Source of the DNA: Luteitalea pratensis
GTDB lineage: Bacteria > Acidobacteriota > Vicinamibacteria > Vicinamibacterales > Vicinamibacteraceae
Length of the DNA stretch: 64,000 bases
Direction of reading: 5' to 3'
NCBI RefSeq assembly: GCF_001618865.1
Contig: NZ_CP015136.1
Coordinates: forward strand, 7,351,001-7,415,000
In this document: positions 1 to 64,000 of the stretch, piece by piece
Layout of the letters: each line of letters begins with the position of its first letter
Numbering within the stretch: the first letter of the stretch is position 1
Program-made: the position numbers and the translations under genes
Notes under the pieces: model-generated
The model's input: only the letters and a program-made list of their open reading frames with translations
What the model was told of the DNA's origin: nothing
Database searches by the model: none

Positions 1-130
1 CAAAGCCCGTTGCCGGGGATGGATTCGGTTCGAGAGCGTCGGTCAGGTTGGTGCTGTAGACGATGACGGCGGCCTGCGCCGGCGCCGTAACAGCGAGCAT
101 GAGGGCCAGTGCTGCGCCAATTCGATTCAT
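1..130 (-). CDS. Secreted CHRD-type protein, 5' end only
   Basis: Only the first 43 codons lie in the window; the gene continues past position 1. Translation gives a Sec signal peptide (MNRIGAALALMLAVTAPAQA) with an AQA|A-type cleavage site, then AVIVYSTNLTDALEPNPSP, which resembles the start of CHRD domains (secreted beta-sandwich proteins, often extracellular and often carrying PEP-CTERM tails). The start is supported by GGAGG about 10 nt upstream. A sigma54-like promoter lies about 120 bp upstream. The C-terminus is not visible, so a sorting signal cannot be checked. The family call rests on the N-terminal motif only. Confidence 0.6.
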   Translation of the reverse strand, partial: MNRIGAALALMLAVTAPAQAAVIVYSTNLTDALEPNPSPATGF

Positions 131-249
131 GAAGGGGCCTCCAGTTGAGGTGAAGCGTCGTGGGTTGGGCAGCGAAGCTTTTCAGAAAGACGCCCCGTGC
201 GCCGGATCGGGTTCAACGCCGGGCGATGTTTCGAGCCGTGTCTCGTTGG

Positions 250-265
250 TGCAAGCCGACTGCCA
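250..265 (-). promoter_or_regulatory. Candidate sigma54 (-24/-12) promoter for the CHRD-type gene
   Basis: On the minus strand the 16-mer reads TGGCAGTCGGCTTGCA. This fits the RpoN consensus TGGCACG-N4-TTGCW with correct spacing, a full TTGCA at -12 and TGGCA at -24. It points toward the CHRD-type gene starting at 130 and would leave a leader of roughly 100 nt. A sigma54 activator (PrsR-like) is encoded in the same window. Sequence match only. Confidence 0.5.
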
Positions 266-413
266 TCGCGGTGCCCGGCCTCGCGTAGGCGCGCCGCCAA
301 CTCCGGCGCATCTTCAGTCCCAACAGCGGTGGGCTGACGCTTCGTGTGTCATGATGGCCTCTCTCAGAATTTTTGTGCTTTATTCGCGTACTTGGAGCAC
401 GTAATATTCGCTG

Positions 414-950
414 ATGGCGCTCATCGACAGAACGCTGGACACTATCGAGTTGCGGTTGTTGGGCATGCTTCAGGACTACGCGCGTGTATCCCAGGCCGAC
501 ATGGCGCGTACGGTTGGCCTGGCTCCTTCGGCAGTGCTCGAGCGCCTGCGCAAGCTCGAGGCGCGCGGCGTCATTCGGGGATTCGCCGCTGTGCTCGATC
601 CTCGAGCTGTTGATTTAGGTCAATTGGCCTTTGTCGCTGTCCGTGTCTCTGGTTCCGGAGAGCAGGAAGAAAATGCCGGTGCGCGCCTGGCGGCCGTGCC
701 GGAGGTCCTCGAGGTGCATCATGTAGCTGGCGAGGACTGCTACCTCCTCAAGGTCCGCACCCGGGATGCCCAGCATCTCGGGGCCCTTCTTCGACAGCGA
801 CTTGGCCGTATTCCCGGCGTCGTCTCCACACGCACGACCGTCGTGCTGGAGACGGTCAAGGAAACGTCCAGGTTGCCCTTGGAGACGCGCACCGACCTCA
901 AAGCCGTGCAGGGACACGAAGCGGTAGCGGACGTGGAGGTGACGCCGTGA
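414..950 (+). CDS. Lrp/AsnC family transcriptional regulator
   Basis: This 178-aa protein has an N-terminal winged helix-turn-helix (about residues 5-55, including DYARVSQADMARTVGL and SAVLERLRKLEARGVIRGF) and a C-terminal RAM/effector domain (about 65-145). Family members are feast/famine regulators that bind amino acids and control transport or metabolism genes; usual length is about 150 aa, so the last ~30 residues are an extra tail. The stop overlaps the start of the downstream EamA exporter (GTGA), so it probably controls, and is cotranscribed with, that exporter. A TAATAT hexamer at 402-407 ends only six bases before the start codon and no clear Shine-Dalgarno is seen, which could mean a leaderless transcript. 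The ligand is unknown. Confidence 0.88.
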   Translation: MALIDRTLDTIELRLLGMLQDYARVSQADMARTVGLAPSAVLERLRKLEARGVIRGFAAVLDPRAVDLGQLAFVAVRVSGSGEQEENAGARLAAVPEVLEVHHVAGEDCYLLKVRTRDAQHLGALLRQRLGRIPGVVSTRTTVVLETVKETSRLPLETRTDLKAVQGHEAVADVEVTP

Positions 951-1927
951 GTCGCATCACGACGAGGCAGAAGGCATACGCGGCGTTCATGGCTGTGTGC
1001 TTCTTCTGGGGTACGACCTATATCGGGATCAAGATCGCGCTCGAGACCGTACCGCCGTTCCTCCTCGGCGGCATCCGGTTCACGATCGCAGGCAGCGTGC
1101 TGGCGGTGTCTTTGCGACTCCTCGGGCATCGTTGGCCCGACTGGCGGCGCGCGCCCACGTTCCTTGTCATCGGCGTCGCGATGCTCGGGTTCGGTAACGG
1201 CGGCGTCGTGTGGGCCGAACAGTTCATGGCGAGTGGGCTGGTTGCCGTGCTGGTCGCCTCGACGCCGTTCTGGATGGTCGGCATCGAGTCCTTCGCTGGG
1301 GGCGAGCGCCTGACACGGCGCACGGTTGGCGGACTGCTGGTGGGCTTCACCGGCATCCTCCTGCTCGTCTGGCCGGATCTGACTCGAGCCCTGACTGCCA
1401 CCTCGGGCTGGACGTGGGTTGGAGGGTTGGTCTCCACCCAGCTGGCGTGCATCGGGTGGTCGGTCGGCTCGACGATTTCCAAGCAGCGCCTCAAGGACAC
1501 CGACCCGCTCGTCGCCTCGGCCTTCCAGATGCTTGCCGGCGGACTCGTCATGCTCCTCGTGGCCGCGGTCCTTGGAGAGTACGGGCGTCTCGCCTGGACG
1601 CCACGCACGCTGGCAGCGGTGGTCTACCTCTTCTTCGCAGGCAGTCTGATCGGATTCGTCGCGTACACGTACGCCCTCCGCCACCTGCCGATGTCGACCG
1701 TGTCGCTGTACCCGTACGTCAACCCGGTTGTCGCCGTCATTCTGGGCACCTGGTTGCTGCATGAGCCCCTGACGTGGCGGATCGTCGCGGCCATCGCGAT
1801 CATCCTCGCCGGCTCGGCCGTGGTGTCACGAAGGCCTAAAGCAATTCAGAATTCAGAATTCAGAATTGAGCGCGACGCCACCGCCCTTGGCTCTGCCGCA
1901 GCACTCAGAGTTCAGGGCTCGGAGTAG
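947..1927 (+). CDS. EamA/DMT-superfamily drug/metabolite exporter
   Basis: This is a 326-aa inner-membrane protein with about ten hydrophobic segments in two EamA repeats (near residues 15-140 and 155-295); FFWGTTYIGIKIALETVPP is a typical first-repeat motif. Members export amino acids or other metabolites. The start is GTG, with GGAGG at 935-939 and a 4-nt overlap with the upstream Lrp-type regulator, a common regulator-exporter arrangement. Oddity: the last ~28 residues are encoded by a tandem GAATTCA repeat and following intergenic-type sequence (1841-1925), so the natural stop seems to have been replaced when the repeat arose or inserted. The substrate is not predictable. Confidence 0.88.
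   Translation: MSRITTRQKAYAAFMAVCFFWGTTYIGIKIALETVPPFLLGGIRFTIAGSVLAVSLRLLGHRWPDWRRAPTFLVIGVAMLGFGNGGVVWAEQFMASGLVAVLVASTPFWMVGIESFAGGERLTRRTVGGLLVGFTGILLLVWPDLTRALTATSGWTWVGGLVSTQLACIGWSVGSTISKQRLKDTDPLVASAFQMLAGGLVMLLVAAVLGEYGRLAWTPRTLAAVVYLFFAGSLIGFVAYTYALRHLPMSTVSLYPYVNPVVAVILGTWLLHEPLTWRIVAAIAIILAGSAVVSRRPKAIQNSEFRIERDATALGSAAALRVQGSE
1843..1868. repeat. Tandem AATTCAG heptad repeat inside the EamA 3' end
   Basis: Three and a half copies of a 7-bp unit (AATTCAG) sit in frame at the 3' end of the EamA gene. The same heptad recurs in larger elements near 5.1, 5.8, 6.7, 15.0, 18.0 and 19.5 kb. Confidence 0.85.
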
Positions 1928-2125
1928 GGTGCGAGCTCCGTCGCCGTGCGGTTGACGTTGAGGACGACGAGGCTGTTGCGTAGACTGGGAGCTAACGCTT
2001 TAACGCCTACGGCCTACGGGCTGCGGCCTACGGCCGATGGGTTAAGGCTCAGGGCTCAGGTCTCAAGCGTGAGCCGAAGGCCGACGCCCGAATGCCGAAG
2101 GCCGTTCTTCCAGTTGAGGTTTCCC

Positions 2126-2800
2126 ATGTTCCGAGCAGTCCTGGCCCTTGCGACGATACTGGCCGCTGCCCCCGCGCTGGCGGCCGACAGCACGTCCACC
2201 CCGGCGACCTCGGTGACCGGCACGTACGTCGAGGCGCGCACCGCGGAGGTCTTCGCTGGCGGTTGCGTCATGAACAGCGAGGCCGAGACCATGGGCCGCC
2301 AGGCACTGCTGGCGTGGCGCGTCGACCACGGCAACGTGGCCGGCGTCACGATCGACGGCCTGTCGGTAGTCGCCGCCCTCTCCGGCACGCACAACCTCGG
2401 CATGCGCGAGATGGGCGGCGAGGCGCCGACCCTGGTGAAGGCCTTGATGTACGTCGATGAACGCGCCACTCCCGCACAACGCGATGCCCTCGTCTCGATG
2501 GCCAGGACGGCCATCGGCGATCTCGCGATCCGCGTCGTCGACGTGCAGGCCGTACCGATTGCGTTCGAGCGCACGCACCACGCCGCCGCGGTTCAGGCCG
2601 GAGACGCGCGGCTGGAAGTCGAGGCACACATCCATCACGACCCGTCGTGTGGCGCGATGCAGTGGTTCCACCCGCTGTCGCGCGGCGCGCAGGCCGAAGT
2701 GGGCATGACCCGTAACCAGACCTTCACCGGTCAGGCGCTCGGCACGCGCTGGCAGCAGATCGACAAGCGCTCTGCCTTCGTCGGAACGTTCGCCTTCTGA
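2126..2800 (+). CDS. Exported DUF1326-like protein
   Basis: This is a 224-aa protein with a Sec signal peptide (MFRAVLALATILAAAPALA|AD). The mature part starts with VTGTYVEARTAEVFAGGCVM and continues with GRQALLAWRVDHG and VKALMYVDERATPAQRDAL, which I associate with the DUF1326 family of unknown function. The two visible cysteines are far apart (GGCVM and DPSCG), as in that family. I chose the ATG at 2126 because the signal peptide begins there; the frame is open upstream only through repeat-like sequence. No operon partners are evident. Function is unknown and the family call is moderate. Confidence 0.6.
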   Translation: MFRAVLALATILAAAPALAADSTSTPATSVTGTYVEARTAEVFAGGCVMNSEAETMGRQALLAWRVDHGNVAGVTIDGLSVVAALSGTHNLGMREMGGEAPTLVKALMYVDERATPAQRDALVSMARTAIGDLAIRVVDVQAVPIAFERTHHAAAVQAGDARLEVEAHIHHDPSCGAMQWFHPLSRGAQAEVGMTRNQTFTGQALGTRWQQIDKRSAFVGTFAF

Positions 2801-2807
2801 TTCCTGA

Positions 2808-3189
2808 GGTAGGGACGCCTCTCCGAGGCGTCCATCTGCGTCCATCCTCCTCTCCGAGGCGTCCATCTCGGAGGCGTCGGTCTCCGCAAACGAGTCCGTC
2901 TGCTCCACCGAGACGTCCATTCTTCTCTCCGAGGCGTCGATCGGGTAGGGACGCCTCTCCGAGGCGTCCATCTCCGAGGCGTCCATCGGCGTCCATCCTC
3001 CTCCCCGAGACGTCCATCTGCGTCCATCCGCCTCTCCGAGGCGTCCATCTCGGAGGCCGTCGGTCTCCGCAAACGAGTCCGTCTGCTCCACGAAGGGGAT
3101 GGACCGCTCGGAGAGCGGTCCCTACCAACGGCGGTCCCTACCAACGGCGGTCCCTACCGGCGAGTGGTCCCTACCAACGGCGGCCTACG
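2808..3189. repeat. Array of GC-rich palindromic boxes (gene-free)
   Basis: This 380-bp spacer consists almost entirely of short inverted repeats. GGACGCCTCTCCGAGGCGTCC recurs near 2813 and 2949 with partial copies between them (GAGGCGTCCATC many times). A related box GGACCGCTCGGAGAGCGGTCC lies near 3104, followed by several copies of CCCTACCAACGGCGGT. Each box can form a stable hairpin. The block GCAAACGAGTCCGTCTGCTCC occurs twice (near 2887 and 3067), indicating tandem duplication of a roughly 180-bp unit. No gene is seen. The SDR start codon follows directly. Confidence 0.85.
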
Positions 3190-3930
3190 GTGACCCTCTC
3201 CGACAAGGTGGTGCTCATCACAGGCGGCACGAGGATGGGCGCGTCGCTGGCGCATGCCTGCGCGGCGCGCGGGGCCGACGTGGCCCTGTCGTATGCCCAC
3301 TCCGCGCACGCCATCGACGAGGTCGTCACCTCGGTGGCTGCCACAGGCCGCCGCGCGGCCGCGTTCGCAACGGACCTCCGGGTTGCTGCCGCGTGTGCCT
3401 CCCTCGTCGACGATGTCATCGCCTGGGCCGGGCAACTCGATGTGCTGGTCTGTCTTGCGTCGGTGTACGCACGCGTGCCACTCGATGAGTTGACACCGCA
3501 GGATTGGCAGGAGCAGCTCGCCGTCGATCTCGACGCGTCATTCCATTGCGCGCGCGCCGCCGCCGCGCACATGCGGCCGCGGGGCGCGGGGCACGTCGTC
3601 CTGTGTAGCGACTGGGTCGCGGCGAGTGGACGCCCGCGGTACACGGGGTACCTGCCGTACTACGTCGCGAAGGCGGGTGTGGTAGCGCTGACCGAGTCCC
3701 TGGCGTTGGAACTCGCGGCCGACGGCGTGCAAGTGAACGCCATCGCCCCCGGCCCGATCCTGCCGGCAGCCGGCACGACGCCAGAGATGCAGGCCGCCGT
3801 GATGCAAGCCACGCCACTTAGACACTGGGGCGGCCCCGACGTCGTCACCCACGCCATCATGGGTCTTCTCGACCAGGAGTGGGTCACCGGCCAGGTGGTC
3901 CGGGTCGACGGAGGAAGACACCTCCTGTAA
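3190..3930 (+). CDS. SDR-family NAD(P)-dependent oxidoreductase
   Basis: This 246-aa single-domain classical SDR starts at GTG. The Rossmann motif appears as TGGTRMGASLA near residues 11-21, an NNAG-like position reads CLAS near 90, the catalytic serine lies in LCSDW, and the YxxxK pair is in YYVAKAG. The C-terminal GQVVRVDGGRHLL is typical. The N-terminus resembles pteridine-reductase/3-oxoacyl-ACP-reductase-like SDRs, but the substrate cannot be assigned. It stands alone: the palindromic array ends at its start codon and a purine-rich repeat begins directly after its stop. Confidence 0.85.
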   Translation: MTLSDKVVLITGGTRMGASLAHACAARGADVALSYAHSAHAIDEVVTSVAATGRRAAAFATDLRVAAACASLVDDVIAWAGQLDVLVCLASVYARVPLDELTPQDWQEQLAVDLDASFHCARAAAAHMRPRGAGHVVLCSDWVAASGRPRYTGYLPYYVAKAGVVALTESLALELAADGVQVNAIAPGPILPAAGTTPEMQAAVMQATPLRHWGGPDVVTHAIMGLLDQEWVTGQVVRVDGGRHLL

Positions 3931-4068
3931 GGACGGAGGACGGAGGACGGAGGAGCGAGGACGGAGGAGCGAGGTAGGACGGAGGGCCGAGGTTTCGCGC
4001 CTACCTCTGTCTTCAATCCTCTGCTCCTACCTCCGTCCTCCGTCCTCTTTCCTCCGTCCTTTCGAGGG
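3931..4068. repeat. Purine/pyrimidine-biased inverted repeat
   Basis: The + strand reads repeated GGACGGAGGACGGAGG units from 3931 to about 3990, then the complementary CCTCCGTCCTCCGTCC-type units from about 4025 to 4060. The arms could form a long imperfect hairpin or a triplex-prone tract between two convergent genes (SDR and aldo/keto reductase). It may act as a bidirectional transcription stop, but no T-tract is present. Confidence 0.75.
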
Positions 4069-4080
4069 GTTGCCTCACGC

Positions 4081-5025
4081 TTATGCGCTCGGCAACCCCT
4101 CGATGTATTGCGCCATCTTCTTGCGCGTGGCGTCGTCGGGGAGCTGGCCGCGACCGCCGGCCAGGTTGTCGACGACGTTCTTGGCCCGGCTGGTGGCGGG
4201 GGTGACACAGGTCACCGCCGGATGGGCGATGAGGTACTTGAGGAAGAACTGTGCCCATGTCTCGGCGCCGAAGGCCTTGGCCCAGTCGGGCACCTGGCGA
4301 TCGCCGACGCGCGTAAACAGTCGTGTACGGCCGAAGGGCACGTATACGAGCACGCCGATCTTGCGCTGCTGCGCGAGCGGCAGGATCGCCTCCTCGACAT
4401 CGCGATTGTCGATCGCGTAGTCGACACCGATGAAGTCGAGCGGCTCGTTGCGCATCACCGTCTGCAACTCGGCGTACTGGCTCTTGTTGGTGGATGTGAC
4501 GCCGATGTACCGCACCCGGCCGGCCTTCTTCAATTCCTTCAGCAGGCCGAGCTGCGTCGGCACGTCACCGAGGTTGTGCACCTGGATGAGATCGATCTTG
4601 CCCTTCTTCAGCTTGGCGAAGGACGCGTCGATCTGAGCCTTCGCGGCGGCGGGATCGGCCGACCCTCCGCCGCGCCCCGCTACATTCACCTTGGTTGCCC
4701 AGAAGACCTTCTCGGTCACGCCGAGCTCGCCGGCGATGCGGCCGGCGACCTCCTCCGAGGCGCCGTAACTCGGCGCCGTGTCGAACACGGTGCCGGCCTG
4801 GTCAGTGAACGCCTTGAGCACCTCACGGAGCCCCGTGACGTCCTCGCTGCGAGCCACCTGCGAGAACGTCGCGGAGCTTCCGAGCCCGACGACGGGAATC
4901 TTCTCGCCCGATGAAGGGATGGCGCGCGTGATGAGGGGTTGCTGCGCGTGCAGCACGGAACGATCAAACGTCAGGGCAGCACCGGCCCCGAGCGTCAGGT
5001 TGAGCCATTCGCGACGACTGAGCAT
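4081..5025 (-). CDS. Tat-exported aldo/keto reductase
   Basis: This 314-aa protein begins with a twin-arginine signal (MLSRREWLNLTLGAGAALTF) and an AQQ-type cleavage region near residue 29. The mature part is an AKR TIM barrel: FDTAPSYG carries the catalytic Asp and Tyr, ATKVN the Lys, and LIQVHNL the His of the AKR tetrad. The export signal suggests a periplasmic enzyme or at least a lineage-specific exported member; most AKRs are cytoplasmic. It could reduce aldehydes or sugars with NADPH if the cofactor is bound before Tat export. It is transcribed alone, convergent with the upstream SDR. Confidence 0.87.
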   Translation of the reverse strand: MLSRREWLNLTLGAGAALTFDRSVLHAQQPLITRAIPSSGEKIPVVGLGSSATFSQVARSEDVTGLREVLKAFTDQAGTVFDTAPSYGASEEVAGRIAGELGVTEKVFWATKVNVAGRGGGSADPAAAKAQIDASFAKLKKGKIDLIQVHNLGDVPTQLGLLKELKKAGRVRYIGVTSTNKSQYAELQTVMRNEPLDFIGVDYAIDNRDVEEAILPLAQQRKIGVLVYVPFGRTRLFTRVGDRQVPDWAKAFGAETWAQFFLKYLIAHPAVTCVTPATSRAKNVVDNLAGGRGQLPDDATRKKMAQYIEGLPSA

Positions 5026-5084
5026 CTTGGCAATCCTCCAGCGTTTTCCGACGACGCCGGGGCGGGAAACGTTGCACGGAACAG

Positions 5085-5130
5085 CAATTCAGGCAGGCTT
5101 CGCTGACATTCAGAATTCAGAATGTAGCGC
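5085..5130. repeat. AATTCAG-family intergenic repeat
   Basis: The sequence contains CAATTCAGGCAGGCTTCGCT followed by GACATTCAGAATTCAGAATG and a GCGCGGGGCC tail. It is one member of the family seen again at 5745-5835 and 14943-15229. Confidence 0.8.
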
Positions 5131-5245
5131 GGGGCCAACACCGCCGTTTTGGCGGGCACCAGCCAGGCAACACGCATCTTCTCGGAAATCCAGCCAGGGG
5201 AATGCGACACGGCCACGACCTCAGCAGTGAGTACCCCACACGCCG

Positions 5246-5614
5246 TCACTGGGGCGCAGGACGGCTGTCGTTCCTCTTCGCGCTGAGGATGATGGCGGTG
5301 AGGATGCGACACAGTTCGTCCGCTTCCCGCTGAAGGGGATGAAGGGCCTCATCGCTTGGACACATGTCCCGCCGCAGGCGTAACCAGTGCCGCGCCTCGA
5401 ACGCTTCCTTGCGGGCGAGGCCGATCTTGTGGACGAAGTCATGCCTTGTCACACCAGCGTGCGCCTCCTGCAGGTTGGCCCCAACGGAGGTGGCCGCCCG
5501 GAACAGTTGCCTCAGCAGGTCGCGCCCGATGACCGACGATGGCTCGCATCCGACCGCGTACCGCATCACGTCCCGCCCGAAGCGATATCCCCGCTCCTGA
5601 ATCTCACGTGCCAC
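5246..5614 (-). CDS. Four-helix-bundle (S23/IVP-like) protein
   Basis: This 122-aa alpha-helical protein has the family signature LLRQLFRAATSVGANLQEA followed by FVHKIGLARKEAFEARHWL. Such proteins form pentameric four-helix bundles and are known from 23S rRNA intervening sequences and from diversity-generating retroelements (Avd), but most are free-standing with unknown role. The open frame extends upstream to 5833, but that part is translated AATTCAG-type repeat; I place the start at a GTG (5614) that gives the usual ~120-aa length. No reverse transcriptase or rRNA is nearby, so neither specialised context applies. Confidence 0.75.
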   Translation of the reverse strand: MAREIQERGYRFGRDVMRYAVGCEPSSVIGRDLLRQLFRAATSVGANLQEAHAGVTRHDFVHKIGLARKEAFEARHWLRLRRDMCPSDEALHPLQREADELCRILTAIILSAKRNDSRPAPQ

Positions 5615-5744
5615 GCGCGACTCGGCCGCACGACCTGTGCCGACGGTCGGGGCGCAGAATCGGTTCGCTTTTGCGGTTCCAAAGCGGGCCAGTGTGCAGG
5701 AATTGAAAATCCTGCGCGTGTGCCCCGTGGAAGTAACTACCAAG

Positions 5745-5835
5745 TGAGCCTGAATTGCCCGTGCTGGTGGCGTTGTTCGCCCGCACTCAATTCTGAATCT
5801 TGAATGTCGGCGAAGCGAGCCTGAATTGCTCATGC
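5745..5835. repeat. AATTCAG-family repeat, inverted copy
   Basis: Read on the minus strand it contains CAATTCAGGCTCGCTTCGCC, GACATTCAAGATTCAGAATT and a second fragment near 5750. It provides the apparent N-terminal extension of the four-helix-bundle frame and abuts the stop codon of the MetF-like gene. Confidence 0.8.
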
Positions 5836-6678
5836 TCCTGCTTCGTCCAGAATGCGATGCAGCACGGCGTCCGTATCTGTCAGCGGAAGATTACTGATGT
5901 AGAAGTGCCGGACGCCGGCGGCTTTCAGGGTGCGGATGGTGCGCGCGCACACTGTCTCGGGCGACGCACCGGCCCCGAACTCCGTGACGAGTTCGTCGAT
6001 TGGCACCGGCATGAACTCCGCAAGCATGTCGAGGGTGCGGCGCCGTGCGCTGCGGTAGTAGAACACCCCGAACATGCCAGGCATGGTCAGGCCTCGACGC
6101 GACGCTTCGCCGAGGAAGCGTTCCACGTCCCGCACCTGGTGATGTGAGGCGACCTGCGTGAGGTAGTACTCGCCCGTGAAGTCGCCGGCCTGCAGGAACT
6201 CGACCTGCCGTTCGGGATGGCGATGCGGATTGGCCCAGCCGCCAAGCGCGAGCGTCGGTTGCCTGGCGCGAATCGCCGCACGAAGCTGCCACGCGTGCTC
6301 GACCGACCGCGGCGTGCCCACCGCCTTGTCGCCACCAAGCACCACGAGCGCCGGGAAGCCGTGCAACTGGGCGCGGTCGGCGTATGTCAGGCAGTACTGC
6401 AGCGTGTGCTTGGACGTGAGGAACGGCACCACATGGTCGCGCGGAACGTCATCGCCCAGGTTCAGGACCAGGTGCCGCAGGTTGTCCTCTTCCTGCGCGC
6501 CGACGGCGCTGTCGGTCAGGCACACGTGGTGACCACGCCGCACGAGACGCCTGACGGCGTGGTAGGTGTCGATCCACGCGTCCATCCCCGCCGCCGAGCT
6601 GAGCTCGGCGCGAGGAGGACGAAGTTCGACGGCGTAGACCGAAGAGGGACCGGTGAGGGCCTCGAGGAAGGAAGCCAA
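5830..6678 (-). CDS. Methylenetetrahydrofolate reductase-like (MetF-fold) protein
   Basis: This 282-aa protein resembles the MTHFR TIM barrel: VYAVELRPPR at the start corresponds to the VSFEFFPP region, VPFLTSKHTLQYCLTYADRA and ALVVLGGDKAVG to the 'LRGDPP' strand, and VEFLQAGDFTGEYYLTQVAS to the 'AGADFIITQ' strand. True MetF reduces methylene-THF with a flavin. This sequence is divergent and has cryptic C-terminal features (RHFYISNLPLTDTDAVLHRI), so it may be a paralogue acting on another folate step. It is isolated between repeat elements. The start has no strong ribosome-binding site. Confidence 0.65.
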   Translation of the reverse strand: MASFLEALTGPSSVYAVELRPPRAELSSAAGMDAWIDTYHAVRRLVRRGHHVCLTDSAVGAQEEDNLRHLVLNLGDDVPRDHVVPFLTSKHTLQYCLTYADRAQLHGFPALVVLGGDKAVGTPRSVEHAWQLRAAIRARQPTLALGGWANPHRHPERQVEFLQAGDFTGEYYLTQVASHHQVRDVERFLGEASRRGLTMPGMFGVFYYRSARRRTLDMLAEFMPVPIDELVTEFGAGASPETVCARTIRTLKAAGVRHFYISNLPLTDTDAVLHRILDEAGA

Positions 6679-6917
6679 GAAAATTGAGGATTCTTCAGCC
6701 GGAATTCAGGATTCAGAATTGAGCGCAGCTCGCAGCATCACCAACCACCCGTCGCTTGCTTGTCGCTCCGATATGGCCTGCTTCAAAATTCTGATCCCGT
6801 ATTGTGGCAGTGTTGGCCCCGCGCTTCATTTTGAATTCTAAATTCTGAATTCCCGAGTCCGTATCGTGGCGGTGCTCGGACCCGCGCTCAATTCTGAATT
6901 CTAAATTCTGAATTTCT
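6679..6917. repeat. AATTCAG-family repeat cluster (gene-free)
   Basis: This spacer carries AAAATTGAGGATTCTTCA and AATTCAGGATTCAGAATTGAG near 6680-6725, and two copies in the opposite orientation near 6828-6855 and 6888-6915 (CAATTCTGAATTCTAAATTC type). No gene is seen. Confidence 0.8.
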
Positions 6918-7709
6918 CTAATCGAGCTTCTGCCTCTTCACCTTGTAGCCGGCGGGCACCGCGAAGATGTCGTCGCCGAGCGGTTCGGCGGAGACGCTGG
7001 TGACGGTGCTGTTGATCTCACCGCCGCCCATCTTGGCGAATATTCCTGCCATCGGGCCGTCGCCCGAGAGCTTGATGACCTGCCTGGACTCCAGCGGGAT
7101 GCCCTTCTCCGCCATCGTGCGGTAGAGGGCCATCATGCCCTTGGCGTTGCCGGGCTGTGCCTTGGCCGCCCGCGGGTCACCGAAGAAGAAACCCTTGTCG
7201 GCCGCGGCCACGTAGAAGCTGGCGTAGTCCTTCGCGCCTGGCGCGTCGGTCGAGAGATAGGCCGGACCGGAGATGGTGACCGTCATGGCCATGCCCTCGG
7301 CCATCTGGGACTTCACCGACACGGTCATGTCGTGACCGTCGGCCTTGTAACCGGCGATTTCCTTGCTGGTGCCATTGGGCGTGATCTTGACGTCGACGCC
7401 ACTGGCCGCGATGCCCGTGCTCTGCATCGTCTTGGCCAGATCGGCGATGTTCCAGATCTCCACTTCCTTGTTCTTGTGATTGATGCTGATCAGCTCACCG
7501 GCCTCGACGTCCATGATCGTGGAGAGCTGGTTGCCCCCCATCGTCTGGTCCGTCCGCATCTTGGCGCCCTTGATGTACGTGACCGTCTCGCCCGACGGGC
7601 TGCGGCCCATCATCTTGCCGGTCATCTGCGCCACCATCTTGACATCGGCCGAGGCCGCGTCTGCACAGGCCACGAGGGCCAGTGCCACCACCGCTGTACG
7701 AAGACGCAT
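6918..7709 (-). CDS. Exported DUF4412-like protein
   Basis: This 263-aa protein has a signal peptide (MRLRTAVVALALVACADAASA|D). The mature sequence contains VTYIKGAKMRTDQ, IMDVEAGELISINHKNK and the methionine-rich KMMGRSPSG, matching the DUF4412 pattern. Its role is unknown; a periplasmic beta-rich or lipoprotein-carrier-like fold is possible. The ATG at 7709 is preferred over in-frame upstream codons because it begins the signal peptide and has GGAGTG just upstream. It is divergent from the beta-CASP gene at 7859. Confidence 0.75.
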   Translation of the reverse strand: MRLRTAVVALALVACADAASADVKMVAQMTGKMMGRSPSGETVTYIKGAKMRTDQTMGGNQLSTIMDVEAGELISINHKNKEVEIWNIADLAKTMQSTGIAASGVDVKITPNGTSKEIAGYKADGHDMTVSVKSQMAEGMAMTVTISGPAYLSTDAPGAKDYASFYVAAADKGFFFGDPRAAKAQPGNAKGMMALYRTMAEKGIPLESRQVIKLSGDGPMAGIFAKMGGGEINSTVTSVSAEPLGDDIFAVPAGYKVKRQKLD

Positions 7710-7858
7710 CTTGCTCACTCCTCCACGCGGACAAACGATCCGTGGGGGCCGGGCCCGCCTCCGCCTAGGCTTCGGCGGCAAGCGGCGTCCGGACGGGCCG
7801 TGTGGCGCTGACTGTCCGAAGTATAGAATACGGGGGCTTCGCACCGGACTCCCACGAC

Positions 7859-9253
7859 ATGAGCGAGATCACCTTCCTCGGGGCCGCCCAGACGGTCACC
7901 GGCTCCCGACACTTGCTCCGGACCAATGCGGGCCGTCGCGTGCTGGTCGATTGCGGACTGTTCCAGGGGTTGAAGGTCCTGCGCGAGCGCAACTGGCAGG
8001 AGCTCGGCGTCGTCCCTTCCTCGCTCGATGCCGTGCTCCTCACGCATGCCCACCTGGACCATGTCGGGTGGCTTCCACGTCTCGTCGCCGCCGGATACCG
8101 GGGCCGCGTGTATTGCACGCCGGGTACACGCGATCTCTGCACGCTCGTCCTCCCCGATGCGGGACGCCTCCAGGAAGAGGACGCGCGACAGGCCAACAAA
8201 CACCACTACACCAGGCACGCTCCGGCGAGGCCGCTGTTCACGGAAGACGATGCGCGACGGGCGCTGACATTGCTGCAACCGGTCGGCTTCGGTGTGCCGC
8301 TGCAGGTGGTGCCAGGCCTCACCGCGGAGTTCATCCGCGCCGGCCACCTGCTCGGGTCGTCGTTCATCCGCGTCACGCAGGACGACGCGCCGCGGACAAT
8401 CCTGTTCGGCGGTGATCTCGGTCGCTACGACCGGCCGGTGCTGCCCGATCCGACGCCGGTCGCCGAGGCGGACGTCCTGCTCATCGAATCCACGTACGGC
8501 AACCGCACCCACGAACCCGACGACGATGGCGCATCGCTCGCCGGGGTGATCGTGCGCACGTACGAGCATGGCGGCCGCCTGGTGATCCCCTCGTTCGCGA
8601 TTGGCCGTGTCGAGGAGCTTCTCTACTGGCTGCAACGCCTCGAGAACGACGCGCGCATTCCGTCGATGCCCACGTACGTGGACAGCCCGATGGCGGCCGA
8701 GGCGATCAATTTCTACAGCTCGCGCCCTGATGAACTGGACCCGGAGATGCGTCCGGCCCATCGCGGGCCGATGTTCGACACACGACGCCTGCATGTGATC
8801 AAGGACACCGAGGAGTCCAAGGCGCTCACACGATCGAGCGGCCCGGCGATCATCATCTCGTCGAGCGGGATGGCCACCGGGGGCCGGGTGCTCCACCACC
8901 TGAAGCACATGCTCCCCGATCCGAAGAACACGGTGCTGTTTGTCGGCTTCCAGGCGGCCGGCACCCGCGGCCGCCTGCTCGTGGACGGCGCGAAGACGGT
9001 GAAGATCCACGGTGAAGTGATTCCGGTGGCGGCGCGTGTCGTCAAGAACGACCAGATGTCGGCCCATGCCGATCGCGACGAGATGCTCCGATGGCTCCGG
9101 GGCTTCTCGCGCCCGCCGGCACAGACATTCCTCGTACACGGGGAGCCCGATGCCATGGGCGCGCTGGCATCCGCCATCCGCCAGGAACTCGGCTGGTCCG
9201 TACAGCAGCCGCAGCATCGGGAGCACGTGATACTCGCCGCAGCCAGCGCATGA
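7859..9253 (+). CDS. Beta-CASP metallo-beta-lactamase-fold hydrolase (putative RNase)
   Basis: This 464-aa protein combines an MBL fold with a beta-CASP insert and an RMMBL C-terminal domain. The zinc motif LTHAHLDHVG is at residues 61-70, IESTYGNR marks the beta-CASP entry, and SGMATGGRVLHHL and SAHADRDEM are motifs of the CPSF73/YSH1-type group. Family members cleave RNA using two zinc ions. I start at the ATG that begins MSEITFLGAA; the frame is open further upstream without a ribosome-binding site. The stop overlaps the start of the next gene (ATGA), so translation is coupled to the DPP III-like peptidase. Confidence 0.88.
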   Translation: MSEITFLGAAQTVTGSRHLLRTNAGRRVLVDCGLFQGLKVLRERNWQELGVVPSSLDAVLLTHAHLDHVGWLPRLVAAGYRGRVYCTPGTRDLCTLVLPDAGRLQEEDARQANKHHYTRHAPARPLFTEDDARRALTLLQPVGFGVPLQVVPGLTAEFIRAGHLLGSSFIRVTQDDAPRTILFGGDLGRYDRPVLPDPTPVAEADVLLIESTYGNRTHEPDDDGASLAGVIVRTYEHGGRLVIPSFAIGRVEELLYWLQRLENDARIPSMPTYVDSPMAAEAINFYSSRPDELDPEMRPAHRGPMFDTRRLHVIKDTEESKALTRSSGPAIIISSSGMATGGRVLHHLKHMLPDPKNTVLFVGFQAAGTRGRLLVDGAKTVKIHGEVIPVAARVVKNDQMSAHADRDEMLRWLRGFSRPPAQTFLVHGEPDAMGALASAIRQELGWSVQQPQHREHVILAAASA

Positions 9254-11214
9254 CCGACATTCCTTACCTGCTCGAACGTGTCGGCCCCGCAGCCGTCGTC
9301 CAGTTGCACGCGGAGGCGTTCGCGCGGCTGTGCCTGCGCGACAAATGCCTCGCGTGGCATCTGTACGAAGCCGCGCTCTCCGGTCGCGACATCTACTACG
9401 ACCAGCGCTACGAACACGGCCTGGTGATGCGAGGCGTGATCGAGGCACTGTTCGTGGGCCGCGCGAGCCTTGAACCCGCCGTCGCCGCCGCCATCGAGCG
9501 CTATACCAGGTTGTTCTGGATCAATTCGGGTCCCTACGAACACATCACGTCACGCAAGTTCGTACTCGAGCTCTCGCGCGTGCAATTACTGGCCGCCATC
9601 GAGGCGGTGCGCGCGAGCGGCCAGTTCGTGCCACTGGATTCCCATGCCACGCCCCTCGCATTCGTAGACGCTCACGCTCGCGACTTCCTGGACGAGACGT
9701 GGCGACCGATGGTCACGAGCAAGACGCCGGCGCCTGGCGAGGACATCCTTGCGGCGAGCGCCAACAATCTCTACGCGGGCGTGTCGTCAACCGACGTCGA
9801 AGGCTTCGAGGAACGCTTTGCGCTCAACTCGCGCTTGTCGAAGGAGCCCGACGGGGCACTGCGTGAGGACGTCTACCGCGTTGGCGGCCGTTACGGCGCG
9901 ACGCTGGCGCGCGTGGTCGCGCACCTCGAGGCTGCGTGTGCCGTCGCACCACCGGCGACTCGTGCGGCACTCGAAGCACTGATCCGGTTCTATCGCTCCG
10001 GAGAAGAGCAGGACCGTCGCGAGTACGACATCGCCTGGGTGGCCGATACGGCCTGCGCCGTCGACACGATCAACGGCTTCATCGAGGTCTACCTCGACGC
10101 TCGCGGTCGCAAGGGCGCGTGGGAGGGCATCGTCTTCCACGAGAACCCCGAGAAGACCGCCGACATCCGGCGCATCGCGCAGCACGCCGCGTGGTTCGAG
10201 GCTCACATGCCCTACGACCAGGCCTATCGTCGGACGGACGTTGTCGGCGTGTCCGCACGAGCCATCGACGTGATCGTGGAGTGCGGTGACGCCGGGCCGA
10301 TGACGGCGATCGGCATCAACCTCCCCAACGACGAGGCCCTCCGCGAGGTGTATGGCAGCAAGTCCGTGTCGCTTGCCAACGTCAGCGAGGCCTACGAGAA
10401 GTCGCAGCCGGAGAGCCTTCGGGCCGAGTTCTGCTGGTCTGACGAGGAGCGCGAACGCTCGCGGCGATGGCAGGCGCTGGCGGGCGAGTTGACGACCAGC
10501 CTGCACGAGGTCATCGGCCATGGGTCGGGTCGCATGGCGCCGCAGGTGGGGTCGCCGCAGACGGTGCTGCGCGAGCAGTACTCGACGCTGGAGGAGACGC
10601 GATCGGACCTCGTCGCACTGCACTTCATCGCCGATCCGGTGATGGTGGAACTGGGGCTGATCGACGCCGCGGATCACGTCGACGTGGTACGGGCCGAGTA
10701 CGAGGGCTATGCGCGCAACGCCCTCGTGCAGTTGCGCCGCGTCCGCAAGGGCACGCACCTCGAGGAGGACCACATGCGCAACCGCCAGGCGATCGTGCAC
10801 TGGCTGATGGCGCACACGTCCGCGATCGAGCGGCGACAGCGCGATGGCCGCACGTTCTACGTGGTCGTTGACGATGAGGCATTCCGCGAAGGTGTCGGCC
10901 GGATGCTGGCGCTGGTGCAACGGATCAAGTCCGAGGGCCTGTACGACGAGGCCGTGGCGCTGCTGGACGCGCATGGTATCCACTTCGATCCTGTCCTCCG
11001 TGACGAGGTCGTCGCGCGTGTCGACCGTCTCGATCTGCCTTCCTACACCGGCTTCGTCATGCCTCGACTGGCGCCTGTCCTGGACACGACCGGTGCCATC
11101 ACGGACGTGGAGGTGTCGTATCCCCTGGATCTCGCCACGCAGATGCTCGAGTACGCCGACCGCTACGGCATGGCCGACGAGGATCGGCGAGTGCTTGCGA
11201 CATCGACAGCCTGA
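9250..11214 (+). CDS. Dipeptidyl-peptidase III-like zinc peptidase (M49)
   Basis: This is a 654-aa cytoplasmic-type protein without a signal peptide. The M49 hallmark HExxxH appears as HEVIGHGSG at residues 419-427, followed by EETRSD (448-453), equivalent to the EECRAD glutamate motif. DPP III enzymes remove dipeptides from oligopeptides. Length is near the family norm (about 550-740 aa). The ATG overlaps the stop of the beta-CASP gene, giving translational coupling; downstream are the HEAT-cyclophilin gene and a ThrE-type exporter. A peptidase together with an amino-acid exporter suggests peptide turnover, but this is inference. Confidence 0.88.
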   Translation: MTDIPYLLERVGPAAVVQLHAEAFARLCLRDKCLAWHLYEAALSGRDIYYDQRYEHGLVMRGVIEALFVGRASLEPAVAAAIERYTRLFWINSGPYEHITSRKFVLELSRVQLLAAIEAVRASGQFVPLDSHATPLAFVDAHARDFLDETWRPMVTSKTPAPGEDILAASANNLYAGVSSTDVEGFEERFALNSRLSKEPDGALREDVYRVGGRYGATLARVVAHLEAACAVAPPATRAALEALIRFYRSGEEQDRREYDIAWVADTACAVDTINGFIEVYLDARGRKGAWEGIVFHENPEKTADIRRIAQHAAWFEAHMPYDQAYRRTDVVGVSARAIDVIVECGDAGPMTAIGINLPNDEALREVYGSKSVSLANVSEAYEKSQPESLRAEFCWSDEERERSRRWQALAGELTTSLHEVIGHGSGRMAPQVGSPQTVLREQYSTLEETRSDLVALHFIADPVMVELGLIDAADHVDVVRAEYEGYARNALVQLRRVRKGTHLEEDHMRNRQAIVHWLMAHTSAIERRQRDGRTFYVVVDDEAFREGVGRMLALVQRIKSEGLYDEAVALLDAHGIHFDPVLRDEVVARVDRLDLPSYTGFVMPRLAPVLDTTGAITDVEVSYPLDLATQMLEYADRYGMADEDRRVLATSTA

Positions 11215-11319
11215 CGACTACCGGCCTTCCACCTTCGCCAAGGCTACGGCGGCCAAGGCAAGACGAGGCTCGGGCATTCTGACGGCGGTGATTTTCATTG
11301 TTGCCCTCGGTGCCCCTAG

Positions 11320-11341
11320 GCGTCGACCTTTAGGTCGACGC
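11320..11341. repeat. Perfect palindromic box upstream of HEAT-cyclophilin gene
   Basis: The arms GCGTCGACC and GGTCGACGC (9 bp, perfect) flank a TTTA loop. It lies 12 bp before the chosen start codon. An imperfect relative of other palindromic boxes (AAGGCTACGGCGGCCAAGGC) is at about 11239. It could be a REP-type element or a hairpin limiting read-through from the peptidase gene. Confidence 0.8.
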
Positions 11342-11353
11342 TCGATCTTCCTG

Positions 11354-13585
11354 ATGGTTTTGGCGCACGTTTGGCTCGGCACGACGGCGCTGGCGCAGGC
11401 GCAGGCGCCCGCAATCGACGTGCGGACGGCGATCCTCCAGGCCGACGACGCGCGCATCACCAGCGCGGCTCCTCGTGCCGTCATCGACACGGTGCTGGCC
11501 TCGGGCACAGCCGAGGCGCAAGTAATGGCCGTCCGTGCGATCGGCCGCACACGTCGTGCGGAGTTCCTCGGCCCAGCCGTGCGCGCGCTCGACAACCAGT
11601 CAATCGATGTGCGGCGTGAGGCGGCCTTTGCGGTCGCGCACATCGGGAGCGCCGATGGCTCCACCCACGCCGCGGCGCTCGACGCGTTGCGGCAGCGGCT
11701 GACTCGCGAAACCGATCCGTTCGTCACGGCCAGCCTCGCCGAGTCGATCGGACGTCTGTCGTTCCCAAGCGTTGCCAGCGTGGACGCCGCCGCGGGTGTG
11801 CTGGCGGGGGCGTGGGCACGCGCGAACGCCAGCCCGGCACGGGCCGTGGTGTCTGTCGGCGTCGCTCGAGGAACGGAGGCGATGGCGCGGCGCGTTCGGA
11901 CCCTCGCAGGGACAGGCAGCGACAGCCCGGGGCTCGTGGCGCTGCTCGAGTCACTGCTCGATCGGCATGCGCCTCCGACGCCTGGGACCGTCGCGCTGCA
12001 GGATGTGCTCGATCGGCGCGTCCGGCGCCTTGCGACCACGGGCCTGATGACGCTGCGCTCTCTCTCGGCACCACGCCGTGTCGCGGCGGCCGGCGACGCC
12101 GACGCGCAGGTACGCCGCCTGGCGGTGATCGACCTCTCGTCCCGGCCGGAGGTGTCGGACGCGGACGCCGCGGACGCGTTCAGCGACGAGTCCATGCTGG
12201 TACGACATGCGGCGGTCTCGCGGCTCGGCTCGCGCTTGCCGACACGCGCGGAAGTCGCCGTCAGCGATCGCCATGTGTCGGTCAGGTTGGCTGCCCTCGA
12301 CGCGCTGGGCGAGGCACATGCGTGCCGCTCAGCCTGTGAGACCCGGCTCGTTACCACACCGACGGGCGCGAACTGGCACGAGTACGCGCACGCGCTCGTC
12401 GCGGCGGCACGCACCGACGCGGCGGCCGCGCGCCCACTCGTGGCACGCGCCGCATCGTCTGACGTCTGGCAGGTGCGCATGTATGCAGGCCGAGCCGCCG
12501 GCACGACCCTTCAAGCCGATGTCCTCGGTGCGCTCTCGGCCGACACGGACGTCAACGTGCGCCATGCGGCGTTGGCGGCCTGGCGCGAAGCGAAGCTGCC
12601 GAACCTGACGGCGGCCGCCCTCGACGCCCTCGGCAGCGACGATGGGCAACTCGTGATCGAGGCGGCAAACGCGTTGCGCGGGACGGGTGCGGACCGCGGG
12701 ACGGTGACGGCGCTCCGCGCAGCACTCGCGCGACTGACTGCACAGAAGCGCGAGACGTCGCGGGACCCGCGCGTGGCGCTCATCGAACGCATCGACGAGC
12801 TCGATGCGGAGCGCGCCACGACGCTGCGTCCGTACCTGTCGGACTTCGATCCGTTCATCGCCGAGCGCGTGACAGCGTTGCTTCGGACACGAGGTGTCGG
12901 TCTGCCCGACGATAGCCCCGGCTCTCCGCTTGCCCGCCGAAGCCTTGGCGCAGGCGGGAGCCCGGCCAACGCTGGGCCGCGTTCGGAGAACGGGCCCTAC
13001 CGCAGCACATCCGCCGGGGCCGCAGACTCGCCGATCCCGCCGACCTGGAACGATGTCACGCGATTGCAGGGGACGACCGTCACGCTGACATTCAGCGGTA
13101 ACCGAACGCTGACGTTTCGCCTCTATGCTGAACTTGCGCCGACAGCCGTCGCCCGTTTCGTGGCGCAAGTGAACCGCGGCGAATGGAACGGCCGCACCTT
13201 CCACCGGGTCGAGCCGGGATTCGTCGTGCAGGGCGGCAGTCCGGCCGCCAACGAATACGCAGGTGCCGCCGACTTCGCGCGCGACGAGTTCTCGTCGCTG
13301 AGCCACGTGCGCGGCACGATCGGCATCTCGACACGAGGCCCGGATACCGGCGATGGGCAGATCTTCATCAACCTTGTCGACAACGCCCGCCTGGACTTCG
13401 CCTACACGGTCCTCGGGTCGCTCACTGGTGATTCGGGGCTGATCGACGACATCGTGGAGGGTGAGGCCATCGAGTCCGCGACGGTCGTTCGCCCGGTCGC
13501 CGCAGACCGCCGGACAAGTCCGGCGGCTACGTGCCTCGCCCCAGGTGTCGGCGTCGGACCTTGTCCGACGCATGGAGCGCCGTGA
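11354..13585 (+). CDS. HEAT-repeat/cyclophilin-type peptidyl-prolyl isomerase fusion, exported
   Basis: This 743-aa protein starts with a hydrophobic leader (MVLAHVWLGTTALAQAQA). About residues 30-510 are alpha-helical HEAT-like repeats (for example VMAVRAIGRTRRAEFLGPAV, VRRLAVIDLSS, VRHAALAAWREA). A variable linker follows, then a cyclophilin domain (about 555-710) with FRLYAELAPTAVARFVAQV, GRTFHRVEPGFVVQGG and FINLVDNARLDFAYTVLG. Such fusions suggest a periplasmic folding factor. The linker (about 12915-12965) and the C-terminal tail (13505-13575) are built from genome-wide palindromic boxes translated in frame. The start is uncertain: a GTG near 11287 would add another hydrophobic stretch, as if a palindrome had inserted within the signal sequence. 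The stop overlaps the next ATG. Confidence 0.8.
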   Translation: MVLAHVWLGTTALAQAQAPAIDVRTAILQADDARITSAAPRAVIDTVLASGTAEAQVMAVRAIGRTRRAEFLGPAVRALDNQSIDVRREAAFAVAHIGSADGSTHAAALDALRQRLTRETDPFVTASLAESIGRLSFPSVASVDAAAGVLAGAWARANASPARAVVSVGVARGTEAMARRVRTLAGTGSDSPGLVALLESLLDRHAPPTPGTVALQDVLDRRVRRLATTGLMTLRSLSAPRRVAAAGDADAQVRRLAVIDLSSRPEVSDADAADAFSDESMLVRHAAVSRLGSRLPTRAEVAVSDRHVSVRLAALDALGEAHACRSACETRLVTTPTGANWHEYAHALVAAARTDAAAARPLVARAASSDVWQVRMYAGRAAGTTLQADVLGALSADTDVNVRHAALAAWREAKLPNLTAAALDALGSDDGQLVIEAANALRGTGADRGTVTALRAALARLTAQKRETSRDPRVALIERIDELDAERATTLRPYLSDFDPFIAERVTALLRTRGVGLPDDSPGSPLARRSLGAGGSPANAGPRSENGPYRSTSAGAADSPIPPTWNDVTRLQGTTVTLTFSGNRTLTFRLYAELAPTAVARFVAQVNRGEWNGRTFHRVEPGFVVQGGSPAANEYAGAADFARDEFSSLSHVRGTIGISTRGPDTGDGQIFINLVDNARLDFAYTVLGSLTGDSGLIDDIVEGEAIESATVVRPVAADRRTSPAATCLAPGVGVGPCPTHGAP
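12915..12966. repeat. Palindromic box within the HEAT-cyclophilin linker
   Basis: The stretch around GCCGAAGCCTTGGCGCAGGC, with matching GGCTCTCCGCTTGCCCGCC and GGCGGGAGCC flanks, belongs to the same family as intergenic boxes near 7757-7785 and 11239. It is translated as a Pro/Gly/Ala linker between the two domains. Confidence 0.65.
13508..13574. repeat. Two palindromic boxes at the 3' end of the HEAT-cyclophilin gene
   Basis: CGCCGGA-CAAG-TCCGGCG and GCGTCGGAC-CTT-GTCCGACGC are perfect inverted repeats lying after the cyclophilin domain and just before the coupled thrE-like start codon. They add about 25 non-conserved residues. Confidence 0.8.
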
Positions 13586-14862
13586 TGGGGGCCGACATGC
13601 CGGTGGCTCCCTCGTCGGGCGCGCCATACTCCGACGAGGAGGCCGCGGCCGTCGGGTTCGTGCTGCGGCTCGGGCGTGCCCTTCACGGGTACGGCCTGTC
13701 GGCCGATGCCCTCGAGTACAACCTGCAGGCGATGTCGGATCGCCTCGGGCTCGAGGCCAACTTCTTCACCACGCCGACCTCGATCTTCGCGGCCTTTGGT
13801 CCGCCGGAACGCCAGCACACTCATCTCATTCGTGTCTTCCCTGGCGACGTCGACCTTGGCAAACTGGCGCGGCTCGACGCCGTGTCGCGTGACGTCGAGC
13901 AGCACCGGCTGACCGTGATCGAGGGGTCCCGCCGGATCGACGAGATCATCGCGCTGCCGCCCATCTCGCGCCCGGTCGTCCGTGTGCTTGGCTATGGAGT
14001 CGCGTCGGCGGTCGTGTGCCGCATCCTCGGCGGCGGCATCAACGAGGTCCTCGTCGCGGGGTTCGCCGGCCTGCTGACCGGCGCAATCTCGCTTGCATCC
14101 AACCGGTTGCCGCACGGCACGCACGTCTTCGAACTCGTCGCCGCCTTCGCCGTGTCGCTGGTCGTGACCTGCTTTGCCGCCATCAGCGACCTGCGGCTGT
14201 CGGTCCCGACGGCGACCCTCGGTGGCGTGATCGTGCTCGTTCCTGGCCTCACGGTGACGGTTGCGATGACCGAGCTGGCGCGACGACACCTCGCGGCCGG
14301 GACCGCTCGTCTCAGCGGTGCCTTCCTCGTGTTCGTGACCATCGCCTTCGGCGTGGCGGTGGGCGCCGAGGTCGCCGGCGCCCTGGTTGGCGAGGTGCGG
14401 TCGCTGCAGCCCAGGCGGTTGCCAGACTGGACGCTGACGCTGGCGGTGGCGGTGGCGCCGCTCGCGTTCGGGGTCCTGCTGCGGGCGCGGCTCCGTGACT
14501 TCCCGTGGCTGTGGTTGTCGAGCGCGATTGGTTACACCGCGGTGAGACTGGCTGCCCTCTCCTTCGGACCGGCGATGGCCGCCTCGATCGGCGCGCTGGT
14601 CGTCGGCGTCCTAGCCAACCTGTACGACAGGCGGGGGCTGGGGCCCGCGGCGGTTGCGCAAGTGCCTGGCGTATTGCTGCTCGTGCCCGGCAGCATCGGC
14701 TACCGCTCCCTCAGCAGCCTCCTCGATCAGAACGTCATCGTCGGCGTGACCGCGGCCTTCACGATGATCCTGACGGCCGTCGCGATCGCGGCTGGCCTGC
14801 TCGTGGCGAGCGTACTCGTCCCCACCCATCGACAGCGCGAAACCACCCGCCCGAGCGCGTAG
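13585..14862 (+). CDS. ThrE-type threonine/serine exporter
   Basis: This 425-aa protein has the two parts of the ThrE family: a soluble-plus-membrane N-terminal DUF1212-like domain (about 25-270, with NLQAMSDRLGLEANFFTTPT and VRVLGYGVASAVVCRILGGG) and a C-terminal membrane domain (about 285-410, with GPAAVAQVPGVLLLVPGSIG). Known members export threonine and serine by proton antiport. The ATG overlaps the upstream stop by one base (TGATG). A decayed second copy of its C-terminal half lies at 20664-21077. The membrane part has about ten hydrophobic segments. Confidence 0.88.
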   Translation: MGADMPVAPSSGAPYSDEEAAAVGFVLRLGRALHGYGLSADALEYNLQAMSDRLGLEANFFTTPTSIFAAFGPPERQHTHLIRVFPGDVDLGKLARLDAVSRDVEQHRLTVIEGSRRIDEIIALPPISRPVVRVLGYGVASAVVCRILGGGINEVLVAGFAGLLTGAISLASNRLPHGTHVFELVAAFAVSLVVTCFAAISDLRLSVPTATLGGVIVLVPGLTVTVAMTELARRHLAAGTARLSGAFLVFVTIAFGVAVGAEVAGALVGEVRSLQPRRLPDWTLTLAVAVAPLAFGVLLRARLRDFPWLWLSSAIGYTAVRLAALSFGPAMAASIGALVVGVLANLYDRRGLGPAAVAQVPGVLLLVPGSIGYRSLSSLLDQNVIVGVTAAFTMILTAVAIAAGLLVASVLVPTHRQRETTRPSA

Positions 14863-14942
14863 CGGCGGCGCCATCAGCCGGGCGTCAACGCCACCGCCGC
14901 GGGGTTGCTCATCGCCAGCGTCATTGCTCCCACCCGGCACGC

Positions 14943-15229
14943 GAATTCAGGCTCACTTCGCTGACATTCGCCACTCTGAAAACGCAATTCAGGCTCGCTT
15001 CGCTGACATCCAGAATTCACAATGCAGCGCGGGGCCTGCACTGTCGGATCTGCCGCACGGCTCCCAGGCCCCGAGCAATTCAGGCTCGCTTCGCTGATAT
15101 TCAGAATTCATAATGCAGCGCGGCGCGCGCACGGTCGGATCTACCGCACACCATTCAGCATTGCCAGGCCGGCCAGCCGGAGCTTCGAGCTGCACTCAAT
15201 TCTGAATTCTAAATTCTGAATTCTGAATG
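14943..15229. repeat. AATTCAG-family repeat block with 91-bp tandem unit (gene-free)
   Basis: CAATTCAGGCTCGCTTCGCT recurs at 14985 and 15076, each followed by a GACATCCAGAATTCACAATG-type core, GCAGCGCGG and a GTCGGATCTRCCGCAC segment, giving a 91-bp direct repeat. A diverged first unit starts at 14943, and an inverted heptad block (CAATTCTGAATTCTAAATTC) closes the region at 15196-15228. I see no gene. Confidence 0.85.
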
Positions 15230-15230
15230 A

Positions 15231-15288
15231 AATGCCGAACGACCAAGCAGCTGTCGGAATCCCGACAGCTGCGCTGTTGTTCGGCATT
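15231..15288. repeat. Nested perfect palindrome (cruciform/stem)
   Basis: The outer arms AATGCCGAAC (15231-15240) and GTTCGGCATT (15279-15288) enclose the inner arms GCAGCTGTCGG (15247-15257) and CCGACAGCTGC (15262-15272) with an AATC loop. It lies about 80 bp before the start of the hypothetical gene at 15369. It may be a transcription-factor dyad, a terminator-like hairpin without T-tract, or a mobile-element remnant. Confidence 0.85.
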
Positions 15289-15368
15289 CCTGTGCCGATT
15301 CCCTGACCATACCGCCCGGACTGCCCGGGTGAGCCCGACCCGGCTTGCGGTCAAGGAGAGGCACGTCC

Positions 15369-15686
15369 GTGCATACCGTGCTGTTCTATGTTCAACACGA
15401 CAACGAGGTGCCCATCCTGGTGCCCGTCGAAGTCGTCTCACGAGAACCCGATCGGCTGGGACACCTCAGGCTGGTCGAGCCTCTCAAGCTGAAGGACGCG
15501 GTGGTCGAGACGGTCCCGCTGACACGGTGCTACGAGTACGACCCGTACCTGGCGCATGCGGTCCAGGCGTACGCGGCGCAAGTCACGACGCTCGTGCGGG
15601 TGTCGCAGAGCGTGATCGAAGGATTGGCCATCCCGGTGACGGCACCGAAGGGTACGTACATGCAACCCGACGCCAGGGTCCACTGA
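15369..15686 (+). CDS. Hypothetical 105-aa protein
   Basis: I do not recognise this family. A GTG start is chosen because AAGGAGAGG lies 9 nt upstream. The protein is soluble, with an N-terminal beta-rich part (HTVLFYVQHDNEVPILVPVE) and a helical C-terminal half (AHAVQAYAAQVTTLVRVSQS). It has no signal peptide and no cysteine motif beyond one Cys. It lies alone between a large nested palindrome and the DUF4926/DUF6883 pair on the other strand. The good ribosome-binding site and third-position GC bias support it being real. Confidence 0.6.
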   Translation: MHTVLFYVQHDNEVPILVPVEVVSREPDRLGHLRLVEPLKLKDAVVETVPLTRCYEYDPYLAHAVQAYAAQVTTLVRVSQSVIEGLAIPVTAPKGTYMQPDARVH

Positions 15687-15767
15687 GCGGCCTGGGTGCG
15701 TGACAGGCGTTCGCCCGAGTCCGGCTGAGCCAGAACGGCGGGAATCGGGAGCGGCATCCCCGCGGAA

Positions 15768-16004
15768 TCAGGACGCCTTGGGAGCGGCTGACCGGACGGC
15801 CACCAGGTCATCGTCGGCGACGGCGCGCACATCCGCAGGGGCGAGAGTCACAAGCGCCTGAGTCCGCCCCGACGCAGCCACGAACTCGACAACGATCGCA
15901 CCTGGACCCGGGGCATCCACGACCGCCCCGAGGTCACCACGGCGCAGACCATGCGCCGGTAGATCGCAGTTCAGCACGACAACGTCTAGGAGGTTGGGCG
16001 TCAC
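15768..16004 (-). CDS. DUF4926-like protein
   Basis: This 78-aa protein has the small beta-barrel pattern of DUF4926: LLDVVVLNCDLPAHGLRRGD, LGAVVDAPGPGAIVVEFV, TLAPADVRAV. Such proteins are usually encoded next to DUF6883 or other small toxin-like genes. The GTG start overlaps the stop of the upstream DUF6883 gene by 3 nt (GTGA), so the two are translated together. It could be an immunity or antitoxin partner, but no function is established. Confidence 0.75.
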   Translation of the reverse strand: MTPNLLDVVVLNCDLPAHGLRRGDLGAVVDAPGPGAIVVEFVAASGRTQALVTLAPADVRAVADDDLVAVRSAAPKAS

Positions 16005-16342
16005 TTCGTCTCTCCGGGATATGCCGTCACGAACCGTGCGTGGTCCTCGCCTGTCCGCATGAACCACACACTGACCATCATCTCGGACGCACCTGTCGGT
16101 CCCCGTAGGATAGCGCGGATGCTGAAGCGCTGACCCTGCTCGTCCTGCACGCCGGCCTCCGCATCTTGGTGCAGGTGCTGTTCCCGCAAGGCCTCTTCGA
16201 GGACCTCCCAGTGGTCTGCCGTAAAGCCGAGCGCAGCGAAGAACCGAGCCTTGAAGCGTCCGATCGGGTGCGCCGTCGACAGGAGGTAGCCCTCCAGCTT
16301 GGTGCGGTCGATGAGTGCCCGCTCAGCATTCGGAAGACGCAC
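16001..16342 (-). CDS. DUF6883-like protein
   Basis: This ~113-aa protein contains RLPNAERALIDRTKLEGYLL and HPIGRFKARFFAALGF, the core of DUF6883, followed by a five-strand beta segment (QRFSIRAILRGPTGASEMMV). The family is unassigned; context with DUF4926 suggests a two-component, possibly toxin-immunity, unit. The start is taken at a GTG (16342) directly before the conserved motif; an upstream ATG at 16396 is in frame but lies deep inside the 3' end of the photolyase gene. Either way it overlaps that gene, so it probably follows it in one transcript. Confidence 0.7.
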   Translation of the reverse strand: MRLPNAERALIDRTKLEGYLLSTAHPIGRFKARFFAALGFTADHWEVLEEALREQHLHQDAEAGVQDEQGQRFSIRAILRGPTGASEMMVSVWFMRTGEDHARFVTAYPGETK

Positions 16343-17882
16343 GGCGCATTCTACCGTCGTCAGGATCGCAGGGGTCGAGGCCTGGCAACGGCGCATCCGG
16401 GCCGTAGGTGCGTAGGTAGTTCTTCAGCCGCAGTTTGCGAGCCGTGTTCTCGCTGCTCATGTAGCGGATGACGCCGAACACTTCGCGGCGGGGGGCCCAT
16501 GGGCGGTCGTACCGGCCGAGCACCCAGAAGATGCCGCTGTAGGAGTTCGGATCGCGTCCGTCCAGCGCGTACTTGTTGTTCAACTCGATCATCACCGCGA
16601 GCGCCTCGCGCGGGTCGGGCGTCCAGTGCAGGATCTTCTTGCCCCATAGCATCCGCAGGTAGTTGTGGATGCGCCCTTCGCGCACCAGTTGCCGCTGCGC
16701 AGCATTCCAGACCGGATCGTGGGTCTCGGCACGTTCGAACTGCTGCAACGTATACAGGTGCTCGCGGCGGTCGGCGGCATGGGCATCGAGCGAGGCACGC
16801 GCCCACTCGGGAAGCGACTCGTACCGGTCGTAATCAGCGCGATTGGCGGCGAAGTTGAACCCGAGTTCGCGCCACGTGATCAGCTCGTCGAGGAACGCCT
16901 CGACCTGCGGCGAGGCACCCCACCAACCCTCCCGGTTGCCGTTCCCTCGGGCGGCCAGCTGCCGCGACGTCCAGCCAGCGTGCGAGGCGACGTCGGAGAA
17001 GATGCGGTGGGCGGCGATGTGTCCGAAGTGCAGCCAGGGCGAGAGGCCGGACGCGCCGTCGCTATCGGGCTGATTACGCTCATCGTACCGGCCGAGGCCG
17101 TGCGCGATGAACTCCTCGAGACGGACGTGAGCGGCCGTGGACCCGCCGGTGAGCACGGGCGATGGCGCCACCGAGTGGTCGATGGGCAAGGTAGCCAGGC
17201 CTTCGGCTGTCGCTCGCAGAAGCGTGTCGTTCGCGGGCGGCCACCTTTCCAGCACCTCGGCTGCGACAGGGGCGGCGCGGCGCGGCAGCACCTCCAGCGG
17301 ACTCCGCACCGGGAACTGCATCAGCTGCGCCGGGAGCGCCTTCTGCACGTAGCGGCGGAACGCGTACGCGGTCGGGTAGACGGTGCTCGTCGCGCGCATC
17401 GGCAGCAGGCCGTTGCCATCCACGGCCTCGAGGCGGCAATCCAGGCGTGCCGCCGCGGCGGCGATCATGCGTGGCAGGAAGAAGGTCGGGTAGTCGTCGG
17501 TGACGACGACGGCCGCGTCTGCGGCAAGTCGCCGAAGCACGCCCTTGCCGGCGTCCGGCCGCGGCTCGACGTAGGCGAAGTACGTCACGCCCAGCCGTCC
17601 GGCGGCGGCCCGATGCTCGGACATGCCCTGCAGCACGAAGGCGTGCAGGCGATCGCTGGCCCAGGGGTAGCCGACGCGCAACGGCTCGAAGATCAGCAGC
17701 GGCAGGTCGAGCTCGCTGGCCCACCATGCCGCGTGTTGCAGGGCGAAGTTGTCCTCGAGCCGCCGGGCCGCGATCATCCAGTAGAGGACGTAGCGGGCGG
17801 CGCGGCGAGGGGGCGCGTCGCGTAAAACGCGGACGCGTGAAGCAGGCGCCGCCACGAGCAATTTAGGATTGTTCAGCGACAT
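16323..17882 (-). CDS. phrB: Deoxyribodipyrimidine photolyase, class II-like
   Basis: This 519-aa flavoenzyme repairs cyclobutane pyrimidine dimers using light. The N-terminal photolyase domain carries RYVLYWMIAARR, PLLIFEPLRVGYPWASDRLH and VVTDDYPTFFLPRM; the FAD-binding helical domain carries TWRELGFNFA, KILHWTPDPREALA and LNNKYALDGRDPNSYSGIFW, which are class II hallmarks. The first ~15 residues (MSLNNPKL...) are encoded by an intergenic repeat, so the original start may have been replaced. Codons for RVRVLRDAPPR are duplicated at ~18135-18190 and ~19460-19515 within long direct repeats. Downstream it overlaps the DUF6883 gene. Confidence 0.9.
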   Translation of the reverse strand: MSLNNPKLLVAAPASRVRVLRDAPPRRAARYVLYWMIAARRLEDNFALQHAAWWASELDLPLLIFEPLRVGYPWASDRLHAFVLQGMSEHRAAAGRLGVTYFAYVEPRPDAGKGVLRRLAADAAVVVTDDYPTFFLPRMIAAAAARLDCRLEAVDGNGLLPMRATSTVYPTAYAFRRYVQKALPAQLMQFPVRSPLEVLPRRAAPVAAEVLERWPPANDTLLRATAEGLATLPIDHSVAPSPVLTGGSTAAHVRLEEFIAHGLGRYDERNQPDSDGASGLSPWLHFGHIAAHRIFSDVASHAGWTSRQLAARGNGNREGWWGASPQVEAFLDELITWRELGFNFAANRADYDRYESLPEWARASLDAHAADRREHLYTLQQFERAETHDPVWNAAQRQLVREGRIHNYLRMLWGKKILHWTPDPREALAVMIELNNKYALDGRDPNSYSGIFWVLGRYDRPWAPRREVFGVIRYMSSENTARKLRLKNYLRTYGPDAPLPGLDPCDPDDGRMRRASSEC

Positions 17883-18075
17883 TCAAAATTCAGAATGAAG
17901 GGTTCACTCGGGGCGCCCTGAGCGCGTCGGGCAGTCGGCGATCTGAATGCAGGACGCAACGCGGAAGCCTGGCGTTGCCGGCTTCGCGCTGCATTCTGAA
18001 TTCTGAATGTCGTGGCGGGGACCTGAATTGACTTTGTGGTGGCGGTGCAGGGCCCCGCGCTTCATTCTGACTTTT
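17795..18075. repeat. Long direct repeat, copy 1 (overlaps phrB 5' end)
   Basis: This is the most diverged of three copies. It covers the first ~30 codons of phrB, the motif CAATTTAGGATTGTTCAGCG, TTCACTCGGGGCGCCCTGAG, GGCAGTCGGCGATCTGAATG, and a heptad block. Copies 2 and 3 are at 18123-18446 and 19447-19770. Confidence 0.8.
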
Positions 18076-18122
18076 GAAGGTCGCGGTAGAGACCTGAATT
18101 CCCGTGAGAATGCTGTGCGGCA

Positions 18123-18446
18123 GCCTGGCGGTTGGCGGGCGGCGCGAGGCGGCGCGTCACGTAGAACGCGGACGCGTGAGGCGGGGGCCGCCACAGGCAA
18201 TTTAGGATTGTTCAGCGACATTCAAAATTCAGAATGAGGGTTCACTCGGGGCGCCCTGAGCCGTCGGGGGCAGTCGGCGATCTGAATGAAGGCCGCAACG
18301 CGGACGCCTGGCGTTGCGCGTCCCGCGCTCAATTCTGAATTCTAAATGACGCCGCAAAGCCCTGAATTGCTAATGAATGCCGTGGCAGGGACCTGCATTG
18401 CCTTTGTGGTGGCGTTGCCGGCCCCGCGCGGCATTGTGAATTCTAA
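18123..18446. repeat. Long direct repeat, copy 2
   Basis: This 324-bp unit is nearly identical to copy 3. It starts GCCTGGCGGTTGGCGGGCGG, contains the duplicated phrB 5' codons (minus strand), CAATTTAGGATTGTTCAGCG, and ends in ATTGTGAATTCTAA. Together with copy 3 it brackets the two-gene nucleotidyltransferase cassette. Confidence 0.85.
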
Positions 18447-18500
18447 ATGACGTGGCAGAGTCCTGAATTCCCGTCAGTCGCAGGAAGGGTAGGATCAATC

Positions 18501-18758
18501 ATGGAGTCCCGACGATCGGCGCTCGAAGGGTGGACGCCCGAGCAGTTGGCCCTGGGCCGAGCCTGGGCTGCCACCTGGCGTGACGCAGGCCCGCGACTCG
18601 AGGCGATCCGACGACAGGAACTGCGAGCCCTCGATGCATTCGCCGCGATCGCACTCCTCTGCGGGGCAGCCGACTACCAACTGCCGCCGCGCGCGCCTGC
18701 GCCGACATCCGGGCTCCTTGAACAGCAGCGGCTGTTCATGAGGCTGCGGCCGCTGTGA
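18501..18758 (+). CDS. Hypothetical protein, possible antitoxin partner of nucleotidyltransferase
   Basis: This 85-aa protein is mostly helical (TPEQLALGRAWAATWRDAGP, RLEAIRRQELRALDAFAAIA) with a Pro-rich C-terminus. I do not recognise a family. The ATG has AAGGGTAGGA upstream. Its stop overlaps the GTG of the following nucleotidyltransferase (GTGA), the arrangement typical of toxin-antitoxin operons in which the first small gene neutralises the second product. That role is inferred from position only. The cassette lies between two near-identical direct repeats. Confidence 0.65.
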   Translation: MESRRSALEGWTPEQLALGRAWAATWRDAGPRLEAIRRQELRALDAFAAIALLCGAADYQLPPRAPAPTSGLLEQQRLFMRLRPL

Positions 18759-19318
18759 ACGCGCTGATTCGCGCGGCAGCCGACTTACAGGCGGTGTGCG
18801 AGGCGCAGCAATGGCGCTTCTGCTTCATCGGCGGACTCGCCGTTCTCCGATGGGGAGAGCCGCGCGAAACGATCGACGTCGACCTGACGCTCATCACAGG
18901 CTTCGGCCGCGAGCGAGAGTTCGTTTCTGTTCTGCTGGATGCATTCCGGCCACGCATCGATGATGCCGGAGCGTTTGCCGAGCGCAACCGTGTCCTGTTG
19001 CTGCGCGCCGCGTCCGGGGTCGGACTCGACATCGCGCTTGGGGGTCTTCCCTTCGAGGAGTTGGCGGTCGAGCGGTCCACCCGATTCACCTACCCGCCCG
19101 ACGTCTCGTTGCGGACCTGTTCGGCGGAGGATCTGATCGTACTCAAGGCCTTCGCCGACCGTCCGAAGGACTGGGTGGACATCGAGGGCGTGATCGTCCG
19201 TCAGTCCCGACAGCTGGACTGGCCGTACGTGTGCGCGCAGCTGGCTCCCCTGGCAGAGTTGAAAGAAGAGCCTGAACTGCTCGATCGACTGGAACAGACA
19301 CGCGCACGCATCGATTGA
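18755..19318 (+). CDS. AbiEii-like nucleotidyltransferase (putative toxin)
   Basis: This 187-aa protein of the nucleotidyltransferase superfamily shows the fold signature FCFIGGLAVLRWGEPRETID, where GG and the following VDLTLI provide the catalytic Gly-Gly and Asp-x-Asp; LDIALGG gives a third acidic position and CSAEDLIVLKAFADRPKDW matches AbiEii/MenT-like proteins. AbiEii-type enzymes are toxins of abortive-infection or type IV toxin-antitoxin systems and can modify tRNA. It is coupled to the small upstream gene. Both genes sit inside direct repeats that duplicated the neighbouring photolyase 5' end. Confidence 0.78.
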   Translation: MNALIRAAADLQAVCEAQQWRFCFIGGLAVLRWGEPRETIDVDLTLITGFGREREFVSVLLDAFRPRIDDAGAFAERNRVLLLRAASGVGLDIALGGLPFEELAVERSTRFTYPPDVSLRTCSAEDLIVLKAFADRPKDWVDIEGVIVRQSRQLDWPYVCAQLAPLAELKEEPELLDRLEQTRARID

Positions 19319-19446
19319 CGCCTCGGCACCATCAAAAATTGAGGATTCTTCACGGAAATTCAAATTCAAAGTGAAGGGTCTAGTCGGGCGCTCAAGCGCT
19401 TCGGTGCAGCCGGCGATCTGAATGGAACGAAGGACGCAACGCGGGA
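19319..19446. repeat. Diverged AATTCAG-family repeat after the cassette
   Basis: AAAAATTGAGGATTCTTCAC, AAATTCAAATTCAAAGTGAA and AGCCGGCGATCTGAATGGAA show a diverged partial copy of the same element that forms the long direct repeats. No gene is seen. Confidence 0.7.
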
Positions 19447-19770
19447 GCCTGGCGGTTGGCGGGCGGCGCGAGGCGGCGCGTCACGTAGAACGCGGACGCG
19501 TGAGGCGGCGCCGCCACAAGCAATTTAGGATTGTTCAGCGACATTCAAAATTCAGAATGAAGGGTTCACTCGGGGCGCCCTGAGCCGTCGGGGGCAGTCG
19601 GCGATCTGAATGAAGGCCGCAACGCGGACGCCTGGCGTTGCGCGTCCCGCGCTCAATTCTGAATTCTAAATGACGCCGCAAAACCCTGAATTGCTAATGA
19701 ATGCCGGGGCAGGGACCTGAATTGACTTCGTGGTGGCGGTGCCGGCCCCGCACTTCATTGTGAATTCTAA
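19447..19770. repeat. Long direct repeat, copy 3
   Basis: This 324-bp unit matches copy 2 (18123-18446) nearly base for base, including the phrB 5' codons and the terminal ATTGTGAATTCTAA. It is followed to about 19900 by further heptad blocks (TTCATTCTGAATTTTGAATG) without a gene. Confidence 0.85.
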
Positions 19771-19956
19771 CTGACGCTGAAGAGTCCTCAATTGTGTGCG
19801 GCAGCAAGGCGGTGGCGTGAAGGTGTTCTGCGGGAGCCTGGCGATGTGCGCCCCGCGCTTCATTCTGAATTTTGAATGACGCTGAAGGGTCCTAAATTGA
19901 GTGCGACGGCCGGCGTGGTTCGTCCCCTGTGCAGGACGCTTCCGGCCGGAGGCGCC

Positions 19957-19972
19957 TGGCACGCGCCTTGAA
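19957..19972 (+). promoter_or_regulatory. Candidate sigma54 promoter upstream of lipoprotein
   Basis: TGGCACGCGCCTTGAA has a perfect TGGCACG -24 box, N4 spacing and TTGAA in place of TTGCW at -12. It lies about 215 bp before the lipoprotein start. The remaining leader (19973-20185) holds no gene I can support. The site may be recognised with the PrsR-type activator encoded at 24.7-26.0 kb. Confidence 0.45.
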
Positions 19973-20185
19973 CTAGGGAGCGGCGGGACTGCGCCGAGTC
20001 AACGGGATGCGAAAACCGTAAGGCAGGCGCTGGCATCGCCGCATTCCGCGTTTGTGGGCGGCTCGCGTGCAGTCTCTGCAGGACCTCGGGGGAAGGTTGT
20101 CATGGGTGCGCAGGGGGCGTATCCAGGGCAGCATTCCCCCGATTCCTTTCCGGGTTCCAGCTCCTCCGGAGCGAAGGAGGCACTC

Positions 20186-20542
20186 ATGTCCCGCTACTCC
20201 CGACCTGTTCTCGCGGTGCTGCTGGCGCTGGGCCTTGCCGGCTGCGCCATGCGTGCCAAGACCATTGCCGACATCCGCAACGACCCGGGCCACTACGACC
20301 ATCGCCAGGTCGAGGTGACCGGCCGCGTGACGAGTGCCTACAGCATTCCGCTCGTGCCGTACGGGCTCTACAAGATTGACGATGGTTCGGCGGAGATCAC
20401 GGTGCTGTCGCAACAGCGCGGCACGCCGTCGAAGGGTGCCCTGGTCAAGGTGCGAGGGGACGTACGCCAGGTTGCGAACTTCGGGGTGACGTCGGTGGGC
20501 CTGCACATCGAGGAAAAGGACAGGGACATCGTGCGGAGGTGA
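20186..20542 (+). CDS. Small OB-fold-like lipoprotein
   Basis: This 118-aa lipoprotein has signal MSRYSRPVLAVLLALGLAGC with a lipobox LAGC, then a compact beta-rich domain: VEVTGRVTSAYSI, YGLYKIDDGSAEITVL, GALVKVRGDVRQVANF, VGLHIEEKDR. The pattern resembles OB-fold nucleic-acid or stress-type domains, but the function is unknown. The start has AAGGAGG 6 nt upstream. A decayed fragment of a homologue (VRGDVREVGQFNATAVGLHI) lies beside prsR, so this gene family is linked to the exosortase module. A sigma54-like site lies upstream. Confidence 0.75.
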   Translation: MSRYSRPVLAVLLALGLAGCAMRAKTIADIRNDPGHYDHRQVEVTGRVTSAYSIPLVPYGLYKIDDGSAEITVLSQQRGTPSKGALVKVRGDVRQVANFGVTSVGLHIEEKDRDIVRR

Positions 20543-20663
20543 TACCGGACCTTCAGGGAGGCTCCTCGACATTCAGTGGCTGGAAGGAACCGGCCGCTAC
20601 GCGTGCTGCTGGAGAAGGACCCGGACAACCCCTCATTCCATCGCCATCTGGTCCTTCGTTACG

Positions 20664-21077
20664 CTGCAGCCGCTGCGATTGCCTGAATGGACGGCGATGC
20701 TGGCGGCGGTCGCGCCGCTCGCATTCGGCATCCTGCTGCGCGCTCGTCTGCCCGACTTCCCGTGGCTCTGGCTGTCGAGCACGATCGACTAGACCGCCGT
20801 GCGGATCGCCGCTCTCTCGTTCGGACCGGCTCTGGCCGCCTGGGTCGGCGCGCTGGTGGTGGGTATCCTCGCGAACCTGTACGGCACGCGCGGGCTCGGT
20901 CCCGCGGCGGTCGCGCAGGTGCCTGGTGTGCTGCTCCTCGTCCCCGGCAGCATCCGCTACCGGTAGCTGGCAAGTCTGCTGGACCAGAATGTGGTGGTAG
21001 GTGCCACTGCCGGCTTCACCATGATCCTGACCGCTGTTGCGATTGACGGCGGCCTGGTGCCAACGGCGCGCAAGTAG
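20664..21077 (+). pseudogene. Decayed C-terminal half of a ThrE-type exporter
   Basis: Translation gives LRLPEWTAMLAAVAPLAFGI, DFPWLWLSSTID, stop, TAVRIAALSFGPALAAWVGA, GPAAVAQVPGVLLLVPGSIR, YR-stop, LASLLDQNVVVGATAGFTMI. Residue for residue this follows the C-terminal half of the intact gene at 13585-14862. There are two in-frame stop codons, no N-terminal half and no start. It is a paralogue remnant rather than an assembly error, because many third-position and conservative changes separate the copies. Confidence 0.9.
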
Positions 21078-21137
21078 GTCGAACGTCAACCCCTGGCGCG
21101 GCCCCGTGCACGAGGGGAGCGATCTGTCCGGCCCAAC

Positions 21138-21172
21138 TAAAAAGGGCGCGGGGCATGATGCCCCGCGCCCTT
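21138..21172 (-). terminator. Rho-independent terminator of the PEP-CTERM gene
   Basis: A perfect 14-bp stem (AAGGGCGCGGGGCA / TGCCCCGCGCCCTT, 21142-21155 and 21159-21172) with a 3-nt loop is followed on the minus strand by a run of T (TTTTTAG). It lies 22 bp after the stop codon of the PEP-CTERM protein and isolates it as a single-gene transcript. Confidence 0.9.
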
Positions 21173-21193
21173 CAAAGCACACCTTGCCTGGAC

Positions 21194-21925
21194 TCAGCCC
21201 TTGCCGAATCGGCGGCGCATCATGCCGATGCCCAGAAGGGCGGAACCGAGCAGCGCAACCGTCGTTCCGCCATCCGGGACCGAATCAAACGGGTTGTCCG
21301 GCGTAGACGGGCCCGACGCATCCACAAGCCCTGTGTACCCCGTGACGCCGCTCAGAATGTCGACCGCAAAATAGGCCTGGACATCGCCCCCGACGGACTT
21401 CTGTGCGAAGTCATCCGTAGTCAGGCCGGCGGCGAGGATGTCGATGGTAAACGGACCAGCCACTCCACCGCCGCCCCCGGTTCCGCACTGTTTGCAGGTC
21501 AGTGCGTATTCGAAGGTACCGAAACCATTAAATCCAAGGCTTGCGGCAGAAGTGTTGAACAGGGACAAAGAGGTCGACGCAGGAGCTCCCTCCGTGAGTG
21601 TAGCGTTCTGATCGACCAGAGGAGCGGGATTAAGGTCGAGGTTGAATGCGATGCTGGCGTCAGGGGGGGCGCCAGGAGGGAATCCCGTATCAACAAGCAA
21701 GCTGCCGTCGGCAAGCTCCAATGTAAAGCGTACACCGTTGCCGCCGGCGATGTCCGTCAATGTGATAACCCCGAAAAGGTGGCCATTCCCTCCGCAGCCA
21801 TTGGTGCAATGGTCACTGGTCAAGGCGTAATAGACGGTATTCGCCGCGACGGGCCGCTCAGCGATGGCGAACAGGCCCGCTGCTGTGAGCGCCGCGAGCA
21901 GCGTGGACTTCTTGAACAAGGTCAT
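21194..21925 (-). CDS. PEP-CTERM (VPDGG-type) sorting-signal protein
   Basis: This 243-aa exported protein has signal MTLFKKSTLLAALTAAGLFA with AERPVAA|N cleavage. The central part is a beta-rich, low-charge domain with paired Cys (DHCTNGCGG; CKQCGTGGGGG). At the C-terminus, VPDGGTTVALLGSALLGIG then MMRRRFGKG forms the tripartite PEP-CTERM signal: VPDGG motif, hydrophobic helix, basic tail. Such proteins are cleaved by an exosortase and exported into the EPS matrix; the exosortase is encoded at 28172-29107. The ATG has AAAGGAAA upstream and a sigma54-like promoter 42-57 bp upstream. A strong terminator follows. It is the only complete sorting substrate seen. Confidence 0.9.
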   Translation of the reverse strand: MTLFKKSTLLAALTAAGLFAIAERPVAANTVYYALTSDHCTNGCGGNGHLFGVITLTDIAGGNGVRFTLELADGSLLVDTGFPPGAPPDASIAFNLDLNPAPLVDQNATLTEGAPASTSLSLFNTSAASLGFNGFGTFEYALTCKQCGTGGGGGVAGPFTIDILAAGLTTDDFAQKSVGGDVQAYFAVDILSGVTGYTGLVDASGPSTPDNPFDSVPDGGTTVALLGSALLGIGMMRRRFGKG

Positions 21926-21966
21926 AGTTTTTTCCTTTAGACGGGTGTGCTTGCGTGAAGGGTAGA

Positions 21967-21982
21967 AGCAAATCATGGGCCA
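21967..21982 (-). promoter_or_regulatory. Candidate sigma54 promoter of the PEP-CTERM gene
   Basis: The minus strand reads TGGCCCATGATTTGCT: TGGC at -24, N4 spacing and a full TTGCT at -12. Predicted transcription would start near 21955, about 30 nt before the ATG. PrsR-type activators are known to drive PEP-CTERM genes from sigma54 promoters, and prsR is encoded 3 kb away. Confidence 0.6.
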
Positions 21983-22141
21983 CGGTGTCGTGCGAACGCA
22001 TTGCGGTTCGAAATTGGTACTTATCCCCTGCATTCTGTGTACTTTATGCGGTGAAGCTAGATTGTCACTAGTGAGGGAGCTCTTATAGCCCTGGCAAGAT
22101 CGTAAAGTCTGCCGACGCGTTGGGGCTCTCTCGTCCGGCCC

Positions 22142-24412
22142 CTATTTGGAAACCATCGCCAAGGTCTGCTTCGCCTCTTCGCCGCCAATTCTGGGGTCGA
22201 GCTTCAATGCTCGTTCCAAAGCCTGGCGAGACTTTTCTTTTTCACCGAGCTTGGCGTAGGTCAACCCCAGGTGGTACAAAACCTCGGCCGAGTCCGGGCG
22301 CTTCCTGAGACTTTCTTCGAGCGGCTTAGCTGCCAAGGACGGCAAGGCTTTCTTGTAATAGACCCAACCCAGCGTATCGTCCACACTCGGGTCGTCGGGC
22401 ATTTGCTGCTTTGCCGACGTCGCGAGCTGGAGCGCGAGGTCTAGATTCGTCCCCTGTTCAGCGTAAATGAAGGCGAGGTTGTTTGCCGCGAGCGGTGCCT
22501 TCCCCGGACCGTTCACCGCCGTTTCGTACGCTTTTCTGGCTTGGTCCCGCTTGCCCTGCCCTTCGAGCAGCATCCCGACCATCGTCCGCGCATGAACGGC
22601 CGCCGGGTCGCGATTGGCGATGACCTCGAACTCGGCGCGCGCTTGGTCGACGCGGCGCTGTTTGAAATAGAGCTCGGCCAACAAGGTGTAGCCCAGCGTA
22701 AAACGAGGATCCGCGGATACCGCGCGACGAAGCGCCTGTTCGGCCTTTGCTTCATCGCCCGCCGCGATGTGAGATCGTGCCAACAGCACCAACAAGGGAC
22801 CACTGGTTGGCTGTCTGGCAATCTCCGGCTCGAGTCGGGCAATCGCCGACGCAGGATTCTTCGCCGCAAGATCCAGATACGTAAGCCCGCGGAGCGCCTC
22901 GTACAATCCCGGCGCGAGTTCGAGTGCACGCTCGAACGAGCTCCTCGCGGCCGCCGCGTCCCCCTTGCTTGCATGGAGCGTTGCGTTAACGGCATGCACC
23001 ACGCCGGCGGTTGGCGCCCCCTTGAGCAGCGTTGCGACCTCGGCCTCGGCGCGAGCCGTATTGCCTGCCGCGATGAGGCTACGTGCCAGCGCCACCCGCG
23101 CCTGCAAATTCGCGGGCTCAGCCTGGCGGGCCTGCTCTGCGTATTGCAAAGCCCCTGACTTGTCGCCGGTGATCAGGCTCAGCCTGGAGAGCTCCAACTG
23201 TGCGGCAGTCACGCGCGGGTTAAGTCGCAACACCTCGCTGAACGACTTGATGGCGTCAGCAACTTCCCCCCGCCTGTCATGGACGGTGGCTAACGTGAAC
23301 TGGGCTGCCACCGATTGCCGATCGGCGGCAACGGCGGCCTTGGCACGATCAAGTGCCTCGTCGAGCTTGCCCTCCGTCGTCAGCCACCGCGCCTTCATAG
23401 CGAGCGCGCCAGCGTGATTCGGCGCCCGCCCCAAGACGTTGTCGAGACGCTTGTGGGCTTCCGCCACGCGATTGTCGGCGTACTCCAGCGCGGCAAGTCT
23501 CGCCTCGGCCTCAACAAACGTCGCGCGGTTGGACGAGAGCGGGGTCAGAACATTTGCGGCGTCCTGCCTGCGGCCGACGCTTGTGTAATAGTCGGCCAGT
23601 TGAAAACGGGCCGCCGGCGTCTTCGTACTCTCGGCCAGGACCTTGAGAGGTTGCTCTGCCTCCCTGACCCGCCGTGTGGCCACGTACAGCATGCCGAGCA
23701 TTCGGTTGGCCACAAGATTTTTCGGGTCCAGCGTGAGGGCCTCCTTGAGAATGCCCTCCGCTTCCGACGTCCGTTCAGTCGCCCAGAGGAAGTTGGCGAG
23801 CGCCACCTTGGCGTTCACCGATGACGGGGCCAACTCCACAGCATGACGAAATGCCGCTTCGGCCTCCTTGGACTGGCCGCCCTGCATGCGCACGGCGCCG
23901 AGATTTAGGAACGCCGGGCTGCTGTCGGGGCTGACCTTGAGTGCCTCTTCGATCTGCCCAATCGCGCCCTCCGGGTCTCGAAGGGACGCCATCGCCGCCG
24001 CGTGGAGGAGCAGCGCCTCGACGTCTTTCGGGTTCTTAGCGAGCAGCGCCTTCGCGCGTGCCTGCGCGTCCCCGAAACGCTGACCGATCAACAAGATCTG
24101 CGTCGCCTTGATTTGTGCTTCTCGATTGTCGGGGAGGACGTCGGCTGCGCGCACGTACTCAGGGGCAGCGGCACGCATGTTTTCCAGTCGCTCGTACGTC
24201 TGCGCCAGCTTAAACCGGGCCTCGCCAAACTTGGGATCGATCTTGAGAGCGCTGGCGTATTCGATCACCGCAAACTCATCCCGCTTTTCGGCCGCGTACT
24301 GGTCGCCCCGTTCCAGGTGTTGCACTTTTTGCTTTTCCGGGTTGCTGCAGGACGACGCCAGCAGCGCCGCAAGAATCAGCACGCCGAAGCGACGGCTTCG
24401 AGTGTTGCGCAT
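22142..24412 (-). CDS. prsT: PrsT-like TPR-repeat lipoprotein of the PEP-CTERM system
   Basis: This 756-aa lipoprotein begins MRNTRSRRFGVLILAALLAS with lipobox ASSC, followed by about 18-20 TPR units over nearly the whole length (for example FAVIEYASALKIDPKFGEAR, KEAEAAFRHAVELAPSSVNA, GYTLLAELYFKQRRVDQARA). It matches the architecture of PrsT, the TPR lipoprotein of exosortase/EPS loci, thought to scaffold polysaccharide or protein export in the periplasm. AAGGAGATGGAAG precedes the ATG. It is separated from prsR by about 280 bp holding a decayed lipoprotein fragment, so prsT probably has its own promoter. No sigma54 motif was seen. Confidence 0.87.
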   Translation of the reverse strand: MRNTRSRRFGVLILAALLASSCSNPEKQKVQHLERGDQYAAEKRDEFAVIEYASALKIDPKFGEARFKLAQTYERLENMRAAAPEYVRAADVLPDNREAQIKATQILLIGQRFGDAQARAKALLAKNPKDVEALLLHAAAMASLRDPEGAIGQIEEALKVSPDSSPAFLNLGAVRMQGGQSKEAEAAFRHAVELAPSSVNAKVALANFLWATERTSEAEGILKEALTLDPKNLVANRMLGMLYVATRRVREAEQPLKVLAESTKTPAARFQLADYYTSVGRRQDAANVLTPLSSNRATFVEAEARLAALEYADNRVAEAHKRLDNVLGRAPNHAGALAMKARWLTTEGKLDEALDRAKAAVAADRQSVAAQFTLATVHDRRGEVADAIKSFSEVLRLNPRVTAAQLELSRLSLITGDKSGALQYAEQARQAEPANLQARVALARSLIAAGNTARAEAEVATLLKGAPTAGVVHAVNATLHASKGDAAAARSSFERALELAPGLYEALRGLTYLDLAAKNPASAIARLEPEIARQPTSGPLLVLLARSHIAAGDEAKAEQALRRAVSADPRFTLGYTLLAELYFKQRRVDQARAEFEVIANRDPAAVHARTMVGMLLEGQGKRDQARKAYETAVNGPGKAPLAANNLAFIYAEQGTNLDLALQLATSAKQQMPDDPSVDDTLGWVYYKKALPSLAAKPLEESLRKRPDSAEVLYHLGLTYAKLGEKEKSRQALERALKLDPRIGGEEAKQTLAMVSK

Positions 24413-24572
24413 CTTCCATCTCCTTGCATTGAGCCTACCTGGAGTGAACGAACCACCTGGAACCATATCGCATCCGACTCCGGCTCTAGACGGCAGCTTG
24501 GACGCCCAATTTGACTCCGTCGACGAGATGCCTGCGGCGAAGATCTCTCGGTTTTAGCCACATGCCGAAGGT

Positions 24573-24690
24573 CCGCCAAGCGGGCTGTTGTTCTGCGGGG
24601 TGCGAGGCGACGTCCGTGAGGTTGGGCAGTTCAATGCCACAGCCGTGGGGCTGCACATCGAAGAGAAAAACCCCGATCTCGTGAGCCGGT
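24573..24690 (+). pseudogene. C-terminal remnant of an OB-like lipoprotein gene
   Basis: The + strand translates as GVRGDVREVGQFNATAVGLH followed by IEEKNPDLVSR, closely matching the last ~35 residues of the intact lipoprotein (KVRGDVRQVANFGVTSVGLH). No start, lipobox or upstream half is present. It lies between prsT and prsR on the opposite strand and overlaps the last bases before the prsR stop. It may mark an ancestral order lipoprotein-prsR before prsT and the PEP-CTERM gene arrived. Confidence 0.75.
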
Positions 24691-24694
24691 CAGC

Positions 24695-26050
24695 TTACTC
24701 CCTCGCGATCCCCAGCTTGTCCAGCAATTCGTAGAACGTTGGCCGGCTGATGCCGAGCTCCTGTGCCGCCGGCGTAATCTTGCCTCCGTGTCGGCGCAGG
24801 GACTCCTGGACGAGCTCCCGCTCGACCTGTTCGCGCGCCTCCCTCAGCGTGGGCAACGACAGGGCATCCGAGCCGTCGACCAGTTCGAGATCCCGGGCCG
24901 TGACGCGCTTGCCTTCGGACATGATGACGGCCCGCTGGACGCGGTTTTGGAGTTCTCGAACATTGCCTGACCACGCGTGCTGGTTCATGGCGCGTAGCGC
25001 GTCGGGGGCGAATGTCAGTCCGGTCCTCAGGTGCTGCGCGCCATAACGGCGCAGGAACTCCTTTGCGACGAGCGTGACGTCATCCCCACGCTCGCGCATG
25101 GCGGGTAGCCGGACGACGAGCACCGCCAGACGGAAGTAGAGATCTTCACGGAACTTGCCGCTCGCGACCGACTCCTGAAGGTTGACGTTCGTGGCCGCGA
25201 CAACGCGGGCGTCGCTCTGGATCTCCTGGCGCCCGCCGACACGCTGAAAGTTCTTCTCCTGCAGGAAGCGCAGCAGCTTGACCTGCAGTTGCGCCGACAG
25301 TTCGCCAATCTCGTCGAGAAACAGCGTGCCACCGGCGGCCGTCTCGATGAGGCCCTTACGCAAGGCATGGGCCCCGGTGAACGCACCCTTCTCGTGGCCG
25401 AACAGCTCGCTCTCGAGCAACGCCTCGGGTATTGCCCCGCAGTTGATGGCGACAAAGGGCGCGTCGCGCTGACGGCTCCGCCGGTGCAGGGCGCGGGCGA
25501 CCATCTCCTTGCCCGTGCCGTTTTCTCCGAGGATAAGGACCGGCGCACTGGTGTTGGCGACCTTGCGCACGAACGCGAACACCGTATGCATCGCGGCGCT
25601 CGAGCCGATCATCTCTTCAAACGCCTCCGCCCGGGTTTCTTCCTGCACGGCCCGATACTCGCGTTCCAGCTGGGCCACGTACACGCCACGTGCGAGCACC
25701 CGACCGAGTTCGTCGGTATCGACCGGCTTGGAAAGGAAATCCCACGCGCCGGCGCCAACAGCGCTGAGGGCGTTCGCCTTCTCTCCCTGTCCAGACACGA
25801 TGACGACCTTGGCCTGACGGTCGAGGACGAGCAATCCCGAGAGCGTCGCCAGTCCCTCGGTCGGGTCGTTTGGCGACGGCGGCAATCCAAGGTCGAGAAG
25901 CGTCACGAGCGGCCGTTCGGTTGTATAGGCGGCAACCGCCGACATCCGGTCCCCGGCCATCGACACCTCATAGTCGGCAGCCAGGGCCCACTTCATCTGC
26001 ACGCGGATGTCCTCATCGTCGTCGACGACGAGCACGCGAGGCTTGGTCAC
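24695..26050 (-). CDS. prsR: PrsR-like sigma54-dependent response regulator
   Basis: This 451-aa NtrC-type protein has a receiver domain at 1-120 with phospho-acceptor D53 (LLDLGLPPS), acidic D10-D12 and K108 (LSKPV). The AAA+ domain spans about 145-385 with Walker A GENGTGKE (175-182), the sigma54-contact loop GAFTGA (222-227) and [11 protein letters not shown] as Walker B. A Fis-type HTH lies at the C-terminus ([20 protein letters not shown]). It is the partner of the PrsK kinase, whose stop overlaps its GTG start (GTGA). Known relatives activate PEP-CTERM genes. Three sigma54-like sites in the window are candidate targets. Confidence 0.92.
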
Positions 26051-28164
26051 GTGGTCTGCACCTCTTCCGCCGCGGGCAGAATGATCCGGACCGTGGTGCC
26101 GACACCCTGCTGGCTCTCGACATCAATCCAGCCGCCCTGCGCCTCGATCACCCGGCGCGCCTGGAACATGCCGATCCCGAGGCCCCGCGACTTGGTGCTC
26201 TGGAAGGGGCGGAAGAGCGAGTCGCGGATAAAGGCCGGAGTCATGCCGCAGCCATTGTCGGCGATGACGAGCACCACGCGTTCATCGGCGGTGTAAGCGC
26301 TGACGCGAATGCTGCCCGCTCGACCGGCCATCGCGTCGCGGGCGTTGAGCAGGAGGTTAGTGACAACGCTGCGTAGCTGATCCCGGTCGGCGAGGATGGG
26401 CGGTAGAATCGACTTCACGTCACGCTCGACGCCAACCGCTGTCTGGCCCATCTCGGCGACGGCCTCGTCGAGGACGCCGTCGAGAGGCACGGGCGCGAGG
26501 CGGACGCCAGGCTGTTCGCGCAGAGAGGTCAGCCGCTCGATCAAGCCGTCGATGCGCGTCACGGTGTTGCTGATCCCCCTGAGCGCGTCGGCGCGGAAGG
26601 CGGGGTCGTCGAAGTGCACGGGCAGATTCTTCAGCATCAGGTTGAGTGATGCCGTGGCGTTCTTGAGGTCGTGCACGAAGAACGCCGACATCGAGCGGAA
26701 GGCTTCGAGTTCTCGCCCGCGGGCGACCTCGTCGCCAAGATGGAGATTCTCGAGCGCCGATGCCGTCTGGTCGCCAAGGCACTGAAGCAGCTCGGCCTCC
26801 TCGCTGGAGTACGGCACGCCGTTCACGCGATCGGCGAGGACGATCGCTCCGCGGACTCGCTCCGCCGATCGTAATGGCACGCACCAACGCGGACCTCCGC
26901 TGGTGAATGTGGATGGACACAGTTGTCTCAACGCTTCCGCCCAAGGAGCGTCTACAGCCTCCAGGTCGAATGGCGCAGGTTGCCGCGCCAGCCCTGCCGC
27001 CATCTCGGCCCAACCCGGCGCGCCATCATCCTTTACTGCGGTCCCCGACGGCGCAGTAGCCGCAGCGAAGCGAACGCGTCCGCTCGACGTGTCTCCCAGC
27101 CACACCGACACAGCGAGGACGTCGAAGGTGCTCGCCGTCAGCGTCGCAGTTGCCGCGGCGAGGCGTCGCTCGTCGGTAACGGCCGCGAGGCGTCGCGACA
27201 GATCAGCCCAGAGTCGCGTCGAGTCGTGCTGGGCTTTGCCGAAGTGGCGACCGACGAGCGCTTGCAGACGTTGGCGAAGCCGGTCGGAGAGCAGGAGCAC
27301 AGCGAGGCCTGCCATGCCGATGAGCACGATGAAGGCCTGCACCTGGAAGCTCTCGGCGCCGCCAAAGCGCCGGACCGACTGCGCCAGCACGCCGACGATG
27401 AACAGGTAGCCGCCGACGAGGAGGACGGTGAGCGACGAGCGGAGGACGGCACGGGAGGGGTAGACGTCGAGGCTTCCGAAGCCATTGCGCGCGTAGGCGA
27501 GTACAAGGAACACGCATCCGACCATTAGCGCGCTGCTCTCGACGCCGGCGATCGAGGGTTCGTAGGCGAGGTACAGAATGGCCTGGCTGCGCACGAAGAT
27601 GTAGCCGCCGAAGATGACCGCCATGCCGATCACGACGTACTTGATTCGCCAACGCATGGTGCCGACGGCGGCGCGAAACGTCTGCTCCAGGTTCATCAGC
27701 GGCATCACGAGCCCGAGCAGCAGCACCGAGTGGAACGCGCGAGCGACCCCCTCCGATCGAACGAACAGAACGGTGCCAGTCTCGTCGGGAGGCACCACGT
27801 CGAGGAGTCGGCCTGGCAGACCGACAGCGATACTCAACGGAACGGCTGCGGAGAGAGCGAGCACCCACCGGGCGCGGATCAGCGCGTCCCGAGCCTCGGC
27901 ACGCGCGTACGTCAGGCTGAACGCCAGCCAGACGGCGGGGAGACAGGCTTTCGCCACCATGCCGATGGTCAGCCATCTGACCAGCTCGGTCCAGGTCGGG
28001 GCATGCAACGCCAGCCCAGTGCAGAGGCTGTCCAGTCCCAGGAGTAGCATGCCTGCCGAGAAGCTCCAGGTGGCGATCGAGGGCGTCCTGCGGACGAGGC
28101 TGGCTGCCGCGAGCAGGAGGGCGAGCGTCGAGGCCGCGAACGGCACGAGCGGGATCAGAAGCAT
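26047..28164 (-). CDS. prsK: PrsK-like membrane histidine kinase
   Basis: This 705-aa protein has an N-terminal membrane block of about eight helices (1-300), a GAF-like domain (about 335-480), then a HisKA/HATPase unit. The H-box is FVHDLKNATASLNLMLKNL with His at 498, the N-box VTNLLLNARDAM, and the G-boxes DNGCGM and GLGIGMF. This matches PrsK, the sensor kinase of exosortase/PEP-CTERM loci; the signal is unknown. It overlaps prsR and follows the exosortase by 7 bp, so exosortase, kinase and regulator form one operon. Confidence 0.9.
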   Translation of the reverse strand: MLLIPLVPFAASTLALLLAAASLVRRTPSIATWSFSAGMLLLGLDSLCTGLALHAPTWTELVRWLTIGMVAKACLPAVWLAFSLTYARAEARDALIRARWVLALSAAVPLSIAVGLPGRLLDVVPPDETGTVLFVRSEGVARAFHSVLLLGLVMPLMNLEQTFRAAVGTMRWRIKYVVIGMAVIFGGYIFVRSQAILYLAYEPSIAGVESSALMVGCVFLVLAYARNGFGSLDVYPSRAVLRSSLTVLLVGGYLFIVGVLAQSVRRFGGAESFQVQAFIVLIGMAGLAVLLLSDRLRQRLQALVGRHFGKAQHDSTRLWADLSRRLAAVTDERRLAAATATLTASTFDVLAVSVWLGDTSSGRVRFAAATAPSGTAVKDDGAPGWAEMAAGLARQPAPFDLEAVDAPWAEALRQLCPSTFTSGGPRWCVPLRSAERVRGAIVLADRVNGVPYSSEEAELLQCLGDQTASALENLHLGDEVARGRELEAFRSMSAFFVHDLKNATASLNLMLKNLPVHFDDPAFRADALRGISNTVTRIDGLIERLTSLREQPGVRLAPVPLDGVLDEAVAEMGQTAVGVERDVKSILPPILADRDQLRSVVTNLLLNARDAMAGRAGSIRVSAYTADERVVLVIADNGCGMTPAFIRDSLFRPFQSTKSRGLGIGMFQARRVIEAQGGWIDVESQQGVGTTVRIILPAAEEVQTT

Positions 28165-28171
28165 GCCTGGT

Positions 28172-29107
28172 TCAGGCCGCCTTCGACATGGGGGTCTGCC
28201 GCTCGCCGCGCCGCAGCCACCACAGCACGAGGAAGAACGGTCCGAGCGATAAGGCGAAGAAGATCGGCCCGCCGCGATGGTGGAGGGCGGAGTCGAGGAT
28301 GTGGGTGCCGACGCGGATGCACAGTTCGCCCAGCACCCAGACGCGAAAGCCGTTGCGGATGATGCCGAGCGGAATCACGAAGAGCACGAGAGCGAGTCGC
28401 CGCCACGTACTCGACAGAAAGACGTTGGCGGCAATGATGCTGGTGATGAACAGCACCAGGCTGGAGCGGATGCCGCTGCATTCCTGGGCGACGACGAGCG
28501 TGATGTTCGGGAGCTCGAACCTCAGCCCCTGCCGCACGAGCGGCGTTCCGGCAAGGTGGTAGAACCCCGCCGCTGCTTCCGCTGACGCGAACTGCGAGCC
28601 CTTCTCGATTGCGTCCACCGTGGTGTCGGGAAGTGGAACGAGGAATAGGAGAAAGGCAAACGGGAAGGCTGCGGCCCGCATCCATCGCGAGCCTCGAAAC
28701 CAAAAACCGCCGACCGCGACGAAAGCCACGTAGGCGAGCGCTATCAGGCCCAAGTAGTCGTTCAGGCTCAGGCGGCTGCGCCAGACGAGGCTTGCCGCGA
28801 GCGCCATGGCTCCGACAAAGGCAAGAATGAACGTGGCAGGCGCCGCCGGCCGCCCCGGCTTTGGCAGCAACGTCGCTCGCTCGTAGAGGAGGTATGCGGC
28901 AATCCCGGGCACCAGCAGTACGTACGAGTGGAGGTTGCTGGCGGCGACATACGTCATCAACCGCGCGAGCGGCCAGATGAAGGCAATGGTCAGGACGACG
29001 AGGTAGGGAATCAAGCGAATGTCTGACAGTATGATCGGCCGTGCCCGACCGGACTCGACGCTGGACGCGCCATCTCTTCTACCGTGCCCAGTGCTGGCGA
29101 ACGACAT
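28172..29107 (-). CDS. Exosortase (EpsH/Xrt family) transpeptidase
   Basis: This 311-aa polytopic inner-membrane protein has about eight TM segments and the catalytic triad of exosortases: Cys210 in VVAQECSGIRSS, Arg255 in RNGFRVW and His276/277 in SALHHRGG. It cleaves PEP-CTERM signals, probably linking proteins to an EPS-associated carrier. No EpsI-type C-terminal domain is fused, unlike many XrtA proteins. Context (PrsK, PrsR, PrsT) still fits the XrtA system. The N-terminal ~30 residues overlap the divergent gene at 29041, so the real start may be the TTG at codon 32 or another internal codon. Confidence 0.9.
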   Translation of the reverse strand: MSFASTGHGRRDGASSVESGRARPIILSDIRLIPYLVVLTIAFIWPLARLMTYVAASNLHSYVLLVPGIAAYLLYERATLLPKPGRPAAPATFILAFVGAMALAASLVWRSRLSLNDYLGLIALAYVAFVAVGGFWFRGSRWMRAAAFPFAFLLFLVPLPDTTVDAIEKGSQFASAEAAAGFYHLAGTPLVRQGLRFELPNITLVVAQECSGIRSSLVLFITSIIAANVFLSSTWRRLALVLFVIPLGIIRNGFRVWVLGELCIRVGTHILDSALHHRGGPIFFALSLGPFFLVLWWLRRGERQTPMSKAA

Positions 29108-29724
29108 GGAAGCTTCGCATCGGCGTGATTGGAGCGCTGCTCCTCATGTCTTGGCTCACCAGTGCGTGGTGGACGGCAGCCATCGGCCGCAGCCTGGTCT
29201 GCGAGTCTGTCTTGCTGCCAAGCGACGCGATCCTTATCGACAACTTCGACCCGGACTATCTCCTGTTCGAGCGCGCGCGCAACCTCCGAAACGCCGCAAT
29301 GGCTCCGCGAGTACTCGTGCCGGTGGCAATCGACGCGGCAACCGGCTTGCCCAATCGGGTAGCCCTGGGCGTGGCAGAAGTCCTGGCCCAGTTGTCGCGA
29401 GTGGGCTCGGTGGACATCGTACCAATCCGACAGGTCGAGCCGATCACCCTCAACGCCGCACGAGACATCGGCGACTTCCTAGCACGCGCTGGCCTCAAGT
29501 CGGTGATCGTGGTCACGCCGCTGTTCAGGAGCCGACGGTCTGCACTGATCTACTCGGCGACCCTAGGCAAAGCCGGAGTCCGACTCCATTGTGAACCGGG
29601 TCCCTTGTCTGCCGTGGAGAGGTGGACGGACACCTGGCACGGCGTCCAGAACGTCGTGGAGCAGTGGATCAAGCTGCAGTACTACCGCTTCTACGTCCTC
29701 TTGACGCTCCCCCGCGCCCCGTAG
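29041..29724 (+). CDS. DUF218/YdcF-like membrane-anchored protein
   Basis: This 227-aa protein starts at GTG with one N-terminal membrane helix (LRIGVIGALLLMSWLTSAWW) and a Rossmann-like domain: LPSDAILIDNFDPDYLLFER, APRVLVPVAIDAATGLPN, SVIVVTPLFRSRRSALIYSA. It resembles the DUF218 (ElyC/SanA/YdcF) group associated with envelope polysaccharide metabolism. It is divergent from the exosortase and overlaps its 5' end by 67 bp. A frameshifted relative lies at 47500-47765 in the EPS cluster, so this type is EPS-linked here. Function is unproven. Confidence 0.55.
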   Translation: MPDRTRRWTRHLFYRAQCWRTTWKLRIGVIGALLLMSWLTSAWWTAAIGRSLVCESVLLPSDAILIDNFDPDYLLFERARNLRNAAMAPRVLVPVAIDAATGLPNRVALGVAEVLAQLSRVGSVDIVPIRQVEPITLNAARDIGDFLARAGLKSVIVVTPLFRSRRSALIYSATLGKAGVRLHCEPGPLSAVERWTDTWHGVQNVVEQWIKLQYYRFYVLLTLPRAP

Positions 29725-29761
29725 CGATAGATCTCAAGTCCGGCCGGTACGCTCCCTCTAG

Positions 29762-31029
29762 GAGCTTGCTGAAGAACCGGCCATGACGGATGACTTCTGC
29801 GCTCGGACTGTGCGAGACGTGACCTACTCAGGCTGCCGCACGTGGGCGTGTCGACCGAGGCGGCCCGTGGCCGCACGGTCGGCGAGCGCCTTACGCGGGC
29901 GGGGCCGCCATCGCGATGAGCCTCGGCAGTCGTCGCAGGTTGAAAGCCGCGCACGCGAAGACGAAGAGGCTGTCCACCTTGTCGAGCCCGCGGAGCTTCA
30001 CCTTGCGGAGGCCGGCCAGCGGTTTGAGCCAGCCGAAGACGCGTTCAATCCTGGGCCGACAGGCTTGACTGATCTCGTAGCCGGCATGCCGGGTCGTGCG
30101 GCGATCGATCGCGCTGCCGCCCGTCCGCTTCACGTTCTGGCTGACGTGCGGCGTGTATCCGAGTTGCCGCGTGACATCGACGAAATCGCGGGTGTCGAAC
30201 AGTTTGTCCGCGCCGAGCGTGCGCGGGCGCGACGGACGCGCATGCTTCTGCAGCATCAGCAGCGCGGCGTCGCGTTCGGCGTGGCCATCCGCCGTCGTGG
30301 CCATGCCGTCCACGATCAAACCGTGGCGATTCTCCATCAGCACGTGCCCGAGGTACGCCAGCCGCGCCTCGCTCTGGAACGATTTGCGATACAACCGCGC
30401 ATCCGGATCGGTCTTGGAGGCGTGCGTGTCGTTGGTGCGTGTTTGGCCATGGAAGTTGCGGCCATCACCCTCGGGCGGCCCGTCCTTCGGCTGAAAACTC
30501 TTCTGACTCGCCCAGGCCTCGATCAACGTGCCGTCGACGGTGAAGTGCTCGTCAGACATCCACGCCGAGGCCCGGTCGACGACCCGTTGCAGGAACTGGC
30601 GCGCGACCTCCTGATTCAGCAAGCGATCGCGGTTCTTGGTGAAGACGGTCGGGACCCAGATCGGCTCGTCCATCTCGAGCCCCACGAACCACCGGAACAG
30701 GATGTTGTAATCGAGCTGCTCCATCAGCAGGCGCTCGCTGCGGATCGAGTAGAACAGCTGCAGCAACTGCGCCCGCAGCAGGCGCTCGGGCGGAATCGAC
30801 GGACGACCGACGCGGGCGTAGAGCCCATCGAACTCGCGCGACATGTCGCGCAGGATCTCGTCGACCAGCGCGCGGATCGGGCGCAGCGGATGGTCGGCCG
30901 GGACGCGATCCTCGGCCGAGACGTAGCTGAACATCGATGTGGGCTGACGGTCGTCTCCGCGCATGCCCGTGATCGTAGTGCTCGGGATCCGCGTTGTCGA
31001 TCCCTCAGATAACGTTTTTCAGCAAGCTC
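29762..31029 (-). mobile_element. IS5-like insertion sequence with CTAG target duplication
   Basis: This 1268-bp element has terminal inverted repeats GAGCTTGCTGAAGAA (left) and, on the right end read inward, GAGCTTGCTGAAAAA. Flanking CTAG at 29758-29761 and 31030-31033 is the target-site duplication. It carries one intact transposase on the minus strand and appears recent. It inserted directly beside a decayed IS630-type element. Confidence 0.85.
29891..30964 (-). CDS. IS5-family transposase
   Basis: This 357-aa DDE transposase has a DUF772-type N-terminus (MFSYVSAEDRVPADHPLRPI, PERLLRAQLLQLFYSIRSER), then catalytic regions HFTVDGTLIEAW (first Asp), TLGADKLFDTRDFVD (second Asp) and RPRIERVFGWLKPLAGLRKV (Glu). 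The length is full and there are no stops, so it is probably active. It fills most of the element bounded at 29762-31029. Confidence 0.92.
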   Translation of the reverse strand: MRGDDRQPTSMFSYVSAEDRVPADHPLRPIRALVDEILRDMSREFDGLYARVGRPSIPPERLLRAQLLQLFYSIRSERLLMEQLDYNILFRWFVGLEMDEPIWVPTVFTKNRDRLLNQEVARQFLQRVVDRASAWMSDEHFTVDGTLIEAWASQKSFQPKDGPPEGDGRNFHGQTRTNDTHASKTDPDARLYRKSFQSEARLAYLGHVLMENRHGLIVDGMATTADGHAERDAALLMLQKHARPSRPRTLGADKLFDTRDFVDVTRQLGYTPHVSQNVKRTGGSAIDRRTTRHAGYEISQACRPRIERVFGWLKPLAGLRKVKLRGLDKVDSLFVFACAAFNLRRLPRLIAMAAPPA

Positions 31030-31096
31030 CTAGTGGACTGTCTTAATCATTCGTAAACATGCACACTGGGCCATACCGCAGCCCCTGGGCGACGTC

Positions 31097-32147
31097 GTGC
31101 TCACCGAAGATGAACGTGCGGACTGGAACGCTACGGGCGCGCCGGTAGCGGCCGAGCCGACTTGGCGCGTCGTGCCCGCGCCCTGCTGCTCTTGGCCGAC
31201 CATCATTCTTACGCCGAGGTGACCGCCGCCACCGGCTGGACCTCGGCGACGATTGTCAAGTGGAAGGCGCGCTTCCTGGCTGACCGCTTGCGCGGCGTGT
31301 GGGGACCGCATCAAGGCTCGCGCCCGACCACCGCCGTCGAGGCACGCGTGCTCGCGTGGACGCACAAGACGCCGCCCGATGGCGCCACGCACTGGTCGAC
31401 CCGGACGCTGGCCACTCGGCTCAAGCTCTCGCACACCATGGTGGCGCGCATCTGGAAGCGCGCAGGTTTGCAACCGCATCGCCTGGAGCGCTACATGCGC
31501 TCGACCGACCCCGATTTCGAGACCAAGGCCGGCGACTTCATCGGCTTGTACTTGCCGCCGCCGCTGCACGCCGTCGTGTTCTGTGTCGACGAGAAAACCG
31601 CGATTCAAGCGTTGGACCGTCGCGACCCCATCCTGCCGCTGTGGCCAGGTCGCGCGGAGCGACACGACTGAGTACGTCCGGCACCGGCAGGCTCTCGCCG
31701 AATGCGGCCCTCAACACCGACACCGGCGAAGTGATCGGGAAGACCGCAGAGCGGCTCACCAGCGCGGAATCCATCGCCTTTCTCAGCACTGTGGTGGCCA
31801 GTCGGCCGGCAGGCCGCGAGATCCACATCATCGCGGACAATCCGTCGGCTCATAAGACCAAGCAGGTGGCGGCATTCCTCGAGGCGCATCCGTCGGTCCA
31901 GATCCACTTCACCCCGACCTACAGCTCGTGGCTGAACCAGGTCGAGCTGTGGTTCAGCAAGATCGCGCGCGACCTGCTCGCCCGCGGTATCCTTACCTCG
32001 ACGACCGACCTTGCCCGCAAGATTCGGCGATACACCGATCGCTACAACCGCGTGGCGAAGCCGGTCCGCCGGACCTATTTCGCGACCCCGCGCGGCGCAT
32101 CGCGTGATACTTCAGGTTCAGTTGATACAGCCAATTGGTTTAGTTAG
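31097..32147 (+). pseudogene. IS630-type transposase, frameshifted
   Basis: The reading frame switches at least twice. VLTEDERAD starts at 31097. After a one-base loss near 31116 the next frame reads LERYGRAGSGRADLARRARA through FCVDEKTAIQALDRR to about 31670. A second shift leads to LNTDTGEVIGKTAERL, EIHIIADNPSAHKTKQVAAF and FTPTYSSWLNQVELWFSKIA, ending at 32147. The HTH and the DDE regions (CVDEK, IIADN, LNQVE) are recognisable. IS630 elements sometimes use programmed -1 shifting, but two shifts argue for decay. Clear ends were not found. Confidence 0.85.
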
Positions 32148-32228
32148 CCGACGGCTGAGGCCACATAAGGTTCGTTCGCAGACCCACCCTCCCAACGACA
32201 CAACGCCGGCCCGCCTCCCCAGAGAATG

Positions 32229-33038
32229 CTATGGTGTATTGAAATTGGCAATACTGGCTTCATTGTTTATTCCCTTCTGAATAAAGACCATATTGTGGTA
32301 AAAAAATATCCCCACAATATGCTTATCAAAATAGTTTGGTTCGTAACTTCTTAACATGTATTCTTCATGATTGAGTCCATCAGTCAAACTTTTTAGAAAT
32401 CCCATCGCTGTATCAGAACGATTGAAATCCTCGCTTGATCCACCATGAGATGGCCAATATGAAGTTTGAAGGTCTTCTATTATGTATATACCGTTTTCGC
32501 TTAACTTAGGAAATAAGTAATTGAATGTGTAAATGATATGTTCATTAATATGACTACCGTCATCAATAATTACATCAACTTTTCGTATTTCTTGCACGAC
32601 CTTTTCTAAAAAATTTTCGTCTATTTGGGAACCTTGAAATGTCTTAATCCGACGTTCTTCGTGACAGGTTTTATCATAAATATCAATTCCGAATATAAGA
32701 GACTTTGGGAAATAGGTGCGCCACATTCTCAATGAAGCTCCTCCTGCTTTAGGGTTATCGTAACCACCTATTCCTATTTCTAGGACTTTGAGCTTCTCTT
32801 TCCGTCGATGAGCTAAGTGAGTTTCATAATGTGGTACATACCGGTGGAAGCCCCATTTATCACAAATATAGAGTGTGGCTAAGATTTTTAAATTTGAACC
32901 AAAGAAGATTCGATAGACAAAACCCTGGAGCCAACGAAACCTAAAAGCTTGAAACTCTTTAAGTTTTGCTTTTTGCTCCCTAGTAAGTGATTTTCTAAGA
33001 CTTTGTATATTTGACAAGTATTGATCAAGATTCAACAT
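32229..33038 (-). CDS. AT-rich class I SAM-dependent methyltransferase (foreign)
   Basis: This 269-aa protein has methyltransferase motif I KVLEIGIGGYDNPKAGGASL, an acidic strand-2 end FGIDIYDK, VDVIIDDGSHINEHII and GIYIIEDLQTSYWPS. The pattern resembles macrolide/sugar O-methyltransferases (macrocin/MycE-like), so it probably methylates a sugar hydroxyl on a glycan or secondary metabolite. Composition is strikingly AT-rich (about 35-40% GC by eye) and Lys/Asn/Ile-rich, unlike every neighbour. It lies between a broken IS630 and a broken ISAzo13-type transposase, which fits recent horizontal arrival. It faces the same way as the EPS cluster and could modify its product. Confidence 0.85.
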   Translation of the reverse strand: MLNLDQYLSNIQSLRKSLTREQKAKLKEFQAFRFRWLQGFVYRIFFGSNLKILATLYICDKWGFHRYVPHYETHLAHRRKEKLKVLEIGIGGYDNPKAGGASLRMWRTYFPKSLIFGIDIYDKTCHEERRIKTFQGSQIDENFLEKVVQEIRKVDVIIDDGSHINEHIIYTFNYLFPKLSENGIYIIEDLQTSYWPSHGGSSEDFNRSDTAMGFLKSLTDGLNHEEYMLRSYEPNYFDKHIVGIFFYHNMVFIQKGINNEASIANFNTP

Positions 33039-33199
33039 TGTTTTGATTCCACTTTCATCTGGGAGTGAGAATCTATATTAACGACACTTGTTACAACCTT
33101 TTCAAAGACCATTATAGTAAGTGGCCTCCGATACCGTGGGGTGGCGCGCCGCCCGCGCACGACGAAGACCATCGCGGCCAAACGCGGACGAAGTTCGTT

Positions 33200-33850
33200 C
33201 ACCGCCGCCTCGCGAGTCGGTAGCGAGCGGGTACGGCGGCGGCGACGCACTCGTGTCGGCGGCGACGGGCTTGGCCCGACAAACCATTGCCAACGGACGC
33301 CGCGAGTTGGCGGACGGCGTGACGCTGACCACGCGCATTCGTCTCCGGGGCCGGCCGTCGTGGCATCGGCGATAGCCAACCAGGCGTCGCCGCGGCCTTG
33401 GAGGCGGTCGTCGTCACCCGAGGCGATCCGCGGTCGCCGCTGCGCTGGACCTGCAAGAGTCGCGCGAAGTTGACGGCCGCCCTGGCCCAGGACGGCTGGC
33501 ACGTGAGTTCCACGACGGTCGGGCGCGATCATGATCCGCCAGCCTTCGCAGTCGCGTCGATTCGGCAGTGGTGGGCGATGATGGGCGGGCACGCGTATCC
33601 GGCGGCGCCGTACATCACGTCGATGCCGGCGGCAGCAATGCGTACCGCTCGAGCGCCTGGAAGGCGGGCCTGCAACGACTCGCTGACGACCGGCAACTCG
33701 CGATTCACGTGTCGCATTTCCCGCGCGGTAACCAGCAAGTGGAACAAGATCAAGCACCCTTGTTCTGTCACATCACGCAGAACTGGCGCGCCCGTCCGCC
33801 CCGGACGTTCGAAACCGTCGTGGCGTTCATCGGCACACCCGCCCACCGCC
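33200..33850 (+). pseudogene. ISAzo13-type transposase, internally deleted and frameshifted
   Basis: Fragments in different frames follow ISAzo13-family order: VSAATGLARQTIANGRRELA (HTH), TRGDPRSPLRWTCKSRAKLT, AALAQDGWHVSSTTVGR, then a jump over the central catalytic part to FAVASIRQWWAMMGG, NAYRSSAWKAGLQRLADDRQ, FPRGNQQVEQD and FCHITQNWRARPPRTFETVV. About 100 residues of the middle are missing. It cannot be functional. It borders the foreign methyltransferase on its 5' side. Confidence 0.8.
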
Positions 33851-34350
33851 GGTCTGCGCGCGGCTTGGCCCGCATCCGCATGCGCTTCATGGAGAACTAG
33901 GAACTTCGTCCCAGACCCAGTTGACTATCAAATTCGAGCAAATGCCTTAGGCTGCGCCGAGAGCTCCACCGCCTGCCGCGCGCATGGTCTTCGGCGCGTA
34001 GGCTTGCCGCGGGCGCGCCTGCGGCAAGCCGAATTGCCGGTGTGCACGGGGCGAGACGCACCCCGCCGTGCAGCTCGCCCATTGGGCCGGCGAGGGAAAA
34101 AACCGCAGCCAGCGTGTCCCGTACGCGATCGTGGACAGGGTCCGCGAGGGCGTCGACGCGTAGGATCGCTTCCAGGCGATCATCCGTGAGCTGGCCGAGC
34201 TCACTGGCACCCGCGTGTGGACGTAGGTGCGGCGGCGCGGCCAGTTCCGATGACAGCGCGGAGGCTGCATGGTCCGTCGACAACAGCGGCAGCGCAGTCT
34301 GTGGGAAGTCATTCACATTGACTTTGGCCTCGGTACTCGATCACAATCCC
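33851..34350. other. Gene-free remnant region
   Basis: I see no supported gene in this 500-bp stretch. One + strand frame near 34110-34225 reads RVPYAIVDRVREGVDA, stop, DRFQAIIRELAELTGTRVWT, stop, which looks like a decayed coding fragment of unknown origin. It probably belongs to the same transposon graveyard. Confidence 0.5.
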
Positions 34351-35586
34351 CTAACCTCTTAGGTTGGCCATTACTTGTTTGAGCCTTCCGAGAGATACAG
34401 TGTAGTCAAGGCCTTCTGATTTGCCGATCACACAGCCATAGGGCTGGTCTAAAATGCTCGCGAGCGCCCAGTAGCAACCGTTGACGTAGGAGTCGCCAAA
34501 CAGTTCGATTAGTTGGGTTCCCCGTGGCGCAAACGCCATGTTGGACACAGCCGCTCCGTGCGGAGCGACGACATGCGTGACGCCGGCAAAGATCGAGACC
34601 TGTTCGTCAAACGAGTAGTCGCCTGCTCGAACGACTTCATAGTCAACACTCGTCAAGTAGCCGACGACCTCTTCTTCGTTGAGCAGTCTGCGCTGAGGTG
34701 CGTCCGAACGAGACAGGTAGAGCCTTCGCCCCGTTGGCGGCTGGGTATCTTCGGCTGCCAGAAATGCGCGCCGCAGCCAAGCAACAGCTTTTGGGCTCGG
34801 CACACCTGACGGAGCAAACAAGGTCGGGAGGTAGAGTCGATCAACAACACTCACCTCTGTCGATGGCCTCCAGAGACGGTCGATGTCTATGCCGACGCGG
34901 ACGATGGACTCTAGCTGGAACGGCTTTGCGTCGCCCGGAAGGATTAAGGGAAGCTCACTGAGCTCGGGTATAGCGTCAATGAGCGAGAGTCTAGGAAGCG
35001 CCTCGAAAAGCCAGTGATAGTAGCCAAAAGACCAAGGGTGACCGAGGAGAACGTGGGAGCCCTTAACTCTTGCGCCGTCAGCCGGCAGGATGGAGTCCAG
35101 AATGCCGTTGGATTCCAAGACAGCCCACTGATTCAGGGCCGACTCGTACACGATGTCGCCAGAGTCAGTTGTGACTAGCAGGTCACGCCGACTGAGCCTG
35201 GCGTTCTCGAACCGAGCTACGCCAACAGCCGGCACCTCACTCACGCAGCCGCTCTGATATCGCTCAATTGCCCGTTTGAAAGCGGCTGCGTCACCGTCCA
35301 GAAGCGCGCCTGGCAACCTCCGCCTGATAGTGTCGGCAGCGTGCATTACTGCTGCTGCATCGCCCGAGTTCTGCGGGCTGACCAGGTCGGAGACGGAAAC
35401 GGGTCTACAGCAGTCAAAGATCCCACGCACCCGTCGTCTAGGGTTGCGGTCGGCCAAGCCAGGCAGGGCATAGACAACTCGAGCAGCAAGCCTTCTGGCA
35501 GCGCGCGTAGCTCTTGCGTAAGCTCTTGAGGCGCTCCGGCCCAGACGTGGCAACAGTCTGGCTGCGGCGGATCTAAGGTCCGACAT
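34351..35586 (-). CDS. GT61-type (DUF563) glycosyltransferase
   Basis: This 411-aa protein has the C-terminal DUF563/GT61 core: LLGHPWSFGYYHWLFEALPR, LPLILPGDAKPF, RRLYLSRSDAPQRRLLNEEE, FAGVTHVVAPHGAAVSNMAF and GTQLIELFGD. GT61 enzymes transfer pentoses or hexoses to polysaccharides; the substrate here is unknown. The N-terminal ~60 residues are Arg-rich. It is the last gene of the EPS cluster (all minus strand), 71 bp after the flippase. Confidence 0.85.
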   Translation of the reverse strand: MSDLRSAAARLLPRLGRSASRAYARATRAARRLAARVVYALPGLADRNPRRRVRGIFDCCRPVSVSDLVSPQNSGDAAAVMHAADTIRRRLPGALLDGDAAAFKRAIERYQSGCVSEVPAVGVARFENARLSRRDLLVTTDSGDIVYESALNQWAVLESNGILDSILPADGARVKGSHVLLGHPWSFGYYHWLFEALPRLSLIDAIPELSELPLILPGDAKPFQLESIVRVGIDIDRLWRPSTEVSVVDRLYLPTLFAPSGVPSPKAVAWLRRAFLAAEDTQPPTGRRLYLSRSDAPQRRLLNEEEVVGYLTSVDYEVVRAGDYSFDEQVSIFAGVTHVVAPHGAAVSNMAFAPRGTQLIELFGDSYVNGCYWALASILDQPYGCVIGKSEGLDYTVSLGRLKQVMANLRG

Positions 35587-35657
35587 CGCTATCTGCCCAG
35601 CTTCTTGAGCGATTGTCGACGAGCACCGCGTCGATCAGACATCTGCTTGTCCGAGCT

Positions 35658-37220
35658 CTACTCGCGGGCGCGAATCATGAGGGACGTAACCATTGAGCTG
35701 ACCGCCTTGACGTCCGCCCTCCCACCGGGCAGCAGAATCACTGCGGCCGGAAAGGCTAGCAATGTAAGTCCCACTGATGCTGCGAGCGATGTCGCCGGTG
35801 CCCCTGCCGGTAGAAAAGCCCTGAGTAGAGCGAGGGCGCCAGCCAGAAACACGCTGGCGAAGAACGGCCTGGCGAGAGCTGTGAGGAACGTCGCCGTGGA
35901 TACCGCGGAGCCTCGCATCGCCCAGTGCAGGAAGGGCAGGAAGGCGGTGGCCGTGCTCGCGACGTCAGCCACTGCGACGCCATAGCCACCCCAGACGGCA
36001 CCGGCCGACATCAGTGCGACCCGCCACGCGGTGTGGACGATGGTCAGCTTCAGCAGTTCCGCTGACCGGCCGAGGCTGACCAATACGAATCCCATCGTTG
36101 AAAAGACCGACTGAACAAGCGCGCCAACTGCGAAAATCCTGATGAAAGTTCCTGCGCCGCTCCAACGCGGCCCGAGCACCACGGACGTGATTTCGTCAGC
36201 ACAGATGGCGATCAGCACCCCCAGCGGCATGCTCACCGTCGCCACGATTGAAACAATCCTGGCGTACGCGCGGCGGAAGCGGTCCGGTTGATCCTGCAGC
36301 ATGCTCATACTTGGAAGAGACACCTGATACAGCGGGCCCATCAACTGCGCCATGGGCGCCATCACCAATTGGTAAGATTGCCGATAGAGCCCCACCACCG
36401 CGGCGCCCTGAAGTCGCCCGAGAAGGAATCTGTCGAGCCCACTCGCGAGCGACGTTAGCATGTACGTTGCCGTGAGACCTGAACCGAACCGAACCAGCGC
36501 TCGTACATCGGTGCCTGCCCGGGGCCGGCTTGGCACCCACCGGCATAACACCCACGCTGCTGCGACGATTAGTGCGCTTCTGACGATCTCGCGCCAGACC
36601 AACGACCAATAGCCGTAGTCGGCCATCGCCATTGCAGTGGCCACGCCAGAGCTGATAGTGAAGGCGACGAGACGCATGACCGCCTTGGGTCCGAGCCGCA
36701 TCTGTCGACCCAGTAGTGCTTCGTGCTGCACCGACAAGGAGCTGAGCACGAAAGTGGAGGCCAATGCGATCGTCACGGCCGTCAGGCGAGGCTCCCTGAA
36801 GTACAGGGATACGAGCGGCGACAGAGCACTGATCACGACCGCCAAGAGGACACCTGCGGCGGCGTTGATCCAGAACAAATTCGAAACTTCCTGGTGCGTG
36901 ATGTTCTCTCGCTGGATGGTCGCAGTGGACAATCCAAGATCCCGGAACTGGTCGGCAATGGCGGTCACGGCGGCCACTACCATGAACAAGCCGAACTGCT
37001 CGGGCGACACGAGGCGCGCAAGGACGGCCGTGAATGCCAACCTGAGTGCGAACTCTGCGGCGCCCAAAGCCAGGGTCTGACTAAAGCCGCGGACGGCATT
37101 CCGCTTCAAATCGGCCTTGGCTGCTGACGTGTCGGAGAACCGGGCAAAATCATGCGACCCGCCACTGTCGGCTTCGGCAGGCTGTGCGGCAGTCGACCGG
37201 CCCCACCAGAGCCGTGTCAC
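35658..37220 (-). CDS. Wzx-like polysaccharide flippase (MOP superfamily)
   Basis: This membrane protein of about 520 aa has 12-14 TM helices and starts KADLKRNAVRGFSQTLALGA, followed by LARLVSPEQFGLFMVVAAVT and DLGLSTATIQRENITHQEVS, the WzxC-like pattern for lipid-linked repeat-unit translocases. The frame is open to 37361, but the extra 47 residues are Arg/Thr-rich and unconserved; I start at a GTG (37220) next to GGGAATGGA. It is the only flippase seen, serving the polymerase at 43347. Confidence 0.85.
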   Translation of the reverse strand: MTRLWWGRSTAAQPAEADSGGSHDFARFSDTSAAKADLKRNAVRGFSQTLALGAAEFALRLAFTAVLARLVSPEQFGLFMVVAAVTAIADQFRDLGLSTATIQRENITHQEVSNLFWINAAAGVLLAVVISALSPLVSLYFREPRLTAVTIALASTFVLSSLSVQHEALLGRQMRLGPKAVMRLVAFTISSGVATAMAMADYGYWSLVWREIVRSALIVAAAWVLCRWVPSRPRAGTDVRALVRFGSGLTATYMLTSLASGLDRFLLGRLQGAAVVGLYRQSYQLVMAPMAQLMGPLYQVSLPSMSMLQDQPDRFRRAYARIVSIVATVSMPLGVLIAICADEITSVVLGPRWSGAGTFIRIFAVGALVQSVFSTMGFVLVSLGRSAELLKLTIVHTAWRVALMSAGAVWGGYGVAVADVASTATAFLPFLHWAMRGSAVSTATFLTALARPFFASVFLAGALALLRAFLPAGAPATSLAASVGLTLLAFPAAVILLPGGRADVKAVSSMVTSLMIRARE

Positions 37221-37367
37221 TCCATTCCCACCCGTCGCTCTGTCGACTTCATCACCAGTACCGCTGCTCCGGTTAGTTGGACCGTGATCCGTTCGTACTC
37301 GCACTGTTGCTCGAGTCTTGGCCCGCGTGCCGCGCGCGCGGACTGTTTGAAAGAGCGGCATCGCGGC

Positions 37368-37484
37368 TCACGCGAAGCGGCGCGAAGGGTCGGCATACAT
37401 CCAGCGGAGCGGCTTCGCCGCACGGTTGTACTGTTGAATGTAGCGGCGCAGCTTGCGCGCGAGGTCGGCCGTCGAGGTCAAGAT
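37368..37484 (-). pseudogene. IS630 transposase C-terminal fragment
   Basis: The minus strand translates ILTSTADLARKLRRYIQQYN then RAAKPLRWMYADPSRRFA and a stop, matching the C-terminal end of IS630 transposases (compare GILTSTTDLARKIRRYTDRY in the element at 31097-32147). Only 38 codons remain. The rest of the 37221-37605 spacer shows no gene. Confidence 0.8.
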
Positions 37485-37605
37485 GCCTCGGGGCCATCAC
37501 GTCGCGTTCCACCTTCGCAAACCTAGCTAGGCGAGCGCCAGTCAGCGATGGCCATGCTGCCATTTGATCTCATCAACGCCGCATCGATCAGCCTCAAGTT
37601 TTTGG

Positions 37606-38523
37606 CTACGCTCCGAGCAGTACGCCAAAGGTCTTGAGCAACCCGGTCTTGAAAAGTCTGTATCGGATAATCAGCAGACGACGCATGAGGAAGTTCGCGC
37701 CGCGTATCTTGGCCACGCCCTCGAAGAATGCTAGACGCGTCGGCGGCAACTGGTCGCGAAATCTGTCAAGAAACATCTCGCACTGATGCAGCGAGATGTG
37801 CACCTTGCGGCGGCAGTCCGATAGCCTCATCCTGGCGTAGGTGGACGGTGCATGTTTCTTGTTGTGACTTAGCACCTCACGATGTCGACGCCAGAGCGTC
37901 ATCGACTTGTCAATTCGATGCACGCGCCCGAAGGTCATGGCCACCAACGGGAACCACCAATCCCATGAAACGAAACCTTCGGGTATGGAGCCGGACAACT
38001 TGATCAGCGGGTCGTTGAGCATGACTTGATGGCCGTACAGGGAGAGTTCCATGCAGGCTCGGCCTAGGCCGGAATACGGCTTGCGGTGTGAGAATTTGAG
38101 CGCAGAAGGCGCGATTTGCTGCAGGTGTTCGTCCACAATTACGGAGTCAGTGTGGACGAGAATCGGCGTCGATGCGCCAACTTCTTGTTCCAACTGCCGC
38201 ATGGCCGCAACGGTTAGCTCGATCTTCTGCGGCAACCAGAGGTCGTCCTGATCGCAGAACATGACGTACGGCGCCTCCCGGGAGGCGAGTAGCCGGTTGA
38301 AACTCCTCAAAACGCCCACATTGCCCAGATCATCTTCCAGGACCTGGATCTTGTCGGGAACCCGATCAGCAAAATTTCGACAGATTTGCAGCGTATTATC
38401 CGTTCCGCCGTCGACGCGGATGCGCAATCTCCAGTGCGGGTACGTCTGGCTCAGCAGCGACTCAATTTGCTGCCCGATGTGGCGTTCTCCGTTGTAGGCC
38501 GCCAAGAGGACATCAACCATCAT
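37606..38523 (-). CDS. Glycosyltransferase family 2 protein
   Basis: This 305-aa GT-A enzyme begins MMVDVLLAAYNGERHIGQQI and continues RIRVDGGTDNTLQICRNFA and YVMFCDQDDLWLPQKIELTV, where the DQDD metal-binding motif sits. WDWWFP and a C-terminal basic region resemble rhamnosyl- or galactosyl-type O-antigen transferases. The ATG at 38523 has GGAGAAGAGG upstream; the frame is open 27 codons further but unconserved. It is probably monocistronic, with about 280 bp of gene-free spacer upstream. Confidence 0.88.
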   Translation of the reverse strand: MMVDVLLAAYNGERHIGQQIESLLSQTYPHWRLRIRVDGGTDNTLQICRNFADRVPDKIQVLEDDLGNVGVLRSFNRLLASREAPYVMFCDQDDLWLPQKIELTVAAMRQLEQEVGASTPILVHTDSVIVDEHLQQIAPSALKFSHRKPYSGLGRACMELSLYGHQVMLNDPLIKLSGSIPEGFVSWDWWFPLVAMTFGRVHRIDKSMTLWRRHREVLSHNKKHAPSTYARMRLSDCRRKVHISLHQCEMFLDRFRDQLPPTRLAFFEGVAKIRGANFLMRRLLIIRYRLFKTGLLKTFGVLLGA

Positions 38524-38802
38524 GGTACGCCTCTTCTCCTCCACATTCCCGCTGTTGTCCGAGCTGGCTCTTCGGGCGCCGAACCGCAACGGAGCTGACC
38601 TCACGTAGGATCGCGGGTGAACTAGGATTTCCGTTCTCGCCGCCTGTTACAAGCCTGACCCTACCAACCCCTGGGCCCACGTACAGCGCAATCATGTGGT
38701 CGCATTCCTTCCGCTCACGAAGTCTGATCATGGGAAGGCGCTCTACACCGCCACCCACCCCGTGGCCACATGGGCGTAAGGAGTGCCGTCGGGGTTCTGA
38801 TA
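38524..38802. other. Intergenic spacer, no gene seen
   Basis: This 279-bp gap separates the GT2 gene from the NodB-like gene upstream. No repeat, terminator or coding signal stands out. Confidence 0.5.
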
Positions 38803-40428
38803 CTACGTCGCCGCCTTGACCAGCGGTTGCAGCCGGTCACGAGCTTCACAGAGCAAGCGGCGGGCTAACGCCCGCGCCGGGAGCGGACGCCGTCCGGAGG
38901 GCGTGGCGCCGTGAGACCCGAGCAGCACGGCACTTAACCAGATGCGCTCGCCAGCACGGACGGAGTTTTTAGCCTCGGTATCTCCGGCCTTCGGCAGCCT
39001 CCCGTTCTTGATGGTGGCTTGCTCGATCTGGAAGTTGGACGTAGCGCAGTGAGCCGGCGTTTCGACCTCTAAACGATCGACACCGTCCGGAACGCATACT
39101 CTAACCCGGGCCGCGCCTGGTCTCACGACGAGCGTGGAGCCAGTGCGACGAGACAGATAGTTCGATTGCTGGATCTCGCGCATGCTGCACCAACGGACAT
39201 CGCCCAGTACGTTGATGTCGCGTGCAAGATTCGTGAGCAGGTCGATGCCTTCGGCAAGGGTGTTGTGGTGCCCGACAGGCACGATCGGTCTGTCGAGGAA
39301 GGCGGCCAGAACAGCGTCACCGAGTGCGCCAGAACCGAGACGGAAACGCGGCAGCACGGCGAAACCGTCCGTAGTCAACTCAGCAATGGACAAGCCGAAT
39401 GCAGGCCCCCAGTCGTGGTCGGGGTTCCATAGTCTCAACGACCAAGGCGAGATGCAGGCCCCTTCCATGCCTAGTGTCAGCATGACATGCATCATCGGCA
39501 GCGAGCAGGCTCCGTGCGGTGCGGCCATCGAACGGTTCACCGCGACGCCGGTGCGTGCTTCGAACCTAGAAATCCTCGCAAAGGCGTCCGCGATTAACGC
39601 GCTGTTGGCCGACTGTTCCGTGCTGCTGGCCAGTTCCGCGTAGAGGTGATGGCTGCCATGGAAGAGCAACGACAGTTGATCCGGATGGGCCCGAAAGAGC
39701 TCGAGGGCGCGGGGGTGCTCGAACCAGCAGTCTAGAGGCACCATTGCCATTGCTGCGTGGAAGCGTTCCTCGCGACCGGCTTTGGCAAGCGAGCTGTACG
39801 AGATATGCCCGTACGTCGGCCAGTGTAAGTTTGGGTCATCGAACATGAAGCAGGCTCGCAAGCCGGGTGTGCTCCAACCCCGAGCGCCCAACACTCGCCT
39901 TAGGAAGTGGACCAAGGGCACTACCTGCAGGAATCGCGTGCCGTGGCAGTGGTCAAGAAGGCTCTCCCCCTGCTTCAAGTGTGGCGGCCCATACGCCACG
40001 ATGTCGTGCGTCACAGCCGAGTCGGGGCGCTGAAGCCACACAGGCGCATCTCCGATGCAGGCGCACACGGTATCGTGCGAGCGCGGCTGCAGCGAGCGCC
40101 GTTCTTCAAACGGGGTGTGTGCGAGTCGCTGCCCGCGGAGGCGTGAGTCGAGAACACCGGCGTCCTCGAACCGAACCTCGACTTCCCCGGTAGAAGTTGA
40201 TGCGTGGGACTCAGGCGTCCCGACGATGAAGCACGGTTTGCCCGTCCGCAACGCGAACTCGGCTTGGAGGTCGTCGGCCCTAAGAACCAGGATCGCGTCG
40301 ATGTTCGTGATGTCGCATCGGGTTCCGGCATCCTCGAAGGAGATCGGCAGGATCTCGCGGAGCGCGGCCCAGACGTTGCCGGGCATGTGGTCGAGCCCCG
40401 GGAGCACGAGAACCTTCGTATCACTCAC
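38803..40428 (-). CDS. Large NodB-like (polysaccharide deacetylase-fold) protein
   Basis: This 541-aa protein is of uncertain family. The N-terminal ~170 residues are a mixed alpha/beta region without a match I can name. The middle part (about 195-420) looks like a NodB/glycoside-hydrolase-57-type barrel: LRACFMFDDPNLHWPTYGHI gives the Asp-Asp pair, LLFHGSHHLYAELA a His-containing motif, MAAPHGACS a further catalytic-type loop, and IVPVGHHNTLAEGIDLLTNL a His-His pair. The C-terminal ~120 residues are a beta-rich add-on. It lies just after the acyltransferase (gap 4 bp). It may remove acyl groups from the polysaccharide or be a catalytically altered relative. Confidence 0.55.
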   Translation of the reverse strand: MSDTKVLVLPGLDHMPGNVWAALREILPISFEDAGTRCDITNIDAILVLRADDLQAEFALRTGKPCFIVGTPESHASTSTGEVEVRFEDAGVLDSRLRGQRLAHTPFEERRSLQPRSHDTVCACIGDAPVWLQRPDSAVTHDIVAYGPPHLKQGESLLDHCHGTRFLQVVPLVHFLRRVLGARGWSTPGLRACFMFDDPNLHWPTYGHISYSSLAKAGREERFHAAMAMVPLDCWFEHPRALELFRAHPDQLSLLFHGSHHLYAELASSTEQSANSALIADAFARISRFEARTGVAVNRSMAAPHGACSLPMMHVMLTLGMEGACISPWSLRLWNPDHDWGPAFGLSIAELTTDGFAVLPRFRLGSGALGDAVLAAFLDRPIVPVGHHNTLAEGIDLLTNLARDINVLGDVRWCSMREIQQSNYLSRRTGSTLVVRPGAARVRVCVPDGVDRLEVETPAHCATSNFQIEQATIKNGRLPKAGDTEAKNSVRAGERIWLSAVLLGSHGATPSGRRPLPARALARRLLCEARDRLQPLVKAAT

Positions 40429-40432
40429 GGCA

Positions 40433-40927
40433 TCACCGCTCTGCCCGGGGCGCCTTCTTTATCGGTCTCAGCGACCGATAGAAGGCAGCCAGCGTGTGGT
40501 CACCTGCCAGGGTCACTCCGCACATGGCTATGGGCCGGGCTGGATTCCCCTGCACGACCGTCATGGGCGGCACTGATGACGACACGACGCTGCCCGCCGT
40601 CACCACGGCGCCGCGCCCTATCGTCACGTTCGGGAGGATGATCGCACCCGGCCCGATGAACACATCGTCCTCGACGGTGATGCCCTCGGCACCGCGGAAG
40701 TGCGCGACGAACATCGCTCGAATGCTGATCACCGATCGGGCACCGATTCGGACGAGGTGTGGTCGTGACGTCTCGAGAATGACGTCATAGCCGATCCAGG
40801 CACCCTCGCCTATGGTTACCCCACGCCATCGGTGCAGCGTGACGCGTAGGCTCTTGGCGCCAGGAGCCACGCGCGCCAAAGTCTGCAGAGCACGCTTGAA
40901 CAAGCCATGAATTGCACGCTCTGGCAT
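40433..40927 (-). CDS. Left-handed beta-helix (hexapeptide) acyltransferase
   Basis: This 164-aa LbetaH protein has hexapeptide turns [47 protein letters not shown] and [20 protein letters not shown], ending with the usual [10 protein letters not shown]. These trimeric enzymes transfer acetyl or other acyl groups to sugars. It starts one base after the stop of the FkbH-like gene and is part of the ACP-FkbH-acyltransferase run, so its acyl donor may be a carrier-bound glyceryl group instead of acetyl-CoA. GCGGAGC precedes the ATG. Confidence 0.85.
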
Positions 40928-40928
40928 G

Positions 40929-42641
40929 TCAGCTCCGCGTTGCGTCGGTCGGCCCAGCCGTGTGTGAGATTGCTGCCAGCTCCAGATTGATGGACAAAGG
41001 CGCCTGATAGGGTTGCGCCGTCGGCCACGAGAAGCGATGCAACTCGTGCTCCTGGAACCCAGATCGCCGGAAGAAGTCCAGGCACGGCTTGTTCTTCGGC
41101 GTGGGCAGGAACACCGCCTCCACGGTGTCGAGCTGGTGTAGGCGCGCCCACTCCACTGCCACGTGAAGCATCGCCTCTTCGACCTTGCGGCCAAACACGC
41201 GGCAGCTAAGGACGAAGTCGACGACCCGCGCCTTCCCGCTATCCGCAGAAAGCGCCAGGAGACCGGTCAGACCCGAGTCGCCGAACTTGTCGCCCACGCG
41301 GAGCGTGAATACCTCGTGACCTGAGCGGCGGCTCCACTCCATGAACTCCGACTCTGAGAGCCGGCGCGTGGACACGTTCATCTGGTTGGTCTTATTCAGC
41401 AGCTGCGTCGCGCGTACGAGCGCATCGGCGGAGAGAGCTTCAACGCGAATCGTGACGCCGAGCTTGCCCAGCCAGTCATCCAACGACTCCGTCGACCTCA
41501 TCACCTGACTACGCAAACGCTCGGTGGCGTACATGGCCGTTCGTGTGCGGTCTTCGTCGGTCGCCCTCGGTCGATCGAAGCAATCCAAAGCCAGAAGTGC
41601 CTGCGGGTACAGCCTCTTGTCGGCGGGCCACTCTGGCACTAGAACTTCCGGCAGGGCGTCCCGTACTCTCTGACGCTCGACGGCATTGTCATCGAGGAAA
41701 ACCGCCGATTCGAGCCCCAGATTCAGCTCTGCCATCAGGTCGATAATGTTTTTGGCCTTGTCGTCCCAATTGATGCGCCATGCCGCGAAGTCTTCTGGTC
41801 TCAGCACCATCTCAGGGTGCTTCCGGAGCGCCTCGAGCGCGACGTCCTCGTCATTCTTGCTGACGAGGGCCAAGACTACACCACGGCGTGTCAGCGCCTT
41901 GAGAGTCTTCTGGAAGTCCACCAGCGCCTCGCCCATCGGGTCGTGCCCGCCGAGCACGAGCTGTTGCCAGCCATCATCGCCAACGATGCCGCCCCACAGG
42001 GTGTCGTCGAGGTCGCAGATGATGACCTTCCGCGCTCGGCCGTGCAGTCCGCTGAGGCCGGCGGCTATGTCACACGCGGCAGCCCGGAACACCTCGTTGA
42101 CGAACGGTATCTTGCCCAGATACCAGAGCCTCGCGCTGTAGGCGCCCGGACCGCATAGCTCGAGCCAGCGGGACGCAAGCAGTGGGAATACGCCAGGCTT
42201 CCCATCCAGGCGCGCAAGCAGTCTCTGGTTCGCTTGAAGAAGGGCGCGTGCTGGCCCCTTAGTTGGTGCCAGGTCAAGCAGCCCCCGCCCGGCGTGATTG
42301 GGCGGCAGTGTCCAGAGTGGCACAAACAGGGCTCCGGTGAGGTCGGCGGCTGCCGCCAGCGCTGCGGCATACCCATCCACCTCGTCGAGAAGGGCTGATT
42401 CAGACACGTCCGGGTTGCCGTCGAGCAGCCGAGAGAAAACACTCAATGCGGCCTCTGGCCGGGTCCAGACGACCGTGAACTCCGGCCGTGGCGACCACTC
42501 CTCGGCCCGGTGGTCCATCAGGACGCGGGTCACCTGCCCGTACGAGACCTTGACGGCTGAAACTGGCAACTGCCGGTCATCGCGCTTCAGGTATGCAGCG
42601 AGATTCTCGATGTTGAAGTCCGAGATCAGGAGGCCGTTCAC
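40929..42641 (-). CDS. FkbH-like HAD-IIIC protein with acetyltransferase tail
   Basis: This 570-aa protein begins [23 protein letters not shown] domain carries [15 protein letters not shown] (starting at residue 210), [11 protein letters not shown] and [13 protein letters not shown]; the C-terminal ~150 residues are a GNAT-like domain ([18 protein letters not shown]). FkbH enzymes dephosphorylate 1,3-bisphosphoglycerate and load a glyceryl unit on an acyl carrier protein. The ACP is encoded directly upstream and an acyltransferase directly downstream. The GTG at 42641 is chosen because the family starts there; frame continuation upstream is out-of-frame ACP sequence. Confidence 0.87.
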
Positions 42642-42703
42642 GGATACCCTGTCGATGCGGCGACGGATGGCGCACACGCCCGGATCATGATGAGGGCGTC
42701 GCT

Positions 42704-42982
42704 CTACTGGGCCACGTGGCGGTGGATCAGATCCACGAGCTCGCCGACGGTCGCGAAGGGTACGTCTTCGTCGGCGAGCACCACGTTGCAGTGCAGCCTG
42801 GCGTCGAGCGAGTCTTCGAGCATCCCGATGAAGTTGACAAGTGCGAGTGAATCCAACCCTCCGTCCCCGATCAGTACGGTGTCGGGAGCCTTCCCCAGTG
42901 GTGTGTCGCGCACGAGCAGTTCGTTCATTGCGTCGAGGCATTCGTACACCAGGTTCGTACACTGTTCCTTGGTCGTCGGCAT
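42704..42982 (-). CDS. Acyl carrier protein-like
   Basis: This 92-aa acidic four-helix protein has the phosphopantetheine site at Ser45 within GDGGLDSLALVNFIGML. It lies 62 bp upstream of the FkbH-like gene. It is not in a fatty-acid context, so it is probably a dedicated carrier for the glyceryl or other acyl unit used to decorate the EPS. No activating ligase or PPTase is encoded nearby. Confidence 0.88.
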   Translation of the reverse strand: MPTTKEQCTNLVYECLDAMNELLVRDTPLGKAPDTVLIGDGGLDSLALVNFIGMLEDSLDARLHCNVVLADEDVPFATVGELVDLIHRHVAQ

Positions 42983-43346
42983 TTGAACTCTCTGTGAATC
43001 TGAGGATCCGCGGCTCTTCAGGCAACCACGCAGATCGCGGTGACTTGCCTGGCCGCTAACGCCCGATCACTTTTGTGGGCGACACTAAGTGACGCTGTCT
43101 GCCAAGTTGGCAGACAAAGGCCATCTACTCGAGCGCGCGGCGAAGGGCCACGCTCGAATCCTGACGGCATTGTGGCGCCGCGGTCACTTGCCACTTATCC
43201 CCGCCACGCACGTGCCGATTCCAGAATCACTCCAGGTTAAGGCCCTCGTCGCGCGCTTGCCGTTGAGGCTATCGCCGAAGAGGCCCCGCAAGGGCTTGCC
43301 GATCGATGTGTACCGTGGCCATCTATCGTCACTTTCGCCTTGGTGG
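42983..43346. other. Intergenic spacer, no supported gene
   Basis: This 364-bp gap lies before the ACP gene. A + strand frame (43089-43379) is open but opposes the whole cluster and shows no family features. It probably holds the promoter for the ACP-FkbH-acyltransferase operon; no clear -35/-10 or sigma54 site was seen. Confidence 0.4.
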
Positions 43347-44759
43347 TCATCCGCTGGGGCGGCCCTCCGTCAATCCTGACGGTCTGCGCACTGGGGACGC
43401 TGCCATACTACCCGCTCTCTCTCGTAACACGGTTCCTGCGCTCCTCAAGACCCTGCCTGGATGAGTCGTTGCATCAAGGGTGGATACGAATAACAGAAAG
43501 GCTAGCGGTGACATCCGAAAGAAGTGCGACTCGGAAAAGTTTGCGATCAGCGTGACAACCAAGACAGTAAACCTGAACAACGCGAAGTTTCCGGCCGCAC
43601 CAAGTTGACGATTCGTCCGCCATGCCAATACCACAAGCATGAGTGACAAGAGGAGAACCCCGAACAGGCCGCCGTCGAGATAGGTCTCAAGATATCCATT
43701 GTGCGCCGAGAAGGCGACCCAGTCCGGCAATTGCGCCAGGTAGTATTCGTCCGACCAGAAGCTATAGAATCCTGTGCCGAAGAGAGGATCGGTCCTTAGT
43801 CCTAGGAGGACGGCCCATACCTCGGTCCGCCCCGTGAACGTCATGTCTCGCCCCATTGCTGCGACGACGAACTCGGACAGTCCGAATGCCTGGTCTAACA
43901 TGAACGCCACGACCACAGCGCCTAGCGAATAGACGCCCATCTTGCTGACCCGGCTTCGCAATCCAGGCATGCGGATCGACAGCAGAATGACGAGACCAAT
44001 GACAAAGCAGAGGATGGACGTCTTGCTGTCGCACAAGTAGAGCAAGCGAACGCCGACAAGAAGGACACCGGCACGCCAGAGGCGTTCGGGCAACTGCATC
44101 CTCTGACGTCCATCGGTCGCTCGCTCCAACCAGTCCCACACCAGGACAAGCCCGGCCACCACTACAAGCGCCCCGAGGCTGTTCTTTTGCATTGTCACGC
44201 CGATCGGCTCGAGTCCGCCCGAATGATTGCTGTAACGTCGTCCCAGGTATGGAAAGTAGCGAAGGAAGATCTCCGAGAGCGGAATGAGTACGTAGGCGCT
44301 GCGCACAAACACGGCCCGTACGGCCTGTAAGGGATTACTTTCAGTCAGTATCACCAGTGCGACAAACACATTCCCTATGTCCTTGAACCATCGCTTGAAC
44401 GACACAACCGGTGAATCCGCCCACACGACCGAGACCAGGAAGTATCCGTAGACCAGGAACAAGGGCCAGTTACTGCTCAAAAGTGCGCCCCAATTCAGAC
44501 GCCGTCGTATGAGCAGGGCAATCGAAGCCAAGATTGAAGCGAAATAGAACAATCGATCAAGCGGACTGCCTTCTTGGCTATCCACACCCCCTGCACCGCC
44601 TCCGACACCCAGCCACGCGGATAGGGAACGCGAGAGGAGAATCGCTGCCCACAGAGTCGGGATCCAAAGCGCTGAGGAGATTCCCTCTCTGGACCGTGTG
44701 TCTCGCCAGATCAGCCATGTTGCCGCAAACCAGAACGCCAGCGCGATGAGCTGCGGCAT
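43347..44759 (-). CDS. O-antigen ligase/polymerase (Wzy/WaaL-like)
   Basis: This 470-aa polytopic membrane protein has about 12 TM helices. The Wzy_C-type region includes GRTEVWAVLLGLRTDPLFGT, GFYSFWSDEYY and SAHNGYLETYLDGGLFGVLL (the H-N-x-Y motif of O-antigen ligases). It would polymerise or ligate the repeat unit in the periplasm together with the flippase at 35658. The upstream spacer is gene-free. Confidence 0.87.
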   Translation of the reverse strand: MPQLIALAFWFAATWLIWRDTRSREGISSALWIPTLWAAILLSRSLSAWLGVGGGAGGVDSQEGSPLDRLFYFASILASIALLIRRRLNWGALLSSNWPLFLVYGYFLVSVVWADSPVVSFKRWFKDIGNVFVALVILTESNPLQAVRAVFVRSAYVLIPLSEIFLRYFPYLGRRYSNHSGGLEPIGVTMQKNSLGALVVVAGLVLVWDWLERATDGRQRMQLPERLWRAGVLLVGVRLLYLCDSKTSILCFVIGLVILLSIRMPGLRSRVSKMGVYSLGAVVVAFMLDQAFGLSEFVVAAMGRDMTFTGRTEVWAVLLGLRTDPLFGTGFYSFWSDEYYLAQLPDWVAFSAHNGYLETYLDGGLFGVLLLSLMLVVLAWRTNRQLGAAGNFALFRFTVLVVTLIANFSESHFFRMSPLAFLLFVSTLDATTHPGRVLRSAGTVLRERAGSMAASPVRRPSGLTEGRPSG

Positions 44760-45079
44760 CAGATGCGCTCCAGTTGCCCCAACGTCCTCTGGGATCGCTC
44801 GCTCTGCCGTTGCTGCTTGGCGCAGCCGTCTCTGCCTTGGCGATGGTCGCAGACAAGCGGCGTCTTACTGATCACGCTAGCGTGTCACTCGCAACTTCTT
44901 TCGGGGGGGGGTGGGGAGCCACGTACCTGCGCCAGCAATCGGGGTACATGGATCATCATTGACGAAGGGCGACTCCACCGTGGGCGAAACGCTGCGTGGT
45001 TCAGGGCGCCTTCTCGCGGGCCCTTGTGACCACAGATCATCGCCGCGGCACGCCGAAGTGGTCAAGAGGCCCGGCCCTC
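44760..45079. other. Intergenic spacer with poly-G tract
   Basis: No gene is seen in these 320 bp. A run of nine to ten G occurs near 44905-44914 on the + strand, a possible slippage-prone tract but not inside a reading frame I can support. Confidence 0.5.
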
Positions 45080-47419
45080 CTACTCCCGTACCCTGAGGTT
45101 CTGTGGGGCCGTGGGCGGCACGACGTTGCCGACCGCAAGGGAAGCCTCTCTAGTCGTGAGAGAGCCAGATGCGTTGGTCACGACGCAACTGAATCTGGAG
45201 CCACTGTCGGCACCGGTGGTTGCGGGAGTCGAGTACGAGGGCAACGTCGCACCAGCTACTGGGACACCGTTCTTCTTCCATTGGTAGGTTGGATTCGGCA
45301 CGCCACTGGCGAGAACGGTAAACGTAGCTGACTGCCCGACTTGCACCGACAGGTCTCTCGGTTCCTGACTGACGATCGGAGCAGTGGGCGCGTTGACGCC
45401 TAGCGGCGGGCTCCCTTTGAAGTAGCGGTAAGCGGCCGGTACTGCTTCGTAGTTGCGATAAGGGTTACTCGCATCATATGCCTGACCCGGGCTCAGGGGA
45501 TCTATTGCAGGCCATGGTCGGTCGCCAAAGTAGGGCGGCTTGACTCGACGAAACAACGACGGGGGAAAGGACACGCCACTCAATGACTCTGCCGGCGGGA
45601 TGGATCGGCTGAAGTGCGAGTAGTTGCCCTTCTTGATTGTTGTGGCACGTACATCGAGGTCGAGCTCTTGATACCCGACCGCTCCAGGCCAGACCTCAGC
45701 GCCCGTGCCCACAGCTGGAATGGCTGCAGACCACGGTGAGGAGTCGATCACGATAGTGTCACCACTGACGGCTTTCACCGTTGTCCACACCGACGCGCCG
45801 GAGCCGAATCTCAGCAGCGGCGTCTGACCAACTGCTAGCTTTCCAGAAGTAAGGCTGAGTGTTCCGCCACAGTTGACGCATGTGTCATTCTTATAGTCGA
45901 GCACGTTATGCCGACCGACGATTGTACCGACTATGTTGGTCCCTGTGACCGGGTTCCAATCGGCCCAATACCTGCCCGCTGATGGCTGCACCTCTCCCGA
46001 CGACGCCCCGTTCCCGATGTTAGGCTGCCCGTAGCCATCGCATTCCCACTGAGCCACGTGCGGCGCGCCGCTCCCCAGGATGTTGCCCACGATTGAATAG
46101 TTGCGCGTGAAGCGTTTCAGACTCAGGCACCACGTGGGACTGTTTTTGATGGGGTCTGAAGGTGCGGGATTGGCAATGATTGCGAGTCCGGTGAGCCAGT
46201 TTCGGTAAAGCGTGTCGTCGGAGTTGCTACCGAAGTAGCCATCGGACATCAAGTTGTGCGCTATGTTGCCTTCGTAGAGGTTGAAGTCGTTGTGTGGCGC
46301 GTGATTGGTGTCGATTCCTATGAGGCCGTTAGAGTTGTTGATGAAGTTGTATGCGACGACGTTCCCCGAGGAGCCGGCGTTGATTTCAATGCCAGGAAAT
46401 GAATCGCGAATGATGTTGTCCTCGACTAAGCATCCGGTCACTGTATTCATTAGTAGGCCCGCACCATTCGACCCGCCATGATTGAGCTCGTCGAGATAGG
46501 AGCCTCGCAACTCGCACTGAAGCGAATTGCTGAAAGAAACATTGTAGTTGGTACTTTGGCGCACTCGCACGTTTTTGACCCAGGATCCGAATGTCTGATC
46601 AAACTGCACGCCGACGGGCGCCGTCGAGCCTCCCGCCTCGATCTTGAGGTCTTCGACGCCAGCGAACTCGACCTGCTGCTGCGCCATAGCGATCGTGGCG
46701 CCGTTCGGATAGGTGTTGTATAGGGGCGGATAGAACGACAGCGTGGTCGCCGTCTTGCCCACGATGCGCACAAACTGCCTTCTCAGGTTGGGGAAGCCGG
46801 CAACGCTGATTATCGGCCGCTCAACGGTGTTTTCGTTCTCAAACTTCAACTGCAGCATGGCGCCAATCCTATATGGCGTCGTGTCGGATACAGAGATGGC
46901 GGTACTGCCTCTGGTCAGTCCGGCTAGGACCGTGTTCCCAGTCGTCGGGTAAGCCCACTGGTAATCGCTTGAGGAGCCCACCGAGAGGACACCAGCTTGA
47001 GCGGACGGCACCAGGATAGTGCCCTCGCCTTCGCCGCGAACCGTGACGCGTGTGTTGGCAGGACCAATACTCAGCGTTGAGCCGATTCGCCAAGTGCCGG
47101 TGGGAATGTAGACGTACGTTTCCGGCAGTGCGGAGTTGATAGCCGCCTGGATGAGTGGCGCGGCGTCGGTCGAGCCGTCTTTGTACTGGCTCGGGGCCCT
47201 CTCCAGTGCTTGACATGCGCTGGTGTCGCACTTTGTTCGGTGTGCTGGTATACCGCCTGGAACACCGACCGTGACTCCAGGGATCCAGTCGATTAACCGG
47301 CTTGACGGAATGAGTTCGGCCCCTGGATGTCCCTGAGCTCGAGCGAGTGAGGAGCAGAGAAGCAAGACCAGGAGGCAAGCAACACCGTGCTTGCTGGCGT
47401 ACTCGCGCGGGATTTGCAT
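45080..47419 (-). CDS. Exported right-handed beta-helix protein with C-terminal Ig-like domain
   Basis: This 779-aa protein has signal MQIPREYASKHGVACLLVLL ending SSLARA|Q. A pectate-lyase-3-type start (DAAPLIQAAINSALPETYVY, IPTGTWRIGSTLSIG) leads into a parallel beta-helix with repeated short strands (NVVAYNFINNSNGLIGIDTN, NDFNLYEGNIAHNLM). The C-terminal ~95 residues form an Ig-like domain (SVQVGQSATFTVLASGVPNP, YQWKKNGVPVAG). Such proteins in EPS clusters are often lyases, epimerases or tailspike-like glycan binders. The catalytic residues cannot be assigned. The ribosome-binding site is weak. Confidence 0.82.
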   Translation of the reverse strand: MQIPREYASKHGVACLLVLLLCSSLARAQGHPGAELIPSSRLIDWIPGVTVGVPGGIPAHRTKCDTSACQALERAPSQYKDGSTDAAPLIQAAINSALPETYVYIPTGTWRIGSTLSIGPANTRVTVRGEGEGTILVPSAQAGVLSVGSSSDYQWAYPTTGNTVLAGLTRGSTAISVSDTTPYRIGAMLQLKFENENTVERPIISVAGFPNLRRQFVRIVGKTATTLSFYPPLYNTYPNGATIAMAQQQVEFAGVEDLKIEAGGSTAPVGVQFDQTFGSWVKNVRVRQSTNYNVSFSNSLQCELRGSYLDELNHGGSNGAGLLMNTVTGCLVEDNIIRDSFPGIEINAGSSGNVVAYNFINNSNGLIGIDTNHAPHNDFNLYEGNIAHNLMSDGYFGSNSDDTLYRNWLTGLAIIANPAPSDPIKNSPTWCLSLKRFTRNYSIVGNILGSGAPHVAQWECDGYGQPNIGNGASSGEVQPSAGRYWADWNPVTGTNIVGTIVGRHNVLDYKNDTCVNCGGTLSLTSGKLAVGQTPLLRFGSGASVWTTVKAVSGDTIVIDSSPWSAAIPAVGTGAEVWPGAVGYQELDLDVRATTIKKGNYSHFSRSIPPAESLSGVSFPPSLFRRVKPPYFGDRPWPAIDPLSPGQAYDASNPYRNYEAVPAAYRYFKGSPPLGVNAPTAPIVSQEPRDLSVQVGQSATFTVLASGVPNPTYQWKKNGVPVAGATLPSYSTPATTGADSGSRFSCVVTNASGSLTTREASLAVGNVVPPTAPQNLRVRE

Positions 47420-47499
47420 ATTGCGGACACTTTCTAAACGACTGTTTTGCGCGCGACGGGAGTGGCTACACATACGGCCACGCAGTCGGAAGGGCGTCT

Positions 47500-47765
47500 G
47501 CTAGATCTAGTCGGCCGATTGCCGGTGCTGTTATTATCTTGGCAGCCCACTTCGACCAGCAAGAGCTGCTCTGCGAGAGGGCGAGGGAACTGCGTCGCAG
47601 TTCGCCCCGCCAGGGTGCTGGTCGCAGTTGGAGTCAGCCCCCCCACACGTATGCGCCGATTCGGGCTGCTTTGACGGCCGTCACCTACGCACCTTACGAA
47701 ATTGAGATCGTGCCCATTCGGCTACTTGAACCCGTCGCGCTGGACGCGTACCAGGACATGCAGTT
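47500..47765 (+). pseudogene. Frameshifted DUF218/YdcF-like remnant
   Basis: Pieces in two + strand frames follow the intact protein at 29041-29724: AGAVIILAAHFDQQELLCER then ARELRRS (compare DAILIDNFDPDYLLFERARN), PARVLVAVGVSPPTRM (compare APRVLVPVAIDAATGL) and YEIEIVPIRLLEPVALDAY (compare VDIVPIRQVEPITLNA). The membrane anchor and the C-terminus are missing, and at least two frameshifts are present. It lies between the beta-helix and FkbM genes on the opposite strand. Confidence 0.7.
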
Positions 47766-47768
47766 GCC

Positions 47769-48500
47769 TTACTTGCCGTATGCGATGAAGTAGTAGTTCC
47801 TACTCTTATCGAACTCTCGAGCAAAGTCGTCCCTGGTTAGTGGGTGCTCACTGTTGAGCCAGCTGGCCATGAGCGACACGGCGAGGCCCGCTTCCTTGGT
47901 CAGCAGGTCATATACCTGCTCCGGCCGCGTGCCGTAGCAGTCAGCTGCACCCAACCCGTGTTCAAAGACGACGACGGGTCTGTTCCGGTGAAGTGTTCTC
48001 ACGGCGCCCTCCAGCACCTGCAACTCGGCGCCCTCGACGTCAATCTTGATGAGATCGACGCGCTGGTGCGCAGGGAGGAGATTGTCTAGCAGGTCCGTCT
48101 TCACGTCGATCGCGGCGACTGTTTCCTCTTGCGGGTAGCGGCGCTGGCGTAATCCGCTGTAGGCCGGATTGGATGTGACGTAGTTGAACGTCGCGACTCC
48201 CTTGATGTTGCTAAGCGCCACGTTGAGAATGCGTGCGAGCCCGGTCTCGTCGTAACGATGTCTCAGGTCGTCGTAATAGTCCGGCAGCGGCTCGAAGCCA
48301 TAGTGCCGTCCGCGAGGAGCAGCAGCCAGCATCACGTCGAGAAGCTCGCCGCGATGACAACCGACATCGATGCACGTGGCGTCTGGCGTGCACACCCTGT
48401 GAATGACGGCCCGCGTCTCCTCGTCGTACCGCGTATTCTGATCTGGCGCGTTGGTCACACGCCGCACCAGTGAACGCAATTTGCTTCCGAATCCGAACAT
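47769..48500 (-). CDS. FkbM-family methyltransferase
   Basis: This 243-aa protein contains the FkbM pattern: CIDVGCHRGELLDVMLAAAP (SAM motif I), NVALSNIKGVATFNYV, VDLIKIDVEGAELQVLEGAV and RPVVVFEHG. Family members O-methylate sugars or polyketides, so this enzyme may cap or decorate the EPS. It lies 20 bp downstream of the GT4 gene in the fcl-GT4-fkbM run. Confidence 0.9.
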   Translation of the reverse strand: MFGFGSKLRSLVRRVTNAPDQNTRYDEETRAVIHRVCTPDATCIDVGCHRGELLDVMLAAAPRGRHYGFEPLPDYYDDLRHRYDETGLARILNVALSNIKGVATFNYVTSNPAYSGLRQRRYPQEETVAAIDVKTDLLDNLLPAHQRVDLIKIDVEGAELQVLEGAVRTLHRNRPVVVFEHGLGAADCYGTRPEQVYDLLTKEAGLAVSLMASWLNSEHPLTRDDFAREFDKSRNYYFIAYGK

Positions 48501-48520
48501 CTATGTCTCCTGGCTTCACA

Positions 48521-49783
48521 TCACGAGCGGTCGGTCATCACTGACTCGGCGCCCCGCGAGCGTCGATGTCGAAAAGCCTCTTCTACGGCCTCCCACACCC
48601 TTGGGGCGACGGCATCCCAGCTCCAGTTTTCCACATACGCTTCCCATGCCCGTGCCGTCATGGCTGCGGCGGCGACAGGGTCACGAAGGAGGTCGAGGCA
48701 AGCGCTCACAAACGCTTCCGGCGTGTCGCCGAGCCGCAGCTCCCGGCCATCTTCAACCTCGTAACCGTAGGCTCCTAACGGCGTCGCGACAACTGGGCAA
48801 CGACGACTGAAGGCCTCTGCGACCTTGATACGTGTCCCCGCGCCAGAGAAGATCGGAATCACTGTTAGAGACCATGTTGCCATTTCGGCCCCGGCGTCGT
48901 CGATCCAGCCAAGTATGTCGACACCGTCGACTGAACCGTTGACAACTCGGCCGCCTCCCTTGCCCGCGAGTCGTAGGCGAATGCCGGGCACAGCCTGCCG
49001 CAGTGCGGGCCAGCAGTGCGCAAGGAACCAGCGCACGCCGTCGCGGTTGGGCTCGTACTCCAGTAGACCGATGAACCCGATACGAGGTGGATTGCTTGGA
49101 GCCCGTGCGGTCTCAACGACGGGCATGTCAAATCCGTTGGGAATGACCAGTAGGCGTCCGTCGGCTCCAAGAGTTCGACGATCGGCGTCACTGCACACCG
49201 CCACGACGCCGAAGCGCTTCGCCAGTCGCCGCTCATGGCGGCGCAGTTGCCAGGTTCGCAGGCGAGCTGCAAGCCTGCTCACACTTAAGGAAGTACCTTC
49301 GCCTGTCGACGTGGCTGACGCGCTGGGAAGATTGTCGACATCGACGACCGCGTCAGGCCAGTTGGCGGTCATGAAGTAGTTCGCTGTTCTCAATTGAAAG
49401 AACCACACCAGGTCAGCGTCAGACTTCATGAGTGCAAGGATATGTTTCTCGGACGCCTCGTCCAAGGCGACGCCGTGAATGTTGACGAACTCTGGTGCGA
49501 ACAGAGACCTAATCAAGGCACCAAGTCCATGGATGCCGGTCGACTGGACCGGCCACTCGCCGGCCAGATCGAACTCTTCGGCGGTTCTGACCTTCACCGA
49601 CTCCAAGACAGGATCGGCGCCCACGATTGCGAGCGTCACCTTACCCTTCCGTGCCAGTGCTCTTGCCACTTGCAGGGCACGGATCTGACCACCGTACGCC
49701 TGATCGTGCGGCCAGCATGAGAGCACATAAAGGATTCGCTGACGGGAGACCTCAACCGGCGCGCACGTCTCCGCCGCGGTCAC
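48521..49783 (-). CDS. GT4-type glycosyltransferase
   Basis: This 420-aa GT-B enzyme has [20 protein letters not shown] at the N-terminus, [16 protein letters not shown] in the hinge and [20 protein letters not shown], then [20 protein letters not shown] as the donor-binding E-rich helix region. The GTG start (49783) overlaps the stop of the GDP-fucose synthase gene (GTGA), so the two are coupled; it may use GDP-fucose, though this is context only. The longer frame upstream is unconserved. Confidence 0.88.
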
Positions 49784-50775
49784 GCTTGCTCCCGCACCTC
49801 CTCGACACTTCGGCCGCGACCACCCAGGGGCGCGGTGCGTGCCGTGTCTTGATTGGCGAGGAACCAATCGTATGTAGTACGGACACCTTCCGCTAGGTCA
49901 ATTTGATGGCGCCACCCGAGTGCATGCATGCGCGAGACATCCAGCAGCTTGCGAGGCATGCCGTCCGGCTTGGACGGATCGAAGACCAGCCGCGAACCTG
50001 GGTACACGACAGCTCGCACTAGCTCAGCCAGCTCCTTGATCGACAGATCCTCGCCGGTGCCGACATTGACGTGCTGGGCCTCGCTGTAGTGACTGACAAG
50101 ATACATACACGCGCTCGCCAGATCGTCGACGTGCAGAAATTCGCGACGCGGCGTGCCGGTGCCCCAGATGGTCACCTCTTCTAGTCTCGCCAGCTTTGCA
50201 TCGTGGAACTTGCGTATCAGCGCCGGCAAGACGTGCGAGCTTTTCAGGTCGAAGTTGTCTCCGGGGCCATAAAGATTTGTCGGCATGGCCGAAATAAAAT
50301 CTGAGCCGTACTGTGAGCGATATGCCTGACACAGTTTGATGCCCGCGATCTTGGCAATGGCGTACGACTCATTGGTCGGCTCGAGAGCCCCCGTCAGCAG
50401 CTGATCTTCAGTCATCGGCTGTTGCGCATGCCTCGGGTAGATGCAAGAACTGCCAAGGTATAGGAGCTTCCGCACGCCGAATGCATGCGCTGCCTGAACG
50501 ACTGTCGCATGGATCAGCAGGTTGTCGTAGATAAACTCGGCTGGACGTGTCGAGTTGGCTAGAATGCCTCCAACGGTGCCGGCAACTAGGTACACGTGCT
50601 CTGGCCGATTGGCGCGGAACCAGTAGTTCACCGCAGCCTGATCGCGCAAGTCAAGCTGGTCTCTAGTCGCAGTCAGCAGATTGGAATATTTCTCTGTTTG
50701 CAGACGTCGAACGATGGCGGATCCGACAAGGCCGCGGTGACCTGCGACAAATATTCTGGCGTCAGTACTTGGCAT
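49780..50775 (-). CDS. fcl: GDP-L-fucose synthase
   Basis: This 331-aa extended SDR has the nucleotide-binding motif [17 protein letters not shown] (9-25), [34 protein letters not shown] with the catalytic Ser, and YAIAKIAG with the Tyr/Lys pair. It performs the epimerase and reductase steps converting GDP-4-keto-6-deoxy-mannose to GDP-L-fucose. The dehydratase gene (gmd) is not in the window. L-fucose is therefore a likely component of the polysaccharide. It starts the fcl-GT4-fkbM run; the 235-bp spacer upstream shows no gene. Confidence 0.93.
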
Positions 50776-51010
50776 CGCTTCACTCCGGTCAAGGGTGCAA
50801 CTGTATCGGGCCCGCGGTGACTGGTATTCTCGCTTCTACTTCGGGGGAATAACGCTGTGTCGATCACCCAATCGTCCAAGGACGGTCCTTCCACAGGAGT
50901 CCGCGGCTTGCTCGCAGGCCGGGGGCGGCAGTACATTCTCAGTGCGCTACGTATCCGCATGGTCTACCGGGCGCTCGGGTGAGGAGTACGCAAGCGGGCG
51001 AGGCGCCTAG

Positions 51011-52468
51011 CAGCCCGTGGCGCAAGTCACTGACTCATGCCAGCGTCGCCGCCGAGAGCGTGCCGTTGGTGTAGCTGGGCGTAACTATGGGTGACGCGGC
51101 GAAGGTCCAAAGAACCGGCCAGGGGAGGCGCAGAGCGTCCACGCTGGCTGCGAGGCAAGCGCAGCGCACGCCGAGACGCGCCTGGAGGCCCCGCGGCGTG
51201 CCCGCGCCCACCAGCTGCCGCATGATGAGCCCCAGATTGAAGCCGCCGGCATGCACCAGCAGCCGCTTGAGGATGTTCTGATGCCCGCGCACGTGGGTCC
51301 GCCGCAGCGCGCCCGTCTCGTAGAGGTGCGCAAAGGAGCGTTCGACGCGTTCGGCGCGTCGTCGCAGCAGCGCCAGCCCACGCTGCCCGCGGATGCGCCG
51401 ACGATTTGCGTAGACGAGCGCTTGCGCGTCTGGCACCTGGTCCCAGCGACGGCGGCCGCGGTCGGGCTCCGAGATGTAGGTGCGGATACCGAGGGCGTGC
51501 AAATCGATCAGGCTGCGGTTCGCGTGGTAGCCCTTGTCCGCGATCAGTTCGTCGAGGGCGCCGGACGCCCCCGCGCGTTCCAGCTGTTCGGCCGCCTCCA
51601 CGACGGTCTCGACGACGCTGGTGGTGTCGCCGACGTCGGCGCCCTGCACCGTTACCGCCACGATGGCGCCACTGTCGGCATCGACGGCGTGCTCGGCCTT
51701 GTGCGCGAGGTGCGTGCGGCCGTCCTTCATTTTGGTGATCTTGGCGTCGGGATCGTCCGGGTGCGTCCAGTCGTCGTTGGACCCCTTCTTCTTGCGGCGC
51801 CGATCGAAGCGCGCCAGCGCCTCGCGGGTCGGCGTCGCGATCCCCGACGCGGCCGCCAGTTGCGTCAGGTAGGCCTGATACGTCTCGCCGGTGTCGCGCC
51901 GCACGATACTCCGCATGGCGGCATTGGCCTCGAGCGTCGTCGCGTCCACCGCGAGCGTCTTGCCCGTCAGCAGGCCCTGTGACACCAACTGGGTCTGCAC
52001 CCACGTGAACACCGCGCGGTGCGTCTCGACGTCGATCAGTCGGCGCGTGCGCGAGATCGTCGAGTGGTCGGGCGTCGCGTCCTCCAGCCCCACGTGCAGG
52101 AAGCGACGAATCGCCAACGAATCTGCGGCGCGCCACGCGATGCCCCGCTCCGAGTCGAGGCCTTCGAAGTAGCCCACCAGCAGCAGGCGGAAGTAGCGGC
52201 CCGGTGCCAGACCCGGCCGGCCCATGCGGGGCGCGTAGAAGCGGTGACACTCGCCCTCGACGTAGCGATCGAAGCCCGCGGCGTCGAGCACCGCATTCAG
52301 CCGCGTGTAAAAGGGATGACCAGGGCCGGTGGGCAACTCCGACGTCGCGATCCACAGCGGTGCCTGATCGTCCTGTCGCGTGCCCATTGCCATGCGCCGC
52401 AGTCTACCGGGCGGGATCGATCGTGTCGATCCCTCGTGGGGTAGCTCACACACTTTCACCACGGGCTG
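51011..52468 (-). mobile_element. Insertion sequence (IS1182-like) with CTAG target duplication
   Basis: This 1458-bp element has terminal inverted repeats CAGCCCGTGGCGCAAGT (left) and CAGCCCGTGGTGAAAGT (right, read inward). CTAG is duplicated at 51007-51010 and 52469-52472. The right-hand CTAG supplies the TAG stop codon of the adjacent glycosyltransferase gene, so the insertion is silent for that gene. The single transposase is intact. Confidence 0.88.
51035..52393 (-). CDS. Transposase of the IS1182-like element
   Basis: This 452-aa DDE transposase has an N-terminal DUF772-type part (GYFEGLDSERGIAWRAADSL, DHSTISRTRRLIDVETHRAV), catalytic KTLAVDATTLEANAAMRSIV, DELIADKGYHANRSLIDL and RAERVERSFAHLYETGALRR. 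I start at MAMGTRQDD; a longer GTG-initiated frame runs into the terminal inverted repeat. The frame is uninterrupted, so transposition competence is likely. Confidence 0.9.
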   Translation of the reverse strand: MAMGTRQDDQAPLWIATSELPTGPGHPFYTRLNAVLDAAGFDRYVEGECHRFYAPRMGRPGLAPGRYFRLLLVGYFEGLDSERGIAWRAADSLAIRRFLHVGLEDATPDHSTISRTRRLIDVETHRAVFTWVQTQLVSQGLLTGKTLAVDATTLEANAAMRSIVRRDTGETYQAYLTQLAAASGIATPTREALARFDRRRKKKGSNDDWTHPDDPDAKITKMKDGRTHLAHKAEHAVDADSGAIVAVTVQGADVGDTTSVVETVVEAAEQLERAGASGALDELIADKGYHANRSLIDLHALGIRTYISEPDRGRRRWDQVPDAQALVYANRRRIRGQRGLALLRRRAERVERSFAHLYETGALRRTHVRGHQNILKRLLVHAGGFNLGLIMRQLVGAGTPRGLQARLGVRCACLAASVDALRLPWPVLWTFAASPIVTPSYTNGTLSAATLA

Positions 52469-53644
52469 CTAGCCCAGCGACAGAAAGAAGGTGTCGAGCT
52501 CCCGCGCGTAGCGGTTGATGTTGTAGTAACTCTCGGCAAGCTCGCGTGAGCGGCGCGCCATGCGCGCTGAACCTTCGGGATCATCGGCCAATCGCCGCAT
52601 CGCGATGGCGAGGGCGTCCGGGTCGCCTGGAGGCACGAAGAGGCCGCACCCCTCGCGCTCCACGTCGATCTGCGTCGGAAGAGCCCCAGTTCTTGTCATG
52701 ATGAGGGGACGGCCCATCGCCAGAACCTCCAGAAGTTCGGTGAAGCCGACAGCCGTGTACTCTTCCGGGTCCTCGCGAAGAATGAGGAGCGACGCAATGC
52801 TGCGACGGTAGTACGCATTCAACAGCTCGTGGTAGCTGAGCCGCTTGCTCTCGAAGTTCCACCCTTGACCTGAGTTGATGACCGTGACGTTGGGGGACCA
52901 GCTCACACCGTCAATCTCCCCAGGTACGACTACGGTGACAGGGCCGCCCCACACTGTGGCAGCGGCACTGAGCGTACGGAAGTCTCGGAGAGCGATGCCA
53001 CACGAGAAGAATGTCTCCGGCCTGTATGGCATTCGAGGGTAGACATCGAGTGTAGCGCCCCAGCCAAGGGTCACCGTGTTCACCCGAGGTGCCAGCAACT
53101 TTGCTTGCTGCGCTCCGGCCGGCGTCAGGGCGACGATCCCACTATGCCATCTGGCTAGGTTAAGTGGCTCGCGGGCCCAGAGGTGTGAAACGACGTGGCA
53201 CTTGATGATGCCGATCTTCTTCAGTATGAGGAGCCAGTAGAGGACGTTGTGCCCACAGAACACGATTCCGTCTGAGCCCAGCCAGTCTCTGATGATGGGC
53301 AGCAGCACGAGGTCGTGTGGTAGCGGCCGCCGCCAGAAGTAGAAGTCGGTAACCGGCTCCGGCAGCACCACCTCGTACCCCATTCGCACTAGTTCGAGGC
53401 ACCCTCTTAGGTGATGTGGCGGCAGGTCCCCAGCCTTGATCTTTTGCCAGACGGCTCGGCCGCCGTAGTTGTCGACGTACAGAACGCGTTGGCGTGTCCT
53501 GCCAGCAATGGGACTGAGGATGATTCCACGCGGATCGTCCGTTTCGTTTATGCCTCGGGTGACGGACATTTCTGGCGCTGACGCCGATTCGCAAGGCAAT
53601 GCCACGTTAGAATGATCGGAACGAACTTTGTTGTTGGTCATCAT
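52469..53644 (-). CDS. GT4-type glycosyltransferase, stop codon at IS junction
   Basis: This 391-aa GT-B protein has RVLYVDNYGGRAVWQKIKAG at the acceptor side, VVVPGEIDGVSWSPNVTVIN, ESKRLSYHELLNAYYRRSIA and VGFTELLEVLAMGRPLIMTR then DVEREGCGLFVPPGDPDALA as the donor site. The TAG stop lies inside the CTAG duplicated by the downstream IS, so the protein appears complete. Transcription into genes beyond the IS (fcl and others) may have been cut. It is separated by about 100 bp from the next gene upstream. Confidence 0.86.
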   Translation of the reverse strand: MMTNNKVRSDHSNVALPCESASAPEMSVTRGINETDDPRGIILSPIAGRTRQRVLYVDNYGGRAVWQKIKAGDLPPHHLRGCLELVRMGYEVVLPEPVTDFYFWRRPLPHDLVLLPIIRDWLGSDGIVFCGHNVLYWLLILKKIGIIKCHVVSHLWAREPLNLARWHSGIVALTPAGAQQAKLLAPRVNTVTLGWGATLDVYPRMPYRPETFFSCGIALRDFRTLSAAATVWGGPVTVVVPGEIDGVSWSPNVTVINSGQGWNFESKRLSYHELLNAYYRRSIASLLILREDPEEYTAVGFTELLEVLAMGRPLIMTRTGALPTQIDVEREGCGLFVPPGDPDALAIAMRRLADDPEGSARMARRSRELAESYYNINRYARELDTFFLSLG

Positions 53645-53750
53645 GAAGAGCCGGATCGAAGTTCAGCTCTACGGGTTTGAAGCGATGCTTCGATGCGCCA
53701 ACGGTGCCCGACCCGGGCGAGCCAGCGTCCTTCGCGCACCAACACAGGCT

Positions 53751-54806
53751 TCACGCGAACACCGTCCGATACCACCAATCGACAGGGCGCGAGCGGCTTC
53801 GTATCCTCGCCATGAGGCGGACGGCTGCACAGGTCAGCAGGATCGCTACGGCTAGGGCAAGGGCCTTTCCTCCCACTCCAGGGGGAGCGGGCATCCCGCG
53901 TCGAAGCACCTGGAGCGCCACGATCTGGACGACATACGCGAACAGAGAGTACTCCCCAAGCTCAACCACGCCTTGCTTAAGGATGAGTCTTGGGTTTAGG
54001 CGAGAGGCGCATGCGTAAAGGAAAGAGACGTTGAGGTAGGTGGTGACGACCTGTACCTCGAATGGAGTGTTCCATACTGCAATTGCCGCCAGGTGTAACC
54101 CGTAGAGCACGAGCAGGAGCGCAACGTGGCTTGCGAGGAACTCGAGCTTGAAACGCCGTGCGGCTCCTAAACCAGCGCCAGCGACGCCGACTGATATGAA
54201 TTCGAACTGCGCGTTGCCGTAGCCAGACAAGGCGCGGGTGATGGCGAGCGCCACCATCGCCGAGGCGAGGAGCCACAAGGGCACGCCTGCCACCCTTACG
54301 CTCCACCAGATCAAGGGGACGGCAAAGAGAAAATAGGCGATCGGAATCAGGATGCTGAACGCGGCTCCGCCGCCGCCGTGGAGGAATACCGCCTCCAGTC
54401 TTTCCGATGGCCACGCCCACTTCAATATATCCGGGTCGATGCTGCCAAGGGCGCTGGCCGTGTCGACGAAATTGAGGACCGTGAACAGTGTGAGCAACTT
54501 GACCCCGCGCTGCCACGAGCGGCCGGCAAGCTGCCATGGGGATCCCGCATACCTCGCCAGATAGACCCGTCCGACGATGAATCCAGTGATGAACAAGAAC
54601 GACGGCGTCAGGAAGCGCAGATAGGGATAGCCTGGCCAATCCAACCCGATGAAGTAGTTAAGCCAATGGTAAAGGACCATCAAAAGCACGAGCGCGCCCT
54701 TGACCCAGTCGAGGGCGTAGTCTCTCCCCTCCACGGCCGACGACGCGACGCTCCGAGCCTCGCCTGGGCGGGCACCGGCGGCCGTTACGCTGCTAGCCTC
54801 GTGCAT
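53751..54806 (-). CDS. Multi-pass membrane acyltransferase-like protein
   Basis: This 351-aa protein has about ten TM helices and starts its membrane part with ALDWVKGALVLLMVLYHWLN, an arrangement seen in acyltransferase-3/OpgC/HGSNAT-like proteins (the His in LYHW is the usual candidate catalytic residue). It probably O-acylates the polysaccharide in the membrane. I start at the ATG (54806), where MHEASSVTAAG begins; it overlaps the stop of the upstream GT32-type gene by 14 bp, showing coupling. Confidence 0.7.
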   Translation of the reverse strand: MHEASSVTAAGARPGEARSVASSAVEGRDYALDWVKGALVLLMVLYHWLNYFIGLDWPGYPYLRFLTPSFLFITGFIVGRVYLARYAGSPWQLAGRSWQRGVKLLTLFTVLNFVDTASALGSIDPDILKWAWPSERLEAVFLHGGGGAAFSILIPIAYFLFAVPLIWWSVRVAGVPLWLLASAMVALAITRALSGYGNAQFEFISVGVAGAGLGAARRFKLEFLASHVALLLVLYGLHLAAIAVWNTPFEVQVVTTYLNVSFLYACASRLNPRLILKQGVVELGEYSLFAYVVQIVALQVLRRGMPAPPGVGGKALALAVAILLTCAAVRLMARIRSRSRPVDWWYRTVFA

Positions 54807-55626
54807 CGCCTGCGATGACTGCCCGAGGCTGTTGAGACTGAGGGACGGCGCGGACCGGGCCACGCAGCCGACTATCAGCAAGCAGTTGCCGCTGCAGTCG
54901 ATCGGCCCACAGCCACCCCAGCCGGCGACGGAGGAAGCCGCCTTTGACACGCCACGTCCCTTCCATCAGGTGCGTTCCGTATCGCCCGAACTGATGCCAG
55001 TGCGTCGGATCGCACACGTCTGGTGGAAACAGCACGGTGACGTTCTGAGCAAATTTGGAGTTCTCGACCAAGGTGCGTGAGAGCATGGCCGGTCCAGTCG
55101 TGCACAGCACTTCGAAGCCGGCACGAAAGGCGCCGGGAATCCCGTGCAGCATCTCACTCGCCCACGAAGTGTCATGTAGAGACCGGACACAGTTCTCAAT
55201 CACCCGTCCAAGGAACGGCTCGGACTGAGCAGCCCCGAACGCGTAGTTACCAATCTCCCAGTCAATCCCGGCTCGACGAAGGTGCGCGTTCAACGTGATC
55301 TCTTCGAACGGAAACACCGCGGTGCCACTCAAGAGCTCGTCGAGCGGTTCGTAGAGCAGGACGTCGGTGTCGAAGTAGAAGCCGCCGAGTCTGAAGATCG
55401 CCAGGTACCGGAAGAAGTCGAAGCGCTGGATGTTCTGTGGGAACGCGTCGAACGCCTCACGATGCTCCGGAAACTCCGTGTCGATGAACCGCCCGACGTC
55501 GGCATCGTCGAAGTAGATGTACTCCCAGTCTGGGTGAAGCAGCTTCAGGTTCGTGGCGCTCGCCCTCGCCAACGGGGACAGCGTGCGGCTCTTGCCCGTC
55601 TGGATGATTCGGCGCGGAATCGGCAT
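54793..55626 (-). CDS. GT32-type (DXD) glycosyltransferase
   Basis: This 277-aa protein starts MPIPRRIIQTGKSRTLSPLA, followed by HPDWEYIYFDDADVGRFI and FFRYLAIFRLGGFYFDTDVL, where FDTD is the DXD motif of the Gly_transf_sug (GT32) family (compare capsular mannosyltransferases, Och1). The ATG at 55626 is preferred because it leaves 22 bp after the stop of the upstream gene; the frame is open to 55674. Confidence 0.86.
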   Translation of the reverse strand: MPIPRRIIQTGKSRTLSPLARASATNLKLLHPDWEYIYFDDADVGRFIDTEFPEHREAFDAFPQNIQRFDFFRYLAIFRLGGFYFDTDVLLYEPLDELLSGTAVFPFEEITLNAHLRRAGIDWEIGNYAFGAAQSEPFLGRVIENCVRSLHDTSWASEMLHGIPGAFRAGFEVLCTTGPAMLSRTLVENSKFAQNVTVLFPPDVCDPTHWHQFGRYGTHLMEGTWRVKGGFLRRRLGWLWADRLQRQLLADSRLRGPVRAVPQSQQPRAVIAGDARG

Positions 55627-55648
55627 CTGGATGATCTTCGCGGCCGCG

Positions 55649-56674
55649 CTACCGGGTGATCCCGGGCAGTGCAAGTCGCTGGGCGAGTTGCTCGGAAAAC
55701 AACGCCGCGCCGTCCGCGTTCAAATGCTGCGAGTTGTAGAACAGGTTCCTCTGCATGCCCAGCGGCGAATCGCTGTAGTCCCAGAGCTCGACGCCGCGAC
55801 GACGCGCGAGGGCTTCGAAGGCGGCGAAGATCTCGCGACGGTTGACGACCAGTGACTGCGCTTCGGCGTACTCAGGCGAGTAGACGAGGACGACCTTGGC
55901 GCCGGCTGCCTGCGATACGTCCACGATCTGTTCGAGCGCTGCCATTGCCTTCGCGTCAGTTGGGTACGAGAGGCCGGTCGACAACGACGCGCGGAAGGCT
56001 TCGAAATCGCCCGTCCACGACAGTCGCCGGGGATTGAACCCGTCGACGTAATCCTCCGGCGGCTGGACACCAGCGAATGCGAGCAGGCCCCGCGCCCAGG
56101 TGAACCGAGTGTCCTCCACGGTGTATCCGTACAGCGGGATGTGTCGCCACTTCCAAACCGCAGGATCGATCGCCGACAACCCGTGATACAGGTCTGGGTC
56201 GTCGAGGTACGGCATGTAGAGCGGCGGGTCGTAGATTTCGCCAGGCTTGGTTGCCTTCAGCGAGAAGGCGTCCAGATTCTGGATGACGAGCTTGGTTCCC
56301 GTGTTGTGTCTCAGGTACGCCTGCAGCATCGGCAACTGGACATCCGTAAGGACGCCATTCATGCCCAGATTGTAGGCAGACAGGCCGGTCGCCCTGGTGA
56401 TGACACGAGGGTCGTAGTGAACGAGCGCCCTGGACGAACCGTTCACGACGACCGCCGCATTGACCGCGCCTGACATGACCCGGTTCAACGAACCGAACTT
56501 GGACGTCGTGATCCGCCTCAGCCCCGCATCGGCGAGTGCATCCAGGCCCAATGCCAGAGCGAACATCAGACCCGCGAAGGCGGCCAGCCGGGTGACAGCG
56601 GCCCGCGGCTGTGGGCGCACGGCCACGGCGGTGGTGCTTGGGCGAGCAGGGTGCGCGTAGACGGCGGCGGACAC
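55649..56674 (-). CDS. SGNH/DltD-like membrane-anchored protein (MBOAT partner)
   Basis: This 341-aa protein has one N-terminal TM helix (AAFAGLMFALALGLDALA) then an SGNH-hydrolase-like domain: AAVVVNGSSRALVHYDPRVI places the nucleophile Ser in GSSR, AYNLGMNG matches block II, and FYNSQHLNADGAALFSEQLA gives the C-terminal His motif. Such proteins (AlgJ/AlgX/DltD-like) transfer acyl groups outside the cell after an MBOAT protein carries them across the membrane. The MBOAT gene ends 19 bp upstream. It starts at GTG; the ribosome-binding site is weak. Confidence 0.72.
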   Translation of the reverse strand: MSAAVYAHPARPSTTAVAVRPQPRAAVTRLAAFAGLMFALALGLDALADAGLRRITTSKFGSLNRVMSGAVNAAVVVNGSSRALVHYDPRVITRATGLSAYNLGMNGVLTDVQLPMLQAYLRHNTGTKLVIQNLDAFSLKATKPGEIYDPPLYMPYLDDPDLYHGLSAIDPAVWKWRHIPLYGYTVEDTRFTWARGLLAFAGVQPPEDYVDGFNPRRLSWTGDFEAFRASLSTGLSYPTDAKAMAALEQIVDVSQAAGAKVVLVYSPEYAEAQSLVVNRREIFAAFEALARRRGVELWDYSDSPLGMQRNLFYNSQHLNADGAALFSEQLAQRLALPGITR

Positions 56675-56693
56675 GCGATGAAAAGCTAAGCGC

Positions 56694-58133
56694 TCAGAAC
56701 TGGAAATAAATGAACTGGCTCGACCGGTACACGCCGAACATCACCACGACGAAAATCGCCGCAGCATAGATGGGCCAACGGACGACGGTGGGCAAGGACG
56801 GGACGCGCCGGGCCCAGCGGTATCGCAGGTTGGCGTGCTCGAGGAGTTCCAGGGCCAGTATGGCGCCGACCGCGGGCACGAACTGGCCTGTCCCGAAACT
56901 CTCCGTGCCCAGTGCACGCATGTCCCAGTCGGTCGCCAGGTGGCCGTAGATGAACCATGCGTCGTCGAGACTCTCTGCCCGGAAGAGCACCCATGCAAGG
57001 CAGGTCAGCACAAAGGTCGTCGTCACCAGCACTCCTCGCCGCACGGCGCTGTCCTCCGACAACCCGGCGACTCGGAATGCCCGGTCCACCATCGGCCCGA
57101 AGACCCAGCCGAGGCAGAGATACAAACCGTTCAGAAGTCCCCAAACGACGTAGGTCCAGTTCGCGCCGTGCCACAGCCCGCTGATGCCGAACGTCACCAG
57201 GATGTTGAGCCAGCGGCGTCCCGGGCCCACCCTGCTGCCGCCGAGAGGTACGTACAGGTAGTCCCTGAACCAGGTCGAGAGCGAGATATGCCAGCGCCGC
57301 CAGAACTCGCTCACCGAAGCCGCATGGTACGGGCGGTCGAAATTCTCCATCAGCCTGAAGCCCAGCACCCGCGCCGTCCCGATGGCAATGTCCGAGTAAC
57401 CCGAGAAGTCGCAGTAGATCTGGTAGGCGAAGAACACTGTGGCGATGGTGAGTTGCAGGCCGTTGTGGTTCTGGGGCGAGCCATACACGTCGTTGACGAA
57501 GATGGCCAGTCGGTCCGCGACGACGAGCTTCTTGAAGAAACCCCACGCCATTCGCCGCAGGCCGCTGGTGACACGGGCGTAGTCGAAATCGTGAAATCGG
57601 TGGAACTGCCACAGCAGATTTTGCGGACGCTCAATCGGCCCCGCGACGAGCTGCGGAAAGAACATCACGTAGGTGGCGTACGTGATGAAGTCGCGCTCGG
57701 CGGCCTGGCGCCCGCGGTACACCTCGACGACGTAGCTGAGGCTCTGGAACGTATGGAACGACAACCCGATCGGCAGGATCAGCCCGAGCGCCGGCTCGGA
57801 CAGCTGCCAGCCAAGGAGGCCGGCGAACCCAACGAACATCCCAGTGAAGAACGCGAAGTATTTGAAGACGAACAGGACCATGCAGGTCGCGACGATGCTC
57901 ACCCATAGCAGGGCCCGCTTCGGTCGACCTGTGACGCGCTCGATGTAGATTCCGGCGACGTAGTCGATCAGGATGGTGACCGCGAGGATCAGAACGTACG
58001 CGGGTATGAACGCCATGTAGAAGACGCAGCTTGCCAGCAGCAGCAAGGGCGTTCGCCACGACGCCGGACTGAGGAAGTACAGTCCGCACACCACAGGAAA
58101 GAACAGTGCGAACTCGAGCGAATTGAACAGCAT
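56694..58133 (-). CDS. MBOAT O-acyltransferase (AlgI-like)
   Basis: This 479-aa integral membrane protein has SLEFALFFPVVCGLYFLSPA at the N-terminus, LILPIGLSFHTFQSLSYVVE, FFPQLVAGPIERPQNLLWQF, YCDFSGYSDIAIGTARVLGF and the catalytic His322 in ISGLWHGANWTYVVWG. It resembles AlgI and PatA, which pass acetyl groups across the membrane for alginate or peptidoglycan acetylation. With the SGNH-like protein next to it, it forms an EPS acetylation pair. Confidence 0.92.
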   Translation of the reverse strand: MLFNSLEFALFFPVVCGLYFLSPASWRTPLLLLASCVFYMAFIPAYVLILAVTILIDYVAGIYIERVTGRPKRALLWVSIVATCMVLFVFKYFAFFTGMFVGFAGLLGWQLSEPALGLILPIGLSFHTFQSLSYVVEVYRGRQAAERDFITYATYVMFFPQLVAGPIERPQNLLWQFHRFHDFDYARVTSGLRRMAWGFFKKLVVADRLAIFVNDVYGSPQNHNGLQLTIATVFFAYQIYCDFSGYSDIAIGTARVLGFRLMENFDRPYHAASVSEFWRRWHISLSTWFRDYLYVPLGGSRVGPGRRWLNILVTFGISGLWHGANWTYVVWGLLNGLYLCLGWVFGPMVDRAFRVAGLSEDSAVRRGVLVTTTFVLTCLAWVLFRAESLDDAWFIYGHLATDWDMRALGTESFGTGQFVPAVGAILALELLEHANLRYRWARRVPSLPTVVRWPIYAAAIFVVVMFGVYRSSQFIYFQF

Positions 58134-58148
58134 CGGAGGACAGGCGGA

Positions 58149-59366
58149 TCAGGAGGCGTGCAACGCCGCCGTGCGGTTGAACGATGCAAGCGCGTCTACG
58201 AGGCGTTCGTAGTCGGCACGTCGCGCCTGCCAGCTCTGGTGGCCAGCGAACTCGCGGGCCGCCTCGATTCTGCCGACCTGCTCCGCCGCATGCGCGTACA
58301 CCTGCCGCATGACTCCTGCGAGACTCTCGACGTCGCCTGGTTCGAAAAAGTTGACCAACGCGTCGGTGAAATAATGCGCGTCGATGCGGGTCCGGGCGAC
58401 GATCACCGGCACGCCGCACGCCATGAATTCGAGGATCTTCGTGCTGAACGCTTCGTTCCCGAAGCCGTCGGCGCGCTTGGGCACGACACCCACGTCGGCG
58501 GCGCTCATGACTTCGGCGATCTGGACCGACGGCAGGAAGTCCTTGATGCGGACCGCCTCGCCGAGGTGCAGCTCCTTTACGAGATCATGTAGGAGCGGCA
58601 GTGCCGGACCGCGACCATAGATGTGGAGCTCCGCGCTCGGCATCTGGCTTCGAGCGGCGGCGAACGCTCTGACGGCGAGATCCACGCCCTGGTGGTGATT
58701 GAGCGATCCCGGATACAGGAAGACGAACGGCGCGCCATCCGGCCGAGCGCGCTGCCGCGGCCGGAACAGCGTCAGGTCGGGATGATTGATGAAAACGGTG
58801 CACTTGTCGGCGGCGGCGCTGCGCCGGTTCAACGTCTCCACCCAGAGATCGTTTGACGCAATCACGTGATCGGCAAACCGGCACGACAGGCGCTCGAGAG
58901 CCGCCAGCATGCCGAACGTTTTCGATGGCCGGCCCTGCGCGAACTTGCCAGCATAGAGCTCCGGCATCATGTCGTGAATGTCGAGGATCAGCCGGGCCCC
59001 CATCACCTTCGGCAGCCACGCCGCAAAGACGAGGAAGTCCGGGACGTTGTGCACGTGCACGACGTCGTAGCGGCGGCGCACCTGAAGCCAGCTCAGGATG
59101 CTCATCGACTTGAGCCAGAACCAGAGCAGCTTGAGCAAGTACATCCACGCGGCTCGCTCCGTCGTCGACCGACGCTGGATCTGGTACACGCGAATCGTTC
59201 CCTCGTCGGCGCGCCTGCCAGAGCCCGCAGGCCGTAACGCAATGACGTCCACCTGGTCTCCGCGCGCCGCCAGCGTCCGGACGTAGCGCATCACCCGGTT
59301 GTCGGACTCGTGGAACGTGTACGCGAGATGGCAGACGCGTAGAGGCCGCCGAAGAGGCGTGCTCAT
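58149..59366 (-). CDS. GT4-type glycosyltransferase
   Basis: This 405-aa GT-B enzyme has RVCHLAYTFHESDNRVMRYV, VVHVHNVPDFLVFAAWLPKV, FVFLYPGSLNHHQGVDLAVR and AFSTKILEFMACGVPVIVAR with the E(x7)E-type donor helix. It resembles EPS-cluster transferases for N-acetylhexosamine or mannose. The ATG (59366) overlaps the stop of the upstream GT2 gene (ATGA); the longer frame to 59603 is unconserved. Confidence 0.9.
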   Translation of the reverse strand: MSTPLRRPLRVCHLAYTFHESDNRVMRYVRTLAARGDQVDVIALRPAGSGRRADEGTIRVYQIQRRSTTERAAWMYLLKLLWFWLKSMSILSWLQVRRRYDVVHVHNVPDFLVFAAWLPKVMGARLILDIHDMMPELYAGKFAQGRPSKTFGMLAALERLSCRFADHVIASNDLWVETLNRRSAAADKCTVFINHPDLTLFRPRQRARPDGAPFVFLYPGSLNHHQGVDLAVRAFAAARSQMPSAELHIYGRGPALPLLHDLVKELHLGEAVRIKDFLPSVQIAEVMSAADVGVVPKRADGFGNEAFSTKILEFMACGVPVIVARTRIDAHYFTDALVNFFEPGDVESLAGVMRQVYAHAAEQVGRIEAAREFAGHQSWQARRADYERLVDALASFNRTAALHAS

Positions 59367-60316
59367 TCTCGGGACGGGCTGGGCGCGGCGCTGGTCGATC
59401 GCTCGTCGACCGCGCCGCGGCCGCGGCCGACGAACGCGCGGAGGCGTTCGAGTTGCTCGGCGCGATGAAAGGCACGAAGGTCCGGCGGCACGGGACTCTG
59501 CAGCCTTCTCGCCCAGGCCCACGCATAGCCCGCCATCAGGCAGGCCCCACCAAGAACTAGCGGCTTCTGCCGCATCTGGAATACGGAGCGCAGCAGCTGC
59601 CATCCGGGGTGGCCACCGACCAGGAAGTCCTTCTCACCGTGGTTCAGGCGAGCTCGGAGGACATTCCGATCGGCCGTACCCATTGCCCGGTGGTGGAACG
59701 AGTACTTCTCGAGGAACGTGCGTGTCTTCCACCCACGCATGCGTGCCGTCGTCACCGCGACCCAGTCAATCGCACCTTGCTTGACCGGCACGTAGCCGCC
59801 GACCTCGTCGAAGCAGCGGCGACGAAACAACTGACACGCACCCGAGACGTGTCGGAGATCGGCAAACCGATGCGCATAGCTGTGCACATCCGGCCGTGTC
59901 GGATCTTCGACGAATGGGGTCCCGGCCACGCCGAGTTCTGGATCGTCGGCGAACCTGCCGACGAGGAACTCGTAGTAGTCGGCCGGCAGCGTGATGTCGG
60001 CGTCGAGGTTGCCAATCAGGTCGAATTGCACTCTGGCTAACGACGCGTACCCGGCGTTGAAGGCGTGCGCCTTGCCCGCGAAGTTCCGCTCAGGCGAGCG
60101 CTCGAGTCGAAGCAGGCGAATCCAGGGGTGCCGCTGCGACGCAGCCCTGACAATCGCATCAGTGGTATCGGTGGATCCGTCACTGACGATGACCCACTCG
60201 ATGGGACGTGTGGTCTGGCCGGCGACTGTGTCGATCAGCTGTTCCAGATGCGCTTCTTCGTTCCACGCCGGCGTGATCAGCGCGTACCGGAGACTGGCGC
60301 GGTCAGGCGCGGGCAT
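59363..60316 (-). CDS. Glycosyltransferase family 2 protein
   Basis: This 317-aa GT-A enzyme has YALITPAWNEEAHLEQLIDT, VIVSDGSTDTTDAIVRAASQ, DLIGNLDADITLPADYYEFL with the DAD metal motif and CQLFRRRCFDEVGGYVPVKQ. A C-terminal membrane-associated segment (LVLGGACLMAGYAWAWARRL) may anchor it. It overlaps both neighbours (14 bp with the upstream gene, 4 bp with the GT4 gene), so it belongs to a tightly coupled operon. Confidence 0.9.
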   Translation of the reverse strand: MPAPDRASLRYALITPAWNEEAHLEQLIDTVAGQTTRPIEWVIVSDGSTDTTDAIVRAASQRHPWIRLLRLERSPERNFAGKAHAFNAGYASLARVQFDLIGNLDADITLPADYYEFLVGRFADDPELGVAGTPFVEDPTRPDVHSYAHRFADLRHVSGACQLFRRRCFDEVGGYVPVKQGAIDWVAVTTARMRGWKTRTFLEKYSFHHRAMGTADRNVLRARLNHGEKDFLVGGHPGWQLLRSVFQMRQKPLVLGGACLMAGYAWAWARRLQSPVPPDLRAFHRAEQLERLRAFVGRGRGAVDERSTSAAPSPSRE

Positions 60317-61502
60317 CGACTGCCTCCAGCGCCACCGCGAGCGCCTTGGCCATCGTCCCCTGGCCCCAGTGCAGCATCGGCGTGCGAACCTTCCTCCAGC
60401 CCAGGTCCCGGTAGAAGAAGTGGCCGTCGGCTGCCTGAAGATTGCCGATCGTCCAACTGGCGACCTTCATGGCCGTCGGAAACGCCTGCGGGTCGAGGTC
60501 GGAGAGCAGAATCAACGTCTCGATGGCCTGGGCCGCACACTGGATGTCCACGGGAGCCGTGCGATCGTGGAAGTACTTCGGCCGTCCATCCGCCTCGAAG
60601 AACGTCCGCGTGAAGTAGCGCATGCCTCGCGCCAGCACATCGTCGAACGACGCATCTCCCGACGCCTTGCGGTAGGTGTCCACGGCGACGAGGTTGTACC
60701 CGGTGTGGAAGTTGTCCACCCAGTGATACTTGGGCTCCTCCGCGTAGTACCACGACCCGTCGTCTCGAAGGCGCGCGCAGGTGTACAGCGCCGCCTCTCG
60801 AGCCATCGATCTCTGGTGGTCGCTGCCGGTAATCGAGCTGAGTCGAGCCAGAAAGGCGGCGCCCATCACGCTTGCGTTGTGAATGGAGTTCTGGCGATAG
60901 GTGACGTAGCTGAGACAGGTGCCGGTCGCCGTCTTCTCGGCCGGCAGCGCGAGGATCCACCTTCCGACGCTCTCGGCCACCTGCAGATAGCGCGCGTCGT
61001 CGAGCGCCTCGTACGCCTGGACGAAGACGAGGCCAAGCAGCGAGGACCAGATCAGGGTGGGCTCGCCCTTTGGCCGGCGTCCGCTCCTGGTGGCGTACTC
61101 ATAAGGGTCGCCCCAGCAGTAGTCGCTGTAGCCAGGCGCGCGGTTGGCCATCAGCCAGTCGAGGCATCGCCGCGCTTCCTTCGCGAAGCGCGCGTCTCTG
61201 GTTGTGCGGTACCGCACGAGGTATGCCCACGCCATGTAGCCGAGGCCAATCGCCGACTCGTGCGGCCTCACGCCAAGCAGAGGACGGATATTGAACGGGG
61301 CGCGAAGCACCACCTGCTGCAGCACTCGCATAGGCGGCACCTTCCCCATCGTCAACGGATAGAAAAGGGACGAGTTGCCGTCAGCCGGCTCGTAGGCGCG
61401 GTACTCGTGTGCCTGCACCCACGCGACGACGCGATCGAAGCTCGTCTCGAGCCTCGACTTGAGCCCGGTCGGCACGCTGATGGTGTCGAGCGACGCACTC
61501 AT
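60303..61502 (-). CDS. Predicted (alpha/alpha)6-barrel polysaccharide-cluster protein
   Basis: This 399-aa soluble protein has repeated helix pairs with aromatic and Gly-rich turns (ESAIGLGYMAWAYLVRYRTT, SGRRPKGEPTLIWSSLLGLV, PKYHWVDNFHTGYNLVAVDT, TAPVDIQCAAQAIETLILLS, DLGWRKVRTPMLHWGQGTMA). The pattern recalls six-hairpin glycosidases, glucuronyl C5-epimerases or polysaccharide lyases. Proteins of this type often occur beside deacetylases and amidotransferases in exosortase-linked EPS loci. No signal peptide is visible. The start overlaps the upstream deacetylase stop (ATGA). Confidence 0.55.
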   Translation of the reverse strand: MSASLDTISVPTGLKSRLETSFDRVVAWVQAHEYRAYEPADGNSSLFYPLTMGKVPPMRVLQQVVLRAPFNIRPLLGVRPHESAIGLGYMAWAYLVRYRTTRDARFAKEARRCLDWLMANRAPGYSDYCWGDPYEYATRSGRRPKGEPTLIWSSLLGLVFVQAYEALDDARYLQVAESVGRWILALPAEKTATGTCLSYVTYRQNSIHNASVMGAAFLARLSSITGSDHQRSMAREAALYTCARLRDDGSWYYAEEPKYHWVDNFHTGYNLVAVDTYRKASGDASFDDVLARGMRYFTRTFFEADGRPKYFHDRTAPVDIQCAAQAIETLILLSDLDPQAFPTAMKVASWTIGNLQAADGHFFYRDLGWRKVRTPMLHWGQGTMAKALAVALEAVDARA

Positions 61503-62257
61503 CTGGCGATGCCGAGCTCGGCGCAGACATGACCCATCGGGAGCACCCGCGCGCCGGACTGGCAAGCCAGGGCGACCACTCTTTCGAATGTCGCCGGCGT
61601 GCAGCCGTAGGCGGACGGCGTCGGGTCCACGTCGTGAGTCGAGAAGATCAGCCAGCCGCGCCTTGCAGCGCTCTCGTCGATCACCCGCTTGATGGCATCC
61701 ATGTCGTCGCGCGTCTTGTAGTCCAGGAAGAACGACTTCAGCAGGTGCAGATCGATCCGGCCGGCATTGAAGGTCTGCCCGCCGCCGCGGCTGGCGCGGA
61801 AGTGCGGACCGACGGCGCGCTTGACCTGCAAAGTCGGACCCTCGAGCGGAAAGGCAAAGACATCCAGCTCCATTCCTGGAATGACTTCCGCCAGCGCATC
61901 GTTATTGGCACGAATGGAACGCTCGAAGGCCTCCGGCGTGGCGCGAGTGCCATCGAGGTGCTCGCGCGTATGACAGCCAATCTCGTGTCCGTCCTCGACG
62001 ACCTGAGCGACTTCAGCGGCGGTCGCGATGGCTCCCGATGGACTCGGTCCACCGAGCAATGCCGAGGAGACAAAGTAGGTGCCCCGCACGCCGTGCTCGC
62101 GCAGGATACGGCCGCCGACCGTGTATGCAGTTCGCGGAAAGTCATCGAATGTGAACGACACGTACGCATGCGGTGCGTCGAGGAGGAAGTGTTGACCTCC
62201 CCAGTGCTCGATGGCGTAGCGGCGCCACTTGTTGCGAGCGCGGTGAATCACGCCCAC
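61499..62257 (-). CDS. NodB-family polysaccharide deacetylase
   Basis: This 252-aa protein carries NodB motif 1 VSFTFDDFPRTAYTVGGRIL (TFDD), motif 2 GHEIGCHTREHLDGTRATPE (H-x3-H with zinc ligands), and later FSTHDVDPTPSAYG. It would remove N- or O-acetyl groups from sugars, probably lipid-linked intermediates since no signal peptide is seen. The ATG overlaps the end of the amidotransferase gene by 10 bp. Confidence 0.9.
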   Translation of the reverse strand: MGVIHRARNKWRRYAIEHWGGQHFLLDAPHAYVSFTFDDFPRTAYTVGGRILREHGVRGTYFVSSALLGGPSPSGAIATAAEVAQVVEDGHEIGCHTREHLDGTRATPEAFERSIRANNDALAEVIPGMELDVFAFPLEGPTLQVKRAVGPHFRASRGGGQTFNAGRIDLHLLKSFFLDYKTRDDMDAIKRVIDESAARRGWLIFSTHDVDPTPSAYGCTPATFERVVALACQSGARVLPMGHVCAELGIAR

Positions 62258-64000
62258 CTCGCCTGCTCCTCGTCACGGACCGTACTCACGTCGCCAAGCC
62301 GCTGCTGCCAGGCCGCGTCGTCGAACAGCATGCGCTCGGCCGTTGCCAACGTCATGACCTTGTCAAGGGAATCGGTGTAATTCGCCTGTCCTCGGCAATG
62401 TTGGTCGGCCATCGCCCTGACCCGCTCGAGGTCGAGTGACTGCTCGAGACGCGGAGCGGCAGCGGCCAACACGGCTTTCACCGTCGGCGCGAGCTGATGC
62501 CGCATCCAGTGCCGGAAGTGGTAGAACTTGTCCACTCCAAGAAACCGGGTCTCGAGGACCGGAGCCGGCAGCACTGCGGCAAGGCGTGCCATCCAGTCCG
62601 GCGCACCATGGCTCGTCATGTACTCGGTCTTGATCGCGGCGCGACGCCACAGTTTGCGAGCGCGTGCCGGGCGCGTGACGACGACACCGGCATCTGTCGG
62701 CAAGCCGAGCAGTGCTGGCCGCTGGCCGATGACGGCCGCCGCCGACTCACAGGCGCGCCGCACCTCTGGCGCCGCGCCGTACAGAGCCTCCACGACTTGC
62801 GGCGCGAGAAACGGCGTCCGGGTAATCACCTGCGATCGTTCGACGACGTAGCGGCCGTACCCCTGGAGGGGAATCTGATGGAACAGCGTTCCGGAGAGCG
62901 GGTCGGCGATTCGTGGAGAGAAGGCCGCCTCGGCCTGGGTCATGCAATCGAGCAGTTCAGGACGAAGGAAGTTGCCCTTCGGAACCGTGAACTTGAATGC
63001 GCGAACCCCGCGCATCATCTCGCCACCCCAGTTACCGGTGATCCGTGCCGGCGCTATGGCACGCGCCAGCGCGTTGACGTGAAGCTCCGCGGCGCCCGAC
63101 AGCCCAAGGTATCCGTCCGAGATGTACACCGATCGGTCGAACGTCTGCCGGAAGTTCGCCAGGAACTCGCCGCCCAGTCCGATCACCTGGTGAGGCAGGC
63201 CACAGATGCCGGCGACTGACTGAGCCACGGAGACGTCACCGGTCTTTCGATACATGCTGCCGAACGTGTAGGACGGCAGCGGCGGTCCGTCGGCGAGGCA
63301 GGCCGCGATCATCCGCGAGTCCAGCCCGCCGGTCAGCGAGAGGGCCGACGCGGGTTCGGCGATTGCTGCTCGTCGAACCTCCGTGCGAAGTGCGGCGGTA
63401 AAGCTCGCACGAAAGTCATCGGCACTCAGTCGTGAGCCGCGTTCGAGCTCCTGCTCGACGAAGTACCTGCTAATCCGCACGCCGTCGCGGTCGAACGACA
63501 GCATGGTCCCGGGTTCCAGTACAGCAATTCCCCTGAACAGCGATCGCGTCGTCAGCGTGCATCCGCAGGCAAGGAACTCTGCAAGACCCTGCGTATCGAA
63601 GGCGCGTGCCTCGGGACAGACAGCAAGGATCGCCTTGGCCTCCGACGCAAAGAACGTCCTTGAACCGACAGTTCGTACGAAGAGACGCTCGCGACCGTAT
63701 CGATCGTTGAAGAGAATGACGCGGCCGCTCGACGGTTCGGCAACAAGGCCCGCCGATGTCCCGCCGATACCCTGGAAAATGTCTTCGGGGGTCGTGCCGC
63801 TTGCGACTGCGGTCGCTCGCTCACCGGTCGTGAGCGTCAGCAGCGGTCCGGACTGGTGCGCAAGCGGCCGCAGCTCGACTTGACCCACGCTTGCTCCGGC
63901 CGCAGGCACATGCATTAGCCGCGACGAATACCATGCCTCGAGGCGCATGCTGCGAAGCATCACCCTCGTCTGTGCCAGCAGTTCCTCTGGCAAGCTGCGC
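62248..64000 (-). CDS. Asparagine-synthetase-like amidotransferase, 5' end cut by window
   Basis: This gene encodes at least 580 residues; the frame is still open at the window edge. Missing are the catalytic Cys2 and about 40 residues of the glutaminase domain; present are the rest (VILFNDRYGRERLFVRTVGS, FASEAKAILA), then the synthetase domain with ALSLTGGLDSRMIAACLADG as the PP-loop SGGxDS motif. AsnB-like proteins in EPS/exosortase clusters probably amidate uronic acids of the polysaccharide. It overlaps the deacetylase by 10 bp and heads the visible part of the operon. Confidence 0.85.
   Translation of the reverse strand, partial: RSLPEELLAQTRVMLRSMRLEAWYSSRLMHVPAAGASVGQVELRPLAHQSGPLLTLTTGERATAVASGTTPEDIFQGIGGTSAGLVAEPSSGRVILFNDRYGRERLFVRTVGSRTFFASEAKAILAVCPEARAFDTQGLAEFLACGCTLTTRSLFRGIAVLEPGTMLSFDRDGVRISRYFVEQELERGSRLSADDFRASFTAALRTEVRRAAIAEPASALSLTGGLDSRMIAACLADGPPLPSYTFGSMYRKTGDVSVAQSVAGICGLPHQVIGLGGEFLANFRQTFDRSVYISDGYLGLSGAAELHVNALARAIAPARITGNWGGEMMRGVRAFKFTVPKGNFLRPELLDCMTQAEAAFSPRIADPLSGTLFHQIPLQGYGRYVVERSQVITRTPFLAPQVVEALYGAAPEVRRACESAAAVIGQRPALLGLPTDAGVVVTRPARARKLWRRAAIKTEYMTSHGAPDWMARLAAVLPAPVLETRFLGVDKFYHFRHWMRHQLAPTVKAVLAAAAPRLEQSLDLERVRAMADQHCRGQANYTDSLDKVMTLATAERMLFDDAAWQQRLGDVSTVRDEEQARWA

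What the first reader, a model, noticed from the sequence alone, without database searches (positions are those of the whole stretch)
18123..19770. Two-gene nucleotidyltransferase cassette bracketed by near-identical 324-bp direct repeats
Copies at 18123-18446 and 19447-19770 have equal length and almost the same sequence and enclose the coupled small ORF plus the AbiEii-like gene. This looks like a mobile or excisable cassette, possibly a toxin-antitoxin unit spread by homologous recombination between repeats. I know of no described element with this layout. Seen: repeats and gene overlap. Known: AbiEii/MenT toxins are paired with small partners. Inference: mobility and toxicity.
Basis: partly seen in the sequence, partly recalled or inferred. 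Interest (0 to 1): 0.75.

Follow-up and report, generated by a model that had tools for sequence, protein, structure and literature searches.

The report
Portable toxin-antitoxin-like pair between unrelated repeats
A soil bacterium carries a compact two-gene unit that looks like a growth-stopping enzyme and its small inhibitor; the same unit turns up in several bacterial phyla, and the long repeats around it here look like local DNA duplications rather than its means of moving.

Summary
The repeats are real: 353 bp, 94.6% identical (18117-18469, 19441-19793), with a third, 79% copy upstream. They are local duplications of the start of the neighbouring photolyase-like gene plus a dispersed hairpin repeat, and are not part of the cassette: 0 of 27 testable copies of the gene pair elsewhere carry them. 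The enclosed module (about 18473-19318) looks self-contained: a -10-like box 5 nt before the start codon, an 85-aa partner with no family match, and a 187-aa nucleotidyltransferase overlapping it by 4 nt. The enzyme is closest in sequence and fold to MenT1, the MenAT1 toxin, with its four catalytic residues invariant. The pair recurs in Acidobacteriota, Planctomycetota, Verrucomicrobiota and Elusimicrobiota. One congener lacks it at this site (51 bp against 1,991 bp), another has a different gene there, and two others carry it, whole or broken, beside other genes. In 9 of 30 loci the enzyme is broken with the partner still detected; in none is a whole enzyme without the partner. Best reading: a mobile MenAT1-like toxin-antitoxin module with a new antitoxin family, at a site crowded with local repeats. 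Toxicity and neutralisation are inferred; no moving machinery was found.

The parts
16323..17882 (-). photolyase/cryptochrome-like gene (phr); its 5' end is duplicated in the repeats and its first codons lie in the repeat arm
   Evidence: PF00875 E 9.5e-7; duplicate of residues 1-29 at 90% inside copy 1
17793..18073 (.). third, more diverged copy of the repeat (R0), overlapping the phr start
   Evidence: 79% to copy 1 over repeat positions 13-320; alignment
18117..18469 (.). repeat copy R1
   Evidence: 94.6% identical to R2 over 354 columns
18490..18495 (+). putative -10 box TAGGAT, 5 nt before the partner start codon (leaderless-type start)
   Evidence: sequence; TANNNT starting 10-14 nt before the start in 15 of 28 module loci against 0 of 28 enzyme starts and 9 of 301 other ORFs of 200 aa or more
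18501..18758 (+). partner gene, 85 aa, candidate antitoxin; conserved C-terminal SGLVEQQRWF-type motif; predicted long helix 13-43 plus short helices
   Evidence: alignment of 28; model pLDDT 85.6, pTM 0.42; no Pfam, NCBIfam or PADLOC match
18755..19318 (+). AbiEii/MenT1-like nucleotidyltransferase, 187 aa, candidate toxin
   Evidence: PF08843 32.2 bits, PF19502 25.2 bits; MenT1 E 4.6e-8, Foldseek E 3e-9, Z 20.6
18473..19308 (+). extent of DNA similarity with the module copy in congener G003, that is the unit without repeats
   Evidence: 81% over 836 bp; the flanks of the G003 copy match other places of this genome
19337..19454 (.). degenerate part-copy of the repeat directly after the module
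   Evidence: 75%
19441..19793 (.). repeat copy R2
19860..19911 (-). further repeat arm in inverted orientation
   Evidence: 85% to repeat positions 64-115; repeat-model hit
20186..20542 (+). small lipoprotein-like gene, right-hand border of the site in relatives (no Pfam match; label is my reading)
   Evidence: orthologous DNA next to phr in G004 and beyond a different gene in G001

Best explanation
The unit at 18473-19318 is a mobile, self-contained toxin-antitoxin module of the MenAT1 type. A -10 element placed a few bases before the start codon would drive a leaderless mRNA; the 85-aa partner is made first and the nucleotidyltransferase is translated by coupling through a 4-nt overlap. The partner, mainly one long helix plus a conserved C-terminal tail, would hold the enzyme inactive as MenA1 does MenT1; freed enzyme would add nucleotides to RNA (most likely tRNA 3' ends) and stop growth. 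The module entered a gap between phr and a lipoprotein-like gene that holds a different gene in a relative. The flanking direct repeats arose separately, by local duplication of the phr 5' end with a dispersed hairpin repeat; they could delete the module by homologous recombination but did not bring it. Shown: anatomy, conservation, linkage, a relative's site without the module, repeat make-up. Inferred: toxicity, neutralisation, target, promoter use, and the order of events.
For: Pairing: 34 of 41 partner-profile hits in 120 genomes (this one and 119 relatives) are followed on the same strand within 150 bp by the enzyme; genes overlap by 4 or 8 nt in 26 of 28 loci. Enzyme: MenT1 is the only PDB sequence match at E <= 0.001 and the best structural match, Z 20.6 against at most 12.8 for MenT3; T39, D41, K131, D142 align with MenT1 T39, D41, K137, D152 and are invariant in 22 of 22 (roles from passages of PMC10435456 and PMC11375011). 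Polarity of decay: 9 of 30 loci keep the partner with a broken enzyme, 0 of 30 have a whole enzyme without a partner. Mobility: site without the module in G004, other gene in G001, other neighbourhoods in G003 and G002. Repeats.
Against: No toxicity or binding data. The partner has no detectable sequence link to MenA1 and no Foldseek match. 3' deletions could hit the second gene more often for reasons other than toxicity, and draft assemblies may hold errors. The enzyme tree follows lineage lines in part (four of five Planctomycetota together; the Vicinamibacterales family f8 in one clade), so the wide spread may be old. The strict promoter test was passed by 15 of 28 loci only. At about 45% identity some enzymes have no detected partner (G070:C57, G021:C18), and 7 of 41 partner hits have no enzyme beside them on that strand. 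Loss in G004 rather than gain here is not excluded.
Confidence: 0.72

Rival explanations
1. The 324-bp repeats are the ends of the mobile element: the cassette excises and inserts by recombination between them.
For: Repeats 94.6% identical over 353 bp with a 122-bp identical run, enough in principle for homologous recombination; the G004 site keeps one degenerate repeat unit (model hit G004:C85:4014-4065).
Against: These repeats are absent around 27 of 27 other testable copies of the pair; DNA similarity with the G003 copy ends at the module; the full-length repeat occurs twice in the genome, with one 79% copy, all here, and holds phr sequence; besides the two genes the interval has only overlapping or antisense ORFs, which were not scanned against family libraries.
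Confidence: 0.12
2. The enzyme is not a toxin but a housekeeping or antibiotic-type nucleotidyltransferase, and the partner is its regulatory or folding subunit.
For: The fold is shared with ANT(2'')-Ia and other small-molecule transferases, Z 12.7.
Against: MenT1 stands about 8 Z units above these; patchy distribution; partner kept while the enzyme is repeatedly broken; small partner upstream as in MenAT1.
Confidence: 0.15
3. The two genes are reversed in role: the nucleotidyltransferase is the antitoxin acting on the partner, as in HEPN/MNT pairs (MntA modifies HepT; PMC7641770, seen as a search listing and the start of its abstract only).
For: Nucleotidyltransferase antitoxins exist (same listing).
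Against: The enzyme resembles MenT1 over its whole length; the partner has no Pfam match, HEPN included, and its predicted shape is mainly one long helix (low pTM); decay hits the enzyme, not the partner.
Confidence: 0.06

Closest known systems
MenAT1 (MenA1-MenT1, rv0078B-rv0078A; PDB 8AN4, 8AN5, 8RR5)
   Same: Small antitoxin gene upstream of a ~190-aa single-domain nucleotidyltransferase; same fold over nearly the whole length (Z 20.6, 177 residues, 2.4 A); the four catalytic residues, including the auto-phosphorylated T39, are conserved; the partner has a 31-residue predicted helix, MenA1 a 32-residue one.
   Different: Only about 20% identity; partner (85 aa) shows no sequence match to MenA1 and carries its own conserved SGLVEQQRWF-type tail; different phyla; here the genes overlap and the promoter looks leaderless.
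AbiE (AbiEi-AbiEii) and MenAT3/MenAT4
   Same: DUF1814/AbiEii nucleotidyltransferase with a partner gene.
   Different: MenA3 and MenA4 belong to COG5340 (PMC10435456, passages) and the AbiE antitoxin is a two-domain protein (PMC7319586, start of abstract in a listing); the structural match to MenT3 and MenT4 is weaker (Z 12.8 and 10.1).
Dispersed hairpin repeats of the REP/heptamer kind (comparison from memory)
   Same: The flanking repeats contain a 58-nt arm found 35 times in the genome; one arm pair folds as a hairpin (z -3.7).
   Different: 31 of the 35 copies sit in one 114-kb sector; the full 324-bp unit is unique to this site; an Rfam search of 14000-24000 gave only three sub-threshold hits, none on the repeats.

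Membership tests
MenAT / AbiE nucleotidyltransferase toxin-antitoxin systems | DUF1814/AbiEii nucleotidyltransferase with conserved catalytic residues | tested here: met
   PF08843 32.2 bits, cut-off 22.5; T39, D41, K131, D142 invariant in 22 of 22
MenAT / AbiE nucleotidyltransferase toxin-antitoxin systems | two-gene operon, partner first | tested here: met
   34 of 41 partner hits directly followed by the enzyme; 26 of 28 loci overlap by 4 or 8 nt
MenAT / AbiE nucleotidyltransferase toxin-antitoxin systems | enzyme stops growth, partner relieves it | not testable with these tools
   needs expression; indirect: enzyme broken with partner retained in 9 of 30 loci
AbiE sensu stricto | antitoxin is an AbiEi/COG5340 two-domain protein | tested here: not met
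   partner is 85 aa with no Pfam, NCBIfam or PADLOC match
MenAT1 subgroup | toxin closest to MenT1 | tested here: met
MenAT1 subgroup | antitoxin homologous to MenA1 | tested here: inconclusive
   profile search of PDB sequences at E <= 10 did not return MenA1 (that its chain is in that library was not checked); Foldseek gave nothing; similar size and long helix only
Transposon or terminal-repeat cassette | terminal repeats travel with the cassette | tested here: not met
   0 of 27 testable copies elsewhere have these repeats; one has an unrelated 93-bp direct repeat
Transposon or terminal-repeat cassette | own transposase or integrase | tested here: not met
   the two genes fill the module; 19 neighbouring proteins of 10 other loci gave no transposase or integrase match at E <= 0.001, 8 of the 19 having no Pfam match at all
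Integron gene cassette | attC site and integron integrase | not tested
   no attC model was run; no integrase among the 19 neighbours scanned

The most novel reading that the evidence does not exclude
A family of naked selfish units about 850 bp long, consisting only of a -10 box, an antitoxin of a new family and a MenT1-like toxin, moves between chromosomal sites and phyla without any recombinase, terminal repeats, plasmid or phage of its own; its partner would inhibit the enzyme by triggering phosphorylation of T39, through a protein unrelated in sequence to MenA1.
Probability: 0.25. Interest if true: 0.65.

Novelty: new variant of a known kind. Interest (0 to 1): 0.45.

Why it matters
The best-studied enzymes of this closest group come from Mycobacterium tuberculosis. 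A separate lineage in soil and water bacteria, with an antitoxin that looks unrelated in sequence, would show that the same kind of enzyme has been harnessed by different small inhibitors, and gives a safer system to ask which parts of the MenA1 mechanism are general. It also gives a clear case where striking direct repeats around a gene pair are probably not what moves it.

Tried and rejected
Repeats as the mobile ends: rejected as the main explanation. An origin/terminus-specific repeat family: dnaA lies at the start of the contig and this genome's copies sit at 7.33-7.44 Mb and 3.53-3.59 Mb, but in congener G004 the repeat-bearing pieces map widely (of 43 compared: 5 to the origin-side core, 4 to its flanks, 6 to the terminus zone, 7 elsewhere, 21 unmapped; 20 control pieces, four of them under 2 kb: 1 terminus, 1 origin flank, 18 unmapped; only 1.42 Mb of this genome was compared), so dropped. 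One search was an earlier, smaller version of that test (5 of 44 repeat-bearing pieces and 0 of 20 controls mapped to the origin-side sector). Counts from the repeat model are lower bounds, since only 150 candidates per genome were scored.

Vehicle: no relative of the enzyme was confirmed among IMG/VR viral contigs (8 pattern matches, none confirmed), PLSDB plasmids or INPHARED phages. The direct repeat found around one Planctomycete copy (L071, 93 bp at 89%) falls on pieces of a PEP-CTERM-type gene end scattered over that locus and is unrelated in sequence (the PEP-CTERM label is my reading). In one search two entries for the G001 insert were in a wrong frame and gave nothing; the P-loop reading of that 381-aa ORF is mine, from its sequence. 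Literature searches for the partner motif and for DUF6036 found no paper; AbiEii with Planctomycetes gave four listings, none about such a pair by title; leaderless, toxin-antitoxin, horizontal transfer, Planctomycetes likewise, ten of 42 listed; MenT1 homologues gave the two papers used. Passages of PMC5900883 did not confirm the organism. (heptameric repeats) was seen as a listing only and not used.

Limits of the counts. Repeat test: 28 different loci outside this one had enzyme and partner both detected; L033 has no sequence after the enzyme, leaving 27, some with flanks shorter than 600 bp (L070, L078, L080, L045). Decay count: the 30 loci have enzyme identity of at least 59% over the matched part and are not cut by a contig end; one is the window's own. 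Dropped before the count: L033, L035 and L073 (cut), enzymes at 25-57% identity, L276 (partner open, only a distant enzyme on the other strand), L047 (enzyme split, no partner detected). G079, with an apparently short enzyme, and the cut pieces of G055 were not fetched further. For L079 the partner was seen by tblastn only, and its partner and that of L080 are only 32-37% alike. Partner start codons used were chosen by me.

Full report
Genome and setting. The window is G000:C1:7351001-7415000 of a single-contig 7,480,314-base genome with dnaA at its first bases. From memory the size fits Luteitalea pratensis (Acidobacteriota, subdivision 6); no call confirmed the name.

The observation. Copy 1 and copy 2 of the repeat are real and 96% identical over 324 bp; the similarity extends to 353 bp at 94.6%, with a 122-bp identical run. 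A third copy, 79%, lies directly upstream and runs into the photolyase-like gene. Copy 1 contains a duplicate of the first 29 codons of that gene at 90%; copy 2 has the same DNA with a one-base gap. Part-copies follow the module at 19337-19454 and 19860-19911. The full-length unit occurs nowhere else in the genome, but a 58-nt arm inside it, modelled from 14 examples, has 35 hits: 31 between 7.328 and 7.442 Mb and 4 at 3.53 and 3.59 Mb. One arm pair folds better than any of 200 shuffles (z -3.7). Among 13 genomes searched with that model, this genome has 35 hits, G004 114, G003 2, and ten have none; these are lower bounds. The bare core pattern occurs in 8 of 60 genomes, five of them in other families of the order.

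What the repeats are. They are a local multiplication of a dispersed hairpin repeat together with the start of the neighbouring gene. The repeat arm itself encodes the first codons of the photolyase-like protein; in G001, where the model found no repeats, the N-terminus differs (my reading). The module sits between two of the copies. Elsewhere, 28 different loci have enzyme and partner both detected; 27 have sequence on both sides of the pair. None of the 27 has these repeats or the ATTCTGA-type core in its flanks: 25 showed no match between the two flanks (up to 600 bp each) at E <= 0.01, L024 a 43-bp inverted match, and L071 an unrelated 93-bp direct repeat (places fetched twice counted once).

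The site in relatives. In G004 the matched blocks around the gap are 51 bp apart where 1,991 bp separate them here (L113 2550-4083 matches 16395-17929, 4135-4747 matches 19921-20535). One degenerate repeat unit lies at the edge of that gap (L050; model hit G004:C85:4014-4065). In the single-contig genome G001 the same gap (L114 13208-14907) holds a different gene, a 381-aa P-loop protein. So the gap holds different cargo in different species; gain here is the simplest reading, loss in G004 is not excluded.

The module. A search of 120 genomes (this one and 119 relatives) finds a relative of the enzyme in 67, of which 13, counting this genome, have a copy of at least 65% identity over nearly the whole length. 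In the genus, G000 and G003 have it whole, G002 broken, and G001 and G004 gave no match. A scan of one genome per species finds it in Acidobacteriota, Planctomycetota, Verrucomicrobiota and Elusimicrobiota at 59-84% over most of the protein. The partner profile finds 41 places in 37 of 120 genomes; 34 of 41 are directly followed by the enzyme on the same strand. DNA similarity with the nearest copy, in G003, covers 18473-19308 and stops there. The nearest flanks of the G003 copy match this genome at 3.50 Mb (left, 265 bp, 73%) and 2.27 Mb (right, 489 bp, 74%), with 1.20 and 5.64 Mb further left; those of the broken G002 copy match 3.95 Mb (70%) and 7.20 Mb (83%). So three genomes of one genus hold it in three neighbourhoods; some of these matches may be paralogues, and G003 is a draft of 830 contigs. 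Nineteen proteins neighbouring ten other copies include dehydrogenase, desaturase, LolA-like, histidine kinase and cytochrome families; 8 of 19 have no Pfam match, and none matches a transposase or integrase.

Expression. In 15 of 28 module loci a TANNNT box starts 10-14 nt before the partner start codon, against 0 of 28 for the enzyme starts and 9 of 301 other ORFs of 200 aa or more in the same loci; three of the other 13 (L032, L069, L074) have such a box at 16-18 nt. This suggests a leaderless or nearly leaderless transcript whose -10 box travels with the module. In 26 of 28 loci the two genes overlap, 10 by 4 nt and 16 by 8 nt.

The proteins. The enzyme model (pLDDT 93.8) matches MenT1 best: Foldseek E 3e-9, Z 20.6 over 177 residues at 2.4 A, against at most 12.8 for MenT3 and 12.7 for the aminoglycoside transferase ANT(2''). 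By profile, MenT1 is the only PDB sequence at E <= 0.001. The columns of T39, D41, K131 and D142, invariant in 22 of 22, align with T39, D41, K137 and D152 of MenT1, allowing a one-residue offset between chain index and published numbering (my inference). In MenT1, T39 is phosphorylated in the presence of MenA1, and D41A and K137A are inactive (PMC11375011, passages). MenA1 is 68 aa, upstream, and a version with only its 32-residue helix still works when overexpressed; it binds across two enzyme protomers (PMC10435456, passages). The partner here is 85 aa, predicted as a 31-residue helix with short helices and a conserved tail (pTM only 0.42, so the arrangement is not reliable). It has no match in Pfam, NCBIfam or PADLOC, none in PDB sequences beyond chance and none by Foldseek. 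The enzyme itself passes the Pfam cut-offs of AbiEii and DUF6036, has no NCBIfam match and a weak PADLOC AbiEii match (17.7 bits).

Decay pattern. Among 30 loci with an enzyme of at least 59% identity not cut by a contig end, 21 have both genes whole (this one included) and 9 have the partner but a broken enzyme (L045, L075, L078, L079, L080, L081, and G002, G056, G072), among them one that lost roughly residues 26-159 in frame; none has a whole enzyme without a partner. This is what a toxin and its antitoxin would leave behind, though simple 3' deletion or errors in draft assemblies cannot be excluded. Three of the nine (G002, G056, G072) were picked out through the partner profile, which favours that class, although their enzyme stubs had also been hit; the other six came from searches with the enzyme alone. 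L080 lies near a contig end, but its frame stops before it.

Phylogeny. In a tree of 22 enzymes the window's copy pairs with G003 (98/97) inside a clade that mixes four families (f1, f2, f5, f6). Four of five Planctomycetota copies group together, and family f8 forms a clade with one further Acidobacteriota copy, so lineage structure is partly kept; mobility is clearest within the genus and from patchiness, less so between phyla.

Verdict. It is best filed as a new variant of MenAT1-type systems, pending tests of toxicity and neutralisation.

Noticed in passing
G000:C1:7328242-7442028 (window -22.8 kb to +91 kb): 31 of 35 genome hits of a 58-nt hairpin repeat arm (core ATTCAGAATTCAGAAT) lie in one 114-kb sector; in G004 the family is spread over many contigs, and G001 and G002 gave none. 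Why this genome has it mainly in one sector is unexplained.
   Followed up: partly
window 17859-17882: The first codons of the photolyase-like gene (MSLNNPKL) are read from the repeat arm, so a dispersed repeat appears to have supplied a start codon; G001 has a different N-terminus.
   Followed up: partly
window 15768-16396 (-): A small DUF6883/DUF4926 gene pair near the site, another candidate two-gene unit.
   Followed up: no
window 20662-20994: A diverged duplicate of part of the ThrE-like exporter gene (14402-14737, 75-78%) stands downstream of the lipoprotein-like gene, a second local duplication in the same neighbourhood.
   Followed up: no
window 31299-33038: A 1-kb stretch of 41% GC (32001-33000) holds a methyltransferase-like ORF (32229-33038) beside a transposase-like ORF; probably an import (labels are my reading, not searched).
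   Followed up: no
G004:C46:8783-9674 and G004:C207:2186-2559: Tandem arrays of the same repeat arm with periods of about 79-84 and 119 bp, in both orientations in C46.
   Followed up: no
L278:1846-2004 (G072:C83): An enzyme gene that lost its catalytic middle (roughly residues 26-159) in frame while the partner stayed open.
   Followed up: partly
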